Positions 1-64,000 of a stretch of DNA of 64,000 nucleotides are shown here, piece by piece. The notes below the pieces were generated by a model, which was given only the letters and a program-made list of their open reading frames with translations, was not told where the DNA came from and did no database searches. The position numbers and the translations under genes are program-made. The first letter of the stretch is position 1, and every line of letters starts with the position of its first letter. The stretch comes from Bacteroidota bacterium (lineage in GTDB: Bacteria > Bacteroidota > Bacteroidia > UKL13-3), in contig JAAFJM010000005.1 of assembly GCA_013298895.1 (NCBI GenBank), positions 1-64,000 on the forward strand, given 5' to 3'.

Positions 1-846
1 TATTTCAATGAAGTATAAACCTTTTGAAAACGCAGTCATATCAATGCTTAATAGCGTTTTGGTTTCAACGGTATTAAAAACAATTTGTCCTAAATTGTTA
101 TACACTTTTACAGAACCTAACACACCTGAATTACTTAAATTTATAACTGTTTGCGCAGGATTAGGATAAACCAAAACTGTATTTTCTAAACTTGCATTTT
201 TCACTCCAATTGTTCCGTAAACTAAAGCCAAATCATCTAAATAAATGGTCGAACCAATTTTAGGGTCAAATCCATCCATACTTGATGAAATAATAAAAAA
301 GGCAGAATCAGGAACTAATGACGATTGGTAATTAAAAGCAATATTAGCCTCTTGATAAGTATTGAAATTTTTGTTGATTGCAAATTCTGCAACAGCAATG
401 GTATCCGTTTGTTTATTAGTGGTATTCCATTTGGTTAAAACAAAAGTTCCAACTGCTGTATCTGCTTCTAAAAAATTTGATTTGTAATAAAACCTAAATG
501 CAGTTGGTAATTTACTAAATGCAAATTTTAAGTTATCAAAATTAGGTTGTAATGTTTCATCTAAAATAGGACCAGAAGCCAATACTCCCGATAAGTTAGC
601 AAGCGAACCTTGCTTTGAAATAAGCTTCACTGCGTATTTACCTGAGTGCACATCGTCTGTCATTTCGGTGGTTGGGTCAAAGCCAAAAGAAGTAAGTGCG
701 TTTAAAGTGTACCAATCTCGTGGTTGCTGATAACCATCAAGGGTATCCCATTGTTCAAAACCACCATTTTGCAATGGTTCCACTTGTTGTGCTTTAGTAG
801 CTCCCGCTACCAGCACAACTGATAACATCATCATTAATTTTTTCAT
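1..846 (-). CDS. Secreted protein with T9SS C-terminal sorting domain (3-prime end outside window)
   Basis: The reading frame is open from the ATG at 846 down to base 1, so the C-terminus lies outside the window. The N-terminus (MKKLMMMLSVVLVAGATKAQ) is a clear signal peptide of about 20 residues. The following 180 residues are beta-rich and contain GGFEQWD and TIYLDDLALVYG, resembling the PCMD-type carbohydrate-binding-like domains of Bacteroidota; this is a weak assignment. The last 80 visible residues (VYPNPAQTVINLS, then KVYNNLGQIV, then MTAFEKGLYFIEI-like text) are a type A T9SS sorting domain. Such proteins cross the outer membrane through the type IX system and are usually attached to the surface or released. 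The substrate is unknown. Confidence 0.85.
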   Translation of the reverse strand, partial: MKKLMMMLSVVLVAGATKAQQVEPLQNGGFEQWDTLDGYQQPRDWYTLNALTSFGFDPTTEMTDDVHSGKYAVKLISKQGSLANLSGVLASGPILDETLQPNFDNLKFAFSKLPTAFRFYYKSNFLEADTAVGTFVLTKWNTTNKQTDTIAVAEFAINKNFNTYQEANIAFNYQSSLVPDSAFFIISSSMDGFDPKIGSTIYLDDLALVYGTIGVKNASLENTVLVYPNPAQTVINLSNSGVLGSVKVYNNLGQIVFNTVETKTLLSIDMTAFSKGLYFIEI

Positions 847-925
847 ATGTTTAGGGTAAAATTATTTTAGTGCAACATTAACAATTTGGTTTACAATATA
901 AACTAGTTTATATATTTACTTATTC

Positions 926-948
926 AAATATTTGATAATCAAATATTT
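926..948. repeat. 23-bp near-perfect palindrome upstream of the T9SS protein gene
   Basis: Two 11-base arms, AAATATTTGAT (926-936) and ATCAAATATTT (938-948), are exact reverse complements around one central base. The site lies about 80 bases upstream of the start at 846, in a 308-base gene-free stretch (847-1154). It could be an operator, but it is made only of A, T and one G/C pair per arm, so chance or a simple cruciform is possible. The same stretch holds a hairpin GGCCA/TGGCC near 1003-1019 and CTTTCTAAT/ATTAGAAAG at 1060-1068 and 1080-1088. Confidence 0.35.
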
Positions 949-1118
949 ATTTTTTATAAAATGTGCGTTAAACCCTAAAAATGCTAAAACCAAAACATTT
1001 ACAGGCCATGGAGGGTGGCCTTGAGCTGGGGTATTAATCTAGAGATTTTCAATAAAAAACTTTCTAATTTTATAAGATTATTAGAAAGAGACATTGCTTT
1101 GATAAATGAGAAGTGAGG

Positions 1119-1167
1119 GTTTAAATCTTAATTGTGCAACAGCGTGTTGCACAATTAAGATTTAAAC
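1119..1167. terminator. 22-bp perfect inverted repeat overlapping the end of the KAP NTPase gene
   Basis: The left arm (1119-1140) and the right arm (1146-1167) are exact reverse complements over 22 bases, separated by the 5-base loop AGCGT. The stop codon (1155-1157) and the last four codons of the NTPase gene lie in the right arm. No clear T-tract follows on the minus strand, so it may act as a transcript-stabilising or processing hairpin rather than a classical terminator. Confidence 0.6.
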
Positions 1168-2642
1168 AAATCGAAGTCTTTTTGAAGGATTTTTAAAGTT
1201 TTGTAAATTAAATCAAAAATATAAATGTATCCTGAATCAACGCCAGCACCATGAGAAAAATTCATTTTCGTAATTTCTGAATGAATTCCATTATTCCTAA
1301 GTCCCCATTTTGCAAACTTATATTCAATACTTGTATTAAAATCAGAGATAATCGCAACAGTCCTTATATTGTCAATATCATCCTTAAATGCAAATTGGTT
1401 GTTTGGTTTATCAATAATAAAAACTATTGCTTCGTAAATAAATTTATCAGATACTCCATTATAATATTCAATTTTTACTTTATCTTTTAATTTATTAAAT
1501 GCTTGTTCCATTAACTGTGCATTACCATATATGTAACTAATAAATTCAAATGCAGGAATAATTATAAATGAAGATTTACATAAATTCTCTTTATTATAAC
1601 CTATTATTTTAACGAAATCATCTTTAAATACAAACTTTCTTTCAGGCAATTTAATTAAAGATCTAGTTGTTAATTGACCATTATTAACTAACAATTCAAC
1701 AATATTGATTACTATATCGCCAATAATAATATTTGCATCCTTAAAATTAAAAACGGCATTTGTATTATTATCATAAGGAAGTGTCTCATAATAAAACTCT
1801 TTCACCTTTTTTAAAATATTTTTCAAATTGTCAAAAACAAAAATATTCAAGGAAAAAAACTTATTTAAATACCCACTAAAATCTGTATTTTCTCCATACT
1901 TTGTTGCAAAAATAGATTTCAAATTAACAACATCTGTAACAAATATAATCTTACTAAAACCAAATTTATTTTCACTATCATTATGGTCAAAATGGGCAGC
2001 AAAAACATTTAATAATCTAAAAATATGTTCTGGGTCTATTCTGTCTAAATCGTCAATAATTAGTATCGTTTCTTTGTCTTTATCATTGAGTTGTTGAACT
2101 AAATTTCTTATCAGTTGCGTGTAGAAATCTTCTTCATAAATGGATCCCTTTTTGACTTCAAATTTTTTAATAAAATCAAAAGCTTTAGTTGTTTCATTAC
2201 TGTTTATTTTAGATTTAAACTCCTCAAATTTTTTATGAAGTTTTTCTACTGAATTAATAATTGGAACAATACTTTTTCCCAATTCAGATGAATTCTCGAA
2301 AAAAGATTTTATTACATCAAATGAATCATTACTCAAAAAATATTGCGCTATAAATAAATCATCAAATTCGGTATTATCTAAATCAATATCCTTTTGAAGT
2401 AGTTCAAAAAGGACATCGTGTTTAATCAATTCGAAAATATCTTCATTGCTTGCAACACTATAGTTTACTGGATAAAGATGAACAACTTCATACTTTGAAG
2501 TATCTTTAAAAAACTCCTTTAGAAAATAGGTTTTACCAGTCCCAAATGGTGCAGAAAAAAGTATTCTATTATTTCCTTCTGGTGAAAGATGATTTTCAAA
2601 ATCTTTTCTTGGTTCTTCAATTGAAATTTTGAAATCCGTCAT
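1155..2642 (-). CDS. KAP-family P-loop NTPase
   Basis: This is a 495-residue protein with a Walker A motif near residues 31-38 (APFGTGKT) and a Walker B motif at about 193-200 (ILIIDDLD) followed directly by R, the DDLDR signature of KAP NTPases. KAP proteins are STAND-related ATPases found patchily in bacteria, often in mobile or defence contexts. Many carry membrane segments inserted between the Walker motifs; none is evident here, where that stretch is charged and helical. The C-terminal 250 residues are rich in Lys, Asn and Ile and no domain is recognised. Base composition is more AT-rich than in the pnt genes next to it, which agrees with acquisition by transfer. The gene has no obvious partner apart from the small antitoxin-like gene upstream on the same strand. 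The target and biological role are unknown. Confidence 0.8.
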   Translation of the reverse strand: MTDFKISIEEPRKDFENHLSPEGNNRILFSAPFGTGKTYFLKEFFKDTSKYEVVHLYPVNYSVASNEDIFELIKHDVLFELLQKDIDLDNTEFDDLFIAQYFLSNDSFDVIKSFFENSSELGKSIVPIINSVEKLHKKFEEFKSKINSNETTKAFDFIKKFEVKKGSIYEEDFYTQLIRNLVQQLNDKDKETILIIDDLDRIDPEHIFRLLNVFAAHFDHNDSENKFGFSKIIFVTDVVNLKSIFATKYGENTDFSGYLNKFFSLNIFVFDNLKNILKKVKEFYYETLPYDNNTNAVFNFKDANIIIGDIVINIVELLVNNGQLTTRSLIKLPERKFVFKDDFVKIIGYNKENLCKSSFIIIPAFEFISYIYGNAQLMEQAFNKLKDKVKIEYYNGVSDKFIYEAIVFIIDKPNNQFAFKDDIDNIRTVAIISDFNTSIEYKFAKWGLRNNGIHSEITKMNFSHGAGVDSGYIYIFDLIYKTLKILQKDFDLFKS

Positions 2643-2726
2643 TTTGTTCTAAATGAATAATTTTATTGATGCTAAAGTTAAGTCAAAATAGCTTAAATGT
2701 CCTTTTGATTCAATTCAACAATATCT

Positions 2727-2957
2727 TTAACCCCAAGCCTTTTCTCTTAGTTCATCGAGCGTAATATTCTTGTTTTTCCATATACCAGATAAAGCCATGA
2801 TATCAGGATTTTTTGAATAAGTTATTGGAAAAGATTTTCTTTTCTTTTTGGTTATTTTCTTCGGATTTTCTTCAACTGTAAAATCTAAGTAACGCCCTAT
2901 TTCTTGAAGCAAATTTAAAGTTTTAGTTTTTTTGTATTTTATAGTTACTTCATGCAT
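2727..2957 (-). CDS. Small antitoxin-like protein, no toxin partner nearby
   Basis: This 76-residue protein has a basic middle (KKITKKKRKSF) and a C-terminus ending in DIMALSGIWKNKNITLDELR-type text followed by EKAWG. That tail, an Asp/Leu-rich stretch ending in LREKAW, is typical of small VapB/Phd-class antitoxins, where it wraps around a PIN toxin. No PIN or RelE gene lies next to it: the next gene on the strand, 84 bases downstream, is the KAP NTPase, and the gene on the other side is pntB. It is therefore either an orphan antitoxin, a remnant of a lost pair, or a regulator belonging with the NTPase. The family call is from the tail motif alone. Confidence 0.55.
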   Translation of the reverse strand: MHEVTIKYKKTKTLNLLQEIGRYLDFTVEENPKKITKKKRKSFPITYSKNPDIMALSGIWKNKNITLDELREKAWG

Positions 2958-2998
2958 AATAATAATTTATTTATACAAATATAAAAATATTCTACTAT

Positions 2999-4414
2999 TT
3001 ACCCCAAAGCCTTTATTTCACTCACTAATTGAGTTAAAGCTTTTTTGGCATCGCCAAATAACATGCTGGTTTTTGGTTTATAAAACAATTCGTTTTCAAT
3101 ACCTGCATAACCAGCTTTCATGCTTCGTTTGTTTACTATTACATTGACAGCGTTTTCAACATCTAATATTGGCATTCCATAAATTGGTGAAGTAGGATCG
3201 GTTTTAGCAGCAGGATTTACCACATCGTTTGCACCCACTACCAATACCACATCGGTAGTAGCAAACTCAGGATTTACTTCTTCCATTTCAATTAACTTAT
3301 CGTAGCTTACATTACTTTCGGCCAATAACACATTCATGTGGCCAGGCATACGTCCTGCAACTGGATGAATGGCATATTTTACATCAATGCCTTCGGCTTC
3401 TAATAATAATTCTAAATCGTGTACAATATGTTGTGCTTGCGCAACCGCTAAACCGTAACCTGGAACTATGATTACTTTTTTGGCATATTTCATCAAAATA
3501 GCTGCATCACTTGCTGTTACTTCTTTTATTGAACCTTCAAAGTTAGAAGGAGCGCCACCTTCTGCATTGGCATTACCACCAAAGTTTCCAATCAATACAT
3601 TTAACAAAGAGCGGTTCATGGCTTTACACATTACAATGGTTAATAATGTTCCGGCAGAACCCACTAAAATTCCACCAACCAACATTACTTTATTGTCGTA
3701 TAAAAATCCGCCACAAGCTGCAGCTACACCAGTAAACGAGTTTAATAATGAAATTACAACTGGCATATCTGCTCCACCAATGGGTAACACAAATAATATT
3801 CCGTATAATAATGATAAAGCGAAAACAGCATAGAATAATTCAGCAGTATAAGCACCATTGCCAAATATCATTACCCCAGTAAGTACCAATATTACCAATA
3901 ATAAACCAATATTGATAACTTGTTGCATTCCCAGTGATTTGTCTTTTACATTGCCACTTAACTTACCCCAAGCAATGATACTACCTGCAAATGAAACTGA
4001 ACCAATAATTAAACCCAAAACAATAATTAATAAATGCGCTGGCTCCACCAATGACAAATCGGCTTCGCTCAAATGTTTGAATTCAATAACTGAAATTAAC
4101 ATGGCACAAGCACCACCCATTCCGTTAAATAAACTCACCATTTCGGGCATGGCGGTCATTTGTACTTTTTTAGCAACTATCCAACCCACAATGGTTCCAA
4201 CAGCCAAGGCTGCAAAAATAAAACCAAGGTTATGCAAATGCGCCCCAGTTTCGGTAGTATATAAAAATATGGTACCAAAAATGGCTATCACCATACCAAA
4301 GGCAGCCATTAAATTTCCTTTGCGCGCAGTGGCAGGATTTCCTAAAAATTTTAAACCAGCAATAAAAGTTACTGAGGCTATAAGGTAGATTATTTGTAAA
4401 ATTTGATTTTCCAT
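2999..4414 (-). CDS. pntB: Proton-translocating NAD(P) transhydrogenase, beta subunit
   Basis: PntB (471 residues) couples hydride transfer between NADH and NADP+ to proton entry through the inner membrane and so supplies NADPH. The first 265 residues contain about nine hydrophobic segments (domain II). The C-terminal 180 residues form the soluble NADP(H)-binding domain III, with VPGYGLAVAQAQ near 317-328 and HPVAGRMPGHMNVLLAE further on, both hallmarks of the family. The length matches the usual 460-475. It is the last gene of an operon running from pntA1 (6829) to here, but a four-helix-bundle gene lies between it and pntA2. The call is secure. Confidence 0.97.
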   Translation of the reverse strand: MENQILQIIYLIASVTFIAGLKFLGNPATARKGNLMAAFGMVIAIFGTIFLYTTETGAHLHNLGFIFAALAVGTIVGWIVAKKVQMTAMPEMVSLFNGMGGACAMLISVIEFKHLSEADLSLVEPAHLLIIVLGLIIGSVSFAGSIIAWGKLSGNVKDKSLGMQQVINIGLLLVILVLTGVMIFGNGAYTAELFYAVFALSLLYGILFVLPIGGADMPVVISLLNSFTGVAAACGGFLYDNKVMLVGGILVGSAGTLLTIVMCKAMNRSLLNVLIGNFGGNANAEGGAPSNFEGSIKEVTASDAAILMKYAKKVIIVPGYGLAVAQAQHIVHDLELLLEAEGIDVKYAIHPVAGRMPGHMNVLLAESNVSYDKLIEMEEVNPEFATTDVVLVVGANDVVNPAAKTDPTSPIYGMPILDVENAVNVIVNKRSMKAGYAGIENELFYKPKTSMLFGDAKKALTQLVSEIKALG

Positions 4415-4430
4415 GTTTTCTTTTTTATTT

Positions 4431-4897
4431 AATATCGAACACTGAATAAGGAATAATGAATTATGAAGTTTTTTTATTTTCGGTAGCTGTTGAAATACTT
4501 TTCATAAAAATGGATATTAATTCGTCATTTTCAGTTATCAATTTTTGTACTATATCTAATTCTTTTATTAATGGTTTTTTATAGATAATTTTTAAACTAA
4601 TTTTCGTTTCTCTCAATTCTTTCAAACATATTTTCATTTTATGTATGAAATCATTTCTTGATTCTGCACTTTGAGCTTCACCATAATTTAAGGCAGGAGA
4701 AGTTCCGCTTCTAACCAATTGTCCTGCTATGTGATTTCCCGCTCTTGAAGATGGAATTAATTCAACAATCGCAATAACTTTGATTGCAAAATCAATTAAC
4801 CTATCCTCTAAGTCAAACTTCCTTTTTTCATTCAATTCATTATTTTGCATATTAACTGTTTAAAAACTTTAACATTCAAAATTTCTTATTCGATATT
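4431..4897. repeat. Inverted word repeats bracketing the first four-helix-bundle gene
   Basis: AATATCGAA at 4431-4439 is the exact reverse complement of TTCGATATT at 4889-4897, and AATAAG at 4445-4450 that of CTTATT at 4885-4890. The left copy continues as GGAATAATGAATTATGAAG and includes the stop codon of the enclosed gene (4461-4463). The enclosed segment is the four-helix-bundle coding region. A transcript of the operon could pair the two arms around this gene. Confidence 0.55.
4461..4850 (-). CDS. Four-helix-bundle protein (23S rRNA intervening-sequence-protein family)
   Basis: This 129-residue protein has the pattern of the four-helix-bundle family first described from 23S rRNA intervening sequences and related to the Avd accessory protein of diversity-generating retroelements. 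Key text is LVRSGTSPALNYGEAQSAES (residues about 46-65), then a helix with KMKICLKELRETKISLKII. The function of the family is unknown; Avd-like members form pentameric, basic, nucleic-acid-binding barrels. It sits between pntA2 and pntB, on the same strand, with 81 and 46 bases to its neighbours, where the family of transhydrogenase operons normally has no gene. A related copy lies one gene upstream (5302-5673). The C-terminus is within a word repeat, which suggests it arrived together with that repeat. Confidence 0.85.
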   Translation of the reverse strand: MQNNELNEKRKFDLEDRLIDFAIKVIAIVELIPSSRAGNHIAGQLVRSGTSPALNYGEAQSAESRNDFIHKMKICLKELRETKISLKIIYKKPLIKELDIVQKLITENDELISIFMKSISTATENKKTS

Positions 4898-4931
4898 CGA
4901 AATTGTTTTTTATTCAATTTGAGAACAACAA

Positions 4932-5225
4932 CTATTTTTTCTTCTTAAACATTTCCAGCATTCTATCAGTTACTACAAAGCCGCCTACCACATTAAGGGT
5001 TCCAAGTACTACAGCTAAAAAACCAAGTATTAATGAAGCAATGTGTTCAGCTTGTCCCATCACAATGATGGAACCTATAATTACTACACCATGTATAGCA
5101 TTAGCGCCACTCATTAAGGGTGTATGTAAAACTGATGGCACATGGCCAATTAATTCAATACCTACAAATATCATTAAGATAATGAGGTAAAACATTTCGA
5201 TGTGTTGGGTGATGAATGTTAACAT
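4932..5225 (-). CDS. pntA2: NAD(P) transhydrogenase alpha subunit, membrane part
   Basis: This 97-residue protein carries three hydrophobic segments and matches the C-terminal membrane region of PntA when that subunit is encoded as two polypeptides. The text GHVPSVLHTPLMSGANAIHG is diagnostic. It anchors the NAD-binding PntA1 to the membrane and contributes helices to the proton channel with PntB. The start is the ATG at 5225. Four-helix-bundle genes lie on both sides within the operon, which is unusual. Ends in K-rich FKKKK. Confidence 0.95.
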   Translation of the reverse strand: MLTFITQHIEMFYLIILMIFVGIELIGHVPSVLHTPLMSGANAIHGVVIIGSIIVMGQAEHIASLILGFLAVVLGTLNVVGGFVVTDRMLEMFKKKK

Positions 5226-5262
5226 ATTTTTATTTATGATTTTTAACTTGTTAATTATTAAA

Positions 5263-5727
5263 TTTATTGATTTGGAGATTTAAAGATTTGTTGATTTTAT
5301 TCTATTTATTTAATTTCATTGTTTTTCTTGATGCGGCCATAATTGATAATATTTCAAGCGCTTCTTGATGTAATTTTTTTGTTTTATCATCTTTATATAT
5401 TTCAGATTCTATAATGATTTCTAGCCATAATAAAGTTTCGTCAGCTTCTTCGACTACGATACTTAATTTAGAGAAGAACTCAGCATTAGACCTTGCCCTA
5501 CATACTGCTCTATAATTTGCGGCTACTGATGTTGCAGAACGCAATAATTGTTTTCCAATTATTTTTGCTTCTTCCGATTTAGGTAAATTTCTATAATAAT
5601 TAACTATTTCAACTGCAAATAATTTTGTTCTTAATTTCAATTTATCGGCTGTCATCTTTTCATTATTCATCATTTTCTTTATAACTAAATCAATAATTCA
5701 AAAAATCTCAAAATCTATAAATTGAAG
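5263..5727. repeat. Inverted word repeats bracketing the second four-helix-bundle gene
   Basis: On the left (5263-5300) the plus strand reads words of the type TTATTGATTT, GGAGATTT, AAGATTT, GTTGATTTT. On the right (5687-5727) the plus strand reads AAATCAATAATTC, AAAATCTC, AAAATCTATAAATTG, which is the reverse-complement family. The 19 bases 5263-5281 recur exactly, in reverse complement, at 53993-54011. The four-helix-bundle gene is enclosed between the two sets. Confidence 0.5.
5302..5673 (-). CDS. Four-helix-bundle protein (second copy in the pnt operon)
   Basis: This 123-residue member of the four-helix-bundle (intervening-sequence-protein) family has QLLRSATSVAANYRAVCRAR near residues 44-63 followed by FFSKLSIVVEEADETLLWLE. 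It is clearly homologous to the gene at 4461-4850, but the two are too divergent to be a recent tandem duplication. It lies between pntA1 and pntA2 on the same strand, with word repeats on each side. The family's biochemical role is not known. Because both copies are in the sense orientation and the flanking pnt genes look intact, the insertions appear tolerated within the polycistronic transcript. Confidence 0.87.
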   Translation of the reverse strand: MMNNEKMTADKLKLRTKLFAVEIVNYYRNLPKSEEAKIIGKQLLRSATSVAANYRAVCRARSNAEFFSKLSIVVEEADETLLWLEIIIESEIYKDDKTKKLHQEALEILSIMAASRKTMKLNK

Positions 5728-5728
5728 T

Positions 5729-6829
5729 TTACTTCAACAACTTCCCTTCATGCGTTATAAATGTTCCTTTGGTAATTTCTTCTTCCATTTCATATTTAAA
5801 GCCATCTTTGGTAGCTAAATGGGTTAATAAATTTTGAATGTTTTTGGCATACAATTCACTTGCGTTTTGTGGCAATGTACTAGGCAAATTACTTTGACCA
5901 ACAATGGTTACGCCATGTTTGGTAACAGTTTTATTAAGCTCGCTTAACTCACAATTGCCGCCTTGTTCCACAGCCATATCAACTATTACTGCGCCTAATT
6001 TCATTTGTTTTACTTGCTCTTTAGTAATTAAAACGGGTGCTTTTTTACCCATTACCAAAGCGGTTGTAATCACTAAATCAGCTTGAAATAAACTTTTGTT
6101 TACAGCTTCTTTTTGTTTTAATAAATAATCAGCACTTACTTCTTTAGCATATCCACCTTCTACTTTAGCAGCTTCAGCATCTTTTACTTCTATGAATTTG
6201 CCTCCTAAACTTTCAATTTGTTCTTTGGTTTCGGGTCTTACATCGGTACATTCAACAACAGCACCTAAACGTTTAGCGGTAGCAATTGCTTGCAAACCTG
6301 CCACACCAGCACCGTAAATCAAAACCCTAGAAGGAGTAATGGTTCCTGCCGAAGTCATAAGCAATGGGAATATTTTTCCTAATTGCGAAGCACCCAAAAT
6401 TACTGCTTTATATCCACCTAAATTAGCTTGAGAACTTAATGCATCCATGTTTTGTGCACGACTAATACGCGGAATAGCGTCCATACTTATGACAGTTATA
6501 TTTTTAGCTGCTAATTTTTGAATCAATTCCGGATTATTAGCTGCATATAAAAACGAAATGCAAGCCGAGCCAACTTGCATCATACTTATTTCTTCATCGT
6601 TTGGAGCATTTACCTTAGCTAAAATATTAGCTTGTGTTAAAGCTTGTTGCTTGGACATTACTTTACAACCCACGTTTAAATAGGCTTCATCATTAAAATT
6701 TGAATTGTAGCCAGCATTGTTTTCTACCAAACATTCGTATCCTTGTTTTATTAATTGGCCACAAACAGTTGGCGTAAGTGCCACTCGGTTCTCGCCTTCT
6801 CGGGTTTCTTTTAAAACTGCTATTTTCAC
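5729..6829 (-). CDS. pntA1: NAD(P) transhydrogenase alpha subunit, NAD-binding part
   Basis: PntA1 (366 residues) is the soluble domain I of the transhydrogenase and is related to alanine dehydrogenase. The N-terminus shows KETREGENRVALTP, and the Rossmann region reads VLIYGAGVAGLQAIATAKRLGA near residues 167-188, followed by VECTDVRPETKEQIESLGGKF split over the NAD-contact loop. The chosen start is a GTG at 6829; no better ATG lies upstream in frame. It is the first gene of the pnt operon. The enzyme reduces NADP+ with NADH at the expense of the proton gradient. Confidence 0.95.
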   Translation of the reverse strand: MKIAVLKETREGENRVALTPTVCGQLIKQGYECLVENNAGYNSNFNDEAYLNVGCKVMSKQQALTQANILAKVNAPNDEEISMMQVGSACISFLYAANNPELIQKLAAKNITVISMDAIPRISRAQNMDALSSQANLGGYKAVILGASQLGKIFPLLMTSAGTITPSRVLIYGAGVAGLQAIATAKRLGAVVECTDVRPETKEQIESLGGKFIEVKDAEAAKVEGGYAKEVSADYLLKQKEAVNKSLFQADLVITTALVMGKKAPVLITKEQVKQMKLGAVIVDMAVEQGGNCELSELNKTVTKHGVTIVGQSNLPSTLPQNASELYAKNIQNLLTHLATKDGFKYEMEEEITKGTFITHEGKLLK

Positions 6830-6935
6830 TTGTGAGTTAATTTTATTTATGGCAAAATATATTTTTTTTTCAAAACTAGAACGCTTTTTATTTATTTAGT
6901 ATTGTAAAATCATTTTAAAACGCTCAAAAAATCAC

Positions 6936-7838
6936 ATGCTAAAAATAGCATATACAGAAATATACCAACATTCGTTGCCCGAAGGGCATAGGTTTCCTAT
7001 GCTTAAGTACGAACTTATTCCAAAACAATTATTGTACGAAGGCATCATTACAACTGAAAATTTATTTGAGCCAACATTGTGCAGTGAAGAAAATATTTTA
7101 CTCACTCACGATGTTGAATATTGGCAAAGAATGAAAAACTTGGAACTGACTGAAAGAGAAATGCGCAAAGTTGGTTTCCCACTTTCAGCTCAATTGGTTG
7201 AAAGAGAAATTACCATTATGCAAGGCACAATTGATTGTGCAATGTTTGCTTTACAATATGGTTGTGCCATGAATGTAGCCGGAGGAACACACCATGCATT
7301 TACCAACAAAGGCGAAGGTTTTTGTTTGTTAAACGACATGGCTATTGCTGCCAATTATTTACTCAAAAATAAATTGGCTGAACGCATTTTAATTATTGAT
7401 TTAGATGTGCATCAAGGAAATGGAACAGCCCAAATTTTTCAAAATAATAAAAATGTATTTACACTAAGCATGCACGGTAAAAACAATTATCCGTTTCATA
7501 AAGAAATTTCGGACCTTGATATTGAACTACCTGATGGCATCAATGATGAAGATTATTTGGCTTTATTGTACAATAATTTACCTGCTGTTATCAAAAAGCA
7601 TCAGCCCAACTTTATATTTTACTTATGTGGAGTAGATATTTTGTCTACCGATAAATTTGGGAAGCTGAACGTAACAACTGAAGGTTGCAAACAGCGTGAT
7701 ATTTTTGTTTTCGAACAATGTAAAACAAATAAAATACCAGTGGCTTGTGCCATGGGAGGTGGCTATTCGCCTAAAATAGCTGATATTGTGAACGCCCATA
7801 GTAACACTTTTAAAGCAGCATTTAATTTGTTTGATTAA
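6936..7838 (+). CDS. Histone-deacetylase-family (acetylpolyamine/acetyl-lysine) amidohydrolase
   Basis: This 300-residue protein belongs to the HDAC/AcuC/acetylpolyamine amidohydrolase family. GGTHHA at about 116-121 supplies the active-site His pair, and IIDLDVHQGNGT has the zinc ligands D157 and H159; the third ligand is D234 in CGVDIL. The full set of catalytic residues is present, so it should be an active Zn-dependent deacetylase. Substrates in bacteria vary (acetylated acetyl-CoA synthetase, polyamines) and cannot be deduced here. It is divergent from the pnt operon with about 106 bases between starts, and appears to be a single-gene unit. Confidence 0.92.
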   Translation: MLKIAYTEIYQHSLPEGHRFPMLKYELIPKQLLYEGIITTENLFEPTLCSEENILLTHDVEYWQRMKNLELTEREMRKVGFPLSAQLVEREITIMQGTIDCAMFALQYGCAMNVAGGTHHAFTNKGEGFCLLNDMAIAANYLLKNKLAERILIIDLDVHQGNGTAQIFQNNKNVFTLSMHGKNNYPFHKEISDLDIELPDGINDEDYLALLYNNLPAVIKKHQPNFIFYLCGVDILSTDKFGKLNVTTEGCKQRDIFVFEQCKTNKIPVACAMGGGYSPKIADIVNAHSNTFKAAFNLFD

Positions 7839-8045
7839 GGTCAGTTTTTATTGAAAAATATTGAAAAAACAGTCATTTTTAAGGCTACTGCTATAATTAC
7901 AATAAATGCAATAAAAAAAATTTCAAAAAAATTAATTTTTATGTTTGAATTTAAGCAAACACATAATTTATTTGCCAAACGAAAAAGCCACAACAGCGGC
8001 TAACTTTTCAAACTAAAAAAAACAAATTATATATAAATTTTACTC

Positions 8046-8297
8046 ATGAAATTAAATTCAGTAACTGCCAAATCGATTGCAAAACCTTCGGCAAGAAGAG
8101 CCGACAGTTTTAGTACTGCACCTCGCGCTGCAAAAAAATCAGTAGATGATGATGATGACGACTTCGATGAAGATGATGACTTGGAAATTGACGAAGACTT
8201 AAGCTTTGACGATGACGATGATTTAGAAGTTGATTTAAAAGAGCCTGCTACTTTTGAAGACTTTGATGATGACGATGACGATGATGATGATTTTTAA
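8046..8297 (+). CDS. Small poly-aspartate protein
   Basis: This 83-residue protein has a basic N-terminal 35 residues (SAKPSARRADS-like text with several Lys and Arg) and a C-terminal half made almost only of Asp, Glu, Phe and Leu, with runs of five to seven Asp and the ending DDDDDDDF. Similar small acidic proteins are widespread in Bacteroidota and have no known function. The tail should be disordered and could bind cations or basic proteins. The codons alternate GAT and GAC, so it is not a simple trinucleotide expansion. A hairpin terminator follows 17 bases after the stop. The upstream 207 bases (7839-8045) are AT-rich with no other gene. Confidence 0.75.
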   Translation: MKLNSVTAKSIAKPSARRADSFSTAPRAAKKSVDDDDDDFDEDDDLEIDEDLSFDDDDDLEVDLKEPATFEDFDDDDDDDDDF

Positions 8298-8312
8298 TCA
8301 ATAATTATTTAC

Positions 8313-8894
8313 TTAACGCCTCCAAATTATTGGGGGCGTTTCTATTATATTACTTTGGTTTAAACTTCTATCGTAAATATAAATTGAATAAATAACAGTG
8401 TCTGTATCAAACAATGATTGGCGCTGACTAGGCGATACAGGGATATCTAACTCCAACTCTCCTCTTATGGCCTTATGACGTCCCTCAGGGGTTAAATTTT
8501 GAACCCTAAAGTTATATGCAAATGTATCGGTACTTCCGATTGGAATGTATGGCACAAAAACACCACCTACTTTCTCTTTATAACCTACATAGCAATTGAA
8601 ATAATACTTGTTTAGTGAAGCTTCTGTTAAGGAATCAAAAACTGGGTTAAATGGCGCAAATGTATCACCACTACCTAAGCCAATATCGCCATCTCCATCT
8701 TTAAAACTAAAAACCAGTTTCATAAGCGAATCTTTTCCATCACTTTGTAGGAAATAAACAGAATTATAATCTAATAGAGGAATGTTAGAATATATTTCTT
8801 TTTCTTTGCAGCTATTAAGCAGCAATAAAAAAACAATGGCTGCAAAAGCAAGTTTATTTTTAATGTTTAATACTACCGATTTTATAGAATCCAT
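8313..8894 (-). CDS. Lipoprotein of unknown function
   Basis: This 193-residue protein starts MDSIKSVVLN, has a hydrophobic stretch and a lipobox LLLLNSC at about residues 23-29, so it should be exported and lipidated on Cys29. The rest is beta-rich and contains KDGDGDIGLGSGD, a calcium-loop-like acidic turn that also occurs in other Bacteroidota lipoproteins next to gliding or surface genes. No family is recognised with certainty. The last six codons lie in a hairpin that also ends the acidic protein gene. The only in-frame start is at 8894, so its 5-prime end overlaps the start of the divergent LuxE-like gene by 32 bases. Confidence 0.75.
   Translation of the reverse strand: MDSIKSVVLNIKNKLAFAAIVFLLLLNSCKEKEIYSNIPLLDYNSVYFLQSDGKDSLMKLVFSFKDGDGDIGLGSGDTFAPFNPVFDSLTEASLNKYYFNCYVGYKEKVGGVFVPYIPIGSTDTFAYNFRVQNLTPEGRHKAIRGELELDIPVSPSQRQSLFDTDTVIYSIYIYDRSLNQSNIIETPPIIWRR
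8315..8340. terminator. Hairpin terminator between convergent genes
   Basis: AACGCCTCC (8315-8323) pairs with GGGGGCGTT (8332-8340) over nine base pairs with one T-G wobble and an eight-base loop, followed by TCTATT on the plus strand. It lies inside the last codons of the convergent lipoprotein gene. Confidence 0.75.
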
Positions 8895-9855
8895 TTTTAA
8901 ATCAAATTTAAATAATTTTGATGAACTAGCTTTACAAGCATTTGCTTATCAATTCGAAAATAATGTTGTTTACCAACAATATTGCAAACTTAATAAAATA
9001 CTCGACAAACAAAGTGTTACAGAAGTTGCACAAATACCTTTTTTACCCATACAATTTTTTAAAAACAAACAAATTGTATGTAATAACGAGCCAACAGAAA
9101 TAGTTTTTACAAGCAGCAGCACCTCAGGTACAGGCGAAAGCAGCCATTATGTAACTAATTTAAAAGTTTATAACCAAGCTTTTACTAAAGGCTTTGAACA
9201 ATTTTACGGCAACATAAAAGATTACTGTTTTTTAGCATTACTACCTTCCTACATGGAGCGCAAAGGGTCATCGCTCATATTGATGTGTGATGAATTAATT
9301 AAAGCAAGTAAACATCCACTAAGTAATTTTTATTTACATAATCATCAGCAACTTTTTGAGGTATTAACTGAACTAAAACGCAAAAACCAGAAAACCATTT
9401 TACTAGGTGCAACTTTTGGATTACTTGATTTTGCTGAAAATTTTAAAATAGATTTTCCTGAATTAATAGTAATGGAAACCGGAGGCATGAAAGGCCGCAA
9501 AAAGGAAATAACTCGTTATGAAATACATAGCATTTTACAAAATGGTTTTGGGGTAAATAAAATTCATTCAGAATATGGTATGACTGAACTGTTAAGCCAA
9601 GCATACAGTTATGGAAATGGGCTTTTTGAATGCCCCAATTGGATGCAAGTAAAAATTTCGGATAATACCGACCCTTTTTGTTTTGTGAATGAAAACAAAA
9701 GTGGTGTTTTAAATGTAATTGATTTAGCCAATATTAACTCGTGCTGTTTTATTCAAACACAAGATATTGGAAGAATGAACAATAAAAAACAGTTTGAAGT
9801 TCTTGGCAGACTTGATTTTAGCGATGTAAGAGGATGCAGTTTGTTAACAGTTTAA
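8863..9855 (+). CDS. LuxE-family acyl-protein synthetase / acyltransferase-like enzyme
   Basis: This protein of 330 residues from the ATG at 8863 belongs to the LuxE/PaaK-like adenylate-forming group. The ATP-binding loop reads FTSSSTSGTGESSHY (about residues 85-99), and METGGMKGRKKE plus HSEYGMTELLSQAY further on match the family's nucleotide-binding core. LuxE activates fatty acids as acyl-AMP and transfers them to a Cys; the Bacteroidota homologues are of unknown substrate and often sit near polysaccharide genes. A longer frame is open upstream to 8782, but homologues start at the MFNTTDF-like text and the upstream part overlaps the divergent lipoprotein's signal peptide. The end of the gene is duplicated downstream. 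Confidence 0.87.
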   Translation: MFNTTDFIESIFKSNLNNFDELALQAFAYQFENNVVYQQYCKLNKILDKQSVTEVAQIPFLPIQFFKNKQIVCNNEPTEIVFTSSSTSGTGESSHYVTNLKVYNQAFTKGFEQFYGNIKDYCFLALLPSYMERKGSSLILMCDELIKASKHPLSNFYLHNHQQLFEVLTELKRKNQKTILLGATFGLLDFAENFKIDFPELIVMETGGMKGRKKEITRYEIHSILQNGFGVNKIHSEYGMTELLSQAYSYGNGLFECPNWMQVKISDNTDPFCFVNENKSGVLNVIDLANINSCCFIQTQDIGRMNNKKQFEVLGRLDFSDVRGCSLLTV

Positions 9856-9974
9856 ATTTTGATTTAGTAGCCACAGATTGCACTGAATTATACAGTTAGC
9901 TCTGCGTTTTTCTAAGTTAACTGGGGGAAATTTTGTCAGATTAAAAGATGTAGTTTGTTAACAGTTTAAATTTT
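9833..9974. repeat. 28-bp direct repeats enclosing an 86-bp word-repeat segment
   Basis: Bases 9833-9860 (the last codons of the LuxE-like gene and its stop) recur at 9947-9974 with one C-to-T difference in 28. The copy still reads RCSLLTV and a stop. Between them are 86 bases containing GCCACAGATTGCACTGAATT and CTCTGCGTTTTTCTAAGTT, which look like the degenerate intergenic words common in Bacteroidota genomes. The arrangement resembles a target-site duplication. Confidence 0.7.
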
Positions 9975-10044
9975 ATAAAAATTGTTGAACTTATATCGTA
10001 GCAAATGTTATTTTCGCAACAAATAAATAAAAACATATAAATAA

Positions 10045-11292
10045 ATGGCAGAAGTTATACGCATGCCCAAGATGAGCGATACAATGACAGAAGGAGTTAT
10101 TGTTTCTTGGCTTAAAAATGTGGGCGATGACATAAAACCGGGAGATATTTTGGCTGAGGTAGAAACCGATAAAGCCACCATGGAATTAGAAAATTTTGTT
10201 AAAGGTACTTTGCTTCATATCGGTATTCCTGCCGGTGGCAGTGTTCCTGTTGATGCATTAATTGCTATTGTTGGTCAAAAAGGCGAAGATATTTCTGGTT
10301 TATTAAGCGGTGCTAATGCTGCTGCTCCAACAAAAGCTGAAGAAGCTAAGCCTGAAACAACTTCTCAAAACATTACTGCGAATGTTGAAACAAGCGCAGT
10401 TCATAGTTCAAATAATGAAGATGGCCGTGTAAAAGTATCGCCATTGGCTAAAAAAATAGCAGAAGAAAAAGGTATTTCGTTAAATCAAATTGCTGGCAGT
10501 GGCGATGGCGGACGTATTGTTAAACGCGATGTAGAAACATTTACTCCTGCTAAAACCGCTGCAACTACTAGTAGCGCTCCTGCTATTAATATTCCTGCTA
10601 TGGTAGGAACTGAAAGCTACGATGAAGTTCCCGTTTCGCAAATGCGCAAAGTAATTGCTCGTAGATTGAGTGATAGTTTATTTACTGCTCCACATTTTTT
10701 CCTAACAATGGAAATAAACATGGATAAAGTAAATGAAGCGCGTAAAACCATTAACGCTGACGGTAATGTAAAAATATCGGTTAACGATTTTATAGTAAAA
10801 GCAGTAGCTGGTTCTTTACGCAAAAACCCTCAAGTTAACTCTAGTTGGTTAGGCGATAAAGTTAGGTATAACCACCATATTCATGTTGGAATTGCAGTAG
10901 CTATTGAAGATGGATTGATAGTTCCAGTTGTAAAATTTGCTGATAATAAATCGCTTTCACACATTAGTGCGGAAGTAAAACAGTTGGCAGATAAAGCTAA
11001 AAACAAAAAATTACAACCTAATGAATTTGAAGGAAATACCTTTACTATTTCAAATTTAGGAATGTTTGGAATTGACCAATTTACGGCTATTATTAATCCA
11101 CCTGATGCTTGTATTTTAGCGGTAGGCGGAAGTAAGGAAACTGTAATTGTTGAAAATGGACAAATGAAAGTAGCTACCGTTATGAAAGTAACTTTAAGCT
11201 GCGACCACAGAGTGGTTGATGGAGCTGTAGGAGCTTCCTTCTTAAAAACTTTAAAAGAGTTACTAGAAAATCCAATTAAATTATTGGTATAA
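10045..11292 (+). CDS. pdhC: Pyruvate dehydrogenase complex E2 (dihydrolipoamide acetyltransferase)
   Basis: The E2 core protein (415 residues) has one lipoyl domain at the N-terminus with the modified lysine in EVETDKATMELE (K43), a peripheral-subunit-binding domain around residues 130-165 (VSPLAKKIAEEKGI, GSGDGGRIVKRDV) and a C-terminal catalytic acyltransferase domain ending in SCDHRVVDG with H388 and D392. Linkers are Ala/Pro/Thr-rich as usual. It transfers acetyl groups to CoA. No E1 or E3 gene is adjacent; a fused E1 lies at 32564-34615. The specificity for pyruvate rather than branched-chain acids is inferred from overall resemblance to Bacteroidota PdhC and is not proven. Confidence 0.93.
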   Translation: MAEVIRMPKMSDTMTEGVIVSWLKNVGDDIKPGDILAEVETDKATMELENFVKGTLLHIGIPAGGSVPVDALIAIVGQKGEDISGLLSGANAAAPTKAEEAKPETTSQNITANVETSAVHSSNNEDGRVKVSPLAKKIAEEKGISLNQIAGSGDGGRIVKRDVETFTPAKTAATTSSAPAINIPAMVGTESYDEVPVSQMRKVIARRLSDSLFTAPHFFLTMEINMDKVNEARKTINADGNVKISVNDFIVKAVAGSLRKNPQVNSSWLGDKVRYNHHIHVGIAVAIEDGLIVPVVKFADNKSLSHISAEVKQLADKAKNKKLQPNEFEGNTFTISNLGMFGIDQFTAIINPPDACILAVGGSKETVIVENGQMKVATVMKVTLSCDHRVVDGAVGASFLKTLKELLENPIKLLV

Positions 11293-11346
11293 AAATATAA
11301 TTTAAAAGTGTAATAAATTATTTTAAAGATTCAGCATTTTCAGCTT

Positions 11347-11381
11347 AAAAGGAGTATTGAACAAAGTTCTTTACTCCTTTT
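11347..11381. terminator. Bidirectional rho-independent terminator
   Basis: AAAAGGAGTA (11347-11356) pairs with TACTCCTTTT (11372-11381), with an inner GAAC/GTTC pairing in the loop and T-runs on both strands. It separates the convergent pdhC and envC-like genes. Confidence 0.85.
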
Positions 11382-11390
11382 TTTAAGTAA

Positions 11391-12743
11391 TTAATTTCTA
11401 AGCCAAGCCTCTGGATTTAAAGCTTGTTTCGATTTAAAAATTTCGAAATGAAGTTCTGTTTTTTGTTCAAAATTGTTAGTAAATACGGTAGCTAGCAAAT
11501 CACCAGCATTTATTTCCTGACCAATTTTTACTTGAACATCTTGCAGTTTGGCATATACCGTAAAATACTCGCCATGCTTAACTAAAATAATTTTTTCCAT
11601 TCCTGGAACCTCAAAAATAGCTTTTACTTTTCCTTTAAAAACACACTTAACTTGTGTTTGCTTTTTGCAAGCAATGTTTACGCCATTATTAGTAGTTCTC
11701 ACTGCCTTTAATGTTGGATGTTGGTGTGTTCCAAAACCTTCGGATATGTATCCATTATTAACAGGCCAAGGCAAACGATTCTTCATTCCTTCAAAATCGT
11801 TACTCGCTTTTAAATCATCGGGTGAAAGATTAGATGCTGGCACACTTTTAGGTTCGGGCTTGGTAACAATTCCTTTCTTTTTATTTTCGGCAATTAATTT
11901 TGCTCTTGCTTTAGATGCCTTTTCTTCGGCTATTCTTCTTCGTTCCTCTTCACGTTTGCGAGCTTCTTCAATTTCTTTTTGAATTAAATCGGCAATTTTT
12001 TGAGTAAGTTTTTGATAGTTTTTTTCGTTTTGAGCCAACTCTTCTTGCAATTCTTTTTGCTTTTGTTGCAATGAAGTTAACACTTTTGTTTCAACCTTTT
12101 TATCTGCTTCTAGCTCCTTTTTTTCACCTTCTTTTACCGAGTAAAGTTGCTCACTTTGTTTTTTTATGTGCAACATATTATTCACTTCAGCTTCTATCGA
12201 TTTTTGAATATTAACAATCAAGCGTGCTTGCATTTGTTTGTATTCCGAAAGTTTATTTAAATACTTAATTCGTTTATAAGCATCGTTAAAACCTTCGGCA
12301 TTAAACAAAAAAGCTAAATCGTTTACATTGCTTTTACTTTTGTAAATAAGCACCATATTTTTAGCATAATCGGCTTTCAAACGCTTTAATTGTGCATTTA
12401 AAGTATCAATAGTTCGCTTACTTTCATCTACCTCTACCGATATTTCAAAAATTTCTTGGCCAATATTATTGATAACCTTTTCGCGGGTTTTTATTTGTGC
12501 ATTTATGGCTTTAAGCTGAGTAAGTTTGGTGTTTTCCTTTTCTTTGGTTTCAGCAATTACTTTTTTAGTTTCCCCAATGCGCGCCAATAAATTTTTACGC
12601 TCGTTTTCTAACTGTTTGCGCTTTTGAGTGGTTTTTTGTGCTACCGCAATTTGAGTAAAAAAGGCAAATATTACAAGCAGTAAAAAAGGTTTACTACTGG
12701 CAAAAAATTTAATAAGTAATGGTTTTATAACTAGCTGGTACAC
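11391..12743 (-). CDS. EnvC-like murein hydrolase activator (degenerate M23 peptidase domain)
   Basis: The protein has a signal peptide ending in AVAQ, about 230 residues of coiled coil rich in Lys, Glu and Gln, a KR-rich linker, and a C-terminal LytM/M23 domain (about 120 residues). The zinc-binding residues are lost: where active enzymes have H...G.D it reads NNGVNIAC, and the H.H pair reads ELHFE. This is the pattern of E. coli EnvC, which activates amidases at the septum instead of cutting peptidoglycan. The frame is also open to a TTG at 12776, but the GTG at 12743 gives a normal 36-residue signal peptide; there is no ATG. It overlaps the upstream DUF4292 gene by 35 bases, suggesting translational coupling. 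Confidence 0.88.
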   Translation of the reverse strand: MYQLVIKPLLIKFFASSKPFLLLVIFAFFTQIAVAQKTTQKRKQLENERKNLLARIGETKKVIAETKEKENTKLTQLKAINAQIKTREKVINNIGQEIFEISVEVDESKRTIDTLNAQLKRLKADYAKNMVLIYKSKSNVNDLAFLFNAEGFNDAYKRIKYLNKLSEYKQMQARLIVNIQKSIEAEVNNMLHIKKQSEQLYSVKEGEKKELEADKKVETKVLTSLQQKQKELQEELAQNEKNYQKLTQKIADLIQKEIEEARKREEERRRIAEEKASKARAKLIAENKKKGIVTKPEPKSVPASNLSPDDLKASNDFEGMKNRLPWPVNNGYISEGFGTHQHPTLKAVRTTNNGVNIACKKQTQVKCVFKGKVKAIFEVPGMEKIILVKHGEYFTVYAKLQDVQVKIGQEINAGDLLATVFTNNFEQKTELHFEIFKSKQALNPEAWLRN

Positions 12744-13515
12744 GTATTTGAGGGTCTTTCTTTTTTTCGTATGCAAAATTGAATAGTTTCATTAAGCAAC
12801 CTAAATTTTTTTCTGCCCTAATGTTGATAGCTAGCTCACTTGGATAATAATTTGTACCATTTGCAGTATATTGATTGTACTTTACCTCAAAGTTTTGGTT
12901 TTTAACAGCATCCTGCAATTGATTTGCTTCCAATTTGGCCACTTTATTTTTGCCATAAAAACATTGTTGCGAAGCACCTTCTACCAAAGTTTTTAAAATA
13001 TATTGGGTAGCATTTGAGTCAATTAAAGTGGTTCCAAGTGTTTGGTTAAAAAGCGCATTTCCTAAGATTAAATTCTCTAAATTTTCGAACTGTAAATTAG
13101 CTGAACTAAACTTTTTTAAGTAATTGTAACTAGCTACAGTATTGGTTTTTTCTAAATGATTCAAAATTTGAATTTGTGTAGGTGTAATGTACATTTTAGC
13201 TACCTCAATACCCAATAAATAAGTAGCTCTAATAAATATAAATTTACCTTTTTCCATCTCCAGTTGAATATCAAAATTATAGGTATTTTTACCATCATTG
13301 TATTCGCACTCACCTTTGCAAGCTAAAAAGTTGTAATTATTTTCCTGCTGTTTAATGTTATTAAACAATAGGCTATAATCGTTTTTAGCTTCGCCAGCTT
13401 TACCTTGAGTGGCAGTTGGTAAGGGTGTACCAATTCCTTTTTTTGATTTACAAGCCGACAAAGAAACAATAGCAGTTAAAACTACAAAACTTATTTTGAT
13501 GATAGAAAATTTCAC
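12709..13515 (-). CDS. DUF4292 lipoprotein
   Basis: This 268-residue protein starts with GTG at 13515 and has a lipobox LSACKSKKG near residues 19-24. The body resembles DUF4292, a Bacteroidota family with a LolA/LolB-like beta-barrel half fold: FDIQLEMEKGKFIFIRATYLLGIEVAKMYITP-type text runs in the middle, split here by only short loops. The gene directly upstream of an EnvC-like gene is a conserved arrangement in the phylum, so a shared role in outer-membrane or septal envelope maintenance is likely. The exact function is unknown. Confidence 0.85.
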   Translation of the reverse strand: MKFSIIKISFVVLTAIVSLSACKSKKGIGTPLPTATQGKAGEAKNDYSLLFNNIKQQENNYNFLACKGECEYNDGKNTYNFDIQLEMEKGKFIFIRATYLLGIEVAKMYITPTQIQILNHLEKTNTVASYNYLKKFSSANLQFENLENLILGNALFNQTLGTTLIDSNATQYILKTLVEGASQQCFYGKNKVAKLEANQLQDAVKNQNFEVKYNQYTANGTNYYPSELAINIRAEKNLGCLMKLFNFAYEKKKDPQIRVPASYKTITY

Positions 13516-13588
13516 TTTTAGATTTTATTTGCAGCAAATATGGTTTTAAGCTAATTAATATAAAAATTTGTTTTTCTAAATTAGTAAA

Positions 13589-13618
13589 TTGCTTTCAAAA
13601 TTACTTTTACTATATTTG
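13589..13618 (+). promoter_or_regulatory. Bacteroidota-type promoter of the toxin-antitoxin pair
   Basis: TTG at 13589-13591 is followed after 19 bases by TATATTTG at 13611-13618, matching the -33/-7 consensus TTTG and TAnnTTTG. Transcription would start near 13625, about ten bases before the antitoxin ATG. Confidence 0.65.
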
Positions 13619-13634
13619 AATTTTAAAACGTAAT

Positions 13635-13871
13635 ATGACTAACGCAGCACTTAAAAAAAAACTTTATAAAACCATTGACGACATAAACGACAATGAAATA
13701 TTAGAGGCTGTTTACATCATTTTAAAATCAAAAAGTAGTGCCAAAAAAGCCATTGTTCCTATGACAGAAGCTGAGTTTTTAAAAAGGAACGCTGCATCGC
13801 AAAAAGATATCAAAAATGGCAACTTGGTTATGCATACCTCATTGAAAAAACAGTTTTCAAAATCAAAATGA
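13635..13871 (+). CDS. Antitoxin of a type II toxin-antitoxin pair
   Basis: This 78-residue protein starts MTNAALKKKLYKTIDDINDN and then has EAVYIILKSKS, a short dimerisation-helix pattern seen in small Bacteroidota antitoxins that pair with RelE/ParE toxins. The C-terminal half (MTEAEFLKRNAASQKDI) would be the toxin-binding part. Its stop overlaps the toxin start by four bases (ATGA), the usual translational coupling in such modules. A good promoter lies just upstream, and self-repression would be expected from the family, but no operator palindrome is obvious. Confidence 0.82.
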   Translation: MTNAALKKKLYKTIDDINDNEILEAVYIILKSKSSAKKAIVPMTEAEFLKRNAASQKDIKNGNLVMHTSLKKQFSKSK

Positions 13872-14197
13872 AAAAACGGCAAATTCTTTGGACGGTATTT
13901 GCATCCAATTGTCTTGTAGAAATTTATGAATACTTACTAGAAGAGTCAAAATCTGAAACTGTAGCCAATAGTTATTGCCTAAAACTTTTAGAAAGTGTAG
14001 AATTTTTAGCCAGTCAACCCGAGGCAGGACAAGTTGAACCTTTATTGCAAAAATTAAATCAAAATAGTAGATATATTATGGAAGGGAATTATAAAATAAT
14101 TTACCAATACAATGGTAATGAAATAATTATTACAGACGTATTTCACTCAAAACAAAATCCCCAAAAAATAAAAACACGAAATAAAAAAAGCAAATAA
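13868..14197 (+). CDS. RelE/ParE-family toxin
   Basis: This 109-residue basic protein has the RelE/ParE superfamily plan: two N-terminal helices (LVEIYEYLLEESKSE, CLKLLESVEFLASQPEAGQVE) followed by strands with SRYIMEGNYKIIYQYNGNEI and ending in IITDVFHSKQNP. The F/Y-H-x-xQNP ending is typical of ParE-like members. Members either cut mRNA on the ribosome or inhibit gyrase; the sequence does not settle which. It overlaps the antitoxin gene and ends five bases before thiN-like gene 14203, so a shared transcript is possible. Confidence 0.87.
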   Translation: MKKRQILWTVFASNCLVEIYEYLLEESKSETVANSYCLKLLESVEFLASQPEAGQVEPLLQKLNQNSRYIMEGNYKIIYQYNGNEIIITDVFHSKQNPQKIKTRNKKSK

Positions 14198-14202
14198 ATC
14201 AC

Positions 14203-14865
14203 ATGTCGAGCCACCATATAGTTAGAGACGAACAAGAACCAGCACTAATAATTGCAAACGGACAAAGTTGTAGCTTTGAGCTAATGGGACAATTACTTGA
14301 ATGGAGCCCAGTAGTTATGGTGCTTGACGGTGCTATTCATCGTGTACTTGAACTAGGAATAAAAATAGATGTTGTGCTTGGCGATTTTGATAAAACAGAA
14401 AATTGGGAAGAACTTTTAGCCAACCAACAGCCTGTAGAAGTGGTTTATACTCCTGATCAAAACAAAACCGATTTGGAAAAAGGATTAGATTATTTAATAG
14501 CCAAAGGCCATAAAGCAGTAAACATTCTTTGGGCTACGGGAAAACGAGCAGATCATGCCATAAATAATTTAAGCACTCTGGTAAAATATAAAAACCAAAT
14601 TACCATTGTAATGCTTGATGACCACTCACGGATTTTTAACTTACCAACTCATTTTACCAAATGGTATCCTGCTAATTACAATATATCGCTTATTCCTTTG
14701 GGAAGCGCGCATGGCCTAACAACTACGGGTTTACAATACAATTTAAATAACGAAGATTTGCACCTGGGGCAGCGCACTAGCAGCAGTAATAAAACCCATG
14801 AAGACGGATTAGTTACCATTCATTTCGAATCAGGAAACTTGCTGCTAATGGAATGTAACGATTAG
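14203..14865 (+). CDS. Thiamine pyrophosphokinase
   Basis: This 220-residue protein matches thiamine pyrophosphokinase, which transfers pyrophosphate from ATP to thiamine to make TPP. The N-terminal Rossmann-like part reads LIIANGQSCS and MVLDGAIHRVLELGI, followed by the catalytic acidic motif DVVLGDFDK (residues about 60-68) and DQNKTDLEKGLDY; GKRADHAINNLSTL is the next conserved block. The C-terminal beta-sandwich that binds thiamine is shorter but present (HGLTTTGLQYNL). It starts just five bases after the toxin gene. No TPP riboswitch is visible upstream. Confidence 0.9.
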   Translation: MSSHHIVRDEQEPALIIANGQSCSFELMGQLLEWSPVVMVLDGAIHRVLELGIKIDVVLGDFDKTENWEELLANQQPVEVVYTPDQNKTDLEKGLDYLIAKGHKAVNILWATGKRADHAINNLSTLVKYKNQITIVMLDDHSRIFNLPTHFTKWYPANYNISLIPLGSAHGLTTTGLQYNLNNEDLHLGQRTSSSNKTHEDGLVTIHFESGNLLLMECND

Positions 14866-14915
14866 TTAAACAGTCAGTTAAAATCCAACCAATGTAGTTT
14901 AGTTAAGGAAAATCC

Positions 14916-14970
14916 CTTTCGACTTCGCTCAATGTCCAGGGTCGTTGAGCGAAGTCCGAAAGCTTTCGGA
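14916..14970. repeat. Palindromic intergenic repeat (TTCGACTTCGCTCAA type)
   Basis: CTTTCGACTTCGCTCAA (14916-14932) pairs with TTGAGCGAAGTCCGAAAG (14945-14962), the only fault being one extra C, and the right arm runs into the perfect palindrome CCGAAAGCTTTCGG (14956-14969). Similar TTCGACTTCGCTCA hairpins are dispersed in many Bacteroidota genomes. It lies in the 234 bases between the thiamine pyrophosphokinase and the oxygenase gene. Confidence 0.75.
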
Positions 14971-15099
14971 CGAAACGAACATCAATATGAGTTAAAGAGT
15001 TTGACTAAACAACATTGAAATCACAACCATAAATTTACAAAATTTTATTTAGAAATATTCTAAACAACTAATACATTTGCCCAAAACACGAAATTGATA

Positions 15100-15888
15100 A
15101 TGAAATTAGTAAACAGTAATTTATTTAATGCTGAAAGCATTGAAAAAATGAGCGATGAGTTTAACAATGCCAAACCTTATCGTCATTTGGTAATTGACAA
15201 CTTTCTAAATGCCGAAACAGCCGAATTTATGTTTAATAATTTTCCGAAGGAAGATGTATTTAACAAAAAATATAAAGGTGTAAACGAGTTTAAGGCAGAA
15301 GGTTCAAATTTTGAAGATTTTCCAGAAGTGTTTACTCAAATGCGTCAAGAATTGCACAGCAAAGAATGGTGCGAAATAATGAGCAAAATTACCGGTATTG
15401 ATGCTTTGTTTTCGGTGGAAGATGCTTTAGGAGGCGGTTTACACCAAGGAGGAAATGGCAGTTTTTTAGATATTCATATCGACTTTAATATTCATGCTGA
15501 TAGAGGAATCCATAGACGTATAAACTTACTTATTTTCTTTAACAAGGATTGGAAAGAAGAATACGGTGGACATACAGAACTTTGGAATGCCGATATGACT
15601 CATTTAGATAAAAAGGTTTTTCCAGCCATGAACCGCTGCTTAATATTTGAAACCAACGAAATAAGCTACCACGGTTACGATAAAATTAAACTACCTGAAG
15701 GTGTTAGCCGAAAATCGTTTTACGCTTATTACTACACCGAACTAAGAGGTGACGCAGCAAAATACCACGATACCGTATTTAAAGCTCGCCCAACAGACAG
15801 CGCAGCGAAAAAAGCTTTAACACCTATAAAAGAAGGTGCGAAAAACTTTATAAAACGCCAGCTAAGAAAATTGGGAATTACTTTTTAA
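15100..15888 (+). CDS. 2-oxoglutarate/Fe(II) oxygenase family protein (prolyl-hydroxylase-like)
   Basis: This 262-residue protein (ATG at 15100; a TTG six bases earlier is less likely) has the double-stranded beta-helix of 2OG-Fe(II) oxygenases. HIDFNIH supplies the His-x-Asp pair, SYHGY the distal His, and SRKSFYAYYY the Arg that binds 2-oxoglutarate. Such proteins hydroxylate amino-acid side chains or small molecules; some bacterial members are linked to exopolysaccharide export. The substrate here is not deducible. A -7-like TACATTTG lies at 15072-15079. The gene stands alone between thiN-like and metG genes. Confidence 0.87.
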   Translation: MKLVNSNLFNAESIEKMSDEFNNAKPYRHLVIDNFLNAETAEFMFNNFPKEDVFNKKYKGVNEFKAEGSNFEDFPEVFTQMRQELHSKEWCEIMSKITGIDALFSVEDALGGGLHQGGNGSFLDIHIDFNIHADRGIHRRINLLIFFNKDWKEEYGGHTELWNADMTHLDKKVFPAMNRCLIFETNEISYHGYDKIKLPEGVSRKSFYAYYYTELRGDAAKYHDTVFKARPTDSAAKKALTPIKEGAKNFIKRQLRKLGITF

Positions 15889-16011
15889 AAACCAAACACA
15901 CTCAATAAAAAATAAATCATTAGGTATTTTAGTTTTTAGCAATGTTTGTTTAATTAATATAATGACAAACAAATAATTTACCTTAATTTAACTTAAATTG
16001 CGGCTGTTTTT

Positions 16012-18147
16012 ATGAATAATTCTGAACCAAAAAGATATTTAGTAACAGCTGCTTTGCCATATGCAAACGGACCTGTTCATATTGGCCATTTAGCTGGCTG
16101 TTACCTTCCTGCCGATATTTATGTACGTTATTTAAAAGCACAAGGCAAAGAAGTGCTTTTTATTTGCGGAAGCGATGAACATGGAGTGCCCATTACTATT
16201 AAAGCTAAAAAAGAAGGAATAACTCCTCAGCAAGTGGTTGATAAATACGATGGCATTATGAAAAATGCTTTCAAAGATTTTGGAATAGATTTTTCGTATT
16301 ACGGACGTACTTCCTCAAAAACGCACCACGATACTGCACAAGAATTTTTTAGAACTTTGTACGATAAAGGTGTTTTTAAAGAAGAAATTACCAAACAGTA
16401 TTACGATGAAGAGGCTAAACAATTTTTAGCTGATAGATATATTACAGGCACCTGCCCTCGTTGCGGAAACCCAAATGCTTATGGCGACCAATGCGAAAAA
16501 TGTGGCACTACTTTAAGCCCAACCGATTTAATCAATCCCAAATCGGCTTTGAGTGGTGCAACTCCAGTTTTAAAAGAAACCAAAAATTGGTTTTTACCAA
16601 TGGGCGACATCCAACAAAGTGATGAATTTCAAGAATATATTAAACGTTTTGAAGGCTGGAAAAGTAATATTAAAGGCCAGTGTAGCAGCTGGTTAACCGA
16701 AGGTTTACAGCCACGAGCCATGACCCGCGATTTGGATTGGGGTGTTCCAGTTCCGATTGATGGTGCCGATGGAAAAGTATTATATGTTTGGTTTGATGCT
16801 CCAATTGGATACATAAGCGCTACGAAAGAATATTTGCAGCTAGCAGCTAGCAACTGGCAACTAGCAAATACAGGCGATAGGCCAGAGGCTAGCGGCCAGA
16901 AGCCAGCAGCTTTCGAAGATTGGTGGCAAAACGATGAAACCGCATTGATTCATTTTATAGGTAAAGACAATATTGTGTTTCATGCTATTATTTTCCCTAT
17001 GATGTTGATGACACATGGCAAGTTTATTTTACCAACCAATGTGCCTGCTAACGAGTTTTTAAACCTAGAAGGCGATAAAATTTCGACCAGCCGCAATTGG
17101 GCAGTTTGGTTACATGAGTATTTAGTTGACTTCCCTAACCGTCAAGATGAATTGCGTTATGTTTTAACCAGCATTGCACCAGAAACAAAAGACAGTGAGT
17201 TTACTTGGAAAGATTATCAAACTCGTGTAAACAGTGAACTGGTAAGTATTTTCGGCAATTTTGTAAATCGTGTTTTGGTGCTAAGCAATAAATTTTACGA
17301 AGGTAAAATTCCAGCCATAACTAGCGCTTTAACTGATGAAAGATTATTGACTTGCCGCCAAACTTGTTTGGATAGTATTGCTCAAAGTTTACATGCTATG
17401 CGCGAAGATTTAGATGCAGTAAAACTGCGCGATGCACAAGCTGAATTTATTAACGTAGCCAGAGCTGGAAATAAATATTTGGCCGATACTGAGCCTTGGA
17501 AATTGATAAAAACCGATGCTGAAAGTGTTAAACAAATTATGTTTGATGCTCTGCAAATTTGCGCCAAATTAGCGATTGCAGCGGAACCATTTTTACCACA
17601 TACTGCTACTAAATTAAAAGCCATGTTAGCTGCTAACGATTTGCATTGGAGTTCATTATTCAACGAAAATATTTTAAAGGAAAATCGTCAGTTGGGAACT
17701 GCTGAAATTTTATACAAACAAGTGGAAGATGAAGAAATTTTAAAACAACTTACTCGACTTGAAAACATAAAAATAGCTAACATCCAACAGCCAGAAGCTA
17801 GCAGCCTTAATGAGGTAAAAGCGGATATTACTTACGAAGATTTTGAAAAATTAGACTTAAGAGTGGGTAAAGTTTTAGAAGCTGAAAAAGTGCCAAAAGC
17901 TGATAAATTATTGAAACTAATTGTAGATTTAGGTTTTGAAAAACGCACCATTTTGAGTGGCATTGCAGAATATTATCAACCTGAAGAATTAGTTGGCAAA
18001 TTAGTTACAGTTGTAGCCAACTTAGCTCCTCGCAAAATACGTGGAATTGAAAGCCAAGGCATGCTTTTAATGGCAGGTAATGATTTTGGAAAACTTTACA
18101 GCGTAGGCCCTGAAAAAGACATAGAAGTAGGAAGTGTAGTAAAATAA
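16012..18147 (+). CDS. metG: Methionine-tRNA ligase
   Basis: MetRS (711 residues) charges tRNA-Met with methionine. The HIGH-type motif is VHIGHLAG at residues 22-29; the zinc knuckle reads CPRCGN and CEKCG; the KMSKS-equivalent is [10 protein letters not shown]. An anticodon-binding helical domain follows, and a C-terminal tRNA-binding OB-fold begins at about residue 605 ([20 protein letters not shown]). Two stretches do not look like MetRS: about 17 extra residues after EYLQ (near 278-300), coded by CTAGC-rich repeat DNA, and a short QPEASS insertion in the linker before the OB-fold. Both are in frame and the enzyme core appears intact. Confidence 0.97.
16836..16910. repeat. In-frame intergenic-type repeat inside metG
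   Basis: The stretch is built of words such as GCAGCTAGCAGCTAGC, AACTGGCAACTAGC and GGCCAGAAGCCAGC. The 13-mer GCCAGAAGCCAGC (16895-16907) recurs in reverse complement behind cysS at 49122-49134. It encodes an extra loop of about 17 residues between conserved MetRS blocks IGYI and WWQNDE. A shorter related piece, CAGCCAGAAGCTAGCAGC, lies at 17788-17805 in the linker before the OB-fold. Confidence 0.65.
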
Positions 18148-18443
18148 AACTAACAAAACCCTTAAAATCTAAATGATAGAGTATGTTTTATTATACATAA
18201 ATATACTTATTGTAGCTTTCGTTTTCTTATAACAAATAACAACCATATTTAAGTCATTTATAATGTGCGACTTAAGGCTGTGAAATAAAGCCATGTTTGC
18301 AAAATGTCGCTTTTCCACATGTTATAAACTTTATTTGCCTGATTGTTAGTAATACACGATTTATTGCTTAAAATTTAACGCCCAATTCTTTTATAAGAAG
18401 TAGTAATTAACCTAATTTGCGCCTCGTAAAAACTATTTTTGTG

Positions 18444-18827
18444 ATGAATAAAACAGACGAAAAACCTATACTACTAACTAAACGTAAGAATATTCAAGTT
18501 GTAATTGACTATTGTATTGAACAAAAAATCAGCTTTAATGCCAGTCCAAGAGCAATTAGCATTGACGAATGGGAGATAGAATTGAATATTACTACAATTA
18601 AAGGGGCAATTGCTTTAGGAATTTTTGTTAAAGAAAACAAATTAGAACTTTATGGTATGGGAGAAACTCTGAAACCGAAGGCCGCAGTAGCATCAACTCT
18701 AACTAAAAAAGTCGAAACTAAGGAAGCTGCTACTGCACCAACTTTAATAGACGAATTAGTTCTAGCACCAGTAGTTGAAGAAAATTCAACTTCATTAACA
18801 TTTGACTTAAATAATAGTAACAACTAA
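18444..18827 (+). CDS. Hypothetical protein
   Basis: The protein is 127 residues from the ATG at 18444; the frame is open nine codons further upstream but that start is a poor one. The first 75 residues look folded (IQVVIDYCIEQKISFNASPR, EWEIELNITTIKGAIALGIF), the remainder is Ala/Thr/Glu-rich and likely disordered. No family is recognised. The 296 bases upstream (18148-18443) hold no gene; nothing in them stands out beyond AT-rich sequence. A strong terminator follows at 18912. Confidence 0.6.
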   Translation: MNKTDEKPILLTKRKNIQVVIDYCIEQKISFNASPRAISIDEWEIELNITTIKGAIALGIFVKENKLELYGMGETLKPKAAVASTLTKKVETKEAATAPTLIDELVLAPVVEENSTSLTFDLNNSNN

Positions 18828-18911
18828 TAAGAAACTGTAGTTGTTGTCATAAACATTTGAGTAATTCTCTTATTGCAAGTGAGAGAAAAGATTTAATTGA
18901 TTACACAGAAT

Positions 18912-18947
18912 GCGGGCGCGTGCAAGAGCGCCCGCTTTTGTATTTTT
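18912..18947 (+). terminator. Rho-independent terminator
   Basis: GCGGGCGC (18912-18919) and GCGCCCGC (18928-18935) form a perfect eight-pair GC stem with an eight-base loop, followed by TTTTGTATTTTT. It ends the unit of the hypothetical gene at 18444-18827. Confidence 0.9.
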
Positions 18948-18971
18948 AGGCCTTGCCGTTTCTATTTTACA

Positions 18972-19361
18972 ATGAAAGATTATAAAAAATATTATATTAT
19001 TCCAGCACCACCTGAAGAGGTTTATTTGGCTTTAACAAACGAGGCTACCATAATGCTTTGGACAGGCGATAAAGCAGAAATGAAAGCAGAAGCAGGCACC
19101 GAATTTAGTATGTGGGATGGAAGTATTATTGGAAAAAATATTGAATTTGAAGAGAGCAAAAAAATTGTTCAACAATGGTATTTTGATGATGAAAATGAAG
19201 CTACTCCATCAATTGTTACAATTAAACTTCACAAACATAATCAAGGTACATCACTTGAGTTACGTCATACAAATATTCCAGATGAAGCCTTTGATGATAT
19301 TAGCGAGGGTTGGGATCAATCATACATGGCAGAACTGATTGATTTCTATGAAGAAGATTAG
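18972..19361 (+). CDS. SRPBCC / AHSA1-like domain protein
   Basis: This 129-residue protein (ATG at 18972; an open frame extends upstream through the terminator and is rejected) begins with YIIPAPPEEVYLALTNEATI and continues with MWDGSIIGKN and a C-terminal helix SEGWDQSYMAELIDFYEED. This is the plan of SRPBCC proteins of the AHSA1 type: a hydrophobic cavity closed by a long C-terminal helix. Ligand and role are unknown. It stands directly after a terminator and so should have its own promoter. Confidence 0.82.
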   Translation: MKDYKKYYIIPAPPEEVYLALTNEATIMLWTGDKAEMKAEAGTEFSMWDGSIIGKNIEFEESKKIVQQWYFDDENEATPSIVTIKLHKHNQGTSLELRHTNIPDEAFDDISEGWDQSYMAELIDFYEED

Positions 19362-19375
19362 GTAATTTAATTAGT

Positions 19376-19819
19376 TTATTTTCTTGATTTTTGTTTTATA
19401 AATAAATCAGAAGCATCTAAAACAAATGATGTAAAACTAATATTTTTTTCAACTACCATTTCATCGCTGGTAAGCGGAGAAATTAGAATAAATTTATCAA
19501 GATTTTTTTTCACATCATTCATATTGAACTGGCAATAGCCATTATTAATAGTGGCAGTTTGTAAAACAGTGTATTCATCCGACAATAACTGAATATGCAT
19601 TCCATCGAAAGCGTATTTACTTGCTTTTATATTATTAGAAGGGACTATTTTAACTTGTAAAAACTTATTGGTTGATTGATCTAAACCTATTTTTTTGTTA
19701 AATATAGTATTGGAATTTTCTAGGTTACCGACCCACATACCATTAACAGCAATGTCCCCACCAATAAAAAAAATAATTACTATTAAAAGTGTGCCTAAAT
19801 ATTTTGATAAATGATTCAT
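19376..19819 (-). CDS. Hypothetical membrane-anchored protein
   Basis: From the ATG at 19819 the protein is 147 residues; a TTG at 19837 is also possible. It has one N-terminal hydrophobic segment (YLGTLLIVIIFFIGGDIAV), probably a signal anchor, and a periplasmic beta-rich body. No family is recognised. It is convergent with the SRPBCC gene, with only 14 bases between the stops. Confidence 0.55.
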   Translation of the reverse strand: MNHLSKYLGTLLIVIIFFIGGDIAVNGMWVGNLENSNTIFNKKIGLDQSTNKFLQVKIVPSNNIKASKYAFDGMHIQLLSDEYTVLQTATINNGYCQFNMNDVKKNLDKFILISPLTSDEMVVEKNISFTSFVLDASDLFIKQKSRK

Positions 19820-19947
19820 AATTGTGCTTTTAAACAAACAAACACAATTAATGCCAACTTACAATGCTATATAAATCAATCACTTAACAAAAAATAAAAA
19901 AATAAAAAAAACCAAAAAAGAACTAAGATTCTCATTTTGGGATTTTT

Positions 19948-20808
19948 TTATTTGCTATTTTTCTTCATGGTTTCCTTTTTCAAGTTATTTAAAGCTTCTA
20001 AGTCTTTATTAGTTAACTTACATTTTTCAGGAGAGGAAGAATCATAGTACATTAGCTCACTATTTTGAGCACTTATGATAAGCTTATTGCAATATTTTTC
20101 ATCTTTTACTAATAATGTGTAAAGTAAAGCATTATCTTGGTCTAGAATAGACCTATAAATTACATCTCTATCAACCTCTTCAATTTCTCCATCAAATAAA
20201 TCATTGGCATCTTTTTTACCTTTTAAATCAAGCATTTTATCCTCAACCAAAAGTTTCTTATCAAGTAATTGATTTCTGTCAGATGGGTAATCTACCATCA
20301 TTTTTGAAGCTGCCAAATCAGCATCTCTATCTACAGCAATAGCATACTCTAAATAGTTGTTCATCATTTGAACAGCACGTTGCAGTTCAAAACTCCAATC
20401 GCTTGTATCAATTGAATTGCTGCAAAATGACTGCGCTAATATGTCTTCTGACAATGCTTTTCTTTTAAATTTATTTAATAAAACTAACCCATTAAAATCT
20501 TCTTCACAGCTGCCAAGTCGCGCTTTATTCTTACTTCCTTTTGATTTACTAAAAGTAAGGTATGCAACATTCTCTTTTTTGTATTTTTGTAAATCGTTAT
20601 CGAATGCAATTTCAAAACTATTAAACTTCCAATGACGCAGCATAGCAGTTTCAATAGAGGCATTGTATGCACTGTCAAGAAAAAGCACAACAATCACTTT
20701 TGTATCTTTAAATTTTTCCAAATCAGATTTCTTTTTAAAAAAACCAAATTGAGCTGATGCATGGTAACTTGCTAACAATAGCAAAATAATTGATAATACT
20801 TTTTTCAT
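19948..20808 (-). CDS. Hypothetical secreted protein
   Basis: This 286-residue protein has a signal peptide (MKKVLSIILLLLASYHASAQ) and a mature part rich in Lys and Asp, with DKFKDTKVIVVLFLDSAYN-like opening text and EEVDRDVIYRSILDQDNALLYTL later. No known domain is recognised. It may be co-transcribed with the gene at 19376-19819, since both are on the minus strand with 128 bases between them. Confidence 0.6.
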   Translation of the reverse strand: MKKVLSIILLLLASYHASAQFGFFKKKSDLEKFKDTKVIVVLFLDSAYNASIETAMLRHWKFNSFEIAFDNDLQKYKKENVAYLTFSKSKGSKNKARLGSCEEDFNGLVLLNKFKRKALSEDILAQSFCSNSIDTSDWSFELQRAVQMMNNYLEYAIAVDRDADLAASKMMVDYPSDRNQLLDKKLLVEDKMLDLKGKKDANDLFDGEIEEVDRDVIYRSILDQDNALLYTLLVKDEKYCNKLIISAQNSELMYYDSSSPEKCKLTNKDLEALNNLKKETMKKNSK

Positions 20809-21004
20809 TTTATTGTGATTTAAAGTTGCAAATAAATCTTTCTATTTAAAAATAGAAAGATTTATTTAATTTGCATGACAATCTTGTAAAATATAAAGAA
20901 CTATTAATAGTAAGTAATAGATTATTTTCCTACTATAATACACTAATAATGAGTGGTTTTTTAAATTAAAATAAGAGCAAATCAATAACATTCTTTTTTT
21001 ATAA

Positions 21005-21949
21005 ATGAGTAAAGATTCAATATTAATTATTGGCTCAAATGGCCAAATAGGAACTGAGTTAGCAGAATCACTAAGATTAATTTATGGTGATGACCATGTA
21101 GTATGCAGTGATTTAAAACAGCCTGAAACAATCAAAGGTCCATTCGAAATCATTGATATATTAGATAAAGACGGTGTTTATTCAATTATAAAAAAATATT
21201 CCATCACACAAGTTTATTTACTTGCTGCATTATTAAGTGCTACCGCAGAAAAAAATCCAAAATTTGCATGGGATTTAAATATGCAGGGCCTATTTAATAT
21301 TCTAGATGCTGCTAAAGAAGGTTTAATAAAAAAAGTTTATTGGCCAAGTTCAATCGCAGTTTTTGGTCCAACTACACCAAGTGTTTTGACTCCTCAATAC
21401 ACTATTATGGAACCAAATACTATTTATGGAATCAGCAAACAAGCAGGAGAACGTTTCTGTGAATATTATTTCCAAAAATACAATGTTGACGTACGCAGCA
21501 TAAGATATCCGGGTTTAATTGGATACAAATCTGCTCCAGGTGGAGGAACTACAGATTATGCCGTTCACATTTACCATGAAGCTTTGAAAAATGGTAAGTA
21601 CACAAGTTTTTTAAGTGAGCAAACTACATTACCAATGATGTATATGCCAGATGCTTTAAAAGCTACTATTAACCTAATGGAAGCACCTGCTGAAAAGGTA
21701 AAAATACGTAGTAGTTATAATGTAGCTGGAATGAGTTTTAATCCTTTGGAAATTGCTGAATCAATAAAAAAACACATTCCAAATTTTGAAATTGATTTCA
21801 ATCCTGATTTCAGGCAAGCAATAGCTGATAGTTGGCCTAAAAGTATCAATGATGCTGAAGCAAGACAGCATTGGGGATGGAGTCCTGATTATGATTTGCA
21901 ATCAATGACAGATGATATGATACTAAATTTGAGAAAAAGGATGCAATAA
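21005..21949 (+). CDS. NAD-dependent epimerase/dehydratase; L-threonine 3-dehydrogenase-like SDR
   Basis: This 314-residue extended short-chain dehydrogenase has the Gly motif IGSNGQIGTEL (G10, G13, G16) and the catalytic YGISK (Y141, K145). It closely resembles the SDR-type L-threonine 3-dehydrogenases of Flavobacteria (PGLIGYKSAPGGGTTDYAV and the conserved LPMMYMPDALKATI). That enzyme oxidises threonine to 2-amino-3-ketobutyrate, which a CoA ligase then splits to glycine and acetyl-CoA; the ligase gene is not in the window. A bidirectional terminator follows. The substrate call is from family resemblance. Confidence 0.87.
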   Translation: MSKDSILIIGSNGQIGTELAESLRLIYGDDHVVCSDLKQPETIKGPFEIIDILDKDGVYSIIKKYSITQVYLLAALLSATAEKNPKFAWDLNMQGLFNILDAAKEGLIKKVYWPSSIAVFGPTTPSVLTPQYTIMEPNTIYGISKQAGERFCEYYFQKYNVDVRSIRYPGLIGYKSAPGGGTTDYAVHIYHEALKNGKYTSFLSEQTTLPMMYMPDALKATINLMEAPAEKVKIRSSYNVAGMSFNPLEIAESIKKHIPNFEIDFNPDFRQAIADSWPKSINDAEARQHWGWSPDYDLQSMTDDMILNLRKRMQ

Positions 21950-21994
21950 CTTATACAATCTATTAATAATAGTTATTTTTAGAATAATATGCAT

Positions 21995-22027
21995 AAAAAA
22001 ACCCAAGCTTTTATACTTGGGTTTTTT
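21995..22027. terminator. Bidirectional rho-independent terminator
   Basis: AAAAAAACCCAAG (21995-22007) pairs with CTTGGGTTTTTT (22016-22027) around an eight-base loop, with A- and T-runs at the base. It separates the convergent SDR gene and rplY. Confidence 0.9.
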
Positions 22028-22046
22028 AACATTATTCAATCTAAAA

Positions 22047-22634
22047 TTATTTTTTCTTACCTTTTGCATCTTCAGTTGCTGCTGAAACTGCTGCTCTAGT
22101 AGTTTTAACTGTAACTACAGGGTTATTTGGTGAGTCCATTAAAGTAATATTTGAAACTGTAATATCACCAACTTTAATTGATTTACCAATTTCTAATGTT
22201 TCGATATTGATTTCGATAGATTCTGGTAAATTAGCTGGGAAACCTTTAACTTTTAATTTTTGTTGTTTAACCATCAATTTACCACCTTGACGAACACCAA
22301 CTGAATTACCAACACATTTAACTGGAATTAATATATCAATTTGTTTAGTTTCATCTAATTCCATAAAATCAGCATGGATAATAGAATCGTTAACTGGATG
22401 ATATTGAATATCTTTTAAAACTGCTTTAAATACTGAACCATCAATATCTAATTGCACTTTATAAGTATTTGGAGTGTAAACTAAAAGTTTGAAATCAGCT
22501 TCATACATAGTGAAGTGAATATGCTCTTTACCACCATATAATACACATGGTACTTGACCTGCAGCTCTTACTAATTTTGTTGCTGCTTTTCCTAAATCGT
22601 TACGTTTGTAACCAAACATTGCTACTGTTTTCAT
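22047..22634 (-). CDS. rplY: 50S ribosomal protein L25 (Ctc form)
   Basis: L25 (195 residues) binds 5S rRNA. It has the N-terminal L25 domain (RNDLGKAATKLVRAAGQVPCVLYGG) and the C-terminal TL5/Ctc domain (DFMELDETKQIDILIPVKCVG, then NLPESIEINIETLEIGKSIKVGD). The Lys-rich tail is usual. It is the second gene of a prs-rplY pair on the minus strand, 92 bases after prs, an arrangement conserved in many bacteria. The start is the ATG at 22634. Confidence 0.96.
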   Translation of the reverse strand: MKTVAMFGYKRNDLGKAATKLVRAAGQVPCVLYGGKEHIHFTMYEADFKLLVYTPNTYKVQLDIDGSVFKAVLKDIQYHPVNDSIIHADFMELDETKQIDILIPVKCVGNSVGVRQGGKLMVKQQKLKVKGFPANLPESIEINIETLEIGKSIKVGDITVSNITLMDSPNNPVVTVKTTRAAVSAATEDAKGKKK

Positions 22635-22726
22635 TCTTTGTTTTCTCCTTTTTACTTTTTAAAAAATTTGGCAAAACCCATTTTGGAATCCCAATACTAA
22701 TTTTGCTTTTTGGTTTATAATTTATT

Positions 22727-23674
22727 TTATTTTTTCAAATCGAATAATGAACTGATACTACCATGTTCATTTACATTTCTAATAGCTTCAGCAAATAAAT
22801 CGGCCGAAGTTAATACTTTAATTTTTGCACTTTCTTGTTTTAAAGGAATGGTATCGGTAACCACTAACTCATCAATAACTGAATTTTCAATGGTTTCGTA
22901 TGCTTTTCCTGATAAAACTGGGTGAGTACAGAAAGCTCTCACACTTAAAGCGCCTTTATCTTTCATTAATTGTGCAGCTTTGGCTAATGTACTTCCGGTG
23001 TCAATAATGTCATCTACCATTACTACATGCTTTCCGCTCACGTCACCAATTAAGGTCATTGCTGCTATTTCGTTAGCTCTTCTTCTTTCTTTATCGCAAA
23101 TTACCATATCAATTCCTAACGCTTTTGCATAAGTTCTTGCTCTGGTAGTTGAACCCATATCGGGCGATGCAATAATTAAATTACCAATATTAGCTAAATT
23201 TTTAATATATGGTAAAAATATAACCGATGGATCCATATGATCAACCGGAATTTCGAAAAATCCTTGAATTTGAGGTGCGTGTAAATCCATTGTCATAACG
23301 CGGCTTGCACCAACAGCAGTAAGCATATCAGCAACCACTTTTGAACCAATAGCTACACGGGGTTTATCTTTTCTATCCTGACGAGCCATACCAAAATATG
23401 GAATAACTGCAGTAATATAATGAGCCGATGCACGTTTTGCAGCATCAATCATTAATAATAACTCCATTAAATTATCAGAATTTGCAAAAGTAGATTGGAT
23501 TAAAAAAACATCGCAACCACGAACACTTTCATTAAAACTTGGCTGAAATTCGCCATCACTAAATCGGGCAGTAGTACAATCTCCAAGTGGCTGACCAAAG
23601 GCGTCAGCAATTTTTTCAGCTAAATAACGTGAATTTGTTCCTGAAAATAATTTGACTTGATTATTATTTGCCAT
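22727..23674 (-). CDS. prs: Ribose-phosphate pyrophosphokinase
   Basis: This 315-residue enzyme makes PRPP from ribose 5-phosphate and ATP for nucleotide, His, Trp and NAD synthesis. Diagnostic blocks are RFSDGEFQPSFNESVRG, YFGMARQDRKDKPR, the divalent-cation site MTMDLHAPQIQGFF and the PRPP-binding loop VVMVDDIIDTGSTLAKAA. Length is normal. It is transcribed towards rplY and has a tRNA-Gln gene upstream on the same strand. Confidence 0.97.
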   Translation of the reverse strand: MANNNQVKLFSGTNSRYLAEKIADAFGQPLGDCTTARFSDGEFQPSFNESVRGCDVFLIQSTFANSDNLMELLLMIDAAKRASAHYITAVIPYFGMARQDRKDKPRVAIGSKVVADMLTAVGASRVMTMDLHAPQIQGFFEIPVDHMDPSVIFLPYIKNLANIGNLIIASPDMGSTTRARTYAKALGIDMVICDKERRRANEIAAMTLIGDVSGKHVVMVDDIIDTGSTLAKAAQLMKDKGALSVRAFCTHPVLSGKAYETIENSVIDELVVTDTIPLKQESAKIKVLTSADLFAEAIRNVNEHGSISSLFDLKK

Positions 23675-23760
23675 GATTTTGAATTTATGAAACCCTTAAG
23701 TAAACAATTAGCTTACCTAAACACTGTTAAGTAAGCTAACTATTAATTAAAACTAAATTG

Positions 23761-23833
23761 TTGTCCGACTAGGGCTCGAACCTAGACTCTACTGAACCAA
23801 AATCAGTTGTGTTGCCAGTTACACCATCAGACA
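23761..23833 (-). tRNA. tRNA-Gln (anticodon TTG)
   Basis: On the minus strand the acceptor TGTCTGA pairs with TCGGACA, the anticodon stem ACTGA/TCAGT encloses the loop TTTTGGT with anticodon TTG, and the T arm reads CTAGG TTCGAGC CCTAG. The 3-prime CCA is not encoded. A -7-like TACATTTG lies upstream (23863-23870 on the minus strand). It accounts for most of the 359 bases between prs and the glycosyltransferase gene. Confidence 0.96.
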
Positions 23834-24033
23834 ATTTCTCAATTCTTCCGTTTTGAGGAGTGCAAATGTAAAATCTTTTTACAGATTGTAAAGCATTTTT
23901 TAAAAAAAATTTATTGATAAAAAGCAACTTAATAAAAACCAGCGTATAAAAAAATTAACGGCTGTGCAAATATTGTGGCTAAAGAATGCAATAATAATAG
24001 AACTTTTGTGGTTGTAATAATAATTACAACAAA

Positions 24034-25227
24034 TTGAACAATATATTAACCATAGCGCTCATTTCGCCTTATTCTGGAAATAGATTTGCCACCTATTTGA
24101 ATTACTATGCCGAAAATTTACTTAAAAAAGGTAAAAAGGTAATTGTAATTAGCCCTGAGTTTTCTGAAATAGCTGAATACGTAAAGCTAAAAGTTCCTCG
24201 CTATTTAGATAATTTTACCGCTTTGCCGCTTGATGAAAAAATATTTAGCGATAACCGTCCCAATTATTTTGAACTTTTAGGCCGTTGGAATGCTATTAAT
24301 AGTAAAATTAAACAAGCTGAAAAAATTGTAAATGCCGAAGTTGATTTTGCATTCTTCTCTCCTATTGATCCTTTTATTCGTGAATCGGTAAATCTTTTTT
24401 TACTAGATTTTGTATTCAGCTACAAATGGAGTGGTATTTATTTTAACCCAAAACCATACAGACTAAAACAACTAAAATTAAATGTGGACCCTAAATTTTT
24501 GGAACCCGATTATTTGTTTAGATCAAAAAATTGTGTTGGCGTTTGTGTTTTAGATAGATTTATAACCGAACCACTAAAAAGTAGGGTTTATAAAAAAGTA
24601 GTTGTATTTCCTGAAATAAGTAATGTGAGTATTCAAAAAAAGGAATCGGTATATAGCAAACAAATTAAGGAAATGGCCAAAAGCCGTGTAGTAGTTGGCT
24701 TGCTTGGTGTAGAACAAAACGAAGGAATTACCGCTTTAATTAGACTAATTAAAAAAGTAGATACAGATAAATACTTTTTTGTGTTTGCCGGCAAACTCGA
24801 TTTTAAAATAATGGATGATAAACAGCGCCAAGAGGTGGAACTGTTTATGAACGACCATGCTCCCAATATTCTTTTCATTTTACAACCATTAAGTGAAGAA
24901 GAAATTAATCAAATTTATAAAGAGATAGATATCAGCTATTTATACTTTTACAATTACGTTTCATCAAATAATTTACTAACTAAAGCTGCTTATTACCAAA
25001 AACCTATTTTGGCCAACAAAGATTTTTGTGTAGGCGATACCGTTAAAAAGTTTAAAATTGGTTTGAGTGTAAATGGTAAAATGGAAGAAAGTGTAAACGC
25101 ATTAGAATTTTTAAGACTAGAACGCCTTGACTTTAATGTGTTTGACAAAGAGGCATTTAGCGAATATTATGCCTTACAAAGCGAATCATTTTTAACCAAT
25201 GCTTTTGAAGAAATTATGTTCTTTTAG
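24034..25227 (+). CDS. Glycosyltransferase-like protein (GT-B fold)
   Basis: This 397-residue protein starts with TTG at 24034 (LTIALISPYSGNRFATYLNYYA), an N-terminal Rossmann-like start typical of GT4-type glycosyltransferases. The C-terminal half contains VVGLLGVEQNEGITALIRLIKK and FAGKLDF, then NNLLTKAAYYQKPILANKD, the region that binds nucleotide sugar in this fold, although the usual E-x7-E pattern is weak. Donor and acceptor are unknown. It precedes dedA by 82 bases on the same strand. Confidence 0.7.
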   Translation: MNNILTIALISPYSGNRFATYLNYYAENLLKKGKKVIVISPEFSEIAEYVKLKVPRYLDNFTALPLDEKIFSDNRPNYFELLGRWNAINSKIKQAEKIVNAEVDFAFFSPIDPFIRESVNLFLLDFVFSYKWSGIYFNPKPYRLKQLKLNVDPKFLEPDYLFRSKNCVGVCVLDRFITEPLKSRVYKKVVVFPEISNVSIQKKESVYSKQIKEMAKSRVVVGLLGVEQNEGITALIRLIKKVDTDKYFFVFAGKLDFKIMDDKQRQEVELFMNDHAPNILFILQPLSEEEINQIYKEIDISYLYFYNYVSSNNLLTKAAYYQKPILANKDFCVGDTVKKFKIGLSVNGKMEESVNALEFLRLERLDFNVFDKEAFSEYYALQSESFLTNAFEEIMFF

Positions 25228-25309
25228 CACTTTGACTGTTTCTAAACAAGGTAAACTGTTGCATTAATGCATAAAAAGGCTTAATTCGTAAAAAAATAAT
25301 TTAAAAATA

Positions 25310-25921
25310 GTGAATAGTTTTTGGGATTTATTTAAGCCACAAGAGTTAATTGAGTTCGGAGGATTTGCCTTGGTGCTTGTCATTATATTTTTGGAAAATG
25401 GCGTTTTCTTTGGCTTCTTTCTTCCTGGCGATTCATTGTTATTTACTGCAGGTTTGCTTTGCACCACTATTTTAAAAATTACCTTAACCAAACTCATTAT
25501 TGGTATTGCTTTGGCAGCCATTGCGGGCTATTATTTTGGTTATTGGTTTGGTTGGAAAACGGGCGATAATATTTACAAACGAAAAGAAAGTATTTTTTTC
25601 AAGAAGAAATACATTGAAACTGCGCAAGAGTTTTATAAAAAATATGGTGGAATTGCTTTAATTCTAGGCCGATTTTTACCCATTGTAAGAACTTTTGCTC
25701 CTATTTTAGCAGGCATAGTTCGTGTAAATCCATTCATTTTCTTTATTTATACTGTAGTAGGGGCATTCTTGTGGCCTGTAGTAGTTTGCGGAGCTGGTTT
25801 TTATGTTGGCCAAGTTTTCCCGCAAGCCATCGATTATTTAAATTATATCATCATTGGGTTTATTGTGGTAACCAGCATTCCTGTTATTAAATCACTTACC
25901 AAAAAGAAAATAGTTGATTAG
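25310..25921 (+). CDS. DedA-family membrane protein
   Basis: This 203-residue integral membrane protein starts with GTG at 25310. It has ENGVFFGFFLPGDSLLFTAG (the FxPGE/D motif) and GRFLPIVRTFAPILAGI (the RxxP motif), both hallmarks of DedA proteins, and about five hydrophobic segments. DedA proteins are now regarded as lipid flippases, for example for undecaprenyl phosphate or phosphatidylethanolamine. The specific lipid is not predictable. Confidence 0.93.
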   Translation: MNSFWDLFKPQELIEFGGFALVLVIIFLENGVFFGFFLPGDSLLFTAGLLCTTILKITLTKLIIGIALAAIAGYYFGYWFGWKTGDNIYKRKESIFFKKKYIETAQEFYKKYGGIALILGRFLPIVRTFAPILAGIVRVNPFIFFIYTVVGAFLWPVVVCGAGFYVGQVFPQAIDYLNYIIIGFIVVTSIPVIKSLTKKKIVD

Positions 25922-25956
25922 TTAATAGAGTTAGCTTGTTAAACCTATTTTGCCAA

Positions 25957-25986
25957 TTTGGTTTACAACTCTTTTTTATACATTTG
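25957..25986 (+). promoter_or_regulatory. Promoter of rsmI, possibly giving a leaderless mRNA
   Basis: TTTG at 25957-25960 and TACATTTG at 25979-25986 are separated by 18 bases. The expected start site falls within a few bases of the rsmI ATG at 25993, so the transcript could be leaderless or nearly so. Confidence 0.55.
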
Positions 25987-25992
25987 CCCAAT

Positions 25993-26670
25993 ATGCAAAT
26001 AGGTACACTTTTTATTGTTCCAACTCCCATTGGAAATTTGGAAGATATAACGCTTCGAGCCATTCGTATCTTAAAAGAAGTAGATTTAATAATAGCGGAA
26101 GATACTAGGCAAAGCATAAAATTATTAAATCACTACGACATAAAAAAGCCTTTGCAAAGCTACCATATGCATAATGAACATAAGGTGTTACAACATTATG
26201 TAAATGAATTATTAGACGGAAAAAACATTGCACTAATTAGCGATGCCGGCACTCCCGCCATTAGCGACCCAGGATTTTTATTGGTACGCGAAAGTTTAAA
26301 AAACAGCATCAAAGTCGATTGTTTACCTGGAGCTACTGCATTTGTACCAGCTTTGGTAAAAAGTGGTTTACCAGCAGATAGCTTTTGTTTTGAAGGATTT
26401 TTGCCAGAAAAAAAAGGCCGTCAAACTATGTTAAAGAAACTTTGTGAGGAAGAACGTACCATTATTTTGTATGAAAGTCCGCATAGAATTGTAAAAACAC
26501 TTAAACAGTTTGTTGAATATTTTGGCGCAGAAAGGCAAATAAGCGTAAGCCGTGAGTTAACCAAAACCTTTGAGGAAACTGTTAATGGAACAATTGCGGA
26601 AGTGCTTAATCATTTTGAAAACAACACTGTAAAAGGTGAATTTGTAATAGTTATAGATGGTAAAAAATAA
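25993..26670 (+). CDS. rsmI: 16S rRNA 2-prime-O-ribose C1402 methyltransferase
   Basis: From the ATG at 25993 the protein is 225 residues. It starts MQIGTLFIVPTPIGNLEDIT and contains EDTRQSIKLL and ALISDAGTPAISDPG, all hallmarks of RsmI, a SAM-dependent tetrapyrrole-methylase-fold enzyme that methylates C1402 of 16S rRNA. An open frame extends 19 codons upstream across the promoter and is rejected because homologues start here. The 3-prime end overlaps lnt by 14 bases. Confidence 0.95.
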   Translation: MQIGTLFIVPTPIGNLEDITLRAIRILKEVDLIIAEDTRQSIKLLNHYDIKKPLQSYHMHNEHKVLQHYVNELLDGKNIALISDAGTPAISDPGFLLVRESLKNSIKVDCLPGATAFVPALVKSGLPADSFCFEGFLPEKKGRQTMLKKLCEEERTIILYESPHRIVKTLKQFVEYFGAERQISVSRELTKTFEETVNGTIAEVLNHFENNTVKGEFVIVIDGKK

Positions 26671-28258
26671 CACATTAAGGTGGCTGTTATACGGCCTTGG
26701 AGCAGCCATAAGTTTTGGACTAGCTTGGATTCCTTTTAATATTACTCCTTTAATTTTTGTAAGTTTCTTTCTGCTTTTATTACTAGAGCAAGAAATGCGT
26801 TTGCAAAAAATTCATACCGGAATTTTTGTTTCCATCATAGTTATTAGCAATATATGTTTAAATTTATTTACCACTTATTGGATATGGAATGCCAGCCCTG
26901 GAGGTGGAGTATTTGCTTGGCTTTTCGATACTTTTTTAATGACTATACCTTGGTGGATTTTTCATTTAGTTAATAAAAAGCAGCAGCGTGTAAACTATTG
27001 GTTTTTTATTGCTTTATGGATTGGAGTGGAACTACTTCACACTCGTTGGCAATTTGCTTACCCTTGGCTAACCTTAGGAAATGTATTTTCAGCTTGGCCG
27101 CAAATAATTCAATGGTATGAATATACAGGCGTTTTTGGTGGTAGTTTGTGGGTTTTGCTAGTTAGCGTAGCAGCTTTAAAACTGTATAATTTTAAACAAG
27201 AGTTTGGTGCTATTCCAACTAAAAAAATATTCAATCAATTGTTTATTTATATTTTAGCACCACTGTTTTTATCGTTTTATATATTAAATGGTCGCCATAA
27301 CAAAGCTGATACGGCTGGTAAGCCAGAGAGAGCCGAAATTACCATTGTTCAACCAAACTTTGACCCTTATGAAAAATTTGAAAGCATAGCTCCATATCAG
27401 CAAATGCAGCAGATTTTAAATTTAACAGCTGGCAAGTTAAACCCAACTACGCATGTAGCATTAATGCCCGAAACTGCTATTACTGAAGATATAGATGAAC
27501 GAAATTTTAACCAAAACAACTCAGTAAATTTAGTAGATACTTTTATAAATAACCGTGTAGGATTGAGTATTTTAAGTGGTGCAAGTACTTTTAAATTCTA
27601 TTTCGATAAGAATGAAGTAACCCCTACAGCAAGGTTTTATCAAGATAATATTTACTACGATTATTATAACACCGCAGTGTTTAAAAACAGCCAATCAAAT
27701 TGGCAAGTTTACCATAAAAGCAAATTGGTTCCTGGGGTTGAAAATATGCCTTATGTAAATGTATTTAGTTTCCTTAAAAAGTTTGTTATAAATCTTGGTG
27801 GTACCAGTGGTGGATTAGGAAAAGACAAAGAACCTAGCAACTTTACTGATGTAAATAAAGTGCAATATGCCCCTGTAATTTGTTACGAGAGTGTGTTTGG
27901 TGAATATGTAACAGATTATGTAAAAAAAGGCGCAAATGTTATTTGTATAATAACCAACGATGCATGGTGGGGAAATACTGCTGGTTACAAGCAGCATTTT
28001 GAGTATGCCAAATTACGTGCTATTGAAAACAGAAGATATGTGGCAAGGTCTGCCAATACAGGCATTTCGGGCTTTATAGATGACGAAGGAAACACCATTC
28101 AAAAAACCAAATGGAATGAAGCTACAGCCATAAACGGAAATGTAAAAGTAAATGCTGAAATTACTTTTTATACCAAGCATGGCGATTTTATTGCATATAT
28201 GGCTGCATTTTATTTATTATTTAATTTGCCTGCACTTTTAGTACGAAGAAAAAAGTAA
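26657..28258 (+). CDS. lnt: Apolipoprotein N-acyltransferase
   Basis: Lnt (533 residues) adds the third acyl chain to lipoproteins at the inner membrane. The N-terminal 200 residues hold about six membrane segments; the periplasmic nitrilase domain carries the catalytic triad E272 (LMPETAI), K354 (YHKSKLVPG) and C409 (PVICYESVFGE). A last hydrophobic segment lies near the C-terminus. It overlaps rsmI by 14 bases, suggesting coupled translation. The many lipoproteins in this window are its potential substrates. Confidence 0.95.
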   Translation: MVKNNTLRWLLYGLGAAISFGLAWIPFNITPLIFVSFFLLLLLEQEMRLQKIHTGIFVSIIVISNICLNLFTTYWIWNASPGGGVFAWLFDTFLMTIPWWIFHLVNKKQQRVNYWFFIALWIGVELLHTRWQFAYPWLTLGNVFSAWPQIIQWYEYTGVFGGSLWVLLVSVAALKLYNFKQEFGAIPTKKIFNQLFIYILAPLFLSFYILNGRHNKADTAGKPERAEITIVQPNFDPYEKFESIAPYQQMQQILNLTAGKLNPTTHVALMPETAITEDIDERNFNQNNSVNLVDTFINNRVGLSILSGASTFKFYFDKNEVTPTARFYQDNIYYDYYNTAVFKNSQSNWQVYHKSKLVPGVENMPYVNVFSFLKKFVINLGGTSGGLGKDKEPSNFTDVNKVQYAPVICYESVFGEYVTDYVKKGANVICIITNDAWWGNTAGYKQHFEYAKLRAIENRRYVARSANTGISGFIDDEGNTIQKTKWNEATAINGNVKVNAEITFYTKHGDFIAYMAAFYLLFNLPALLVRRKK

Positions 28259-28348
28259 TGATACCTTTTGAGGAAATAGAAACAAATTGCAAAAAAATAT
28301 CCACTAGAAATAATATTATAAAATTGGTATCATTTTCTTACTCCAAAA

Positions 28349-28693
28349 TTATACTTTTAATAATGATTTGTCTTCCCAAACATCTTCATAATTATTTTCA
28401 CCAATTAAGAATCTAAATCCCGGAGGTAAACCCAAAAATTTAATTACATAAGGACACCAATCAATTAAATGAGAAACATGCAATGGATGAAAAAAATCGT
28501 CTGAATCCGAAAACTCCTCTCCAGCCCAAATATACCAACCTGTGGAATTTGCTTCTGGCGGATGCCTAAGACCGTTAATTGGTAATAAACCTGACCTAAC
28601 ATTCAACGAAACGCCAACCACAAATTCTTCAGGAGATGCAAAAAAAGAAACTGAATATTTTTCACATATTTCTAATTGACTTTTATTGTTCAT
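28349..28693 (-). CDS. Imm33-like small protein
   Basis: This 114-residue acidic protein has [19 protein letters not shown], then [12 protein letters not shown] and [13 protein letters not shown], and [10 protein letters not shown] at the end. This resembles the Imm33-like family of small proteins associated with polymorphic toxin immunity, found also as solitary housekeeping genes. No toxin gene is adjacent. Function is therefore uncertain. It stands alone between lnt and a carboxymuconolactone-decarboxylase-like gene. Confidence 0.6.
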
Positions 28694-28786
28694 TTATATT
28701 TTAATTTTCCTTCGTTTTCAACTTTGTTAAGTTAATTCGAAAGTGATTTAATAAAACAACTAACAAACCTTTATTACTTATAACCT

Positions 28787-29125
28787 CTACCCTACCAACT
28801 CTTCCCAATACTCAACTGCTCTGCGGGTATGGGGAATAACAATGGTTCCACCAACAATATTGGCAACTGCAAATATTTCAAACATTTGCTCAGTTGTAAC
28901 GCCCGCTTCGTGGCATTTACCCAAATGATATTTTATACAATCATCGCAACGCAAAACCATGCTAGCTACCAAGCCTAACATTTCTTTTACTTGACTGCTT
29001 AATGCACCATCGGCATAAGTATTGCTATCTAAGTTAAATAAACGCTTCAATACCAAGTTTTCCGAACCTAGAATTTTTTCATTCATTTTTTCGCGGTAAG
29101 TGTTAAATTCTTCTACTTTATTCAT
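28787..29125 (-). CDS. Carboxymuconolactone decarboxylase / AhpD-like protein
   Basis: This 112-residue protein has the AhpD-like core motif CDDCIKYHLGKC, with the CxxC cysteines C60 and C63 and the His at 67, in an all-helical fold. The CxxCxxxH motif indicates disulfide reductase or peroxidase-type chemistry instead of decarboxylation. ANIVGGTIVIPHTRRAVEYW completes the family match. Its partner in redox defence cannot be named from the context. Confidence 0.9.
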   Translation of the reverse strand: MNKVEEFNTYREKMNEKILGSENLVLKRLFNLDSNTYADGALSSQVKEMLGLVASMVLRCDDCIKYHLGKCHEAGVTTEQMFEIFAVANIVGGTIVIPHTRRAVEYWEELVG

Positions 29126-29201
29126 ATTATTTGGTGGCTTGTTTAAAGCTGTTACTTCAAGTTTTTTTAGTAATTTATTTAAAATATTTGTGCCAATATT
29201 A

Positions 29202-29654
29202 TTAGTTATTTTTCAAATAGGTTTCTAACTCTTCAGGCTTTTGAGTGCCAATTAGAATTCTATCACCATTTTTTAAAACCAACTGCAAACCCATATTTCC
29301 CGATACGTTATATGCCTTTCCATTTTTAAAACCATATCGGTATCCCCAACCGCCATATTCTTTTATGGGTGAATATTTTCTAACCTCAATGGAAGCTACT
29401 TCGCTCCAAGTAATTAACCTTCCTTTGAACTGAAAAGGGAATAATTGAAAATAAACACCTTCTTTATTAATTTTAGTATTCAACCTTAGTGCTATTAAAA
29501 TTAAATCAGCCAAAAAAGTAACTACCAAAGGCGAAACAGAAGCAAATGAAGCCGGCATTTGCACATAATTAATTGCCCCAAAAATGGTAACAGTTACCAT
29601 TAATACTATTACCCAAGCTTGCTTCACTTTTTGGCTTTCTATAAATTCATTCAT
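29202..29654 (-). CDS. Hypothetical membrane protein, two transmembrane segments
   Basis: From the ATG at 29654 the protein has 150 residues (a GTG seven codons upstream is possible). Two hydrophobic segments near the N-terminus (AWVIVLMVTVTIFGAIN, VSPLVVTFLADLILIAL) are followed by a cytosolic beta-rich domain with GVYFQLFPFQFKGRLITWSE and EKRKYSPIKEYGGWGYR-like text, a pattern reminiscent of PH-like bacterial membrane proteins. No function can be stated. Confidence 0.6.
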   Translation of the reverse strand: MNEFIESQKVKQAWVIVLMVTVTIFGAINYVQMPASFASVSPLVVTFLADLILIALRLNTKINKEGVYFQLFPFQFKGRLITWSEVASIEVRKYSPIKEYGGWGYRYGFKNGKAYNVSGNMGLQLVLKNGDRILIGTQKPEELETYLKNN

Positions 29655-29852
29655 ATTACATACTAATTTAACCACAATAATAATTGGGTTTTTATAAATA
29701 AACCTAACTAACTTTTGTATGTTTATTTATATTATTTTGACAATTCATTTATTTATTCAGATATCTTTTAAGTTAATGAGTTTTAAAAAAAGTTTTTTTT
29801 ACCATTAAAATTATTACTTTGCAATTCACAACAGTAAAGTGACAGCTAGCAT

Positions 29853-31877
29853 ATGAAAGCACTTAACACATATTTTATCATAATTATAAGCATAGTACTT
29901 TTCTCAAGCACCATTACTGTTAAGGCCGAAAAAACTGATAGTATAAAGATTGAAAAAAGAATAGATTCAGTTTACAAAAAAACGAATGATTCAGTTTTTG
30001 CTTTTTCAACTGTTTTCGATGCAATAAAACAATCAAAAGAAATTGGATTCAAAGCTGGAGAGGTTTCTGCTATGCATTTGTTGGGCTATATGTATATTGA
30101 ATATGGTTATCTAGACTCCGCAAAAAAATACTTAATACTCTCGCACGAGCTTACTAAGGGTATAAATAATGATAAGGTTATTGCACAAAACTACAGGCTA
30201 TTAGCTATTTATTACGAATCGACTGATAATTTTGATAAAGCCTTAGATTTACTTTTTAGAAGTTTAATAATTAGGAAAAGAATAAAGGATGAAAAAGGCG
30301 AATATGCCACCTATATTAGTATTGGAGTTATTTATCAACGTTTAAACTTAGACTCAAAAGCAATTATTTATTACAATAAAGCGTTAAAGTATTTTGAAAG
30401 GGTTAAAAATGAAGCGGCTGTTACTTCTATTTACTCTAACTTAGGTGCTATTTATAACGGCATAGGTAAAATTGATTCAGCTATAATTTATTTAGAAAAA
30501 GTAATTGAATTTAAGTCTAAAATTGGCGACAAAATAAGCTTAGCAAAAGCTTATCATAATATTGGAACTTCTTATTCCTATTTAGGAAAATATACTAAAG
30601 CTATTAGTTATTTCAATAAAGCTATTGAATTAAAAGCAGGTAGTGAAACTAATTTTAGTAGTGCCAACGATTATAGCATGTTAGGTAGGTGTTACTTAAA
30701 AATGAAAAACTACGCTGAAGCAGAAAAATATTTATTAATTGGAGAGAAAAATCTTAAAGCAAACAATGGCCTATCCAATTTGATTGAAACTTATCAATTT
30801 TTGGCAGATTTATACGAAGAGAAAAAAGATTTTACAAAATCCATTTATTATACCGCTAGTTTAAATAGATTAAATGATTCATTAGAATTGGTGAAAAACA
30901 AAAGCTATATTTCTGAATTTGAAACCAAGTTTAAAACACTTGAAAAAGAACAAGAAAATGAACTTTTAAAAGCCCAAAATAAATTGCTCGAAAGTGAGTC
31001 GAAAAATAACACCTTATTGGCTATTTCATTATTAGTTGTGCTATTCATAAGTATTTATCTTGCCTTTAATTTAAAATTAGTTAGGAAAACAAAAGATAAA
31101 TTGATTAACAAAAACAAAATAATTGAGTTGAAGAATAAAGAGGTGGCCAACCAAAATAAAAACTTAGCTCAATTAATTGAAGAAAATCAATCGTTAATGG
31201 GGATTTTAGCTCACGATTTAAGATCGCCTTTTAATAAAATTAGTGGCCTTACCCATTTATTAGAAGAAGAGAAAGATGAAAATGAAAAAGCTATTTTTAT
31301 CAATTATATTAATACCATTTGTAAAGATTCACTTCAGTTAATCCAAGACACAATTGATATAAGTGAAATTTTTAATGACAAGCATACCGTCACATCTGTA
31401 AAATTTGAAAAATTTTCTCCTAGCGATGTTTTGGATAATTTAATGAATAGTTTTAAAGTTATTGCTAAAGAAAAATTGATTGAAATTGAGGTGATAAATG
31501 CAATTGAAAGATTAGAAATTACGAACTCAAAAGATTATTTAACCAGAATTTTGGATAATTTATTAAGTAATGCAGTCAAATTTTCGCCTATTAAATCACA
31601 AGTAATATTTACAGCTACTTTGTTAAATAACAATTTGGTATTTAGTATAAAAGATAATGGTCCTGGATTTACCGAATTAGATAAACAGCAGTTGTTTATG
31701 CGTTTCAAAAAATTATCGGCAAGGCCAACAGCCAACGAAGCTTCAAGTGGTTTAGGTTTATTTATTGTTAAACAATTAACCAATTTAATGCATGGGGATA
31801 TTCAGGTAATAAGTGAGTTTGGAAAAGGAAGTGAATTTGTATTAACTATACCTGTAAAATTACCAAATAATGCTTAA
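29853..31877 (+). CDS. TPR-containing sensor histidine kinase (copy 1)
   Basis: This 674-residue protein has a signal peptide (first 25 residues), six or so tetratricopeptide repeats between about 60 and 330 in the periplasm, a coiled coil, one membrane segment near 388-408, another coiled coil and then a HisKA domain with the phospho-acceptor H454 in ILAHDLRSPF and an HATPase_c domain (NLLSNAVKFSP, DNGPGF, SSGLGLFIVKQL). It should phosphorylate an unknown response regulator; none is adjacent. A close paralogue lies at 34794-36791. The stop overlaps that of tsaB by four bases (TTAA). Confidence 0.92.
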   Translation: MKALNTYFIIIISIVLFSSTITVKAEKTDSIKIEKRIDSVYKKTNDSVFAFSTVFDAIKQSKEIGFKAGEVSAMHLLGYMYIEYGYLDSAKKYLILSHELTKGINNDKVIAQNYRLLAIYYESTDNFDKALDLLFRSLIIRKRIKDEKGEYATYISIGVIYQRLNLDSKAIIYYNKALKYFERVKNEAAVTSIYSNLGAIYNGIGKIDSAIIYLEKVIEFKSKIGDKISLAKAYHNIGTSYSYLGKYTKAISYFNKAIELKAGSETNFSSANDYSMLGRCYLKMKNYAEAEKYLLIGEKNLKANNGLSNLIETYQFLADLYEEKKDFTKSIYYTASLNRLNDSLELVKNKSYISEFETKFKTLEKEQENELLKAQNKLLESESKNNTLLAISLLVVLFISIYLAFNLKLVRKTKDKLINKNKIIELKNKEVANQNKNLAQLIEENQSLMGILAHDLRSPFNKISGLTHLLEEEKDENEKAIFINYINTICKDSLQLIQDTIDISEIFNDKHTVTSVKFEKFSPSDVLDNLMNSFKVIAKEKLIEIEVINAIERLEITNSKDYLTRILDNLLSNAVKFSPIKSQVIFTATLLNNNLVFSIKDNGPGFTELDKQQLFMRFKKLSARPTANEASSGLGLFIVKQLTNLMHGDIQVISEFGKGSEFVLTIPVKLPNNA

Positions 31878-32560
31878 ACCAATTTTTTTGCCACAGTACC
31901 AATAAAATCTTTTAAATAATAAGGTTCAAAGTAAGCCACATCTTCAAAAATATTTTGGTTGAAAGCCTCTTGTGCTAAATGGCTTAAATAACTTGCATTG
32001 CACCTGACAGAAATATCAAATTTTGCTTGCACACTTGTAATGGTGCTTTGGCATTTTGCAGCGCCATTGCCAATAAATGTAATTTGGTTTTGGCTTAACT
32101 GTTCTATAAATGATTCTTCATCTATTATCTTGGCTTGAGTTGGTAACACTTCATTCAATGTTTGATTGAATAAAGCGCAATAAACTTCCATCCTTCTGGC
32201 ATCAATCATTGGGCAAACCAAATCCGAATAATTTGGATTATTTTGCCAGAAGCCATTTGCTAAACTTTGTAAGGTATTGATAGCAATTAAAGGAATTTGC
32301 AATGCATAGCAATAACCTTTCGCAGCCGAAACACCTACGCGTAATCCAGTATAACTTCCAGGTCCCTTACTCACAGCCACCGCTTGTAAATCAGAAAATT
32401 GCAAGTTGGATTGATCAAGTGCTTTTGCCACTAAAATATGCAATTGAGATGCATGGTTATTACCTTGCGTGTCTTCTGCCAGTGCTATGGTTTCACCATT
32501 TTTAGCAATAGCTACCGAGCAAATTTCTGTAGCAGTTTCTATGCATAAAATATGTGTCAT
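31874..32560 (-). CDS. tsaB: tRNA threonylcarbamoyladenosine synthesis protein TsaB
   Basis: TsaB (228 residues) is the dimerisation partner of TsaD in making t6A37 on tRNAs that read ANN codons. It starts with ILCIETATEICSVAIA and has VSKGPGSYTGLRVGVSAAKG, the classical block of the family, in an ASKHA fold. It lies four bases downstream of the E1 gene's stop on the same strand and so is probably co-transcribed with it. Length is normal. Confidence 0.95.
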   Translation of the reverse strand: MTHILCIETATEICSVAIAKNGETIALAEDTQGNNHASQLHILVAKALDQSNLQFSDLQAVAVSKGPGSYTGLRVGVSAAKGYCYALQIPLIAINTLQSLANGFWQNNPNYSDLVCPMIDARRMEVYCALFNQTLNEVLPTQAKIIDEESFIEQLSQNQITFIGNGAAKCQSTITSVQAKFDISVRCNASYLSHLAQEAFNQNIFEDVAYFEPYYLKDFIGTVAKKLV

Positions 32561-32563
32561 TAA

Positions 32564-34615
32564 TTAGTAATTTAATAGTTCGTTTAATTTATCAGCTACC
32601 TTATTTGCATTTGGTAACATTTCAGCCTCTAGGCCCATATTTAAAGGCACAGCAGGTAAATTTTTTGAGCCAATTGTCATAACCGGTGCATCCAATTTGG
32701 TAAAACATTGTTGCATAATACGTGCAGCTAAACTTTCAGCAAATGAATTTAATAATGGCTCTTCGGTAACTATTAAACATTTACCATGTTTGGTTACACT
32801 TGCCATTATCGTTTCTTCATCTAATGGTTGAAGTGAGCGTAAGTCAACTATCTCAACTCTACCTGCAAATTGTTTAGCAGCAGTTAAACTCCAATAAACG
32901 CCCATACCCCAAGTTATAATGGTACAACTTTCGCCATTTTCAATAGCCTCATCAGTTGCTTGTAAAACTATATTGGCTTTGCCAAATGGCAATACATAAT
33001 CTTCATCTGGTTCTATGCAACGAGCGAGTTCGGTTCCTGGATTTTTACTCCAATACAAACCTTTATGCTCTAGCATTATACAAGGATTACCATCATAATA
33101 AGCAGCTTTCATTAAGCCTTTCATATCGGCAGCATTGCTTGGATAAGCTATTTTTATTCCTTTTAAAGTAAGTAAAGTTGATTCAATACTTCCGCTATGG
33201 TAAGGTCCACCGCCCCCATAAGCACCAATTGGAATACGAATGACACAACTAACAGGAAATTTACCCATGGTTAAGTAACTCGATTTGGTTATTTCGCAAA
33301 CCAATTGATTGACGCCACTCCACACATAATCGGCAAATTGAATTTCAACAATTGGCTTAACACCAACTGCACTCATTCCAACAGTTGAACCTACAATATA
33401 TGCTTCTTGAATTGGTGTGTTAAATACACGGTCATCTCCATATTTTCCTGCTAAAGTAGCCGCTTCGCGGAAAACTCCGCCTAGTCTTGCTCCCACATCT
33501 TGTCCGTAAAAAATGGCTTCTTTATGCTTGCGCATAATTTCATCTACAGCATGTAAAGCTGCATCTACCATTACACTTGGTTCTTTGCCTTCTGGAGTTC
33601 TGTTTCCAACTTCTTCCGCAGCTTGAGAAGGTGCAAAAACATGGTTTTCCAGTGTATCTATACTTGGTTCAGGTGCATTTACAGCATCGTTAAATTGTGA
33701 AGCAACATAATTATTTGCTTCAGTTATTATATTTTCAAGTTCTTGTTCAGTAGCTATGTTATTATTTAAAATATGGTTTTTTAACTTTTCAAAAGGATCA
33801 TTGGCAGTATGTTTCGCCATATCTTCTTCTGTTCTATACCACTCTTTTCTTACACCAGAAGTGTGATGGCCCAATAAAGGAACCTTTGCACAAATTAATA
33901 AAGGAGCTCTATGAATTCTAACGTAGTTTAAACTCTCTTTTACCATGTTGTACGAGGCTAAAAAATCGCTTCCATCAACTCTTCTGCGTTCTAAACCTGT
34001 AAAACCTGCTGCATAATCGTAGGCATCCATGGCGCGCATTTCTTCACCACTGGCGCTAATCCCCCAATTATTATCTTGTACAAAAAATATAATAGGTAAT
34101 TTTTTCAAAATGGCCATTTGCAATGCTTCTGCAATTTCGCCTTCGGTTACAGAACCATCGCCTAAACTGCAAATTACCACAGGTTTTTCGTTAGGATTGT
34201 TTAAACCTTGACTTTCTTTATAAGCTACTCCATGCGCCATGCCTGTGGCAGGAATTGCTTGCATACCTGTAGCACTGCTTTGGTGCGGCATTACTGGTAT
34301 TCCTTCTCTACGTAACGATGGGTGAGAATAATAGGTTCTTCCTCCCGAAAATGGATCATCGGCTTTAGCCAATAATTGCAACATTAATTCGTATGGAGTT
34401 AAGCCCATTCCTAAAAGCATACTTTCATCTCTGTAGTATGGCGATACAAAATCGAAAGATTTTAATTGGAACGCTAATGCCAATTGCACTGCTTCATGAC
34501 CTTTACTTGTTGAGTGTACATACTTGGTAATGTTACGATTAGCATCGTAAATATCGGCCATAGCACGCGCAGTGCTCATTAGTTTAAAGGCTTTTAAAAA
34601 TACTGAGTTTTCCAT
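32564..34615 (-). CDS. 2-oxoacid dehydrogenase E1, fused alpha and beta subunits
   Basis: From the ATG at 34615 (a TTG six codons earlier is weaker) the protein has 683 residues. The N-terminal half is E1-alpha with the thiamine-diphosphate motif LGDGSVTEGE ... DNNWGIS; the C-terminal half is E1-beta (IFYGQDVGARLGGVF, EIQFADYVWSGVNQL, RIPIGAYGGGGPYHSGS). Such fusions are usual in Bacteroidota and resemble branched-chain 2-oxoacid or pyruvate dehydrogenase E1. It decarboxylates a 2-oxoacid and acylates the E2 lipoyl group. The E2 gene in this window (10045) is 21 kb away. Substrate specificity is not certain. Confidence 0.92.
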   Translation of the reverse strand: MENSVFLKAFKLMSTARAMADIYDANRNITKYVHSTSKGHEAVQLALAFQLKSFDFVSPYYRDESMLLGMGLTPYELMLQLLAKADDPFSGGRTYYSHPSLRREGIPVMPHQSSATGMQAIPATGMAHGVAYKESQGLNNPNEKPVVICSLGDGSVTEGEIAEALQMAILKKLPIIFFVQDNNWGISASGEEMRAMDAYDYAAGFTGLERRRVDGSDFLASYNMVKESLNYVRIHRAPLLICAKVPLLGHHTSGVRKEWYRTEEDMAKHTANDPFEKLKNHILNNNIATEQELENIITEANNYVASQFNDAVNAPEPSIDTLENHVFAPSQAAEEVGNRTPEGKEPSVMVDAALHAVDEIMRKHKEAIFYGQDVGARLGGVFREAATLAGKYGDDRVFNTPIQEAYIVGSTVGMSAVGVKPIVEIQFADYVWSGVNQLVCEITKSSYLTMGKFPVSCVIRIPIGAYGGGGPYHSGSIESTLLTLKGIKIAYPSNAADMKGLMKAAYYDGNPCIMLEHKGLYWSKNPGTELARCIEPDEDYVLPFGKANIVLQATDEAIENGESCTIITWGMGVYWSLTAAKQFAGRVEIVDLRSLQPLDEETIMASVTKHGKCLIVTEEPLLNSFAESLAARIMQQCFTKLDAPVMTIGSKNLPAVPLNMGLEAEMLPNANKVADKLNELLNY

Positions 34616-34793
34616 CCGTTTTAAGAAGCGCAAGATTAAAGGTTTAAATTAGTTTTAGCAATATGTTTTTGGAGTGATTGATTCAATTATTTTGCTTGAA
34701 AAATTATTGCAGATTTAAATGTAAATTTATTACTTTCACGAACTATTATGTCAATTATCAAATTTTTTTAAATAATTTTTTAAAATTATACTC

Positions 34794-36791
34794 ATGAAGC
34801 AAAAATTACTTCTAACACTTTTATTTGTTCTTTTTAATATTTTTGTTCAAAGTGAAACTATTGACAGTATTTCTATAGATAAAAAAATATACGAAGTTTA
34901 TTCACGTAAAAATGATTCAATTTTTGCATTTTCTTCAATTGAAAAATTAATTAGTCAATCAAAATCAATAAATTATCATGGAGGATTGGTATCAGCCATT
35001 CAACTTAAAGGGTATTTATTTCTAAATTATGGCAAGTACAACCTGGCTCAAAAATACATTTTTGAGGCTTATGAATTAACAAAAAATTTAAAAAACGATA
35101 AAGTGTTAGCGCAGACTTATAGATTAATCGGCACATACTACGAAAGAAAAGAAGAATATGAAAAGGCACTAGATTTCTTTTTTAAAAGTTTAAATTTAAG
35201 AATAAAACTTAATGACAACAAGGGAATTGCCGAATGTAATGCTTCAATTGGAATAATATTTCATTACATAGGACAAATAAAAAAAGCTATTCATTATTAT
35301 CAAAAATCTTTAGCATTTTACTTAGTTGAAAAAAATGAAAAATCGATTGCAGACATTCAATCAAATATTGGTGCTGCCTACAATAATTTGGGGCATTTAG
35401 ATTCAGCTATTTATTATTTACATTCTGTTATTTTAATTAAAAAAAGACTTAACGATTATATTGGACAAGGGCAATCATACCATAATTTAGCTACAACTTA
35501 CTTTTTGAAGGGTGAATATAACAAGGCATTAGAATATTACAACTTAGCTATAAAAAATACTGGCGGGGGAGTTGAAAATGATAATAACGGTAGTTCTTAT
35601 CAACTAGCGGGAGGTACTTTAATTAAACTTAAACGTTATGACGAAGCAAAAAAATACTTGACAATAAGTGAAAATATATTAAAACGAAATAACCTGTATA
35701 ATGAACTAGCAGAAAACTATGTAAAGCAAGCAGAATTGTTTGAAAAATTGGGTGATTTCAAAACGTCTGTGTATTACAATTCACTTAAAAATAGCTTAAT
35801 GGATTCGTTAGCACAAGTAAAAACTAAATTGTCTTTTGATGAAATTGAGGCCAAGTATAAAGCGGCAGAAAAACAGCAAGAATTGGAACTTTTGAAGTCT
35901 CAAAACAAGATTTTGGAACAACAATCAAAATATAATTCCTTCTTAGCAATTGGTTCTTTTTTATTACTTGTTACCTTAACAATTCTTTTATTTTATTTGA
36001 AGGAAGTCAAACAAACCAGAAAAGAATTAATTCAAAAAAATCAACTAATTGAGGCAAATAATAGGGAAGCTTTTTATCAAAATACAAACTTAGAAAATTT
36101 AATTGCCGAAAACCAAACTATTATGGGTGTATTGGCACATGACTTACGTTCCCCATTTAGTAAAATACTTGGTCTGGCAAATATTTTAGAAGACGAAGAT
36201 GAAAAAGCAGAAAGTCTTGCTTATTTAAATTATATCAAAACCATTAGTAAAGATGCGCTACAACTAATTCAGGATACAGTTAATATTAGTCAAATCTATA
36301 ATGAGGATGCTGAAAGTTTGCAAGCCAAAGTTCAACCAATTAATTCTACCCAAATAATCGAAGAAACAGCATCAGGATTTGTAGCAATAGCAAAAGAAAA
36401 ATCTATAGCCATTATTGTAAATAATAATTCAGATAATCTTATTTTCTTCAGTTCGAAAGAGTATGTTAGGCGAATTTTAGATAATTTGATTAGCAATGCT
36501 ATTAAATTCTCACCTTCAAACTCTAAAGTTATATTGAGTTGTTCTCAAATTAATAATAATGTGGTTTTTAGCATTAAGGATAATGGACCAGGCTTAACTG
36601 AAGCAGATCAAAAACAACTTTATATTCGATTTAAAAAATTATCGGCAAGGCCAACAGGTAATGAGGCTTCAAGCGGATTAGGTTTATTTATTGTTAAACA
36701 ATTAATTGATTTATTGGGTGGAAATATTTCTGTAATTTCAGAAAAAGGAAAAGGTTGTGAATTTATTATTGAATTTAAAATTAAAAATTAG
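34794..36791 (+). CDS. TPR-containing sensor histidine kinase (copy 2)
   Basis: This 665-residue protein has the same plan as the kinase at 29853-31877: signal peptide, five or six tetratricopeptide repeats, a membrane segment near 383-402, HisKA with H449 in VLAHDLRSPFSK, and HATPase_c (NLISNAIKFSP, DNGPGL, SSGLGLFIVKQL). The kinase domains are most alike and the TPR parts less so, which suggests divergence in the signal sensed. No response regulator is near. The end overlaps arfB by 11 bases. The two kinases enclose the oppositely oriented E1-tsaB pair. Confidence 0.92.
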   Translation: MKQKLLLTLLFVLFNIFVQSETIDSISIDKKIYEVYSRKNDSIFAFSSIEKLISQSKSINYHGGLVSAIQLKGYLFLNYGKYNLAQKYIFEAYELTKNLKNDKVLAQTYRLIGTYYERKEEYEKALDFFFKSLNLRIKLNDNKGIAECNASIGIIFHYIGQIKKAIHYYQKSLAFYLVEKNEKSIADIQSNIGAAYNNLGHLDSAIYYLHSVILIKKRLNDYIGQGQSYHNLATTYFLKGEYNKALEYYNLAIKNTGGGVENDNNGSSYQLAGGTLIKLKRYDEAKKYLTISENILKRNNLYNELAENYVKQAELFEKLGDFKTSVYYNSLKNSLMDSLAQVKTKLSFDEIEAKYKAAEKQQELELLKSQNKILEQQSKYNSFLAIGSFLLLVTLTILLFYLKEVKQTRKELIQKNQLIEANNREAFYQNTNLENLIAENQTIMGVLAHDLRSPFSKILGLANILEDEDEKAESLAYLNYIKTISKDALQLIQDTVNISQIYNEDAESLQAKVQPINSTQIIEETASGFVAIAKEKSIAIIVNNNSDNLIFFSSKEYVRRILDNLISNAIKFSPSNSKVILSCSQINNNVVFSIKDNGPGLTEADQKQLYIRFKKLSARPTGNEASSGLGLFIVKQLIDLLGGNISVISEKGKGCEFIIEFKIKN

Positions 36792-37200
36792 AGCCATCTA
36801 TTTTTTTATTTCTTAATTTTTTTGTGTTAGATAATAGTTTCTTTCCAACTAATCGTTTCTCAATACTAGATTTTGTGGGCTTTGAGGCTTTTCTATGTTT
36901 AACAACAACAAAACACTTATTTATAATTGAATAAATTTTTTTAAGGGCAATTATTTTATTCGCTAACTGACTTCGTTCCGTTTGTGCAATTACCTGTAAA
37001 ATTCCCTCGTTACTCAATTTATTCGCTAATTTTTCCAATAAAATGGCTTTGTCAGACTCAGAAAGTTGCAATGAATTCTTTACATCAAAATCAATTTGAA
37101 CTTTGGTAGCCACTTTATTTACATTTTGTCCGCCTGAACCTCCGCTCCTACTTGTTTTAAAAACAAACTCCGTATTTAAATATGGTGGTTGAAATTTCAT
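36781..37200 (-). CDS. arfB: Peptidyl-tRNA hydrolase ArfB (ribosome rescue)
   Basis: ArfB (139 residues) releases peptides from ribosomes stalled at mRNA ends. The catalytic GGQ motif is in SGGSGGQNVNK near residues 19-29, and the C-terminal tail is rich in Lys and Arg (KHRKASKPTKSS, KKLRNKK), which enters the empty mRNA channel. Length and domain order are normal. It overlaps the convergent kinase gene by 11 bases at the 3-prime end. Confidence 0.95.
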   Translation of the reverse strand: MKFQPPYLNTEFVFKTSRSGGSGGQNVNKVATKVQIDFDVKNSLQLSESDKAILLEKLANKLSNEGILQVIAQTERSQLANKIIALKKIYSIINKCFVVVKHRKASKPTKSSIEKRLVGKKLLSNTKKLRNKKIDGSNF

Positions 37201-37229
37201 TTAGATTGTATTTAGTAAATTTATACTAT

Positions 37230-37271
37230 TGTCAGACGCATACAAGACCTTTGCAGGGCTTGCGTCAAACG
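37230..37271 (-). repeat. REP-like palindromic element left of the RAYT pseudogene
   Basis: On the minus strand the element reads CGTTTGACGC ... GCGTCTGAC, the same motif as the right-hand array (CGTCTGACG) but in the opposite orientation. An inner imperfect stem, CAAGACC with GGGCTTG, is also present. Start-to-start spacing of the two motifs is 33 bases. Confidence 0.65.
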
Positions 37272-37340
37272 ATTTAATTAAATTTCAATTGTTAAATATT
37301 TTTGATATTTTCTCATTATCAATTACTGAATACGATTCTT

Positions 37341-37877
37341 TTAAAAATTTGATTCATCAAATCCTATTAAGTTTTTAGCTAAAATTTGATTACATAAATT
37401 ACCATTTCTGATTTTTATATAATCGTTGAAAGAGGAATATTTCCAATCTTCCATTTGTTTTACTAACCCCACCCTAAGAGGATTTTGATGAATATATTGA
37501 AAACACATATAAGGATAATTAACTTCTTCGATTTTCAATAATTTCGCTTGGGTTTTTTACCTGAATTGAGAACCAGTGCTTTTCTCTTGTTTATTTATTG
37601 CCAAGGAATATGAACTCAATAACATCCTAATTCCATTAGATAATTCGCTTAAGTTTAACGAACCAACTTTTCTGATTTTTGTTGATTGTGAATTGGTATT
37701 TACTAAAAAATGAAAATGATTTGGCATTAAACAATATGCTAATAAATCAGAGTGTGGTAAAACAAATTTTCTATATAATTTTAGGAAGTAAAGATAATTT
37801 TCATCTGAATGGAAAATTTTTTGTTTAGTATTTCCTTGATTATAAATATGGTAAATATTGTCTATTTCAAATTGCAT
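37341..37877 (-). pseudogene. REP-associated tyrosine transposase (RAYT), broken by an in-frame stop
   Basis: The Y1/HUH transposase-like gene begins at the ATG at 37877. The first 106 codons hold the HUH motif NHFHFLVN; a TAA at 37557-37559 interrupts the frame, and without any frameshift it continues KTQAKLLKIEEVNYPY and then YIHQNPLRVGLV, the block with the catalytic Tyr, and SSFNDYIKIRNG. At the stop position RAYT relatives usually have Gln, so CAA to TAA is the simplest cause. The truncated product lacks the catalytic Tyr and should be inactive. Inverted REP-like sequences flank it. RAYTs are thought to mobilise REP elements and are domesticated single-copy genes. Confidence 0.85.
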
Positions 37878-37909
37878 AAATAAAATATTATTTTATGTTT
37901 TCAATGATT

Positions 37910-38102
37910 CGTCTGACGCCTTGCCATCCAAAAGCCATCACGCAATCGTCTGACGAACGTTCTGCAATTTATCAGTCTGACGCCATCCCTTTCTGATACT
38001 AACATGCAATCATATAACAGGAGTACTGTATATAATCCGTCTGACGCCTTGCCACCCAAAAGCCATCCCGCAATCGTCTGACGGATGTTAAGCCCTAATC
38101 AC
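37910..38102 (+). repeat. REP-like array: CGTCTGACG palindromes with 64-bp period
   Basis: The palindrome CGTCTGACG occurs at 37910, 37947, 38038 and 38075, and as AGTCTGACG at 37974. Spacing follows a 37/27 pattern, giving a 64-base period. The first and third units match closely (CCTTGCCAYCCAAAAGCCATC). The middle one keeps GTCTGACGCC and GCAATC but is otherwise decayed. The third unit runs into the stop codon of the carboxylase gene (38088-38090). Confidence 0.8.
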
Positions 38103-39707
38103 TCCCGGTCTAAACTCTTTAGTTATAGGTGCATGATTAGCGGCTTCAATACCCATACTAACCCATTTGCGCGTATCAATAGGATTAATAATTGCATCAA
38201 TCCACAAACGTGCTGCTGCATAATAAGGCGATGTTTGTTTGGTATATCTATCGGTAATAGTTTTTAGCAATTCTTCCTTTTTCTCATCAGTAATTACTTC
38301 GCCTTTGGCTTTTAAGCTAGCTTCTTCTATTTGTAATAAAACTTTAGCAGCTTGTGCGCCTCCCATAACTGCAATATTAGCATTAGGCCAAGCTGCAATT
38401 AAACGTGGATCATAAGCTTTGCCACACATGGCATAATTTCCAGCACCATAACTATTGCCAGTAATAATTGTAAATTTAGGCACCACCGAGTTAGCTTGCG
38501 CATTAACTAATTTGGCACCATCTTTTATAATTCCACCATGTTCACTGCGGCTGCCAACCATAAAACCTGTTACATCTTGTAAAAACAATAATGGAATTTT
38601 CTTTTGGTTACAATTCATAATAAAGTGTGCTGCTTTATCGGCACTATCACTATAAATCACCCCACCAATTTGCATTTCTACCGGATTATCGGCTGCGCTT
38701 TGTTTAGGTTTTTTAGCTTTAACCACTTGGCGATTATTGGCTACAATTCCTACAGCCCAACCATCTATTCTGGCATAACCGCAAGTAATGGTTTTGCCAT
38801 ACAATTCTTTGTAAGCATCAAAACTACCTGCATCTACCAAACGCTCTATGATTTCCATTACATCGAAAGGTTTAGCAAAGTTTGCCACTGCATCATATAC
38901 GTCATCCATGCTTTTTGCAGGAGCAACAGGCTCAATGCGGTTAAATCCAGCTTTATCAAAATCGCCAATTTTATCAATGATGCGTTTTATTCTATCCAAA
39001 CAATCTGCATCATTGGCAAATTTATAATCGGTTACACCACTAATTTCGCAATGGGTAGAGGCACCACCTAATGTTTCATTATCAATATCTTCGCCAATGG
39101 CAGCTTTAACCAAATAACTTCCTGCCAAGAAAATAGAACCAGTTTTATCTACAATCATGGCTTCATCGCTCATTATGGGTAAATAAGCTCCACCAGCCAC
39201 GCAACTTCCCATCACCGCAGCTATTTGGGTAATACCCATGCTACTCATTACCGCATTGTTTCTAAATATTCTACCAAAATGTTCTTTATCTGGAAAAATT
39301 TCATCTTGCATAGGCAAATAAACCCCTGCACTATCTACCAAATAAATAATGGGTAACCTATTTTCAATCGAAATTTCTTGAGCTCTTAAATTCTTTTTAC
39401 CAGTAATTGGGAACCAAGCACCTGCTTTTACAGTGGCATCATTTGCTACTACAATACATTGTTTACCGCTGATATAACCCATAACCACAACTACACCACC
39501 ACTAGGGCAACCGCCATGTTCGGCATACATATCTTGTCCCACAAACGCACCAATTTCAATTTGAGGTTTATCTTTATCTAATAAATATTCCACACGTTCT
39601 CGAGCAAGCATTTTGCCTTTTTCTTTTTGTTTGGCAGCCGCTTTTGCTCCTCCACCTAAATATACTTTAGCTAAATTTTCGTTTAATTGGTTTACTAGTT
39701 CTTGCAT
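38088..39707 (-). CDS. Acyl-CoA carboxylase, carboxyltransferase (beta) subunit
   Basis: This 539-residue protein belongs to the biotin-dependent carboxyltransferase family (methylcrotonoyl-, propionyl- or geranyl-CoA carboxylase beta). Two crotonase-like halves are present: GGCPSGGVVVVMGYISG and GSCVAGGAYLPIMSDEA in the first, FLQDVTGFMVGSRSEHGGI and TGNSYGAGNYAMCGKAYDPR in the second. Length and sequence are closest to methylcrotonoyl-CoA carboxylase beta of leucine breakdown, but the biotin-carrying alpha subunit is not in the window, so the substrate remains open. Its stop codon lies in the REP-like array. Confidence 0.9.
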   Translation of the reverse strand: MQELVNQLNENLAKVYLGGGAKAAAKQKEKGKMLARERVEYLLDKDKPQIEIGAFVGQDMYAEHGGCPSGGVVVVMGYISGKQCIVVANDATVKAGAWFPITGKKNLRAQEISIENRLPIIYLVDSAGVYLPMQDEIFPDKEHFGRIFRNNAVMSSMGITQIAAVMGSCVAGGAYLPIMSDEAMIVDKTGSIFLAGSYLVKAAIGEDIDNETLGGASTHCEISGVTDYKFANDADCLDRIKRIIDKIGDFDKAGFNRIEPVAPAKSMDDVYDAVANFAKPFDVMEIIERLVDAGSFDAYKELYGKTITCGYARIDGWAVGIVANNRQVVKAKKPKQSAADNPVEMQIGGVIYSDSADKAAHFIMNCNQKKIPLLFLQDVTGFMVGSRSEHGGIIKDGAKLVNAQANSVVPKFTIITGNSYGAGNYAMCGKAYDPRLIAAWPNANIAVMGGAQAAKVLLQIEEASLKAKGEVITDEKKEELLKTITDRYTKQTSPYYAAARLWIDAIINPIDTRKWVSMGIEAANHAPITKEFRPGVIRA

Positions 39708-39714
39708 TTTTTTA

Positions 39715-39790
39715 GTTGATTGTTGATGGTTGATAGTTGTTAGAAATTATTGTTGTCAACTTTTATCTGACAACCAACAACTGTTGCCAC
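39715..39790. repeat. AACTAACAACT-type intergenic word repeat
   Basis: The plus strand reads TTGATGGTTGATAGTTGTTAG (39723 onward, cut here at 20 for brevity) and later CAACCAACAACT at 39771-39782. The 14-mer TTGATGGTTGATAG recurs in reverse complement inside cysS (48727-48740), and the 12-mer CAACCAACAACT at 48745-48756 and 55462-55473. Confidence 0.6.
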
Positions 39791-39902
39791 AAAACTATTA
39801 TAGTAAAAGGATTTTCAAAATATATTTTAATACTAACTAACAACTATTTTATCGCTAGTAATCAAGGTGAAAAGGCAAACAAAAACTTATTTTAATTAAT
39901 GG

Positions 39903-39933
39903 TTTGTATAAAATAGAAAAAAAGTTACTTTTG
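39903..39933 (+). promoter_or_regulatory. Promoter of the SRP RNA gene
   Basis: TTTG (39903-39906), exactly 19 bases, then TACTTTTG (39926-39933): a full match to the Bacteroidota sigma-A consensus. The RNA should begin near 39938. Confidence 0.75.
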
Positions 39934-39937
39934 CGCT

Positions 39938-40039
39938 CGGGTGAGCCCTGTACGACCAGCTCCTTTTAATCCCCCAGGTCTTGATCGAAGCAAGGGCGTA
40001 AAGTTGTAGCGGTGCGATGCAGTAAGCTTGCCCTTTTTT
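39938..40039 (+). ncRNA. ffs: Signal recognition particle RNA (4.5S type)
   Basis: The 5-prime GGGTGAGC pairs with GCTTGCCC at the 3-prime end, closing a long hairpin. The conserved SRP core CCCAGGTC ... GAAGCAAGG sits at the tip, where Ffh binds; the apical bases read CTTGATCG, not the GGAA tetraloop of most bacteria. A T-run follows (40034-40039). The RNA would work with Ffh and FtsY to target membrane proteins. Promoter and terminator are both visible, so the gene limits are well defined. Confidence 0.87.
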
Positions 40040-40040
40040 A

Positions 40041-40838
40041 TTAACCTTTGTTCATGAACTCATATTTTGGATTGTGAGTTTGATGCCAATGATGAAATAT
40101 TTTAGTTTTATTTCTCACTATCGTAAATTGGCTTTTGTGAAAACGTTCCCAAAGTTCAGTATCTTCATTTCCCCAGTTTATATAAGTTTCGTTCAATCCA
40201 CCTATTAAATCCCAATCTTTTTTTAGGCAGGTAAGCATTCCTTTACTTCCGTAAAGCTCCCATTCGCCATTTAAATTCGATATGGTTTTGGGTTTGTTTT
40301 TATACAAAAAGAAAAATATTGGATACCAAACTCTTTTGGAACCTACAAAAAAGTTGCAGTAGGTAACAATGTTTTTTGGTAATGATAAATCAGCATCGCA
40401 AATAAAAATAAGTTCGGTTTCGCTTTGTTTTACCGCTTTGTTAAAGGTGAACGACCGACTAAAGTTGATATTTTCGCTATTAAAAATAAGTTTTCCACTC
40501 CATAGTTTTCTAATTTCTAACTCAAGGTTTTCAATATCATTTGAGTTGCAATCAAAAACAGAAAGTGTTATTAAATCCTTATTTTTAGCTTCATTGATGC
40601 TTTGTAACAAATGGTTTAAATAATTATTACTGCGATTATAAATACCTGTACAAATTGTGATTGGCTTAAGTGTTTTAAATGGAAACAAACTGTACCAAAT
40701 GTATATACCAATTCCTTTCAAGTCGCGATAAACACTATTAGAAGAAAAGCCACGTTGAGGTGCTTTTAACAAATAGTAAAAAGGGTACTTAATGCTATTT
40801 GGTATCAGCTTTTTTATAGAAAAAATCACATTGTTCAC
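40041..40838 (-). CDS. Glycosyltransferase (galactosyltransferase-like, GT-A)
   Basis: This 265-residue protein starts with a GTG that overlaps the stop of the upstream glycosyltransferase (GTGA). Conserved features are ITICTGIYNRSNNYLNHLLQ at the N-terminus, FICDADLSLPKNIV (a DxD-type acidic motif) and GGLNETYINWGNEDTELWERF, the WGxED motif of the galactosyltransferase family. Donor is likely a UDP-sugar; acceptor unknown. The gene ends two bases after the SRP RNA terminator on the opposite strand. Confidence 0.85.
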   Translation of the reverse strand: MNNVIFSIKKLIPNSIKYPFYYLLKAPQRGFSSNSVYRDLKGIGIYIWYSLFPFKTLKPITICTGIYNRSNNYLNHLLQSINEAKNKDLITLSVFDCNSNDIENLELEIRKLWSGKLIFNSENINFSRSFTFNKAVKQSETELIFICDADLSLPKNIVTYCNFFVGSKRVWYPIFFFLYKNKPKTISNLNGEWELYGSKGMLTCLKKDWDLIGGLNETYINWGNEDTELWERFHKSQFTIVRNKTKIFHHWHQTHNPKYEFMNKG

Positions 40839-41572
40839 TTTTTAATAATGGTTTTTATTTTGCGCCAAATCCATTTTAAATTAATTCCATTCATATACAT
40901 CCACTGAACTCGAAGTTTTTCCCTGAAAGCCTCATTTATATTTTGACTCTTTGCTTTGGCATGGACACGATAGGCAGCCATGTGAATATTGATATAAAGG
41001 GAAGTACAGTTTTTTAATATATGTAATATTAATTCATAGTCAAAAGCATAATGAAAACTGGTATCTAAAAAATAGTTTCGATTTAATTGGCTTACATTAA
41101 AAAAACACGATGGTTGGTAAATATGAGGCAACATACCAATGTTTAAAACCTCTTTAAACTTTACTGGATTTCCAATTTTAGGTCTGATTTCATTACCATA
41201 TTCATCAATGGTAGAACAATTTCCATGTACCATGGCTATTCCACTATTAATTTCAAAACAAGTTACCGCAGTTTGAACTGCATTAGGCATTAAAATATCA
41301 TCAGAATTAATGAAACAAACAATTTCACCCTTACACTTTTCAAATGCTTGGTTTATTGCATCTGCCTGACCTAAATCTGCCTGGCATTGCCAATAAGTTA
41401 TTTTTGAATCATACTTTTTTATAATATCTAAACTACCATCTGTGGAACCACCATCCATTACAAAATACTCAATGTTTTTATAAGTTTGGTTAATAACCGA
41501 TAAAATAGTTTGTTCCAAAAATTGAGCTTGGTTATAACTTGGGGTAATAATGCTAACTAATGGATTATTCAT
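40835..41572 (-). CDS. Glycosyltransferase family 2
   Basis: From the ATG at 41572 this 245-residue GT2 enzyme reads VSIITPSYNQAQFLEQTILSV-type text (first 20 residues), EYFVMDGGSTDGS and VCFINSDDILMPNAV with the DD metal-binding motif. It should use a nucleotide sugar to extend a surface glycan or lipid-linked sugar. It is co-transcribed with the next glycosyltransferase, with which it overlaps by four bases. Confidence 0.92.
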   Translation of the reverse strand: MNNPLVSIITPSYNQAQFLEQTILSVINQTYKNIEYFVMDGGSTDGSLDIIKKYDSKITYWQCQADLGQADAINQAFEKCKGEIVCFINSDDILMPNAVQTAVTCFEINSGIAMVHGNCSTIDEYGNEIRPKIGNPVKFKEVLNIGMLPHIYQPSCFFNVSQLNRNYFLDTSFHYAFDYELILHILKNCTSLYINIHMAAYRVHAKAKSQNINEAFREKLRVQWMYMNGINLKWIWRKIKTIIKK

Positions 41573-41626
41573 ATTTAACAAATTGCGATTTTATTTATAA
41601 AAAATTATATAAAATGAATATTTTAA

Positions 41627-42844
41627 TTAATCAAACCTAATAGCTTTAATTGGGCTTATTTTACTAACTGAATTAACAGGAACTAGCAACAAAATTAGGC
41701 AAATAACAAAACATGCTGCATTTACAAATATAAAATCATACGTATTAAAAAAAACAGGTACAGCACTAACATAATAATCTTTTTCCGACAGTTTAATTAA
41801 ATGAAATTTTTGCTGAATAAACCCTAAGGTTAAAGCAATGACATTACCCAAGATCAAACCCCTAAGAATAATAAATGCTGCCAAATTTAGAAATATTTTG
41901 ATGATGTGTTTATTTTTCATTCCCAAAGCCTTTAACATACCTATCATATTACTGCGTTCTACAATTAAGATAAGTAATGCTGTAATCATATTAATAATGG
42001 AAACTGCAGCCATCAATATTAAAATAATCGTTACATTCACATCAAGCATATTTAACCAATTAAATATTTCAGGATAAATTAAGTTAATAGGTGTTATTCC
42101 CATTGTGTATGGTGTAATGGTGGCTAATAAATCAACCTTGTTTTGTAACGAATCAAAATTATTTACAAAAACTTCGTACCCCGTAATGTATTCCGAAGGC
42201 CAATTGTTCAATTTTTGAATTTGTTTTATATCGACAATAATATACAAATCATCCATTTCTCCGAGATTTGTATCGTATATTCCGCATACTTTAAATTTTC
42301 TAACTCTTGGAGGATCTTGAATAAAATAAACAAAAATACCATCACCCACTTTAAAACCAAGTTTGTTGGCAAGTGAAGCCGAAAGCATTATTTCATTCGA
42401 CATTTGATTTGAATCAAATTTAGGAATACTTCCCGAAACAATACTTTCTCTTAAAAAGTTAAAATCAAACTGATTATCAACACCTTTTAATACAATTCCT
42501 TGAAAATCATTTTCAGTTTTTATTATACCCGCCTTTATTGCATATTTTTGAAAATGTTTAAACCCATTTTTAGTATTTAAAAATTGTTCAACATCATTAT
42601 TACTTTGAATGGGTGCACTTTGATATGATAAATTTAAATCTAAATTATTGATTACAATATCAGATTGAAAACTAGAAAGTTTTTGGCTTACCTGCTGCTT
42701 GTATCCGCGCGAAATAGCAATAGCCAAAAGCATTACAGTAACACTGATGGCTACCGCCAATGTGGCTATACGAACTATTAGCTTGCTAAACGAAGTTTGT
42801 TTGCTTTGGCTTAACCGTTTTGATATAAAAAAACTTAATTGCAA
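41627..42844 (-). CDS. LolC/LolE-like ABC transporter permease
   Basis: This 405-residue protein has one N-terminal membrane segment, a periplasmic MacB-type domain (about 45-260) and three C-terminal segments of the FtsX family, with MITALLILIVERSNMIGMLKALGMKNKHI, a typical LolC/E coupling region (motif spans residues about 288-316). LolCDE releases lipoproteins from the inner membrane. The start is a TTG at 42844 (QLSFFISKRL); homologues start at the same place, and there is no ATG. It shares base 42844 with the start of the divergent NamZ-like gene. Confidence 0.87.
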   Translation of the reverse strand: MQLSFFISKRLSQSKQTSFSKLIVRIATLAVAISVTVMLLAIAISRGYKQQVSQKLSSFQSDIVINNLDLNLSYQSAPIQSNNDVEQFLNTKNGFKHFQKYAIKAGIIKTENDFQGIVLKGVDNQFDFNFLRESIVSGSIPKFDSNQMSNEIMLSASLANKLGFKVGDGIFVYFIQDPPRVRKFKVCGIYDTNLGEMDDLYIIVDIKQIQKLNNWPSEYITGYEVFVNNFDSLQNKVDLLATITPYTMGITPINLIYPEIFNWLNMLDVNVTIILILMAAVSIINMITALLILIVERSNMIGMLKALGMKNKHIIKIFLNLAAFIILRGLILGNVIALTLGFIQQKFHLIKLSEKDYYVSAVPVFFNTYDFIFVNAACFVICLILLLVPVNSVSKISPIKAIRFD

Positions 42845-44019
42845 TGGAAATGAAAAATAGAATGGTCAAATATAATATTAGCATTTGTTTTATAGTGCTT
42901 TTGCTTTTAAATTCTGAAATAAACGCACAAATAATATTAGGTTCGGCTAGGCTCAACACCTATTTACCATTGCTAAAAAATAAAAAAGTGGGCTTAGTGG
43001 TAAACCAAAGCAGTTTAATAGGTCAAACACATCTTATTGATACATTACTTAGCCTAAAAGTAAATATTACTACGCTTTATTCACCAGAACATGGATTACG
43101 CGGAAATTACTCAGCAGGAGAAAAAATTAAGAGTGGTGTGGATGATAAAACTGGCTTACCCATTGTTTCGCTTTATGGAAATAATAAAAAACCAACTGCT
43201 GCTCAGCTAAAAAACATAGACATCATAGTATTTGATTTGCAAGATGTAGGCGCACGATTTTATACCTATATAAGTACTTTGCATTACGTAATGAAAGCTT
43301 TGGCCGAAAACAAAAAAACTTTAATAGTTTTAGATAGACCAAACCCAAATGGCGATATAATTGATGGACCATTGTTAGATACCAACTTTAAATCGTTTGT
43401 AGGTATGCATCCAATACCAGTTTTACACGGCATGACCATGGGCGAATATGCCCAAATGATTAACGGACAAGGTTGGTTAAAAAACAAAGTAAAATGTAAC
43501 GTAAAAGTTATCTGTATGAGCAATTATACGCATAAAAGTAAGTACATGCCTCCTGTATTTCCATCGCCCAATTTAAGGACATATAATGCCATCAGGCTTT
43601 ACGCGAGTTTGTGTTTTTTTGAAGGAACCAATATTAGTTTAGGCAGAGGAACTGATAAACCTTTTGAATGCATAGGTTTACCCAATAGCAAAATTGGTAC
43701 TTATGAATTTATACCAAAATCTATTCCTGGAGTGGCCGATAATCCTCCGCAAAAAGATAAGTTATGTAAAGGTTTTTTACTAAGCAATGAAGCCGAAAAT
43801 ATTAGTAAACTTAATTTAAAATGGTTGATTGATTTTTACCAAGCCAGCAGCGATACAGCAGATTTCTTCACTCCTTTTTTTGATAAACTAGCAGGTAGCA
43901 GCCAACTAAGAACTCAAATAATTAAAGGACTTTCGGCTACTGAAATTGAAAAGAGTTGGCAACCAAACTTAGTTAAGTTTAAAGCTATGCGTACAAAATA
44001 TATTTTATACAAAGACTAA
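42844..44019 (+). CDS. DUF1343 protein, NamZ-like exo-beta-N-acetylmuramidase
   Basis: This protein of up to 391 residues has ATGs at 42844, 42850 and 42862; the last gives the neatest signal peptide (VKYNISICFIVLLLLNSEINAQ, trimmed). The body has GLVVNQSSLIGQTHLIDTL, YSPEHGLRG and FDLQDVGARFYTYISTLHY, the hallmarks of DUF1343, now known as NamZ, an enzyme that removes N-acetylmuramic acid from the ends of muropeptides for recycling or use as food. Many Bacteroidota have a copy. The gene is directly followed by a GT9 gene, 12 bases downstream. Confidence 0.88.
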   Translation: MEMKNRMVKYNISICFIVLLLLNSEINAQIILGSARLNTYLPLLKNKKVGLVVNQSSLIGQTHLIDTLLSLKVNITTLYSPEHGLRGNYSAGEKIKSGVDDKTGLPIVSLYGNNKKPTAAQLKNIDIIVFDLQDVGARFYTYISTLHYVMKALAENKKTLIVLDRPNPNGDIIDGPLLDTNFKSFVGMHPIPVLHGMTMGEYAQMINGQGWLKNKVKCNVKVICMSNYTHKSKYMPPVFPSPNLRTYNAIRLYASLCFFEGTNISLGRGTDKPFECIGLPNSKIGTYEFIPKSIPGVADNPPQKDKLCKGFLLSNEAENISKLNLKWLIDFYQASSDTADFFTPFFDKLAGSSQLRTQIIKGLSATEIEKSWQPNLVKFKAMRTKYILYKD

Positions 44020-44031
44020 AATTATTGCCAA

Positions 44032-45003
44032 ATGAAAATATTAATTATCCGTTTTAGTTCCATTGGCGATATAGTGCTTACTACCCCAGTTATTAGGTGT
44101 TTAAAACAACAATTGAATGCCGAAATACATTATTTAACCAAGCCTAATTTTGCAAGCATATTAAACACCAATCCATACATTGATAAACTGCATGTACTAG
44201 ATAAAAGTTTAATAGCTAAAGCCAATGAATTGCAATCTGAAAAATATGATTATGTAATAGACTTACACAATAATTTAAGAACACTTATTTTTAAAACTAC
44301 GCTGGGTGTAACTGCTTATAACTTCCCGAAATTAAACTTTGAAAAATGGCTTTTGGTTAATTTTAAAATAAATAAAATACCCCAAATTCATATAGTAGAA
44401 AGGTATTTTAAACCTGCTGAAGTATTAGGAATATTAAACGATGGCAAAGGATTAGATTATTTTTTACCTACTAATTTTAACTTTGATTATCCCATTGATT
44501 TAAATAAACCTTACTTAGCATGGGCCATTGGTGCGCAACATTTTACCAAACGTTTTCCTATTCATAAAATAATAAGTATTTGCAATAAACTGGACATGCC
44601 TATTTATTTATTAGGCGGAAAAGAAGATGAAGAAAATGGAAGCCAAATAGCCAAACAAACACATAACCAAGTGGTAAATTTATGTGGTAAGTTAAGTTTG
44701 CATCAATCGGCTTATATGGTAAAAAATTGCAGCCTTTTAATCACCAACGATACAGGCTTAATGCATATTGGTGCAGCTTATCAGAAACGCATTATTTCGC
44801 TTTGGGGTAACACCACTCCCCTACTTGGCATGAACCCTTATTACGGGAATAATGAAGTAAAACAAGCCTTGTTTGAAAACAATAATTTATCATGCAGACC
44901 ATGCAGCAAAATTGGGCACCATAGTTGCCCTAAAAAACATTTTAAATGTATGGAAGATTTAAACATACAATTAATAGAAAAAAAAATAGCTGAGCTAATT
45001 TAA
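44032..45003 (+). CDS. Glycosyltransferase family 9 (heptosyltransferase-like)
   Basis: This 323-residue protein begins with KILIIRFSSIGDIVLTTPVI, the classical GT9 start, and has WAIGAQHFTKRFPIHKI and CSLLITNDTGLMHIGAAYQKRIISLWG, the ADP-heptose-binding region. Such enzymes add heptose or related sugars to the lipopolysaccharide core. It follows the NamZ-like gene on the same strand. The exact sugar is unknown. A terminator stem overlaps the final codons. Confidence 0.92.
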   Translation: MKILIIRFSSIGDIVLTTPVIRCLKQQLNAEIHYLTKPNFASILNTNPYIDKLHVLDKSLIAKANELQSEKYDYVIDLHNNLRTLIFKTTLGVTAYNFPKLNFEKWLLVNFKINKIPQIHIVERYFKPAEVLGILNDGKGLDYFLPTNFNFDYPIDLNKPYLAWAIGAQHFTKRFPIHKIISICNKLDMPIYLLGGKEDEENGSQIAKQTHNQVVNLCGKLSLHQSAYMVKNCSLLITNDTGLMHIGAAYQKRIISLWGNTTPLLGMNPYYGNNEVKQALFENNNLSCRPCSKIGHHSCPKKHFKCMEDLNIQLIEKKIAELI

Positions 45004-45017
45004 ATAACTCGGCTATT
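44985..45017. terminator. Terminator hairpin between convergent genes
   Basis: AATAGCTGAG (44985-44994, within the last codons of the GT9 gene) pairs with CTCGGCTATT (45008-45017) with one wobble, followed by CTTTGTTTTG on the plus strand. Confidence 0.7.
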
Positions 45018-45033
45018 CTTTGTTTTGAAAATC

Positions 45034-46005
45034 TTAAGGCTTAATAATATTTACATCATATTCATATTTTTTGGCAACGCCATTTAATGTAAAATTATCA
45101 ACTATCACATGATATTTTATATCAGAAGTGGCAGTAGTATTTATTCCAACAGGCTCCCAAACTATTGTTTGGTCAGCATAACCATTATCGGTTTTTGAGA
45201 CAATTTTTAATGAAACATCGCCCCCTTGTGAGTCCGTCATTTTTATAGTAGCGGCAGACAAATCAACTCCAGAGAAAAAAGAATTAGGATTAGTAACTGC
45301 TAATGACCATCTATCAAAAACCAAACTTTGAGGAATAAAAGTTGGAGGATAGGCAATATATGCAGGGGAATTAGCAGGTAATGGATCGGATGTGTGTTCT
45401 ATACAATGTAGTACTGATGAACCTGTGGTACAGCCTAATCCATATTCTTTTGCCCTTGAAAATAAAATCCACCTTCTATGTCCAACAGTGTAATTACTTG
45501 CACCTTCATCTTCAACCCAACCAGTTATGGTGCTAGAAGAATGATAACTAGGTGAACCAAGCGCAATATTACTAATACCGGCTGCAGTATAACCTTCTTG
45601 TGAAAAACATTTCCAAGTATTTGGAGGAAAATGACTTAACGAGTTATTGGCATACATCATTAGTGCCGCTTTTTGACATCCACTAAACCAACTTTCGTTC
45701 CAAACCATATTATAAGGTAATCCGCAAATTTTTCTGAAATAATTCAATCTAACCAACGACCTATCCAAAGCCAATTTTGAAATAGTACCCTCATTACAAT
45801 TAGCACTATTACCTGTCCAATCCAATTCGGCATCAGTTACTGCAGTAGTTAAATACATTTCTTTGTAATCTTTTACAGCTTGTTCTCTTCCTGTTAAATT
45901 TGTTGGTTGCTGTGAAGTTGTATTACTCGTTTCTTCTTTTGAACAGCCAATAGATATTAGTACTGTTCCTACTAAAACTATGGCCAATTTACTTATTGTA
46001 TTCAT
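45034..46005 (-). CDS. CAP-domain lipoprotein
   Basis: From the ATG at 46005 the protein has 323 residues. A lipobox LISIGCSKEE near residues 16-22 makes it a lipoprotein. The next 200 residues look like a CAP (SCP/PR1) domain: VRLNYFRKICGL, CQKAALMMYAN, then VGHRRWILFSRAKEYGLG, the HRR-containing CAP signature. A C-terminal beta domain of about 100 residues follows. Bacterial CAP proteins are of unknown function. A longer open frame upstream runs into the tRNA-Asn gene (its MGSLVRAQPGEQ text is the tRNA read as protein) and is rejected. Confidence 0.82.
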   Translation of the reverse strand: MNTISKLAIVLVGTVLISIGCSKEETSNTTSQQPTNLTGREQAVKDYKEMYLTTAVTDAELDWTGNSANCNEGTISKLALDRSLVRLNYFRKICGLPYNMVWNESWFSGCQKAALMMYANNSLSHFPPNTWKCFSQEGYTAAGISNIALGSPSYHSSSTITGWVEDEGASNYTVGHRRWILFSRAKEYGLGCTTGSSVLHCIEHTSDPLPANSPAYIAYPPTFIPQSLVFDRWSLAVTNPNSFFSGVDLSAATIKMTDSQGGDVSLKIVSKTDNGYADQTIVWEPVGINTTATSDIKYHVIVDNFTLNGVAKKYEYDVNIIKP

Positions 46006-46083
46006 GCCGCAATTATATATTATTAACCAATAAAATAAAACTGTGTGAAACAAAAAAGCCAACCGAATAAACGATTGGCTTTG

Positions 46084-46157
46084 CTCCCCGGGCTGGGCTC
46101 GAACCAGCGACCCCATGATTAACAGTCATGTGCTCTAACCAACTGAGCTACCAAGGA
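46084..46157 (-). tRNA. tRNA-Asn (anticodon GTT)
   Basis: On the minus strand the acceptor TCCTTGG pairs with CCGGGGA, the anticodon stem CATGA/TCATG encloses CTGTTAA with anticodon GTT, and the T arm reads GCTGG TTCGAGC CCAGC. CCA is not encoded. A -7-like TATCATTG lies upstream on the minus strand, about 20 bases after a TTG. Confidence 0.96.
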
Positions 46158-46277
46158 GTTTGACTATTTAATTTATCAGATATTTGTCTCTAACGTGGGT
46201 GCAATGATAGGAATTGATAATTAAAAATGCAATATTTGTACCGAAAAAAAATAAAAAAAATATTTAATTAATTATTT

Positions 46278-47192
46278 ATGAGTTTATTAGTTGTTGGTTC
46301 AGTTGCTTTTGATGCCATAGAAACCCCTTTTGGAAAGACAGATAAGATAGTTGGAGGTGCCGCTTCTTACATTTCTTTATGTTCTTCTTATTTTACTAAA
46401 AGTGTAAATTTAGTTGCCGTTGTTGGCGATGATTTTCCAAATGAATTTATTAGTCACCTAAATAAAAATGGCGTAAATACTGAAGGATTGCAAGTTAAAG
46501 CAGGTGAAAAATCGTTTTTTTGGAGTGGAAAATACCATAACGATATGAATAGTAGAGATACTCTAGTTACTGAACTAAATGTATTGGCTGATTTTGATCC
46601 TATTATTCCTGCCTCTTACCAAAATTGCGAGTATTTGATGTTGGGTAACTTAACCCCCAAAATACAACAAACAGTTATTGAACGCTTAACAAATCGTCCA
46701 AAATTAATAGTAATGGATACCATGAATTTTTGGATGGAGATAGCCATGGATGATTTAAAGGAAACTTTAAAAATGGTAGATGTATTAACCATTAACGATG
46801 AAGAAGCCCGTCAGCTTTCTGGCGAATATTCGTTGGTTAAAGCTGCTGCTAAAATTCAAACTATGGGTCCTAAATATTTAATTATTAAAAAAGGTGAACA
46901 TGGTGCGTTGTTATTTCACGGTAAAGACATGTTTTATGCACCTGCATTACCTTTAGAAGAGGTATTTGACCCAACTGGGGCTGGAGATACTTTCGCTGGT
47001 GGATTTATTGGATATTTGGCTAAAACTGGAGATTTAAGTTTTGACAACATGAAAAATGCGGTAATTTATGGTTCAGCGATGGCTAGTTTCTGTGTAGAGC
47101 GTTTTGGAACTGAAAGGTTAGTTAATTTAAGTGAAACAGAATTAAATGCACGTATAGCGGAGTTTAAAAAACTTTCTAATTTTAACTTGTAA
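46278..47192 (+). CDS. PfkB-family carbohydrate kinase
   Basis: This 304-residue sugar/nucleoside kinase of the ribokinase superfamily has GGAASYISLC at about 27-36 and the second signature DPTGAGDTFAGGFIGYL, where the Asp in GAGD is the catalytic base. PKYLIIKKGEHGALLF precedes it. The sugar is not predictable; the family includes ribokinase, fructokinase and adenosine kinase. It is monocistronic. The next gene is 460 bases away. Confidence 0.93.
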   Translation: MSLLVVGSVAFDAIETPFGKTDKIVGGAASYISLCSSYFTKSVNLVAVVGDDFPNEFISHLNKNGVNTEGLQVKAGEKSFFWSGKYHNDMNSRDTLVTELNVLADFDPIIPASYQNCEYLMLGNLTPKIQQTVIERLTNRPKLIVMDTMNFWMEIAMDDLKETLKMVDVLTINDEEARQLSGEYSLVKAAAKIQTMGPKYLIIKKGEHGALLFHGKDMFYAPALPLEEVFDPTGAGDTFAGGFIGYLAKTGDLSFDNMKNAVIYGSAMASFCVERFGTERLVNLSETELNARIAEFKKLSNFNL

Positions 47193-47652
47193 TATATTTT
47201 GGGTGTTACTATTCCCATCTTATTTTGCAATCATTTTAAAAAAATTCTACCTAATAAAAACTGAGAGTCAAAGGGTTATTTTGCCCTTTGACTCTTCAAA
47301 ATCAAGCTACAAACATCTAAAATAGTTTTATCGTTTTTAATTAAAATTTTTAGTTCCTAAACTTCCTTAGACTATCATTTCTTCCTATACAACAAATGGG
47401 AGAATATTGCTTTGATATTATTATACCTTATATTCGGCTGTTACTTCTTTCGCCAAAAGCAAAATAATTATTGGTCTCAAATCATCTTCAAATATTTAAT
47501 TATAAACTGCAATAGTTCAAGAAAAAGTCTATTGAATCAATGCATTTTTTAAAAATATTTGTAATTGATTGTATTATTAATTCAGTAAAATCTAGCATTC
47601 AACACCTAAAATTCAAACTATAAACAGCTATATTTGCCACACATTTTTTATT
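47193..47652. other. Gene-free stretch between the PfkB kinase and cysS
   Basis: The 460 bases hold the hairpin at 47265-47294 and, close to cysS, a TATATTTG -7-like box at 47629-47636. The part from 47300 to 47600 is AT-rich with no open frame or repeat that I can support. Confidence 0.6.
47265..47294 (+). terminator. Hairpin behind the PfkB kinase gene
   Basis: GAGTCAAAGGG (47265-47275) and CCCTTTGACTC (47284-47294) are exact reverse complements over 11 bases around an eight-base loop. The T-tract after it is weak. Confidence 0.75.
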
Positions 47653-49119
47653 ATGGATTCTACTTTAAAAATATACAATACTTTAACCCGAACTACCGAA
47701 GATTTTAAACCCATTCACGAAGGCCATATAGGCATGTACGTTTGTGGACCAACAGTTTATAGCAATGCGCATTTAGGCAATGCACGTACTTTTATTTCGT
47801 TCGATGTCATTTTTCGTTACTTTTTACATTTGGGTTACAAAGTGCGCTATGTGCGTAATATAACCGATGCTGGACATCTGGAAAGTGATGCTGATGAAGG
47901 CGAAGATAAAATTGCTAAAAAAGCAAAATTGGAACAACTAGAACCAATGGAAATTGTACAACGTTACACCATTGATTTCAGGGAAACCATGCGCATGTTC
48001 AATACTTTGCCGCCAAGCATTGAACCTACCGCTACTGGTCATATAATTGAACAAATAGAAATGACCAAACAGATAATAGCCAATGGTTATGCTTATGAGG
48101 AAAATGGTTCTATTTATTTTGATGTAGAAAAATTTACCAAAGAATATAATTACACCATTTTATCTAACAGAAACTTAGATGATTTATTAAATGGCACGCG
48201 TGATTTAGATGGGCAAAATGAAAAACATGGCCGTTTAGATTTTGCACTTTGGATAAAAGCAAAACCTGAACATATCATGAAATGGCCAAGTCCGTGGGGA
48301 GTTGGTTTCCCGGGTTGGCACTTAGAATGTTCGGCCATGAGTAGTAAATATTTGGGAAATGAATTTGATATTCATGGTGGTGGAATGGATTTAATTCCTA
48401 CACATCATACCAACGAAATTGCACAGAATTTGGCTTGCCATAAAACGCAACCTGCTCGTTATTGGATTCATACCAATATGTTGACAGTAAATGGTCAAAA
48501 AATGAGCAAAAGTTTAGGTAATTCGTTTTTACCAAATGAGTTATTTTTTGGTAATCATAAACTGTTAGATAAAGGGTACAGCCCAATGACGGTGCGCTTT
48601 TTCATGTTGCAAGCACATTACCGTAGCACGTTAGATTTTAGCAACGAAGCATTGCAAGCAGCCGAAAAAGGTTTTGCAAGACTAATGAACGCCATGAAAT
48701 TGATTGATGGTTTAAAAGTATCAGAGCTATCAACCATCAACCTTCAACCAACAACTAATGATATTTACAATGCTTTAAACGATGATTTTAATACACCAAT
48801 TGCCATAGCAAGTATTTTTGAAGCGGTGCGAATGATTAATTCTATTAACGATGGCAAAGAAACCATCAATGAAACTGACAAAGTTAGTTTGAAAAAATTG
48901 ATGACAGAAATAGTTTTTGATGTATTGGGTTTACAAGAAGAAAATAATACAGATAACAGCAAAGTGGATGGCTTAATGAACATGATTATTGAACAAAGAA
49001 ACCATGCAAAAATGAACAAAGATTTTGCTACCAGTGATGCCATCAGAAACAAATTAAAAGAGATTGGTTTTGAAATAAAAGATGGTAAAGATGGAACGAG
49101 TTATAGTGTGATTAATTAG
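47653..49119 (+). CDS. cysS: Cysteine-tRNA ligase
   Basis: CysRS (488 residues) charges tRNA-Cys. The first zinc ligand and HIGH equivalent are in VCGPTVYSNAHLGNART; WHLECSAMSSKYLG and GGMDLIPTHHTNEIAQ give the other zinc ligands; NGQKMSKSLGN is the KMSKS loop. The linker before the anticodon-binding domain (residues about 360-368, STINLQPTTN) is coded by TATCAACCATCAACCTTC-type repeat DNA that occurs elsewhere between genes. Otherwise the length and order of domains are normal. Confidence 0.97.
   Translation: MDSTLKIYNTLTRTTEDFKPIHEGHIGMYVCGPTVYSNAHLGNARTFISFDVIFRYFLHLGYKVRYVRNITDAGHLESDADEGEDKIAKKAKLEQLEPMEIVQRYTIDFRETMRMFNTLPPSIEPTATGHIIEQIEMTKQIIANGYAYEENGSIYFDVEKFTKEYNYTILSNRNLDDLLNGTRDLDGQNEKHGRLDFALWIKAKPEHIMKWPSPWGVGFPGWHLECSAMSSKYLGNEFDIHGGGMDLIPTHHTNEIAQNLACHKTQPARYWIHTNMLTVNGQKMSKSLGNSFLPNELFFGNHKLLDKGYSPMTVRFFMLQAHYRSTLDFSNEALQAAEKGFARLMNAMKLIDGLKVSELSTINLQPTTNDIYNALNDDFNTPIAIASIFEAVRMINSINDGKETINETDKVSLKKLMTEIVFDVLGLQEENNTDNSKVDGLMNMIIEQRNHAKMNKDFATSDAIRNKLKEIGFEIKDGKDGTSYSVIN
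48727..48756. repeat. Intergenic-type word repeat inside cysS
   Basis: CTATCAACCATCAA (48727-48740) is the exact reverse complement of 39723-39736, upstream of the carboxylase gene. CAACCAACAACT (48745-48756) also occurs at 39771-39782 and 55462-55473. The stretch is read in frame as a linker. Confidence 0.7.
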
Positions 49120-49121
49120 CG

Positions 49122-49358
49122 GCTGGCTTCTGGCTCCTGGCAATTGGCAATGAGCAATATGCAAAAAAGATACAACTTTGCTTAAAATAATAAACGCAAA
49201 GTGCACAAAGAAAAAACGCAAAGAACACTAAGAAAATCTTTGGGTCCATCGCGAAAACCCTTTGCGAACTTTGCGGTTAAAAAAATCGCAATAGCCACAA
49301 AGAAATAATTAAAAACTTAGCGCTCTTCGCGAAAAACCTTTGAGAACTTTGCGGTAAA
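49122..49358. repeat. Composite word-repeat stretch between cysS and the PIG-L gene
   Basis: It starts with GCTGGCTTCTGGC (49122-49134, shared with metG) and CAATTGGCAA, then AACGCAAAG-type words. Two copies of a 32-base unit, TCGCGAAAACCCTTTGCG ... ACTTTGCGG at 49249-49281 and TCGCGAAAAACCTTTGAG ... ACTTTGCGG at 49327-49358, lie 78 bases apart. No gene is present in 49120-49371. Confidence 0.7.
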
Positions 49359-49371
49359 ATTTAAATAAAAT

Positions 49372-51858
49372 ATGAAAAAACTTATAACCTTCATTTTATC
49401 CTTGAGCATTTTAGGTTTGGCAAATGCGCAAGCACCCAAATCATACACTTCATCGGAAATATTGTTACAACTTAAAAAGTTAAATACCGTTGGTTCTGTG
49501 TTATACATTGCAGCGCACCCTGATGATGAAAACACACGTTTGATAGCTTATTTGGCTAACGAAAAATGTTTGCGCACTGGCTATTTAAGTTTAACGCGTG
49601 GCGATGGTGGACAAAATTTAATTGGCTCGGAACAAGGCATTGAATTAGGTATGATTCGCACGCAAGAATTATTGGCAGCTCGCAGAATTGATGGTGGCGA
49701 GCAGTTTTTTACCCGTGCTTACGATTTTGGTTTTAGTAAAAATCCAGAAGAAACTTTTACCAAATGGAGCCACGATTCTATATTAAGCGATATGGTTTGG
49801 GTAATCCGTAATTTTAGGCCAGATATTATCATTACTCGTTTTGCCACCGATGGAAGTGGCGGGCATGGACATCACACAGCATCGGCCATGTTGGCTGAAG
49901 ATGCTTTTGATGCAGCAGCCGATCCAACTCGTTTTCCTGAGCAATTACAATATGTTTCTGTTTGGAAAACCCGCAGGATGTTTTGGAATGTGAGTACTCG
50001 TTTTGCAAACCCAAATGCCGATATGAGTCCTTACATAAAATTAGATGTGGGCGGTTACAATCCTTTATTGGGCAAAAGTTATGGCGAAATAGCAGCCGAA
50101 AGCCGTAGCATGCACAAAAGCCAAGGTTTTGGAAGTGCCAAACAACGTGGCGAAAGTTTAGAGTTTTTTAAACCTTTAAAAGGAGATACAACTGGCTTAA
50201 AAGATATTTTTGAAGGAATAGATTTTACTTGGAAAAGGGTAAAAGGTGGAGAGAAAATTGGTTCATTGATTACAAAGATTATAAAAGATTACCAGGTTGA
50301 AGACCCTGATATTATTAACAATAAAATACATTATTTGCTTGAAGAGGTTTTTGGGGACGTTAATGAAATACAAATCAACTATCAAGAAAAGAATTTGCTT
50401 CAAGAAAAATATTTCGATTTAAACAAAATTTTAAGTATTATCTATGGCATTTATTCTGAACTTTCAATTGCCCAACCTTATTATTCGATAGGAGAAAAAG
50501 TTATTTTTAAATTTGAAGCAATCAATAGAAGTAATCAAATAATAGACACGATTTCAACTTTTAGATTTAAAAAAAATAAATTTGATAATCATTTAATTAA
50601 ATATGTAGATACTTTAATTATTGGTAGTTTGTACGATGGTTCTCCAGATTGGTTGATTGGTGGAATTGAAAATAATCTATTTTCAAAAACAAACAAAAAA
50701 ACATTTTGGAGACGTTATGAACATTTACCTGTGGTCACTTATTACCAGAAAAAAAATTTATTTTATGAAAATTTATATTATCAATTCAAATGGGTAGATC
50801 CTGAAAAAGGGGAATTGTATCGTCCGTTGGTAATTACACCTCCTGTAATGATTAATTTAACGCAAAAAAGTTTTGTATTTACCGATGAAAAACCAAAAGA
50901 AATCAAGGTAATAGTAAAGGCAGGAAAAGACAATATTAAAGCTAAAGTAACAGCAAACTTACCTCAAGGCTGGACTACAGAACCAGCATTTACAAACATC
51001 AATTTACCTAAAAAAGGTGATGAACAAATTATTTCCTTCTTTATTAAGCCATCTAGCAATTCAACAATTGAAACAATTCAATTCTCAGCCGAAATAGATG
51101 GCACCAATTACACCAAAGGAATCAAAGAAATTAAATACGACCATATTCCTGTGCAAACTTGGTTCCCAGAGGCTGAAGCCAAATTGGTAAAAGTAGATGT
51201 GAAGAAAACTTTTAATACGGTTGGTTATATTCAAGGTGCGGGTGATGAAGTGCCAGCAAGCTTGGAGCAAATGGGTTACAAAGTAATAATGATTACCGAT
51301 GAGCAATTGCAAAATGGCAACTTGAATGAATTTCCTGCCATTGTTTTAGGTATTCGAGCATTTAACACCAACGAAAAATTACAACAATATAAACAACGTG
51401 TATTCGATTATGTAAAAGAGGGCGGAAACTTAATTGTTCAGTACAATACCAACAGTTTTTTTGGACCATTGAAAGACCAAATTTCGCCTGTGCCATTTAA
51501 ATTAAGCCGAGATAGAGTTACCATTGAAGAAGCACTTGTTACATTTTTATTGCCTGAACATCCTGTTTTAAATTTTCCAAACAAAATTACCAATACCGAT
51601 TTTGATGGATGGATTCAAGAACGTGGAATTTATTTTGGAACCGATATGGATAGCAGTTTTGAATGTCCACTAAGTATGAACGATCCGGGAGAAAAACCCA
51701 ATAAAGGCAGTTTAATTATTGCCAAATATGGCAAAGGAAATTATGTGTATACTGGCTTGGCTTTTTTCAGAGAATTGCCTGCGGGCGTGCCAGGTGCTTA
51801 CAGGTTGTTTGCTAATATTTTGAGCTTGTCTAAAAATATGCAAAAGTTACCAAAATAA
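49372..51858 (+). CDS. Large PIG-L-family deacetylase
   Basis: This 828-residue protein has a signal peptide ending in LANAQ (residue 20) and an N-terminal LmbE/PIG-L domain with YIAAHPDDENTRL (H49, D51, D52) and GGHGHHTASAML, which give the zinc ligands. The remaining 550 residues contain a NEW3-like immunoglobulin domain (TEPAFTNINLPKKGDEQ) and a C-terminal glutamine-amidotransferase-like part (MITDEQ, then ALVTFLLPEHPVLNFPNKI). PIG-L enzymes remove acetyl from N-acetylglucosamine-type sugars. This long form is common in Bacteroidota; its substrate is unknown. Confidence 0.9.
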   Translation: MKKLITFILSLSILGLANAQAPKSYTSSEILLQLKKLNTVGSVLYIAAHPDDENTRLIAYLANEKCLRTGYLSLTRGDGGQNLIGSEQGIELGMIRTQELLAARRIDGGEQFFTRAYDFGFSKNPEETFTKWSHDSILSDMVWVIRNFRPDIIITRFATDGSGGHGHHTASAMLAEDAFDAAADPTRFPEQLQYVSVWKTRRMFWNVSTRFANPNADMSPYIKLDVGGYNPLLGKSYGEIAAESRSMHKSQGFGSAKQRGESLEFFKPLKGDTTGLKDIFEGIDFTWKRVKGGEKIGSLITKIIKDYQVEDPDIINNKIHYLLEEVFGDVNEIQINYQEKNLLQEKYFDLNKILSIIYGIYSELSIAQPYYSIGEKVIFKFEAINRSNQIIDTISTFRFKKNKFDNHLIKYVDTLIIGSLYDGSPDWLIGGIENNLFSKTNKKTFWRRYEHLPVVTYYQKKNLFYENLYYQFKWVDPEKGELYRPLVITPPVMINLTQKSFVFTDEKPKEIKVIVKAGKDNIKAKVTANLPQGWTTEPAFTNINLPKKGDEQIISFFIKPSSNSTIETIQFSAEIDGTNYTKGIKEIKYDHIPVQTWFPEAEAKLVKVDVKKTFNTVGYIQGAGDEVPASLEQMGYKVIMITDEQLQNGNLNEFPAIVLGIRAFNTNEKLQQYKQRVFDYVKEGGNLIVQYNTNSFFGPLKDQISPVPFKLSRDRVTIEEALVTFLLPEHPVLNFPNKITNTDFDGWIQERGIYFGTDMDSSFECPLSMNDPGEKPNKGSLIIAKYGKGNYVYTGLAFFRELPAGVPGAYRLFANILSLSKNMQKLPK

Positions 51859-51932
51859 TATCTTCTTAAAAGTAACTTATAGTTTTTCAGAATTACAAAT
51901 CTCTCTTTATTTGAGCATTCTACTTTTTACTT

Positions 51933-52026
51933 CATACTTTTTTCATTGCTAAAAAAGTATGCAAAAAAGCTTGACAAAAATATGCTCCCCACCGCACTAG
52001 GCCTGAAGCACCCCCGCATTTTTGTC
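51933..52026. repeat. Two consecutive hairpins of dispersed-repeat type
   Basis: CATACTTTTTT (51933-51943) and AAAAAAGTATG (51951-51961) form a perfect 11-pair hairpin. Next, GACAAAAATATGC (51973-51985) pairs with GCATTTTTGTC (52016-52026), with a two-base bulge, enclosing a C-rich loop. The pair lies 75 bases behind the PIG-L gene in a 468-base gene-free stretch and resembles dispersed intergenic elements of Bacteroidota. Confidence 0.65.
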
Positions 52027-52240
52027 GGGCCAACGCGCTATTACTTTCTAACCTTTTAGAAAAGAATTGACACTAAAATATTAAAACAATTCAACTTGCA
52101 AACGTTTATTGAAATCAATCCTTTCTTAATAAATTACTAAATCAGTATGTCAAAAATTCATGGGTAATCATAGGGGCATAGTTAGAAGGAGGTGTTCGTT
52201 TTTTCTCGTAAAAGATAATCTTTTGGCATTAATGATGGTT

Positions 52241-52275
52241 TTGTTTGCTAATATTTTAAGTTTGGATAAAACAAA
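52241..52275 (+). pseudogene. Relic of a second PIG-L gene end
   Basis: TTGTTTGCTAATATTTT (52241-52257) is identical to 51805-51821 in the PIG-L gene and in the same codon phase; it reads LFANILSLDKTKK against LFANILSLSKNMQK of the intact gene. Either a partial duplication of the 3-prime end or the last piece of a deleted paralogue. No more of the gene is recognisable upstream. Confidence 0.6.
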
Positions 52276-52308
52276 AAAGCCTCCTAAATTCAACTTTAGA
52301 AGGCTTTT
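52275..52308. terminator. Bidirectional terminator hairpin
   Basis: AAAAGCCTCCTAAA (52275-52288) pairs with TTTAGAAGGCTTTT (52295-52308) with one mismatch around a six-base loop. It lies just before the convergent cyanophycinase stop. Confidence 0.85.
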
Positions 52309-52326
52309 AATTATTTGATTTTAGTG

Positions 52327-53208
52327 TTATGCTTTGGCATGTGCTTCATGAGCATTAGGTAAAAACTTACGTTCTTTAAGCAAATAGCCATTTCCTTTTA
52401 CTAAAATATTTACTTTAATATTTTCAATACAAATAGGTGAACTTTCACTTACATCGGTAATGTTAGAGAATTTTATATCTCGTCCATCCACAATTACAAC
52501 AGCACCGCTTCCTATTACTTCTAAATAATTATTATCAATAACAATTACTCCAGTATCTTCTCCAAGTCCTATTCCTGTGCATTGCGGATTGCTTGCTACG
52601 GCTTGTGCCAAACGGTTAAAACGTCCTCGTTTATCAAAATGCGAATCGATAATTACATTTGGAATAAAAGCTAAACCAGTAGTAATTTTAACTTCGCCTT
52701 TTAAATGCGCTAATTCGCTTTTTCCGCTGTAAATCATGGTATTGCTCATAGCCATAGCGCCTGCACTAGTTCCTGCTATTACAAAACTTTTTTCGGCATA
52801 ATACCTATCGTGCAATACTTGGTAAATTTCGGTTCCACCAAAAATACTGGTTAAGCGCAATTGATCTCCACCCGAAAACAAAATACCGTCACAATCTTTT
52901 ACACGCTGAATGTACTCAGGGTTTTGCACGTCTTCACGGTTACGAATATTCATAACGCCTGCTTTTTTGCAACCTATTTTGCCAAATGCATCTATATAAT
53001 TTTGTCCTACTTCTTGCGGAATAGAAGAAGCGGTAGTAATTACCTCAATTTTTTTATCCGATCCGCCTACTTCTTCCACAAATCGTTTTAAAATAGCTAA
53101 GCTAAAAAAGTTTAAACTTTTTACTGTGTGCCCATATCCATTTTCTGGTTCAGTGCCTTTATCCTCGGCACCTCCAATAGATATAAGTTTTCCTTTTGGT
53201 GTATTCAA
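52327..53208 (-). CDS. Cyanophycinase
   Basis: This 293-residue serine peptidase of family S51 degrades the storage polymer cyanophycin (Asp-Arg) to beta-Asp-Arg dipeptides. It starts with TTG at 53208 (KGKLISIGGAEDKG). GILFSGGDQLRLTSIFGGTE is the substrate pocket; the nucleophile Ser148 is in AGTSAGAMAMS. No cyanophycin synthetase gene is in the window, so it may act on another beta-aspartyl peptide or on polymer made elsewhere. It is preceded by a small acidic-protein gene on the same strand. Confidence 0.9.
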   Translation of the reverse strand: MNTPKGKLISIGGAEDKGTEPENGYGHTVKSLNFFSLAILKRFVEEVGGSDKKIEVITTASSIPQEVGQNYIDAFGKIGCKKAGVMNIRNREDVQNPEYIQRVKDCDGILFSGGDQLRLTSIFGGTEIYQVLHDRYYAEKSFVIAGTSAGAMAMSNTMIYSGKSELAHLKGEVKITTGLAFIPNVIIDSHFDKRGRFNRLAQAVASNPQCTGIGLGEDTGVIVIDNNYLEVIGSGAVVIVDGRDIKFSNITDVSESSPICIENIKVNILVKGNGYLLKERKFLPNAHEAHAKA

Positions 53209-53257
53209 TTGTACAATTTTTAAGTGAGAAAACTAAAATCCCCCCGATAGTTTTTAA

Positions 53258-53623
53258 CTAAGCTACTTCTTCCTCGTCATCTTCTTCGCCTTCCCACTCT
53301 TGGTCAGGGCTAGTCCACTCTTCGCCTTCCATCATTTTGCGGTATTCTACCAACTCTTCTTTGTTGTATTTGTTACTATAATCGCTCAATAAATCTAACA
53401 AATAATCAAGGTTAGCTTTTCCGTCATCTTCGGTATATTCAAAGGTGTAATCGCCATTTTCTTGAATGTTTTCGTATGCCAATCTAATCATGCGTACATA
53501 GCCAGGTTGGTTTAAGTTTTCAATAAAATGTTGGCGTAATTCTTTTAACTGATTCACTAATTTTTCGCCTTCAAATCCTTCTTTTGCCAAAGTTGCTTTA
53601 ATGGCATCTATCAATTGCTTCAT
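53258..53623 (-). CDS. Small acidic hypothetical protein
   Basis: This 121-residue protein has predicted helices (MKQLIDAIKATLAKEGFEGE, LKELRQHFIENLNQPGYVR) and a highly acidic tail (EWEGEEDDEEEVA). No family is recognised. It lies 49 bases upstream of the cyanophycinase gene on the same strand and may share its transcript. Confidence 0.65.
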   Translation of the reverse strand: MKQLIDAIKATLAKEGFEGEKLVNQLKELRQHFIENLNQPGYVRMIRLAYENIQENGDYTFEYTEDDGKANLDYLLDLLSDYSNKYNKEELVEYRKMMEGEEWTSPDQEWEGEEDDEEEVA

Positions 53624-53695
53624 TTATTGTTATAATTTTTAATGGGGGCGAAAATAAGGTTTTGTTTTAAAACTCTAACTATTTATTGTTTAAAT

Positions 53696-54018
53696 TCATT
53701 TTAAGCCTTTTTTGGGAGGTGAGAGGTGAGAAGGGGATTGTGAAAAGTGAGATGTTAGTTGTGAAAAGTGAGATGAGAAATGTGAAATGAGAGTTGGGAC
53801 AGAGCACTAAGTTTTGAGAGTTGAGCACTGAGAAGTGAGAAAGGAGAGTTGAGATGAAAGATTTGGGAATTGAGAGAAAAAAATTTGCAATTTGCAATAG
53901 ACAATTGGCAAGGCGTATTGCTTACAATTCAAAAACCAACAATTTAACAATACAACAATTTAGCAATTCAGCAATAAAATCTTTAAATCAACAAATCTCC
54001 AAATCAATAAATTCAAAA
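53696..54018. repeat. Low-complexity GTGAGA-rich and CAATTTAACAA-rich word repeats
   Basis: The 53,700-53,880 part repeats variants of GTGAGANNTGAGA and GTGAAAAGTGAGATG on the plus strand. The 53,880-54,018 part has TTGCAATTTGCAAT, CAATTGGCAA, CAACAATTTAACAATAC and AAATCTCCAAATCAATAAA (53993-54011); the last 19-mer recurs in reverse complement at 5263-5281. No gene is supported in 53624-54020. Confidence 0.75.
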
Positions 54019-54020
54019 AG

Positions 54021-55313
54021 CTAAACAAACATCTCTTCTTGCTCTTTGTCTAAATCTTCTTTGTCTTGGTCTAACTGGCGTTTAACCAAAAGTTGCAAAG
54101 CAGGGCCAGCCATAACCGAAGTTACTACAGCCATAATAACTATAGCCACAAACAGTTTCTGATTAATTAATCCTGCTTGTAAAGCCAATAATGCTAAAAT
54201 AATTTCCATAGCACCTCGGGCATTCATTCCAAAACCTACTGCTAAACTTTCTTTTTTGGTTAAACCACCCCATAAAGCACCTAATCCTGCTCCTAATAGT
54301 TTACAAATTACCGCAATAATTAATACCAAAGCAGTCACCTGGAAATCGAAATTAGCAATAAAATTTACCTTAAAACCAATGGAAACAAAAAATAATGGTG
54401 CAAAAATATTGGTAACAAACTGATTTACTATTTCGCGGGTTTTTTCGGTTAAATGAACGCTATCTCCAAAAGCAATACCCACTATAAATGCACCAAAAAT
54501 GGCATGAATGCCAATAAATTCGGTAAAGGCTGCACCTAAAAATGCCAAACCTAACGAAATACTTAAAAATCCTCCCGGCCAGCTAAAGTTTTTTTGTGCC
54601 CATGGCAATGATTTATTGATAATTATACGGCCAGCTGTAAGCATGGCAACTGAATAAAGGATGGTTAAACCTAAAGTGTAAATAAAGCCATGAGCGCCTG
54701 TGTCGGGTTTCATCATGCCTAAAATTACCGAAAATAACAACCAACCAATAATATCATCAAACATGGCTGCGGCTATTATAATCATGCCAACTTTGGTTCT
54801 AAACAAACCTAAGTCCATTAATGTACGCGCTATAATGGGCAATGCCGAAACTGCCATAGCTGTTCCAAAAAATAAGCTGAATAAAATTAATTGGGTATGC
54901 GAATTATAGTTTTCTCCAAATAATGGAAACTGATAATAAGCTACTAAAAAACCCAATCCTAAAGGAATAATTAATCCTAAAAAGCTGGTTTTTAAAGCTG
55001 TTTTGCCTTGCTGGCGAATAATGGATAAATCAACTTCCATACCTGCCACAAATAATAACATAATCACTGATATAGAAGTAATGCCATTAAACGCAATAGC
55101 CGAATTACTTTCTTTATTTAAAACCAAATTACTTACCTGCGGAAAATATTGACCTAATAAACTTGGCCCTAAACAAATACCCGCCACCAACTCACCAACT
55201 ACCAATGGCATTTTGAATTTCCTGAAAAACTCACCCACAAGCCTTGCCACAATAAGCAGTATGCCTAAGCTTAATATTAAACTTATGGTTTCGTGGTGGT
55301 TTAAGGTTTTCAT
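54021..55313 (-). CDS. Kef-type cation:proton antiporter
   Basis: This 430-residue CPA2-family antiporter has 12 to 13 hydrophobic segments, including MPLVVGELVAGICLGPSLLG near the N-terminus and GIHAIFGAFIVGIAFGDS later, as in KefB/KefC and other Na+(K+)/H+ exchangers. There is no C-terminal RCK/TrkA domain; the protein ends in a charged DQDKEDLDKEQEE tail, so regulation by NAD or glutathione is unlikely. A universal stress protein gene lies upstream on the same strand, a common pairing in Bacteroidota. Confidence 0.93.
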   Translation of the reverse strand: MKTLNHHETISLILSLGILLIVARLVGEFFRKFKMPLVVGELVAGICLGPSLLGQYFPQVSNLVLNKESNSAIAFNGITSISVIMLLFVAGMEVDLSIIRQQGKTALKTSFLGLIIPLGLGFLVAYYQFPLFGENYNSHTQLILFSLFFGTAMAVSALPIIARTLMDLGLFRTKVGMIIIAAAMFDDIIGWLLFSVILGMMKPDTGAHGFIYTLGLTILYSVAMLTAGRIIINKSLPWAQKNFSWPGGFLSISLGLAFLGAAFTEFIGIHAIFGAFIVGIAFGDSVHLTEKTREIVNQFVTNIFAPLFFVSIGFKVNFIANFDFQVTALVLIIAVICKLLGAGLGALWGGLTKKESLAVGFGMNARGAMEIILALLALQAGLINQKLFVAIVIMAVVTSVMAGPALQLLVKRQLDQDKEDLDKEQEEMFV

Positions 55314-55329
55314 TTGGGGTTATTTATTG

Positions 55330-55475
55330 ATTTTTGACTTGTTGATTTGGAGTCACGCAAGGCGTGATTGATTGTTAAATTGTTTTATTGTTATTTTCCC
55401 TTGTTGTCTATTGTTTAGTTGCCTATTGCCTATTATCCATCGTCTATCAACTAACAACTGTCAACCAACAACTAT
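55330..55475. repeat. Word-repeat stretch between the antiporter and the stress protein gene
   Basis: It holds TTGTTGATTTGGAG, CCTATTGCCTATTATCC and CAACTAACAACTGTCAACC. The last part includes CAACCAACAACT at 55462-55473, shared with cysS and with the stretch upstream of the carboxylase. Confidence 0.6.
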
Positions 55476-55479
55476 AAAA

Positions 55480-56340
55480 CTAAACCCCATCTTCATTAAC
55501 CAATAATAAATTACAAGGTAAATCGGCTAAGGCAAATTCAATATCAGTTGGAAAAACACGGTCAATTAAATTTAGTTTTCTATCAGGCGAGTTTAGTACC
55601 AATAAATCTGCTTCGTTTTCGCGAGCATATTTGGTAATTACATAACCTGGTTTGCCTTCTATACGTTCTACATTTACTTTTAAGCCGCCACAATCGTTGC
55701 AACTTAAAATGTATTCTAGTTTTTTATTTTCTTCGCTAATTAATTGCTCTTTGTGATGTGCCATTTCATTTTCTTTAAACTCATCGCTGCGTATTAAAGC
55801 GGCTTTGCTTAAATCTGTTTCTTGTATTACATCTACATATTTTACATCAAAAGCTTTGGCTATTTCAATGGCTTTAGCAATGGTGTTAACTGTTTTTGGA
55901 TTATCAGAACCTTCAACTACTATGCGTTTTAAAGGGTTTGATTCTATCATAGGTTCAGTAAGCATTAACATGCTGCATTTTACCCTGCGGCTTAATTTAC
56001 GGGCCACACTACCCATAAAATATTTTATTAAACTTTCTTTTTCTAAGGCACCTGCTACTAATAAATCAAACTGCTCATCTTCGCATATTTGTAAAATAGT
56101 TTCAACAGGTTCTCCTTCGCGCCAAATTAATTGCGAGTTGGTTAAATTGTATTTATCAAAAAGTTCATTTAATGTTTTTTCGTCTTCAGCACTTTGTTTT
56201 CCAACATGGATAAAAAACAAGTTGGATACAAATCCTTTTTGCATTTTAGAAGCTTCAGCTATAATAGCCTCAAGCCTTGGCGAAAAAGCAATGGCTATTC
56301 CAATTTTTTTAAAAATTAATTCTTTTGTCTCTGCACTCAT
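55480..56340 (-). CDS. Universal stress protein (tandem UspA domains)
   Basis: This 286-residue protein holds two UspA-like domains of about 140 residues. The first has KIGIAIAFSPRLEAIIAEAS and the loop LLVAGALEKESLIKYFMGSVARKLSRRVKCS, close to but not fully matching the ATP-binding G-x2-G-x9-G(S/T); the second is more degenerate (ADLLVLNSPDRKL). It probably works with the antiporter downstream, 166 bases away, since the pairing recurs in the phylum. Function is not known in detail. Confidence 0.87.
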   Translation of the reverse strand: MSAETKELIFKKIGIAIAFSPRLEAIIAEASKMQKGFVSNLFFIHVGKQSAEDEKTLNELFDKYNLTNSQLIWREGEPVETILQICEDEQFDLLVAGALEKESLIKYFMGSVARKLSRRVKCSMLMLTEPMIESNPLKRIVVEGSDNPKTVNTIAKAIEIAKAFDVKYVDVIQETDLSKAALIRSDEFKENEMAHHKEQLISEENKKLEYILSCNDCGGLKVNVERIEGKPGYVITKYARENEADLLVLNSPDRKLNLIDRVFPTDIEFALADLPCNLLLVNEDGV

Positions 56341-56425
56341 CTTATTTTAATTAATTAATAGTTTTTCTTTTTCTAGGTTTGCAAATGTATATTTTAGTTT
56401 ATGTTTTATGTTTAGCTATTGTAAA

Positions 56426-57790
56426 TTATTCGTTACAAAGTAGCCAAACTAAACTGCCTATTGCGGCAGCACCCAAATGTAACTCGCGTTCATTTACTGC
56501 TTCAAATACATCGTTTTCGGTATGATGGTAATCAAAATAACGTTGCGAATCAGGTACATAACCAATCAATGCTTTGCAATTATTTTTTAAAGGACCAATA
56601 TCGGCCCCACCGCCACCAAGGTCTATTTTATCCCAACCATAGTTTCTAAACAAATGTGCTTTAGCTGCCATATTTTTATAAACGGTAGAATCGCTTATGC
56701 CAAAACCACGCGGCACAAAACCTCCTGCATCAGTTTCAATGGCTGCATAATGATTTTCTTTATTCAAAGCCGCTAATTCAGCATATTTTATGCCACCACG
56801 TAAACCATTTTCTTCGTTCATAAAAAGTACTGCACGCAATGTACGCTGAGGTTTTAAATTTAAGGTTTTAAACAAACGCAGTACTTCTATACTTTGCACA
56901 CAACCTGCCCCATCATCGTGAGCACCTTCGCCTACATCCCAACTATCTAAATGACCACCTACTAATATAATTTCGTTGGCTTTGGTAGTTCCATTTATTT
57001 GCCCAATTACGTTATAGCTCAATACACTATCAATGGTGTTTTGACAATTTAAGTTAAAGTAAAATTGGGTTTGATTGTTTTGTTTGATTGATTTACTCAA
57101 TGCATCGGCATGATTACTGCTAATGGCACAAGCAGGAATTTTTGGAAACGAATCATTGTAATACATAGCGCCTGTATGTGCAAATTCATCGTGAGCTAAA
57201 GTCATACTGCGCACTACCACCCCAACGGCTCCATATTTGGCAGCTTCGGTAGCTCCGCGCCCACGTTGGTTTACAGCACCTCCATAAGCACTTCCTGTAC
57301 TGATTTGAGTTGGGTCCATTGGGCGATTAAAAAACACAATTTTACCAGCAATTTTTTCTTTGCCTAAACTTTTTAATTCTTCAAAGTTTTTTACCTCAAT
57401 CACATTGGCCGTTACGCCATTTTTAGGCGTAGATACTGAGCCACCTAAAGCTAAAATATTTACTTTATAAGGTTTATTTTCATTGATAATTTTACCAATT
57501 TCGGTTTGTTTACTGCCTCTTACCCAACGCGGAACCATAACAGGTTGCAGCCACACACTATCAAAACCATAACTTTTCATTTTGTTATACATTAGCTGTA
57601 CAGCTTTTTCGGCCTGCGGACTACCACTAATTCGGTTACCTACTTTTTTACATAAATCACGCAGGTCTGAATATGCTTTTCCGTTGAGCAATACCTCGTC
57701 ACTAATTTGTTTAATAACAGCAGCATCATTGGTTTGAGCCGTTAATTGGAAGCAATAAATAGAAAATAAGAGTATAAAAATTTTGTTCAT
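56426..57790 (-). CDS. M28-family metallopeptidase
   Basis: This 454-residue secreted aminopeptidase or carboxypeptidase has a signal peptide (MNKIFILLFSIYCFQLTAQ) and a PA insert (GAVGVVVRSMT). The zinc-binding motifs of M28 are GGHLDSWDVGEGAHDDGAGC, with His and the bridging Asp, MNEENGLRG with the catalytic Glu, and DYHHTEND near the C-terminus. It resembles plasma glutamate carboxypeptidase. It likely cuts peptides in the periplasm or outside. Monocistronic. Confidence 0.93.
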   Translation of the reverse strand: MNKIFILLFSIYCFQLTAQTNDAAVIKQISDEVLLNGKAYSDLRDLCKKVGNRISGSPQAEKAVQLMYNKMKSYGFDSVWLQPVMVPRWVRGSKQTEIGKIINENKPYKVNILALGGSVSTPKNGVTANVIEVKNFEELKSLGKEKIAGKIVFFNRPMDPTQISTGSAYGGAVNQRGRGATEAAKYGAVGVVVRSMTLAHDEFAHTGAMYYNDSFPKIPACAISSNHADALSKSIKQNNQTQFYFNLNCQNTIDSVLSYNVIGQINGTTKANEIILVGGHLDSWDVGEGAHDDGAGCVQSIEVLRLFKTLNLKPQRTLRAVLFMNEENGLRGGIKYAELAALNKENHYAAIETDAGGFVPRGFGISDSTVYKNMAAKAHLFRNYGWDKIDLGGGGADIGPLKNNCKALIGYVPDSQRYFDYHHTENDVFEAVNERELHLGAAAIGSLVWLLCNE

Positions 57791-58298
57791 TACCGATTAT
57801 ATATTTTATGCATTCAAATATATTGTTTGTAAAGGATTTTAAAAGTGGGAAATGTGGGGTAAATTTTAAGTGAAGAAACCTCTTTCGGTTTTAGCCGAAG
57901 TGGTTTTGGTTTTGTATTTAAGCAAAAGGTTTTTTAATTGGCACACCCTCGAAACACTAGCAAAGTTTTTTACTCCTAAATTTCTCAAATGATACCCCTT
58001 TTAAGGTGTGATATATATAACACTTTAAATAATTATGTAATGAGTTATATGCTTCTTAAAGCCACTTTTGTAGCAAAAAACAAACAATATGTGAATGCAA
58101 TTTTTACATATTTCAGCAAAAGTTTTTTTGGTCATTTGGGCTTTTTCTTTTTTGGTGCAGGTACTATCATGCATTTGTAGCTCATTTTAGCAGTAGGCGC
58201 CTTAATTGCTCGATATGTAATAGGAGGAAAAATATTAGGAAATACTAAAAAAGTAAAATCAACTGAATTAATGGAACATAAATTTAACAACCTTTAAA
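57791..58298. other. Gene-free stretch holding an interrupted frame
   Basis: From 57791 to 57988 there is a weak hairpin with TTCGG/CCGAA near 57891-57906 and nothing else I can support. From 57989 to 58297 one frame is open except for a single TAG at 58178-58180. It reads FFGHLGFFFFGAGTIMHL, stop, LILAVGALIARYVIGGKILG and ends FNNL just before the next gene. It could be a small two-helix membrane protein broken by a CAG to TAG change, but there is no homology support. Confidence 0.35.
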
Positions 58299-58484
58299 AT
58301 GAAAAAGAACACCTCCAAAACCATAAACGCCATTGAAACCATTAACTTGTTAGAGAAAAAAACATATCAAGATTTTAATGGAGAAAAACCCAATGCGAAT
58401 GATCCCAATCAAATAGAAGGCTCACCTAAAAAAATTACCAAAGCAGGTATTAAATTAAATAAAAAGAATACCAAGGTTAAATAA
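58299..58484 (+). CDS. Small basic hypothetical protein
   Basis: This 61-residue protein (MKKNTSKTINAIETINLLEK, then QIEGSPKKITKAGIKLNKKN) is Lys- and Asn-rich. The stop overlaps the start of the yihY-like gene by one base (TAATG), which supports that it is real. No family is recognised. Confidence 0.55.
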   Translation: MKKNTSKTINAIETINLLEKKTYQDFNGEKPNANDPNQIEGSPKKITKAGIKLNKKNTKVK

Positions 58485-59368
58485 TGGCATTTAAACTTAA
58501 ACATTTGGGTAAACTTTTTAAAGATAGTTTTGAGGCTTGGATTAATATAGACCCATTTAGAGAAAGCGCAATTATAGCCTACTACGCCATTTTTAGTATT
58601 CCAGGTTTGTTACTTTTAATAGTTACCATTATGGGCTATTTTTTTGGTAATGAAACCGTAAATAATGACCTCATTCATGAAATATCGAAAAGCATGGGGG
58701 CAAGCACTGCCGATCAAATTAGCCAAATATTAGAAAAAGCCAACGAATCAAAGGCTACACTCTGGGGTTCTATAGTGGGTGTAATTATTTTATTGATTGG
58801 TGCTACGGGTGTTTTTGTTGAATTACAAAAAACACTCAATGTAATTTGGCAAGTTAAAACAGTGGCTCAAAAGGGTATTATGCCTATTTTAAAAGCAAGG
58901 TTATTTTCGTTTGGATTAATATTGGCTATTGCTTTTTTGTTAACTATTTCTTTGGTTATTTCTACCGCCATAGCTGCCATGAGCAATTGGATAAAAGTAG
59001 ATACTTCGCCTTTTATGATTTCAGTTTTTAGCATCATTAATTTTTTATTGTCGCTTGCAGTCATATCGTTTTTGTTTGCATTAATGTTTAAGGTTTTACC
59101 CGATGCCGAAATAAAGTGGAAGCAGGTTTGGTTGGGTTCATTAATAACCGGAATATTATTTACCATAGGAAAAACTGCACTTGCTTATTATTTTGGAAAA
59201 GCAAATCCAGCATCAGTTTATGGTGCTGCTGGTTCTATAATCTTAATTTTATTATGGGTTTCTTATTCCTCCATAATTATGTTTTTTGGTGCTGAGTTTA
59301 CTAACGTTTATGCTAAAACATATTCTGGCACAGTTGCTCCAACCAAAATTGCAACAGCAGCTAAATAA
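58484..59368 (+). CDS. YihY/virulence factor BrkB family membrane protein
   Basis: This 294-residue protein has six hydrophobic segments and the YihY text ESAIIAYYAIFSIPGLLLL near residue 30, VFVELQKTLNVIWQVK, and GAAGSIILILLWVSYSSIIMFFGAEFT near the C-terminus. The family was once misnamed RNase BN. Members are thought to be inner-membrane transporters or flippase-like proteins, with no settled substrate. It is translationally coupled to the small gene upstream. Confidence 0.9.
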   Translation: MAFKLKHLGKLFKDSFEAWINIDPFRESAIIAYYAIFSIPGLLLLIVTIMGYFFGNETVNNDLIHEISKSMGASTADQISQILEKANESKATLWGSIVGVIILLIGATGVFVELQKTLNVIWQVKTVAQKGIMPILKARLFSFGLILAIAFLLTISLVISTAIAAMSNWIKVDTSPFMISVFSIINFLLSLAVISFLFALMFKVLPDAEIKWKQVWLGSLITGILFTIGKTALAYYFGKANPASVYGAAGSIILILLWVSYSSIIMFFGAEFTNVYAKTYSGTVAPTKIATAAK

Positions 59369-59658
59369 AGAACGAAATACCCCAAATACTTTAATAGATT
59401 TTTTTGGTTTTTTATAAAATAAATTTGAAGGTAATTAACTCAAAAAAATCATAAACAAATTTTATAAAATACTTCTCAGTATAAATGCTAGAATTATTCT
59501 TTTAGGCATTTCTATCATTGCTTTTATTTCGCCTATAATCAAATTTGATATTTCATTGTTTGTGCTTTAAAAGCGGTAAATATGGATTACTTTTTAAGTG
59601 TAAATCACATTTCATTTTTATTATTATTGTCTTTTATAATACTCTCTCATACCCCTCA

Positions 59659-60168
59659 ATGAAAAACGCACTCATATTAATAGCAGTTTTGTTTGTAATG
59701 AATGGAACTTTTGTAAGTTGCAACTTTGAATATAAAGTAAAACAAAACATGGAACAAAAAACCAACACTCCTCCAACTAACGATACCACACCTAAAGTAA
59801 CTGGTGTGGGTGGTATTTTCTTTTTTTCGGAAAACCCAAAGGAAATAAGGGCATGGTACAAAAACAACTTAGGAATTGATGCCAATGATTATGGTGCTAG
59901 CTTTGAATCGAGAAGCAAAGATAAACCTGATGAAATAAACACTTTGCAATGGAGCCCATTTAAAAAAGGAAGTGAATATTTTGCGCCTTCAAAAAAAGAG
60001 TTTATGATTAACTACCGTGTGCAAAATATTGAAGGATTGGTAGCCCAATTAAAAGCAAATGGTGTAAACGTTTTAGATTCGATTGAAACTTTTGATTACG
60101 GAAAGTTTGTTCACATTATGGACAATGAAGGCAATAAAATTGAACTTTGGGAACCTTTTGACGAATAA
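59659..60168 (+). CDS. VOC-family (glyoxalase-like) protein, lipoprotein form
   Basis: From the ATG at 59659 the protein has 169 residues. The N-terminus MKNALILIAVLFVMNGTFVS is followed by C, a possible lipobox (VSC). A VOC domain follows: GVGGIFFFSENPKEIRAWY, LGIDANDYGA and FVHIMDNEGNKIELWEP, with the terminal metal-binding Glu. Many cytosolic relatives start near MEQKTNTPP (residue 31), so the export signal might be an extra. The reaction is unknown. Confidence 0.82.
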   Translation: MKNALILIAVLFVMNGTFVSCNFEYKVKQNMEQKTNTPPTNDTTPKVTGVGGIFFFSENPKEIRAWYKNNLGIDANDYGASFESRSKDKPDEINTLQWSPFKKGSEYFAPSKKEFMINYRVQNIEGLVAQLKANGVNVLDSIETFDYGKFVHIMDNEGNKIELWEPFDE

Positions 60169-60282
60169 ATATTTTGTTTTACGTTTGTTTTAATTTTTTA
60201 CGTAAAAACAATTTTACTTTATTAAAGCAATAAAGAAGTGTTAATACTTTATTATTGCAGTATTAATGCATAAATATTTGTA

Positions 60283-62178
60283 ATGTTAGAGAGACTCAGT
60301 TTTCAAAAATTACTACTGTACAAAATACTTCTACTTTTATTAATCTATACATTATGTAGATTAATATTTCTTGCATTTAATCCATCCTTTTTCCAATTTG
60401 GATTTATGGAAATTATACATGCTTTTTACGTAGGTCTTTTATTCGATTTCTCAGCTATTATTTATACAAATTCATTATTTATTTTATTATTAGTATTACC
60501 ATTTAAATTTCGGGCAGCCAACTGGTTCCAACATACTATTAATATATTATTTTACACTATTAACAGTATAGCCATTTTTCTAAATTTAATCGATACTATT
60601 TATTACAAATTTTCAGGAAAACGTTCTGGAATAGAATTGCTTAAAATGAGTGACGAATTAGCCGGAGTTTGGAAAAATTATTTGTTAGATTATTGGTACA
60701 TTGGCATCATCTTACTTTTTTTAATCTTATTGTTATTTAAGCTTAACAAATGGATAGTAAAAAGTGTTAATTTTATTGGTATTATTTATAACATTAAACA
60801 ATATATAAGCGAATTAATAGCTTTATTAATTATTTCAGCCATTTGTTTTTTAGGAGCAAGAGGAAGTGTTAATTTAACACCATTAAACACTTTTGATGCA
60901 GCAAGAATTAGCCGTGCAGAGTTGGTTCCACTCATTGTAAATACCCCTTTTCAATTTTTAATAAGCACCCAACAGGTGGGCTTATTAACTAAAAACTATT
61001 TTGACAATAGTATTATTAATCAATATTTCAATCCTCGCAAAATTATATTTCAAACAGATTCATTTAAAAATAAACCAAATATAATTATATTAATTTTAGA
61101 AAGTGTTGGTAAAGAATACGTTGGATACTTTAATAATGGCATAGGTTATACTCCTTTTATTGATTCCTTAATGAACAAAAGTTTGGTTTATACGCATGCT
61201 TATGCCAATGGAAAGCGCTCAATTGAAGGAATTCCTGCAATAATTGCATCAATGCCAACTTGGATGGATAATGATTATATGAGCAGCTATTACCAAAGTA
61301 ATAAATTAAAAAGTTTGGGTGCTTATTTAAAGGAATTAAACTATCAAACAAGTTTTTTTCATGGGGGTAAAAATGGCACAATGAGCTTTGATAATTTTAC
61401 AGCAATAACCAATGAAGGTAAATATTTGGGATTAAACGAATATCCAAACAAATCCGATTTTGATCAACATTGGGGAATTTTTGATGAACCTTATTTACAA
61501 TATTTTTCCGATCAGTTATCTGCAAATAAACAACCTTTTTATGCCACCTTATTTACACTATCATCCCATCATCCATATAGTATTCCAGAGCATTTAAGAA
61601 CAAGTTTTAAGGAAGGTACTTTACCTATTCATCGAACTATAAAGTATGCTGATTATGCTTTGCAACAATTTTTTGCTACTGCTAAAAATAAACCTTGGTA
61701 TAACAATACAATTTTTATAGTTACTGCTGATCATTCTGCCGAAAATGAAAAGCCATATTATCAAACTGCACAAGGCAAATACGAAATTCCATTATTTGTA
61801 TTCAGTGCTAACGAGCAGTTAGTAAAACCTAAAATTAATAATTCCACCATACAGCAAATTGATATTTTACCAATGGCATTAAATTATGTTTCCTACCCAA
61901 AAGAATTTTATAGTTTTGGAGAGAATATAGGCCAGAATCATTGGGCTATGCAGCTTACTAATGGCTTTTATCAATACATTACTTGGCCATATGTTTATCA
62001 CTTTGATGGAAAAACTGGATTAGCTTTTTTTGATTTAAAAAAAGATAGTTTTATGCGAACCAATCAAATAAGAAATTTCAAATATTCAAAACAAATAAAT
62101 TCATTGGATAGTGCTGTAAAATGTATTGTTCAGCAATACAATAACGATTTGATAAATAATAAAACACACATTAATTAA
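60283..62178 (+). CDS. LTA synthase-like sulfatase-family enzyme
   Basis: This 631-residue protein has five hydrophobic segments in the first 210 residues and a periplasmic sulfatase-type domain: NIIILILESVGKEYVGYFN with the metal-binding Glu, YANGKRSIEGIPAIIASMP where Ser stands at the catalytic position, and FIVTADHSAEN with the Asp-His metal ligands. Related enzymes add phosphoglycerol or phosphoethanolamine to glycans or lipids. Gram-negative members decorate periplasmic glucans or LPS. The DUF3817 gene follows after one base. Confidence 0.9.
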   Translation: MLERLSFQKLLLYKILLLLLIYTLCRLIFLAFNPSFFQFGFMEIIHAFYVGLLFDFSAIIYTNSLFILLLVLPFKFRAANWFQHTINILFYTINSIAIFLNLIDTIYYKFSGKRSGIELLKMSDELAGVWKNYLLDYWYIGIILLFLILLLFKLNKWIVKSVNFIGIIYNIKQYISELIALLIISAICFLGARGSVNLTPLNTFDAARISRAELVPLIVNTPFQFLISTQQVGLLTKNYFDNSIINQYFNPRKIIFQTDSFKNKPNIIILILESVGKEYVGYFNNGIGYTPFIDSLMNKSLVYTHAYANGKRSIEGIPAIIASMPTWMDNDYMSSYYQSNKLKSLGAYLKELNYQTSFFHGGKNGTMSFDNFTAITNEGKYLGLNEYPNKSDFDQHWGIFDEPYLQYFSDQLSANKQPFYATLFTLSSHHPYSIPEHLRTSFKEGTLPIHRTIKYADYALQQFFATAKNKPWYNNTIFIVTADHSAENEKPYYQTAQGKYEIPLFVFSANEQLVKPKINNSTIQQIDILPMALNYVSYPKEFYSFGENIGQNHWAMQLTNGFYQYITWPYVYHFDGKTGLAFFDLKKDSFMRTNQIRNFKYSKQINSLDSAVKCIVQQYNNDLINNKTHIN

Positions 62179-62179
62179 A

Positions 62180-62497
62180 ATGGATAATAAAATAAAAGTA
62201 CTTAAAACCTTTAAAATTTTAGCTATAGCTGAAGGTATTTCATTTTTAGTATTACTACTTATAGCTATGCCTTTAAAATATACTTTTCAAATTCCAGAAC
62301 CTGTTAAATATTTTGGATGGGCCCATGGCGTTTTATTTGTGCTTTATTGCCTTTTGTTATTGCAAGTATATATTGTAGTTAAATGGAGTTTTTTTAAAAT
62401 ATTGATTGCCTTTATTGTATCCTTTATTCCTCTCGGAACATTTTGGCTAGATGCTAAAATAAATACTGAAATAAACATTCAAAAAGACGGTTTGTAA
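62180..62497 (+). CDS. DUF3817 membrane protein
   Basis: This 105-residue protein has three hydrophobic segments and the DUF3817 signature: FKILAIAEGISFLVLLLIAMPLKY-type opening text, GWAHGVLFVLYCLL in the middle and PLGTFWLDAKI at the end. Function is unknown; it is often near transport genes. It begins one base after the stop of the LTA-synthase-like gene, so it is co-transcribed. Confidence 0.9.
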   Translation: MDNKIKVLKTFKILAIAEGISFLVLLLIAMPLKYTFQIPEPVKYFGWAHGVLFVLYCLLLLQVYIVVKWSFFKILIAFIVSFIPLGTFWLDAKINTEINIQKDGL

Positions 62498-62517
62498 TTT
62501 CATGAAAAATGCATAAA

Positions 62518-62549
62518 AAAACCTGTTACTTATAAAAATAACAGGTTTT
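62518..62549. terminator. Bidirectional rho-independent terminator
   Basis: AAAACCTGTTA (62518-62528) and TAACAGGTTTT (62539-62549) are exact reverse complements around ten bases. It separates the DUF3817 gene and the convergent atp genes. Confidence 0.9.
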
Positions 62550-62573
62550 CAAAAATATTATTTTGATAATAAC

Positions 62574-62807
62574 TTAAGCTAAAACTACTACTTTATTGTT
62601 TAATATTTCAACAATACCGCCAGCAATATCAAAAGATTGATTACCATTTTCAGTGCCTTTAACCACCACTTGTCCTTTAATTAAGCTACTTACCAAAGCT
62701 GCATGACCTTTCAAAATTTGAAAAGTACCATCAGTTCCAGGTAAAGTAACCATTTCAATTTCACCACTAAAAAGTGTTTTATCGGCTGTTATTATATCTA
62801 ATTGCAT
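62574..62807 (-). CDS. atpC: ATP synthase F1 epsilon subunit (short form)
   Basis: This 77-residue protein is the N-terminal beta-sandwich of epsilon (LDIITADKTLFSGEIEMVTL, PGTDGTFQILKGHAALVSSL). The C-terminal helical domain that inhibits ATP hydrolysis in E. coli is absent, as is normal for Bacteroidota. It links the rotor to F1. It lies 73 bases downstream of atpD on the same strand; that gap is filled by a word-repeat hairpin. Confidence 0.95.
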   Translation of the reverse strand: MQLDIITADKTLFSGEIEMVTLPGTDGTFQILKGHAALVSSLIKGQVVVKGTENGNQSFDIAGGIVEILNNKVVVLA

Positions 62808-62826
62808 TATTGTTGTTAGTTATTGG

Positions 62827-62871
62827 TTGACAGTTGTTAGTATCTATCAACAGACAACTAACAACTATCAA
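62827..62871. repeat. Word-repeat hairpin between atpD and atpC
   Basis: TTGACAGTTGTTAGT (62827-62841) pairs with ACTAACAACTATCAA (62857-62871) in 14 of 15 positions around a 15-base loop. The text is of the CAACTAACAACTGTCAACC family seen at 39715-39790, in cysS and at 55447-55473. In the atp transcript it would form a hairpin of moderate strength. Confidence 0.7.
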
Positions 62872-62880
62872 CTAAGTTTA

Positions 62881-64000
<1,120 letters not shown>

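Follow-up and report, generated by a model that had tools for sequence, protein, structure and literature searches.

Duplicated gene end behind a LuxE-like gene

The window analyzed here is a 64,000-nucleotide stretch of a contig from a Bacteroidota bacterium (genome G000). In this window, the end of a gene for a LuxE-like acyl-protein synthetase is followed by a short segment of repeat text and then by a second copy of the same gene end. The features of the locus, with positions counted from the first base of the window, are:

8782-9855, + strand: LuxE-like acyl-protein synthetase gene, 3′ end duplicated (longest open reading frame; PF04443, E 9.6e-14)
9833-9860, + strand: proximal copy of the 28-bp repeat, including the final codons of the LuxE-like gene and its stop (same sequence in G003)
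9861-9946, + strand: 86-bp insert of degenerate CAGATT/CTGCG repeat text (not in G006)
9871-9926, + strand: core of the insert, CCACAGATT...CTGGGG, a decayed imperfect inverted repeat of the CCACAGATT...ATCTGCGG type
9893-9934, + strand: stretch that contains every G000/G003 difference (8 in total) found across 9802-10095 (random-placement test)
9947-9974, + strand: distal copy of the 28-bp repeat, non-coding, 27 of 28 bases identical
10045-11292, + strand: intact gene for the dihydrolipoamide acetyltransferase of the pyruvate dehydrogenase complex (PF00198, E 5.4e-87; TIGR01349, E 2.3e-148)

The duplicated 28 bases comprise the last codons of the LuxE-like gene, its TAA stop codon (9853-9855, inside the proximal copy) and five further bases. 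A repeat search of the window placed the direct repeats GATGCAGTTTGTTAACAGTTTAAATTTT and GATGTAGTTTGTTAACAGTTTAAATTTT at 9833-9860 and 9947-9974, respectively, with a spacing of 114 bases and a single C/T mismatch between them. The initial annotation had described a repeat of the gene end 114 bases downstream with repeat text in between, and this description was accurate (27 of 28 bases matched, with 86 bases of repeat text separating the copies). LuxE-like homologues were detected in all 40 genomes searched, and positions 8881-9852 were used for comparison of this gene with relatives. Neither the LuxE-like frame nor the downstream gene is disrupted, so the change was probably neutral.

The CAGATT and CTGCG words of the insert are arranged in an order resembling that of a decayed inverted repeat, and the G003 version of the insert is a cleaner CAGATT/CTGCG text (CCACAGATTGCACTGAATTATATTGATAGCTCTGCGTTTTTCTGCGTTATCTGCGGG). 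No second cluster of these particular words was present elsewhere in the window. A full-length copy of the insert was not detected elsewhere in G000 and, across ten genomes of the genus, occurred in G003 alone. A search of the genus for a donor of the insert found none, the best partial matches being generic repeat words. Folding of the insert copy was no better than that of shuffled sequence (z -0.21), leaving a stable hairpin unsupported, and we therefore make no claim of a working hairpin.

Other origins of this arrangement could be rejected. A chance match of 27 out of 28 bases was ruled out by the flanking direct-repeat score, which was 25 here compared to a best score of 9 in 77 comparable elements. 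An assembly artefact was ruled out by the separate genome G003, which carries the same duplication, insert and C/T difference. In addition, the duplication does not extend beyond 28 bp, as similarity upstream was not significant (p 0.43) and none was found downstream.

The locus in related genomes

Comparison with a relative lacking the insert had been proposed in the initial annotation, and G006 is such a relative. Its LuxE-like protein is 95% identical, and the gene ends in a single 28-mer (the T variant), which runs straight into the sequence that follows the distal copy in G000, so that the flanks are contiguous. G003 contains both 28-mers and the insert as in G000, with a LuxE-like protein that is 96% identical. 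Among the relatives compared, none had the duplication without the insert. The more distant congeners G002, G008 and G009 showed no interruption at the exact insertion point and carried a different CAGATT text approximately 35 bp downstream of it. In G001 and G007, repeat text begins almost immediately after the end of the LuxE-like gene, and in G005 no repeat text was present at the locus.

A tree based on 6,945 aligned columns from six concatenated loci grouped G000 with G003 to the exclusion of G006 (bootstrap 100). Informative sites at the insertion locus itself were tied (6 vs 6), leaving the tree undecided there. As the concatenated tree fully supports the G000/G003 pair, a single gain with duplication in the ancestor of the two is the simplest history. 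The tree and the contiguous outgroups favour the empty state as the ancestral one in these sequence comparisons. We also considered a decayed duplication of the gene end around the repeat text of the outgroups; it was faint in G008 (p ~0.02) and not significant in G001, G002, G007 and G009.

The repeat text evolves faster than its surroundings. G000 and G003 differ at 8 positions in the 86-base insert, all of which fall within 42 bases, and such clustering was never equalled in random placements (0 of 20,000).

Repeat text elsewhere and alternative histories

In the stretches compared, 59 indels (≥25 bp) distinguish G000 from G003, G006 or G009. Only the indel at the LuxE-like locus has a long flanking repeat of unique sequence; two other high-scoring indels were 7-mer tandem expansions near 55.4 kb. 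Repeat-text clusters elsewhere in the window and the contig differ between relatives without flanking duplications. Spanning repeats were detected at 12 of 90 repeat sites in the genus versus 0 of 66 control sites, and on inspection these were mostly tandem duplications that had taken in repeat text. Repeat text was duplicated in tandem together with its flank at L312, L235, L321, L317, L264 and L259. At L312, two units of repeat plus terminator-like hairpin are present in G009 and one unit in G004 and G008. This locus, with an exact 22-bp repeat, was considered as a second target duplication and rejected, as alignment with G003, G004 and G008 revealed an older tandem duplication. At L235, G001 contains a 97-bp duplication whose counterpart in G004 (L225) is a single copy.

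Because such duplications are frequent in the genus, the main rival to insertion is a tandem duplication of the gene end together with repeat text, followed by loss of one repeat copy, which would leave gene end, repeat and gene end. The repeat text that almost abuts the gene end in G001 and G007 also speaks for this history. However, the sequence past the distal 28-mer contains neither a further repeat copy nor a remnant of one in either G000 or G003, and two steps are required, with G006 having lost everything or never having had any of it. We regard this origin as unlikely, although it remains the strongest competitor.

Insert and duplication could also be older, in which case the 28-bp repeats would have recombined, or replication slipped from one to the other, in the G006 lineage, restoring a perfect single copy. 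Deletions of this type, between short direct repeats that enclose an imperfect palindrome, arise easily and are well known. Such a deletion predicts the G006 sequence exactly, and the 28-mer of G006 carries T, as the distal copies do. Given the tree, however, this history needs two events rather than one, and no clear second 28-mer was seen in the outgroups, where the faint signal in G008 was the only trace; it appears rather improbable. Both of these alternatives, the tandem duplication that later lost a repeat and the loss in G006, are less likely than insertion with duplication.

Repeat text was also observed at other positions of this contig and genus. Intergenic clusters at 49118-49359, 53681-54080 and 55301-55480 of the window, and at 65391-65500 and 71121-71290 of contig C45, have texts or lengths that differ in relatives and lack unique flanking duplications. 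The gene for methionyl-tRNA synthetase (metG) contains in-frame repeat text at 16830-16920, and relatives have other texts of other lengths at the same point. In the cysteinyl-tRNA synthetase gene (cysS), repeat-like text is present at 48720-48760 in G000, G006 and G009, and other sequence of equal length occupies this site in G001, G003 and G005. Three 64-bp units with CGTCTGACG ends were found at 37904-38089 in G000, and G009 has one unit.

More broadly, an intact palindrome of the form CCACAGATTnCACAGATT...AATCTGTGnAATCTGTGG was detected in a scan of many phyla that used one genome per species. Among the matches listed, it occurred in Bacteroidota, Alphaproteobacteria, Cyanobacteria, Chloroflexi, Planctomycetota, Acidobacteria and others, and it is nearly identical across many unrelated phyla (L087-L166). 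No flanking duplication was found at the edges of the 77 intact copies among the matches listed, for which the best direct-repeat score was 9. Inverted symmetry extending into the flanks (score of at least 9) was observed for 15.6% of these 77 palindromes versus 2.6% of permuted controls. Spanning repeats in the many-phyla set, again among the matches listed, occurred at 4 of 76 sites versus 6 of 316 controls. Viral contigs contained no exact match to the palindrome, and a literature search found no paper in which the CAGATT repeat text is printed.

One case from a different phylum, which emerged once the flanks considered were extended, resembles the LuxE-like locus. In a Verrucomicrobia genome (G040, contig C774, L133), a 77-bp intact palindrome at 7221-7293 lies between two 74-bp copies of a gene end (95% identical); judging from its translation, the open frame with the duplicated end looks like a dehydrogenase. 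The other palindrome copies in this genome that could be delimited had no flanking repeat. On the same 11-kb contig, the palindrome occurs at least six times, in full or in part, and a neighbouring dehydrogenase-like frame has repeat-like text inside.

The G000 locus and the Verrucomicrobia case could be taken to indicate that the repeat text is a mobile element whose long-stagger integrase always duplicates about 28 bases. This is very improbable: the flanking-repeat score never exceeded 9 in the 77 palindromes among the matches listed, other copies in the Verrucomicrobia genome are without repeats, the two duplications are unequal in length (28 and 74 bases), no gene is associated with the text and viral contigs lack it as an exact match. 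As a general rule, a mobile element with a constant duplication of about 28 bases is largely refuted.

Unequal recombination of diverged alleles from two species, only one of which had repeat text after the gene, is hardly credible. It would fit the one-base difference between the 28-mers, the duplicated L235 unit in which one copy has clearly diverged further from its relative than the other copy has, and the G000-G006 divergence of 38/576 to the left versus 20/571 to the right of the insert. However, a donor allele was not found, and the left-right gap is also present, less strongly, in other pairs (27 vs 17 and 21 vs 15) and therefore mostly reflects the two genes.

Insertion with target-site duplication, as had been suggested from the sequence of the window, thus fits this locus, where long repeats flank the insert, G006 is empty with one copy and the outgroups are uninterrupted. 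The broader suggestion, that the locus directly records the way in which these repeats spread, failed almost everywhere by a test that the initial annotation had itself set: flanking duplications were found neither at the other clusters nor at the edges of the 77 palindromes from many phyla among the matches listed.

Possible mechanism and comparison with known elements

The duplication and insert shared by two related species, G000 and G003, are real and fit a small insertion event that duplicated its target. Such an event best explains the locus; as a general mode of repeat spread it is unsupported. We infer, with somewhat better than even confidence, that the insert was gained and the 28 bases were duplicated in one event in the G000/G003 ancestor, through accidental repair or replication and with no dedicated transposase. 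In this event, 86 bases of CAGATT-type repeat text would have been gained directly behind the LuxE-like stop codon, together with duplication of the 28 bases at the site. Nicks on opposite strands, 28 bases apart, may have been filled in on both sides with capture of a copied piece of repeat text. Alternatively, replication may have switched templates into repeat text and then resumed 28 bases upstream, so that these bases were copied again. Both routes would yield gene end, insert and gene end, and are indistinguishable from these data. Ku was not found in G000, G003 or G006; classical bacterial end joining is therefore unlikely, and the fill-in route would need another joining path. It is doubtful that CAGATT text moves in general by capture into staggered breaks, with the 28-bp and 74-bp cases being recent ones in which the duplication has yet to be lost.

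There was no sign of a dedicated enzyme for repeat movement. The target duplications that DDE insertion sequences typically make are shorter than 28 bases. Bacterial MITEs, including Rickettsia palindromic elements, resemble the CAGATT text in being short, partly palindromic, non-coding and mostly intergenic, with no genes of their own. Neither fixed terminal inverted repeats nor a parent insertion sequence was found for the CAGATT text, and the insert shows a decayed inverted repeat. Unlike MITEs, the CAGATT text is degenerate and variable between copies, and lacks a regular target duplication (0 of 77 intact palindromes among the matches listed and none at other clusters), whereas in MITEs the younger copies carry flanking direct repeats left by duplication of the target (PMC10969869).

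REP/REPIN elements, which are moved by Y1 (RAYT) transposases, are likewise many-copy intergenic palindromic repeats, and the clade has Y1 transposase genes. However, no CAGATT words were present within approximately 1.5 kb of these genes at seven of the eight clade loci examined, the exception being L243, with one word about 1.3 kb away. Y1 transposition is not known to make target duplications. The Y1 transposase locus L237 of G000 (1250-2100) is flanked by a different palindrome, GGGTTAAAACCCATT / GGGCTAAAGCCCAT, which is likely a REP-type family.

Staggered nicks and fill-in also create the duplications of 1 to 27 bases made by casposons, and duplicate the whole repeat in CRISPR arrays (PMC4046053). 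Cas1-type integration is similar to the first of the above routes in this respect and differs in that the insert is repeat text, with neither casposon nor spacer; Cas1 was absent from G000 and G006 and present in G003. The small dispersed repeats of cyanobacteria, very small mobile repeated elements that citing papers attribute to Elhai et al. 2008, are reported to be similarly tiny and intergenic and to come and go between relatives, but have another sequence and occur in other organisms.

Repeat texts like CAGATT occupy intergenic sites in unrelated phyla, and few loci allow the gain of a repeat to be followed base by base through comparison with an empty relative. The locus described here shows that a repeat segment can come with a long duplication and then evolve faster than its surroundings. 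A long duplication is not the usual signature of these repeats, which argues against simple transposition and toward repair, copying errors and tandem duplication.
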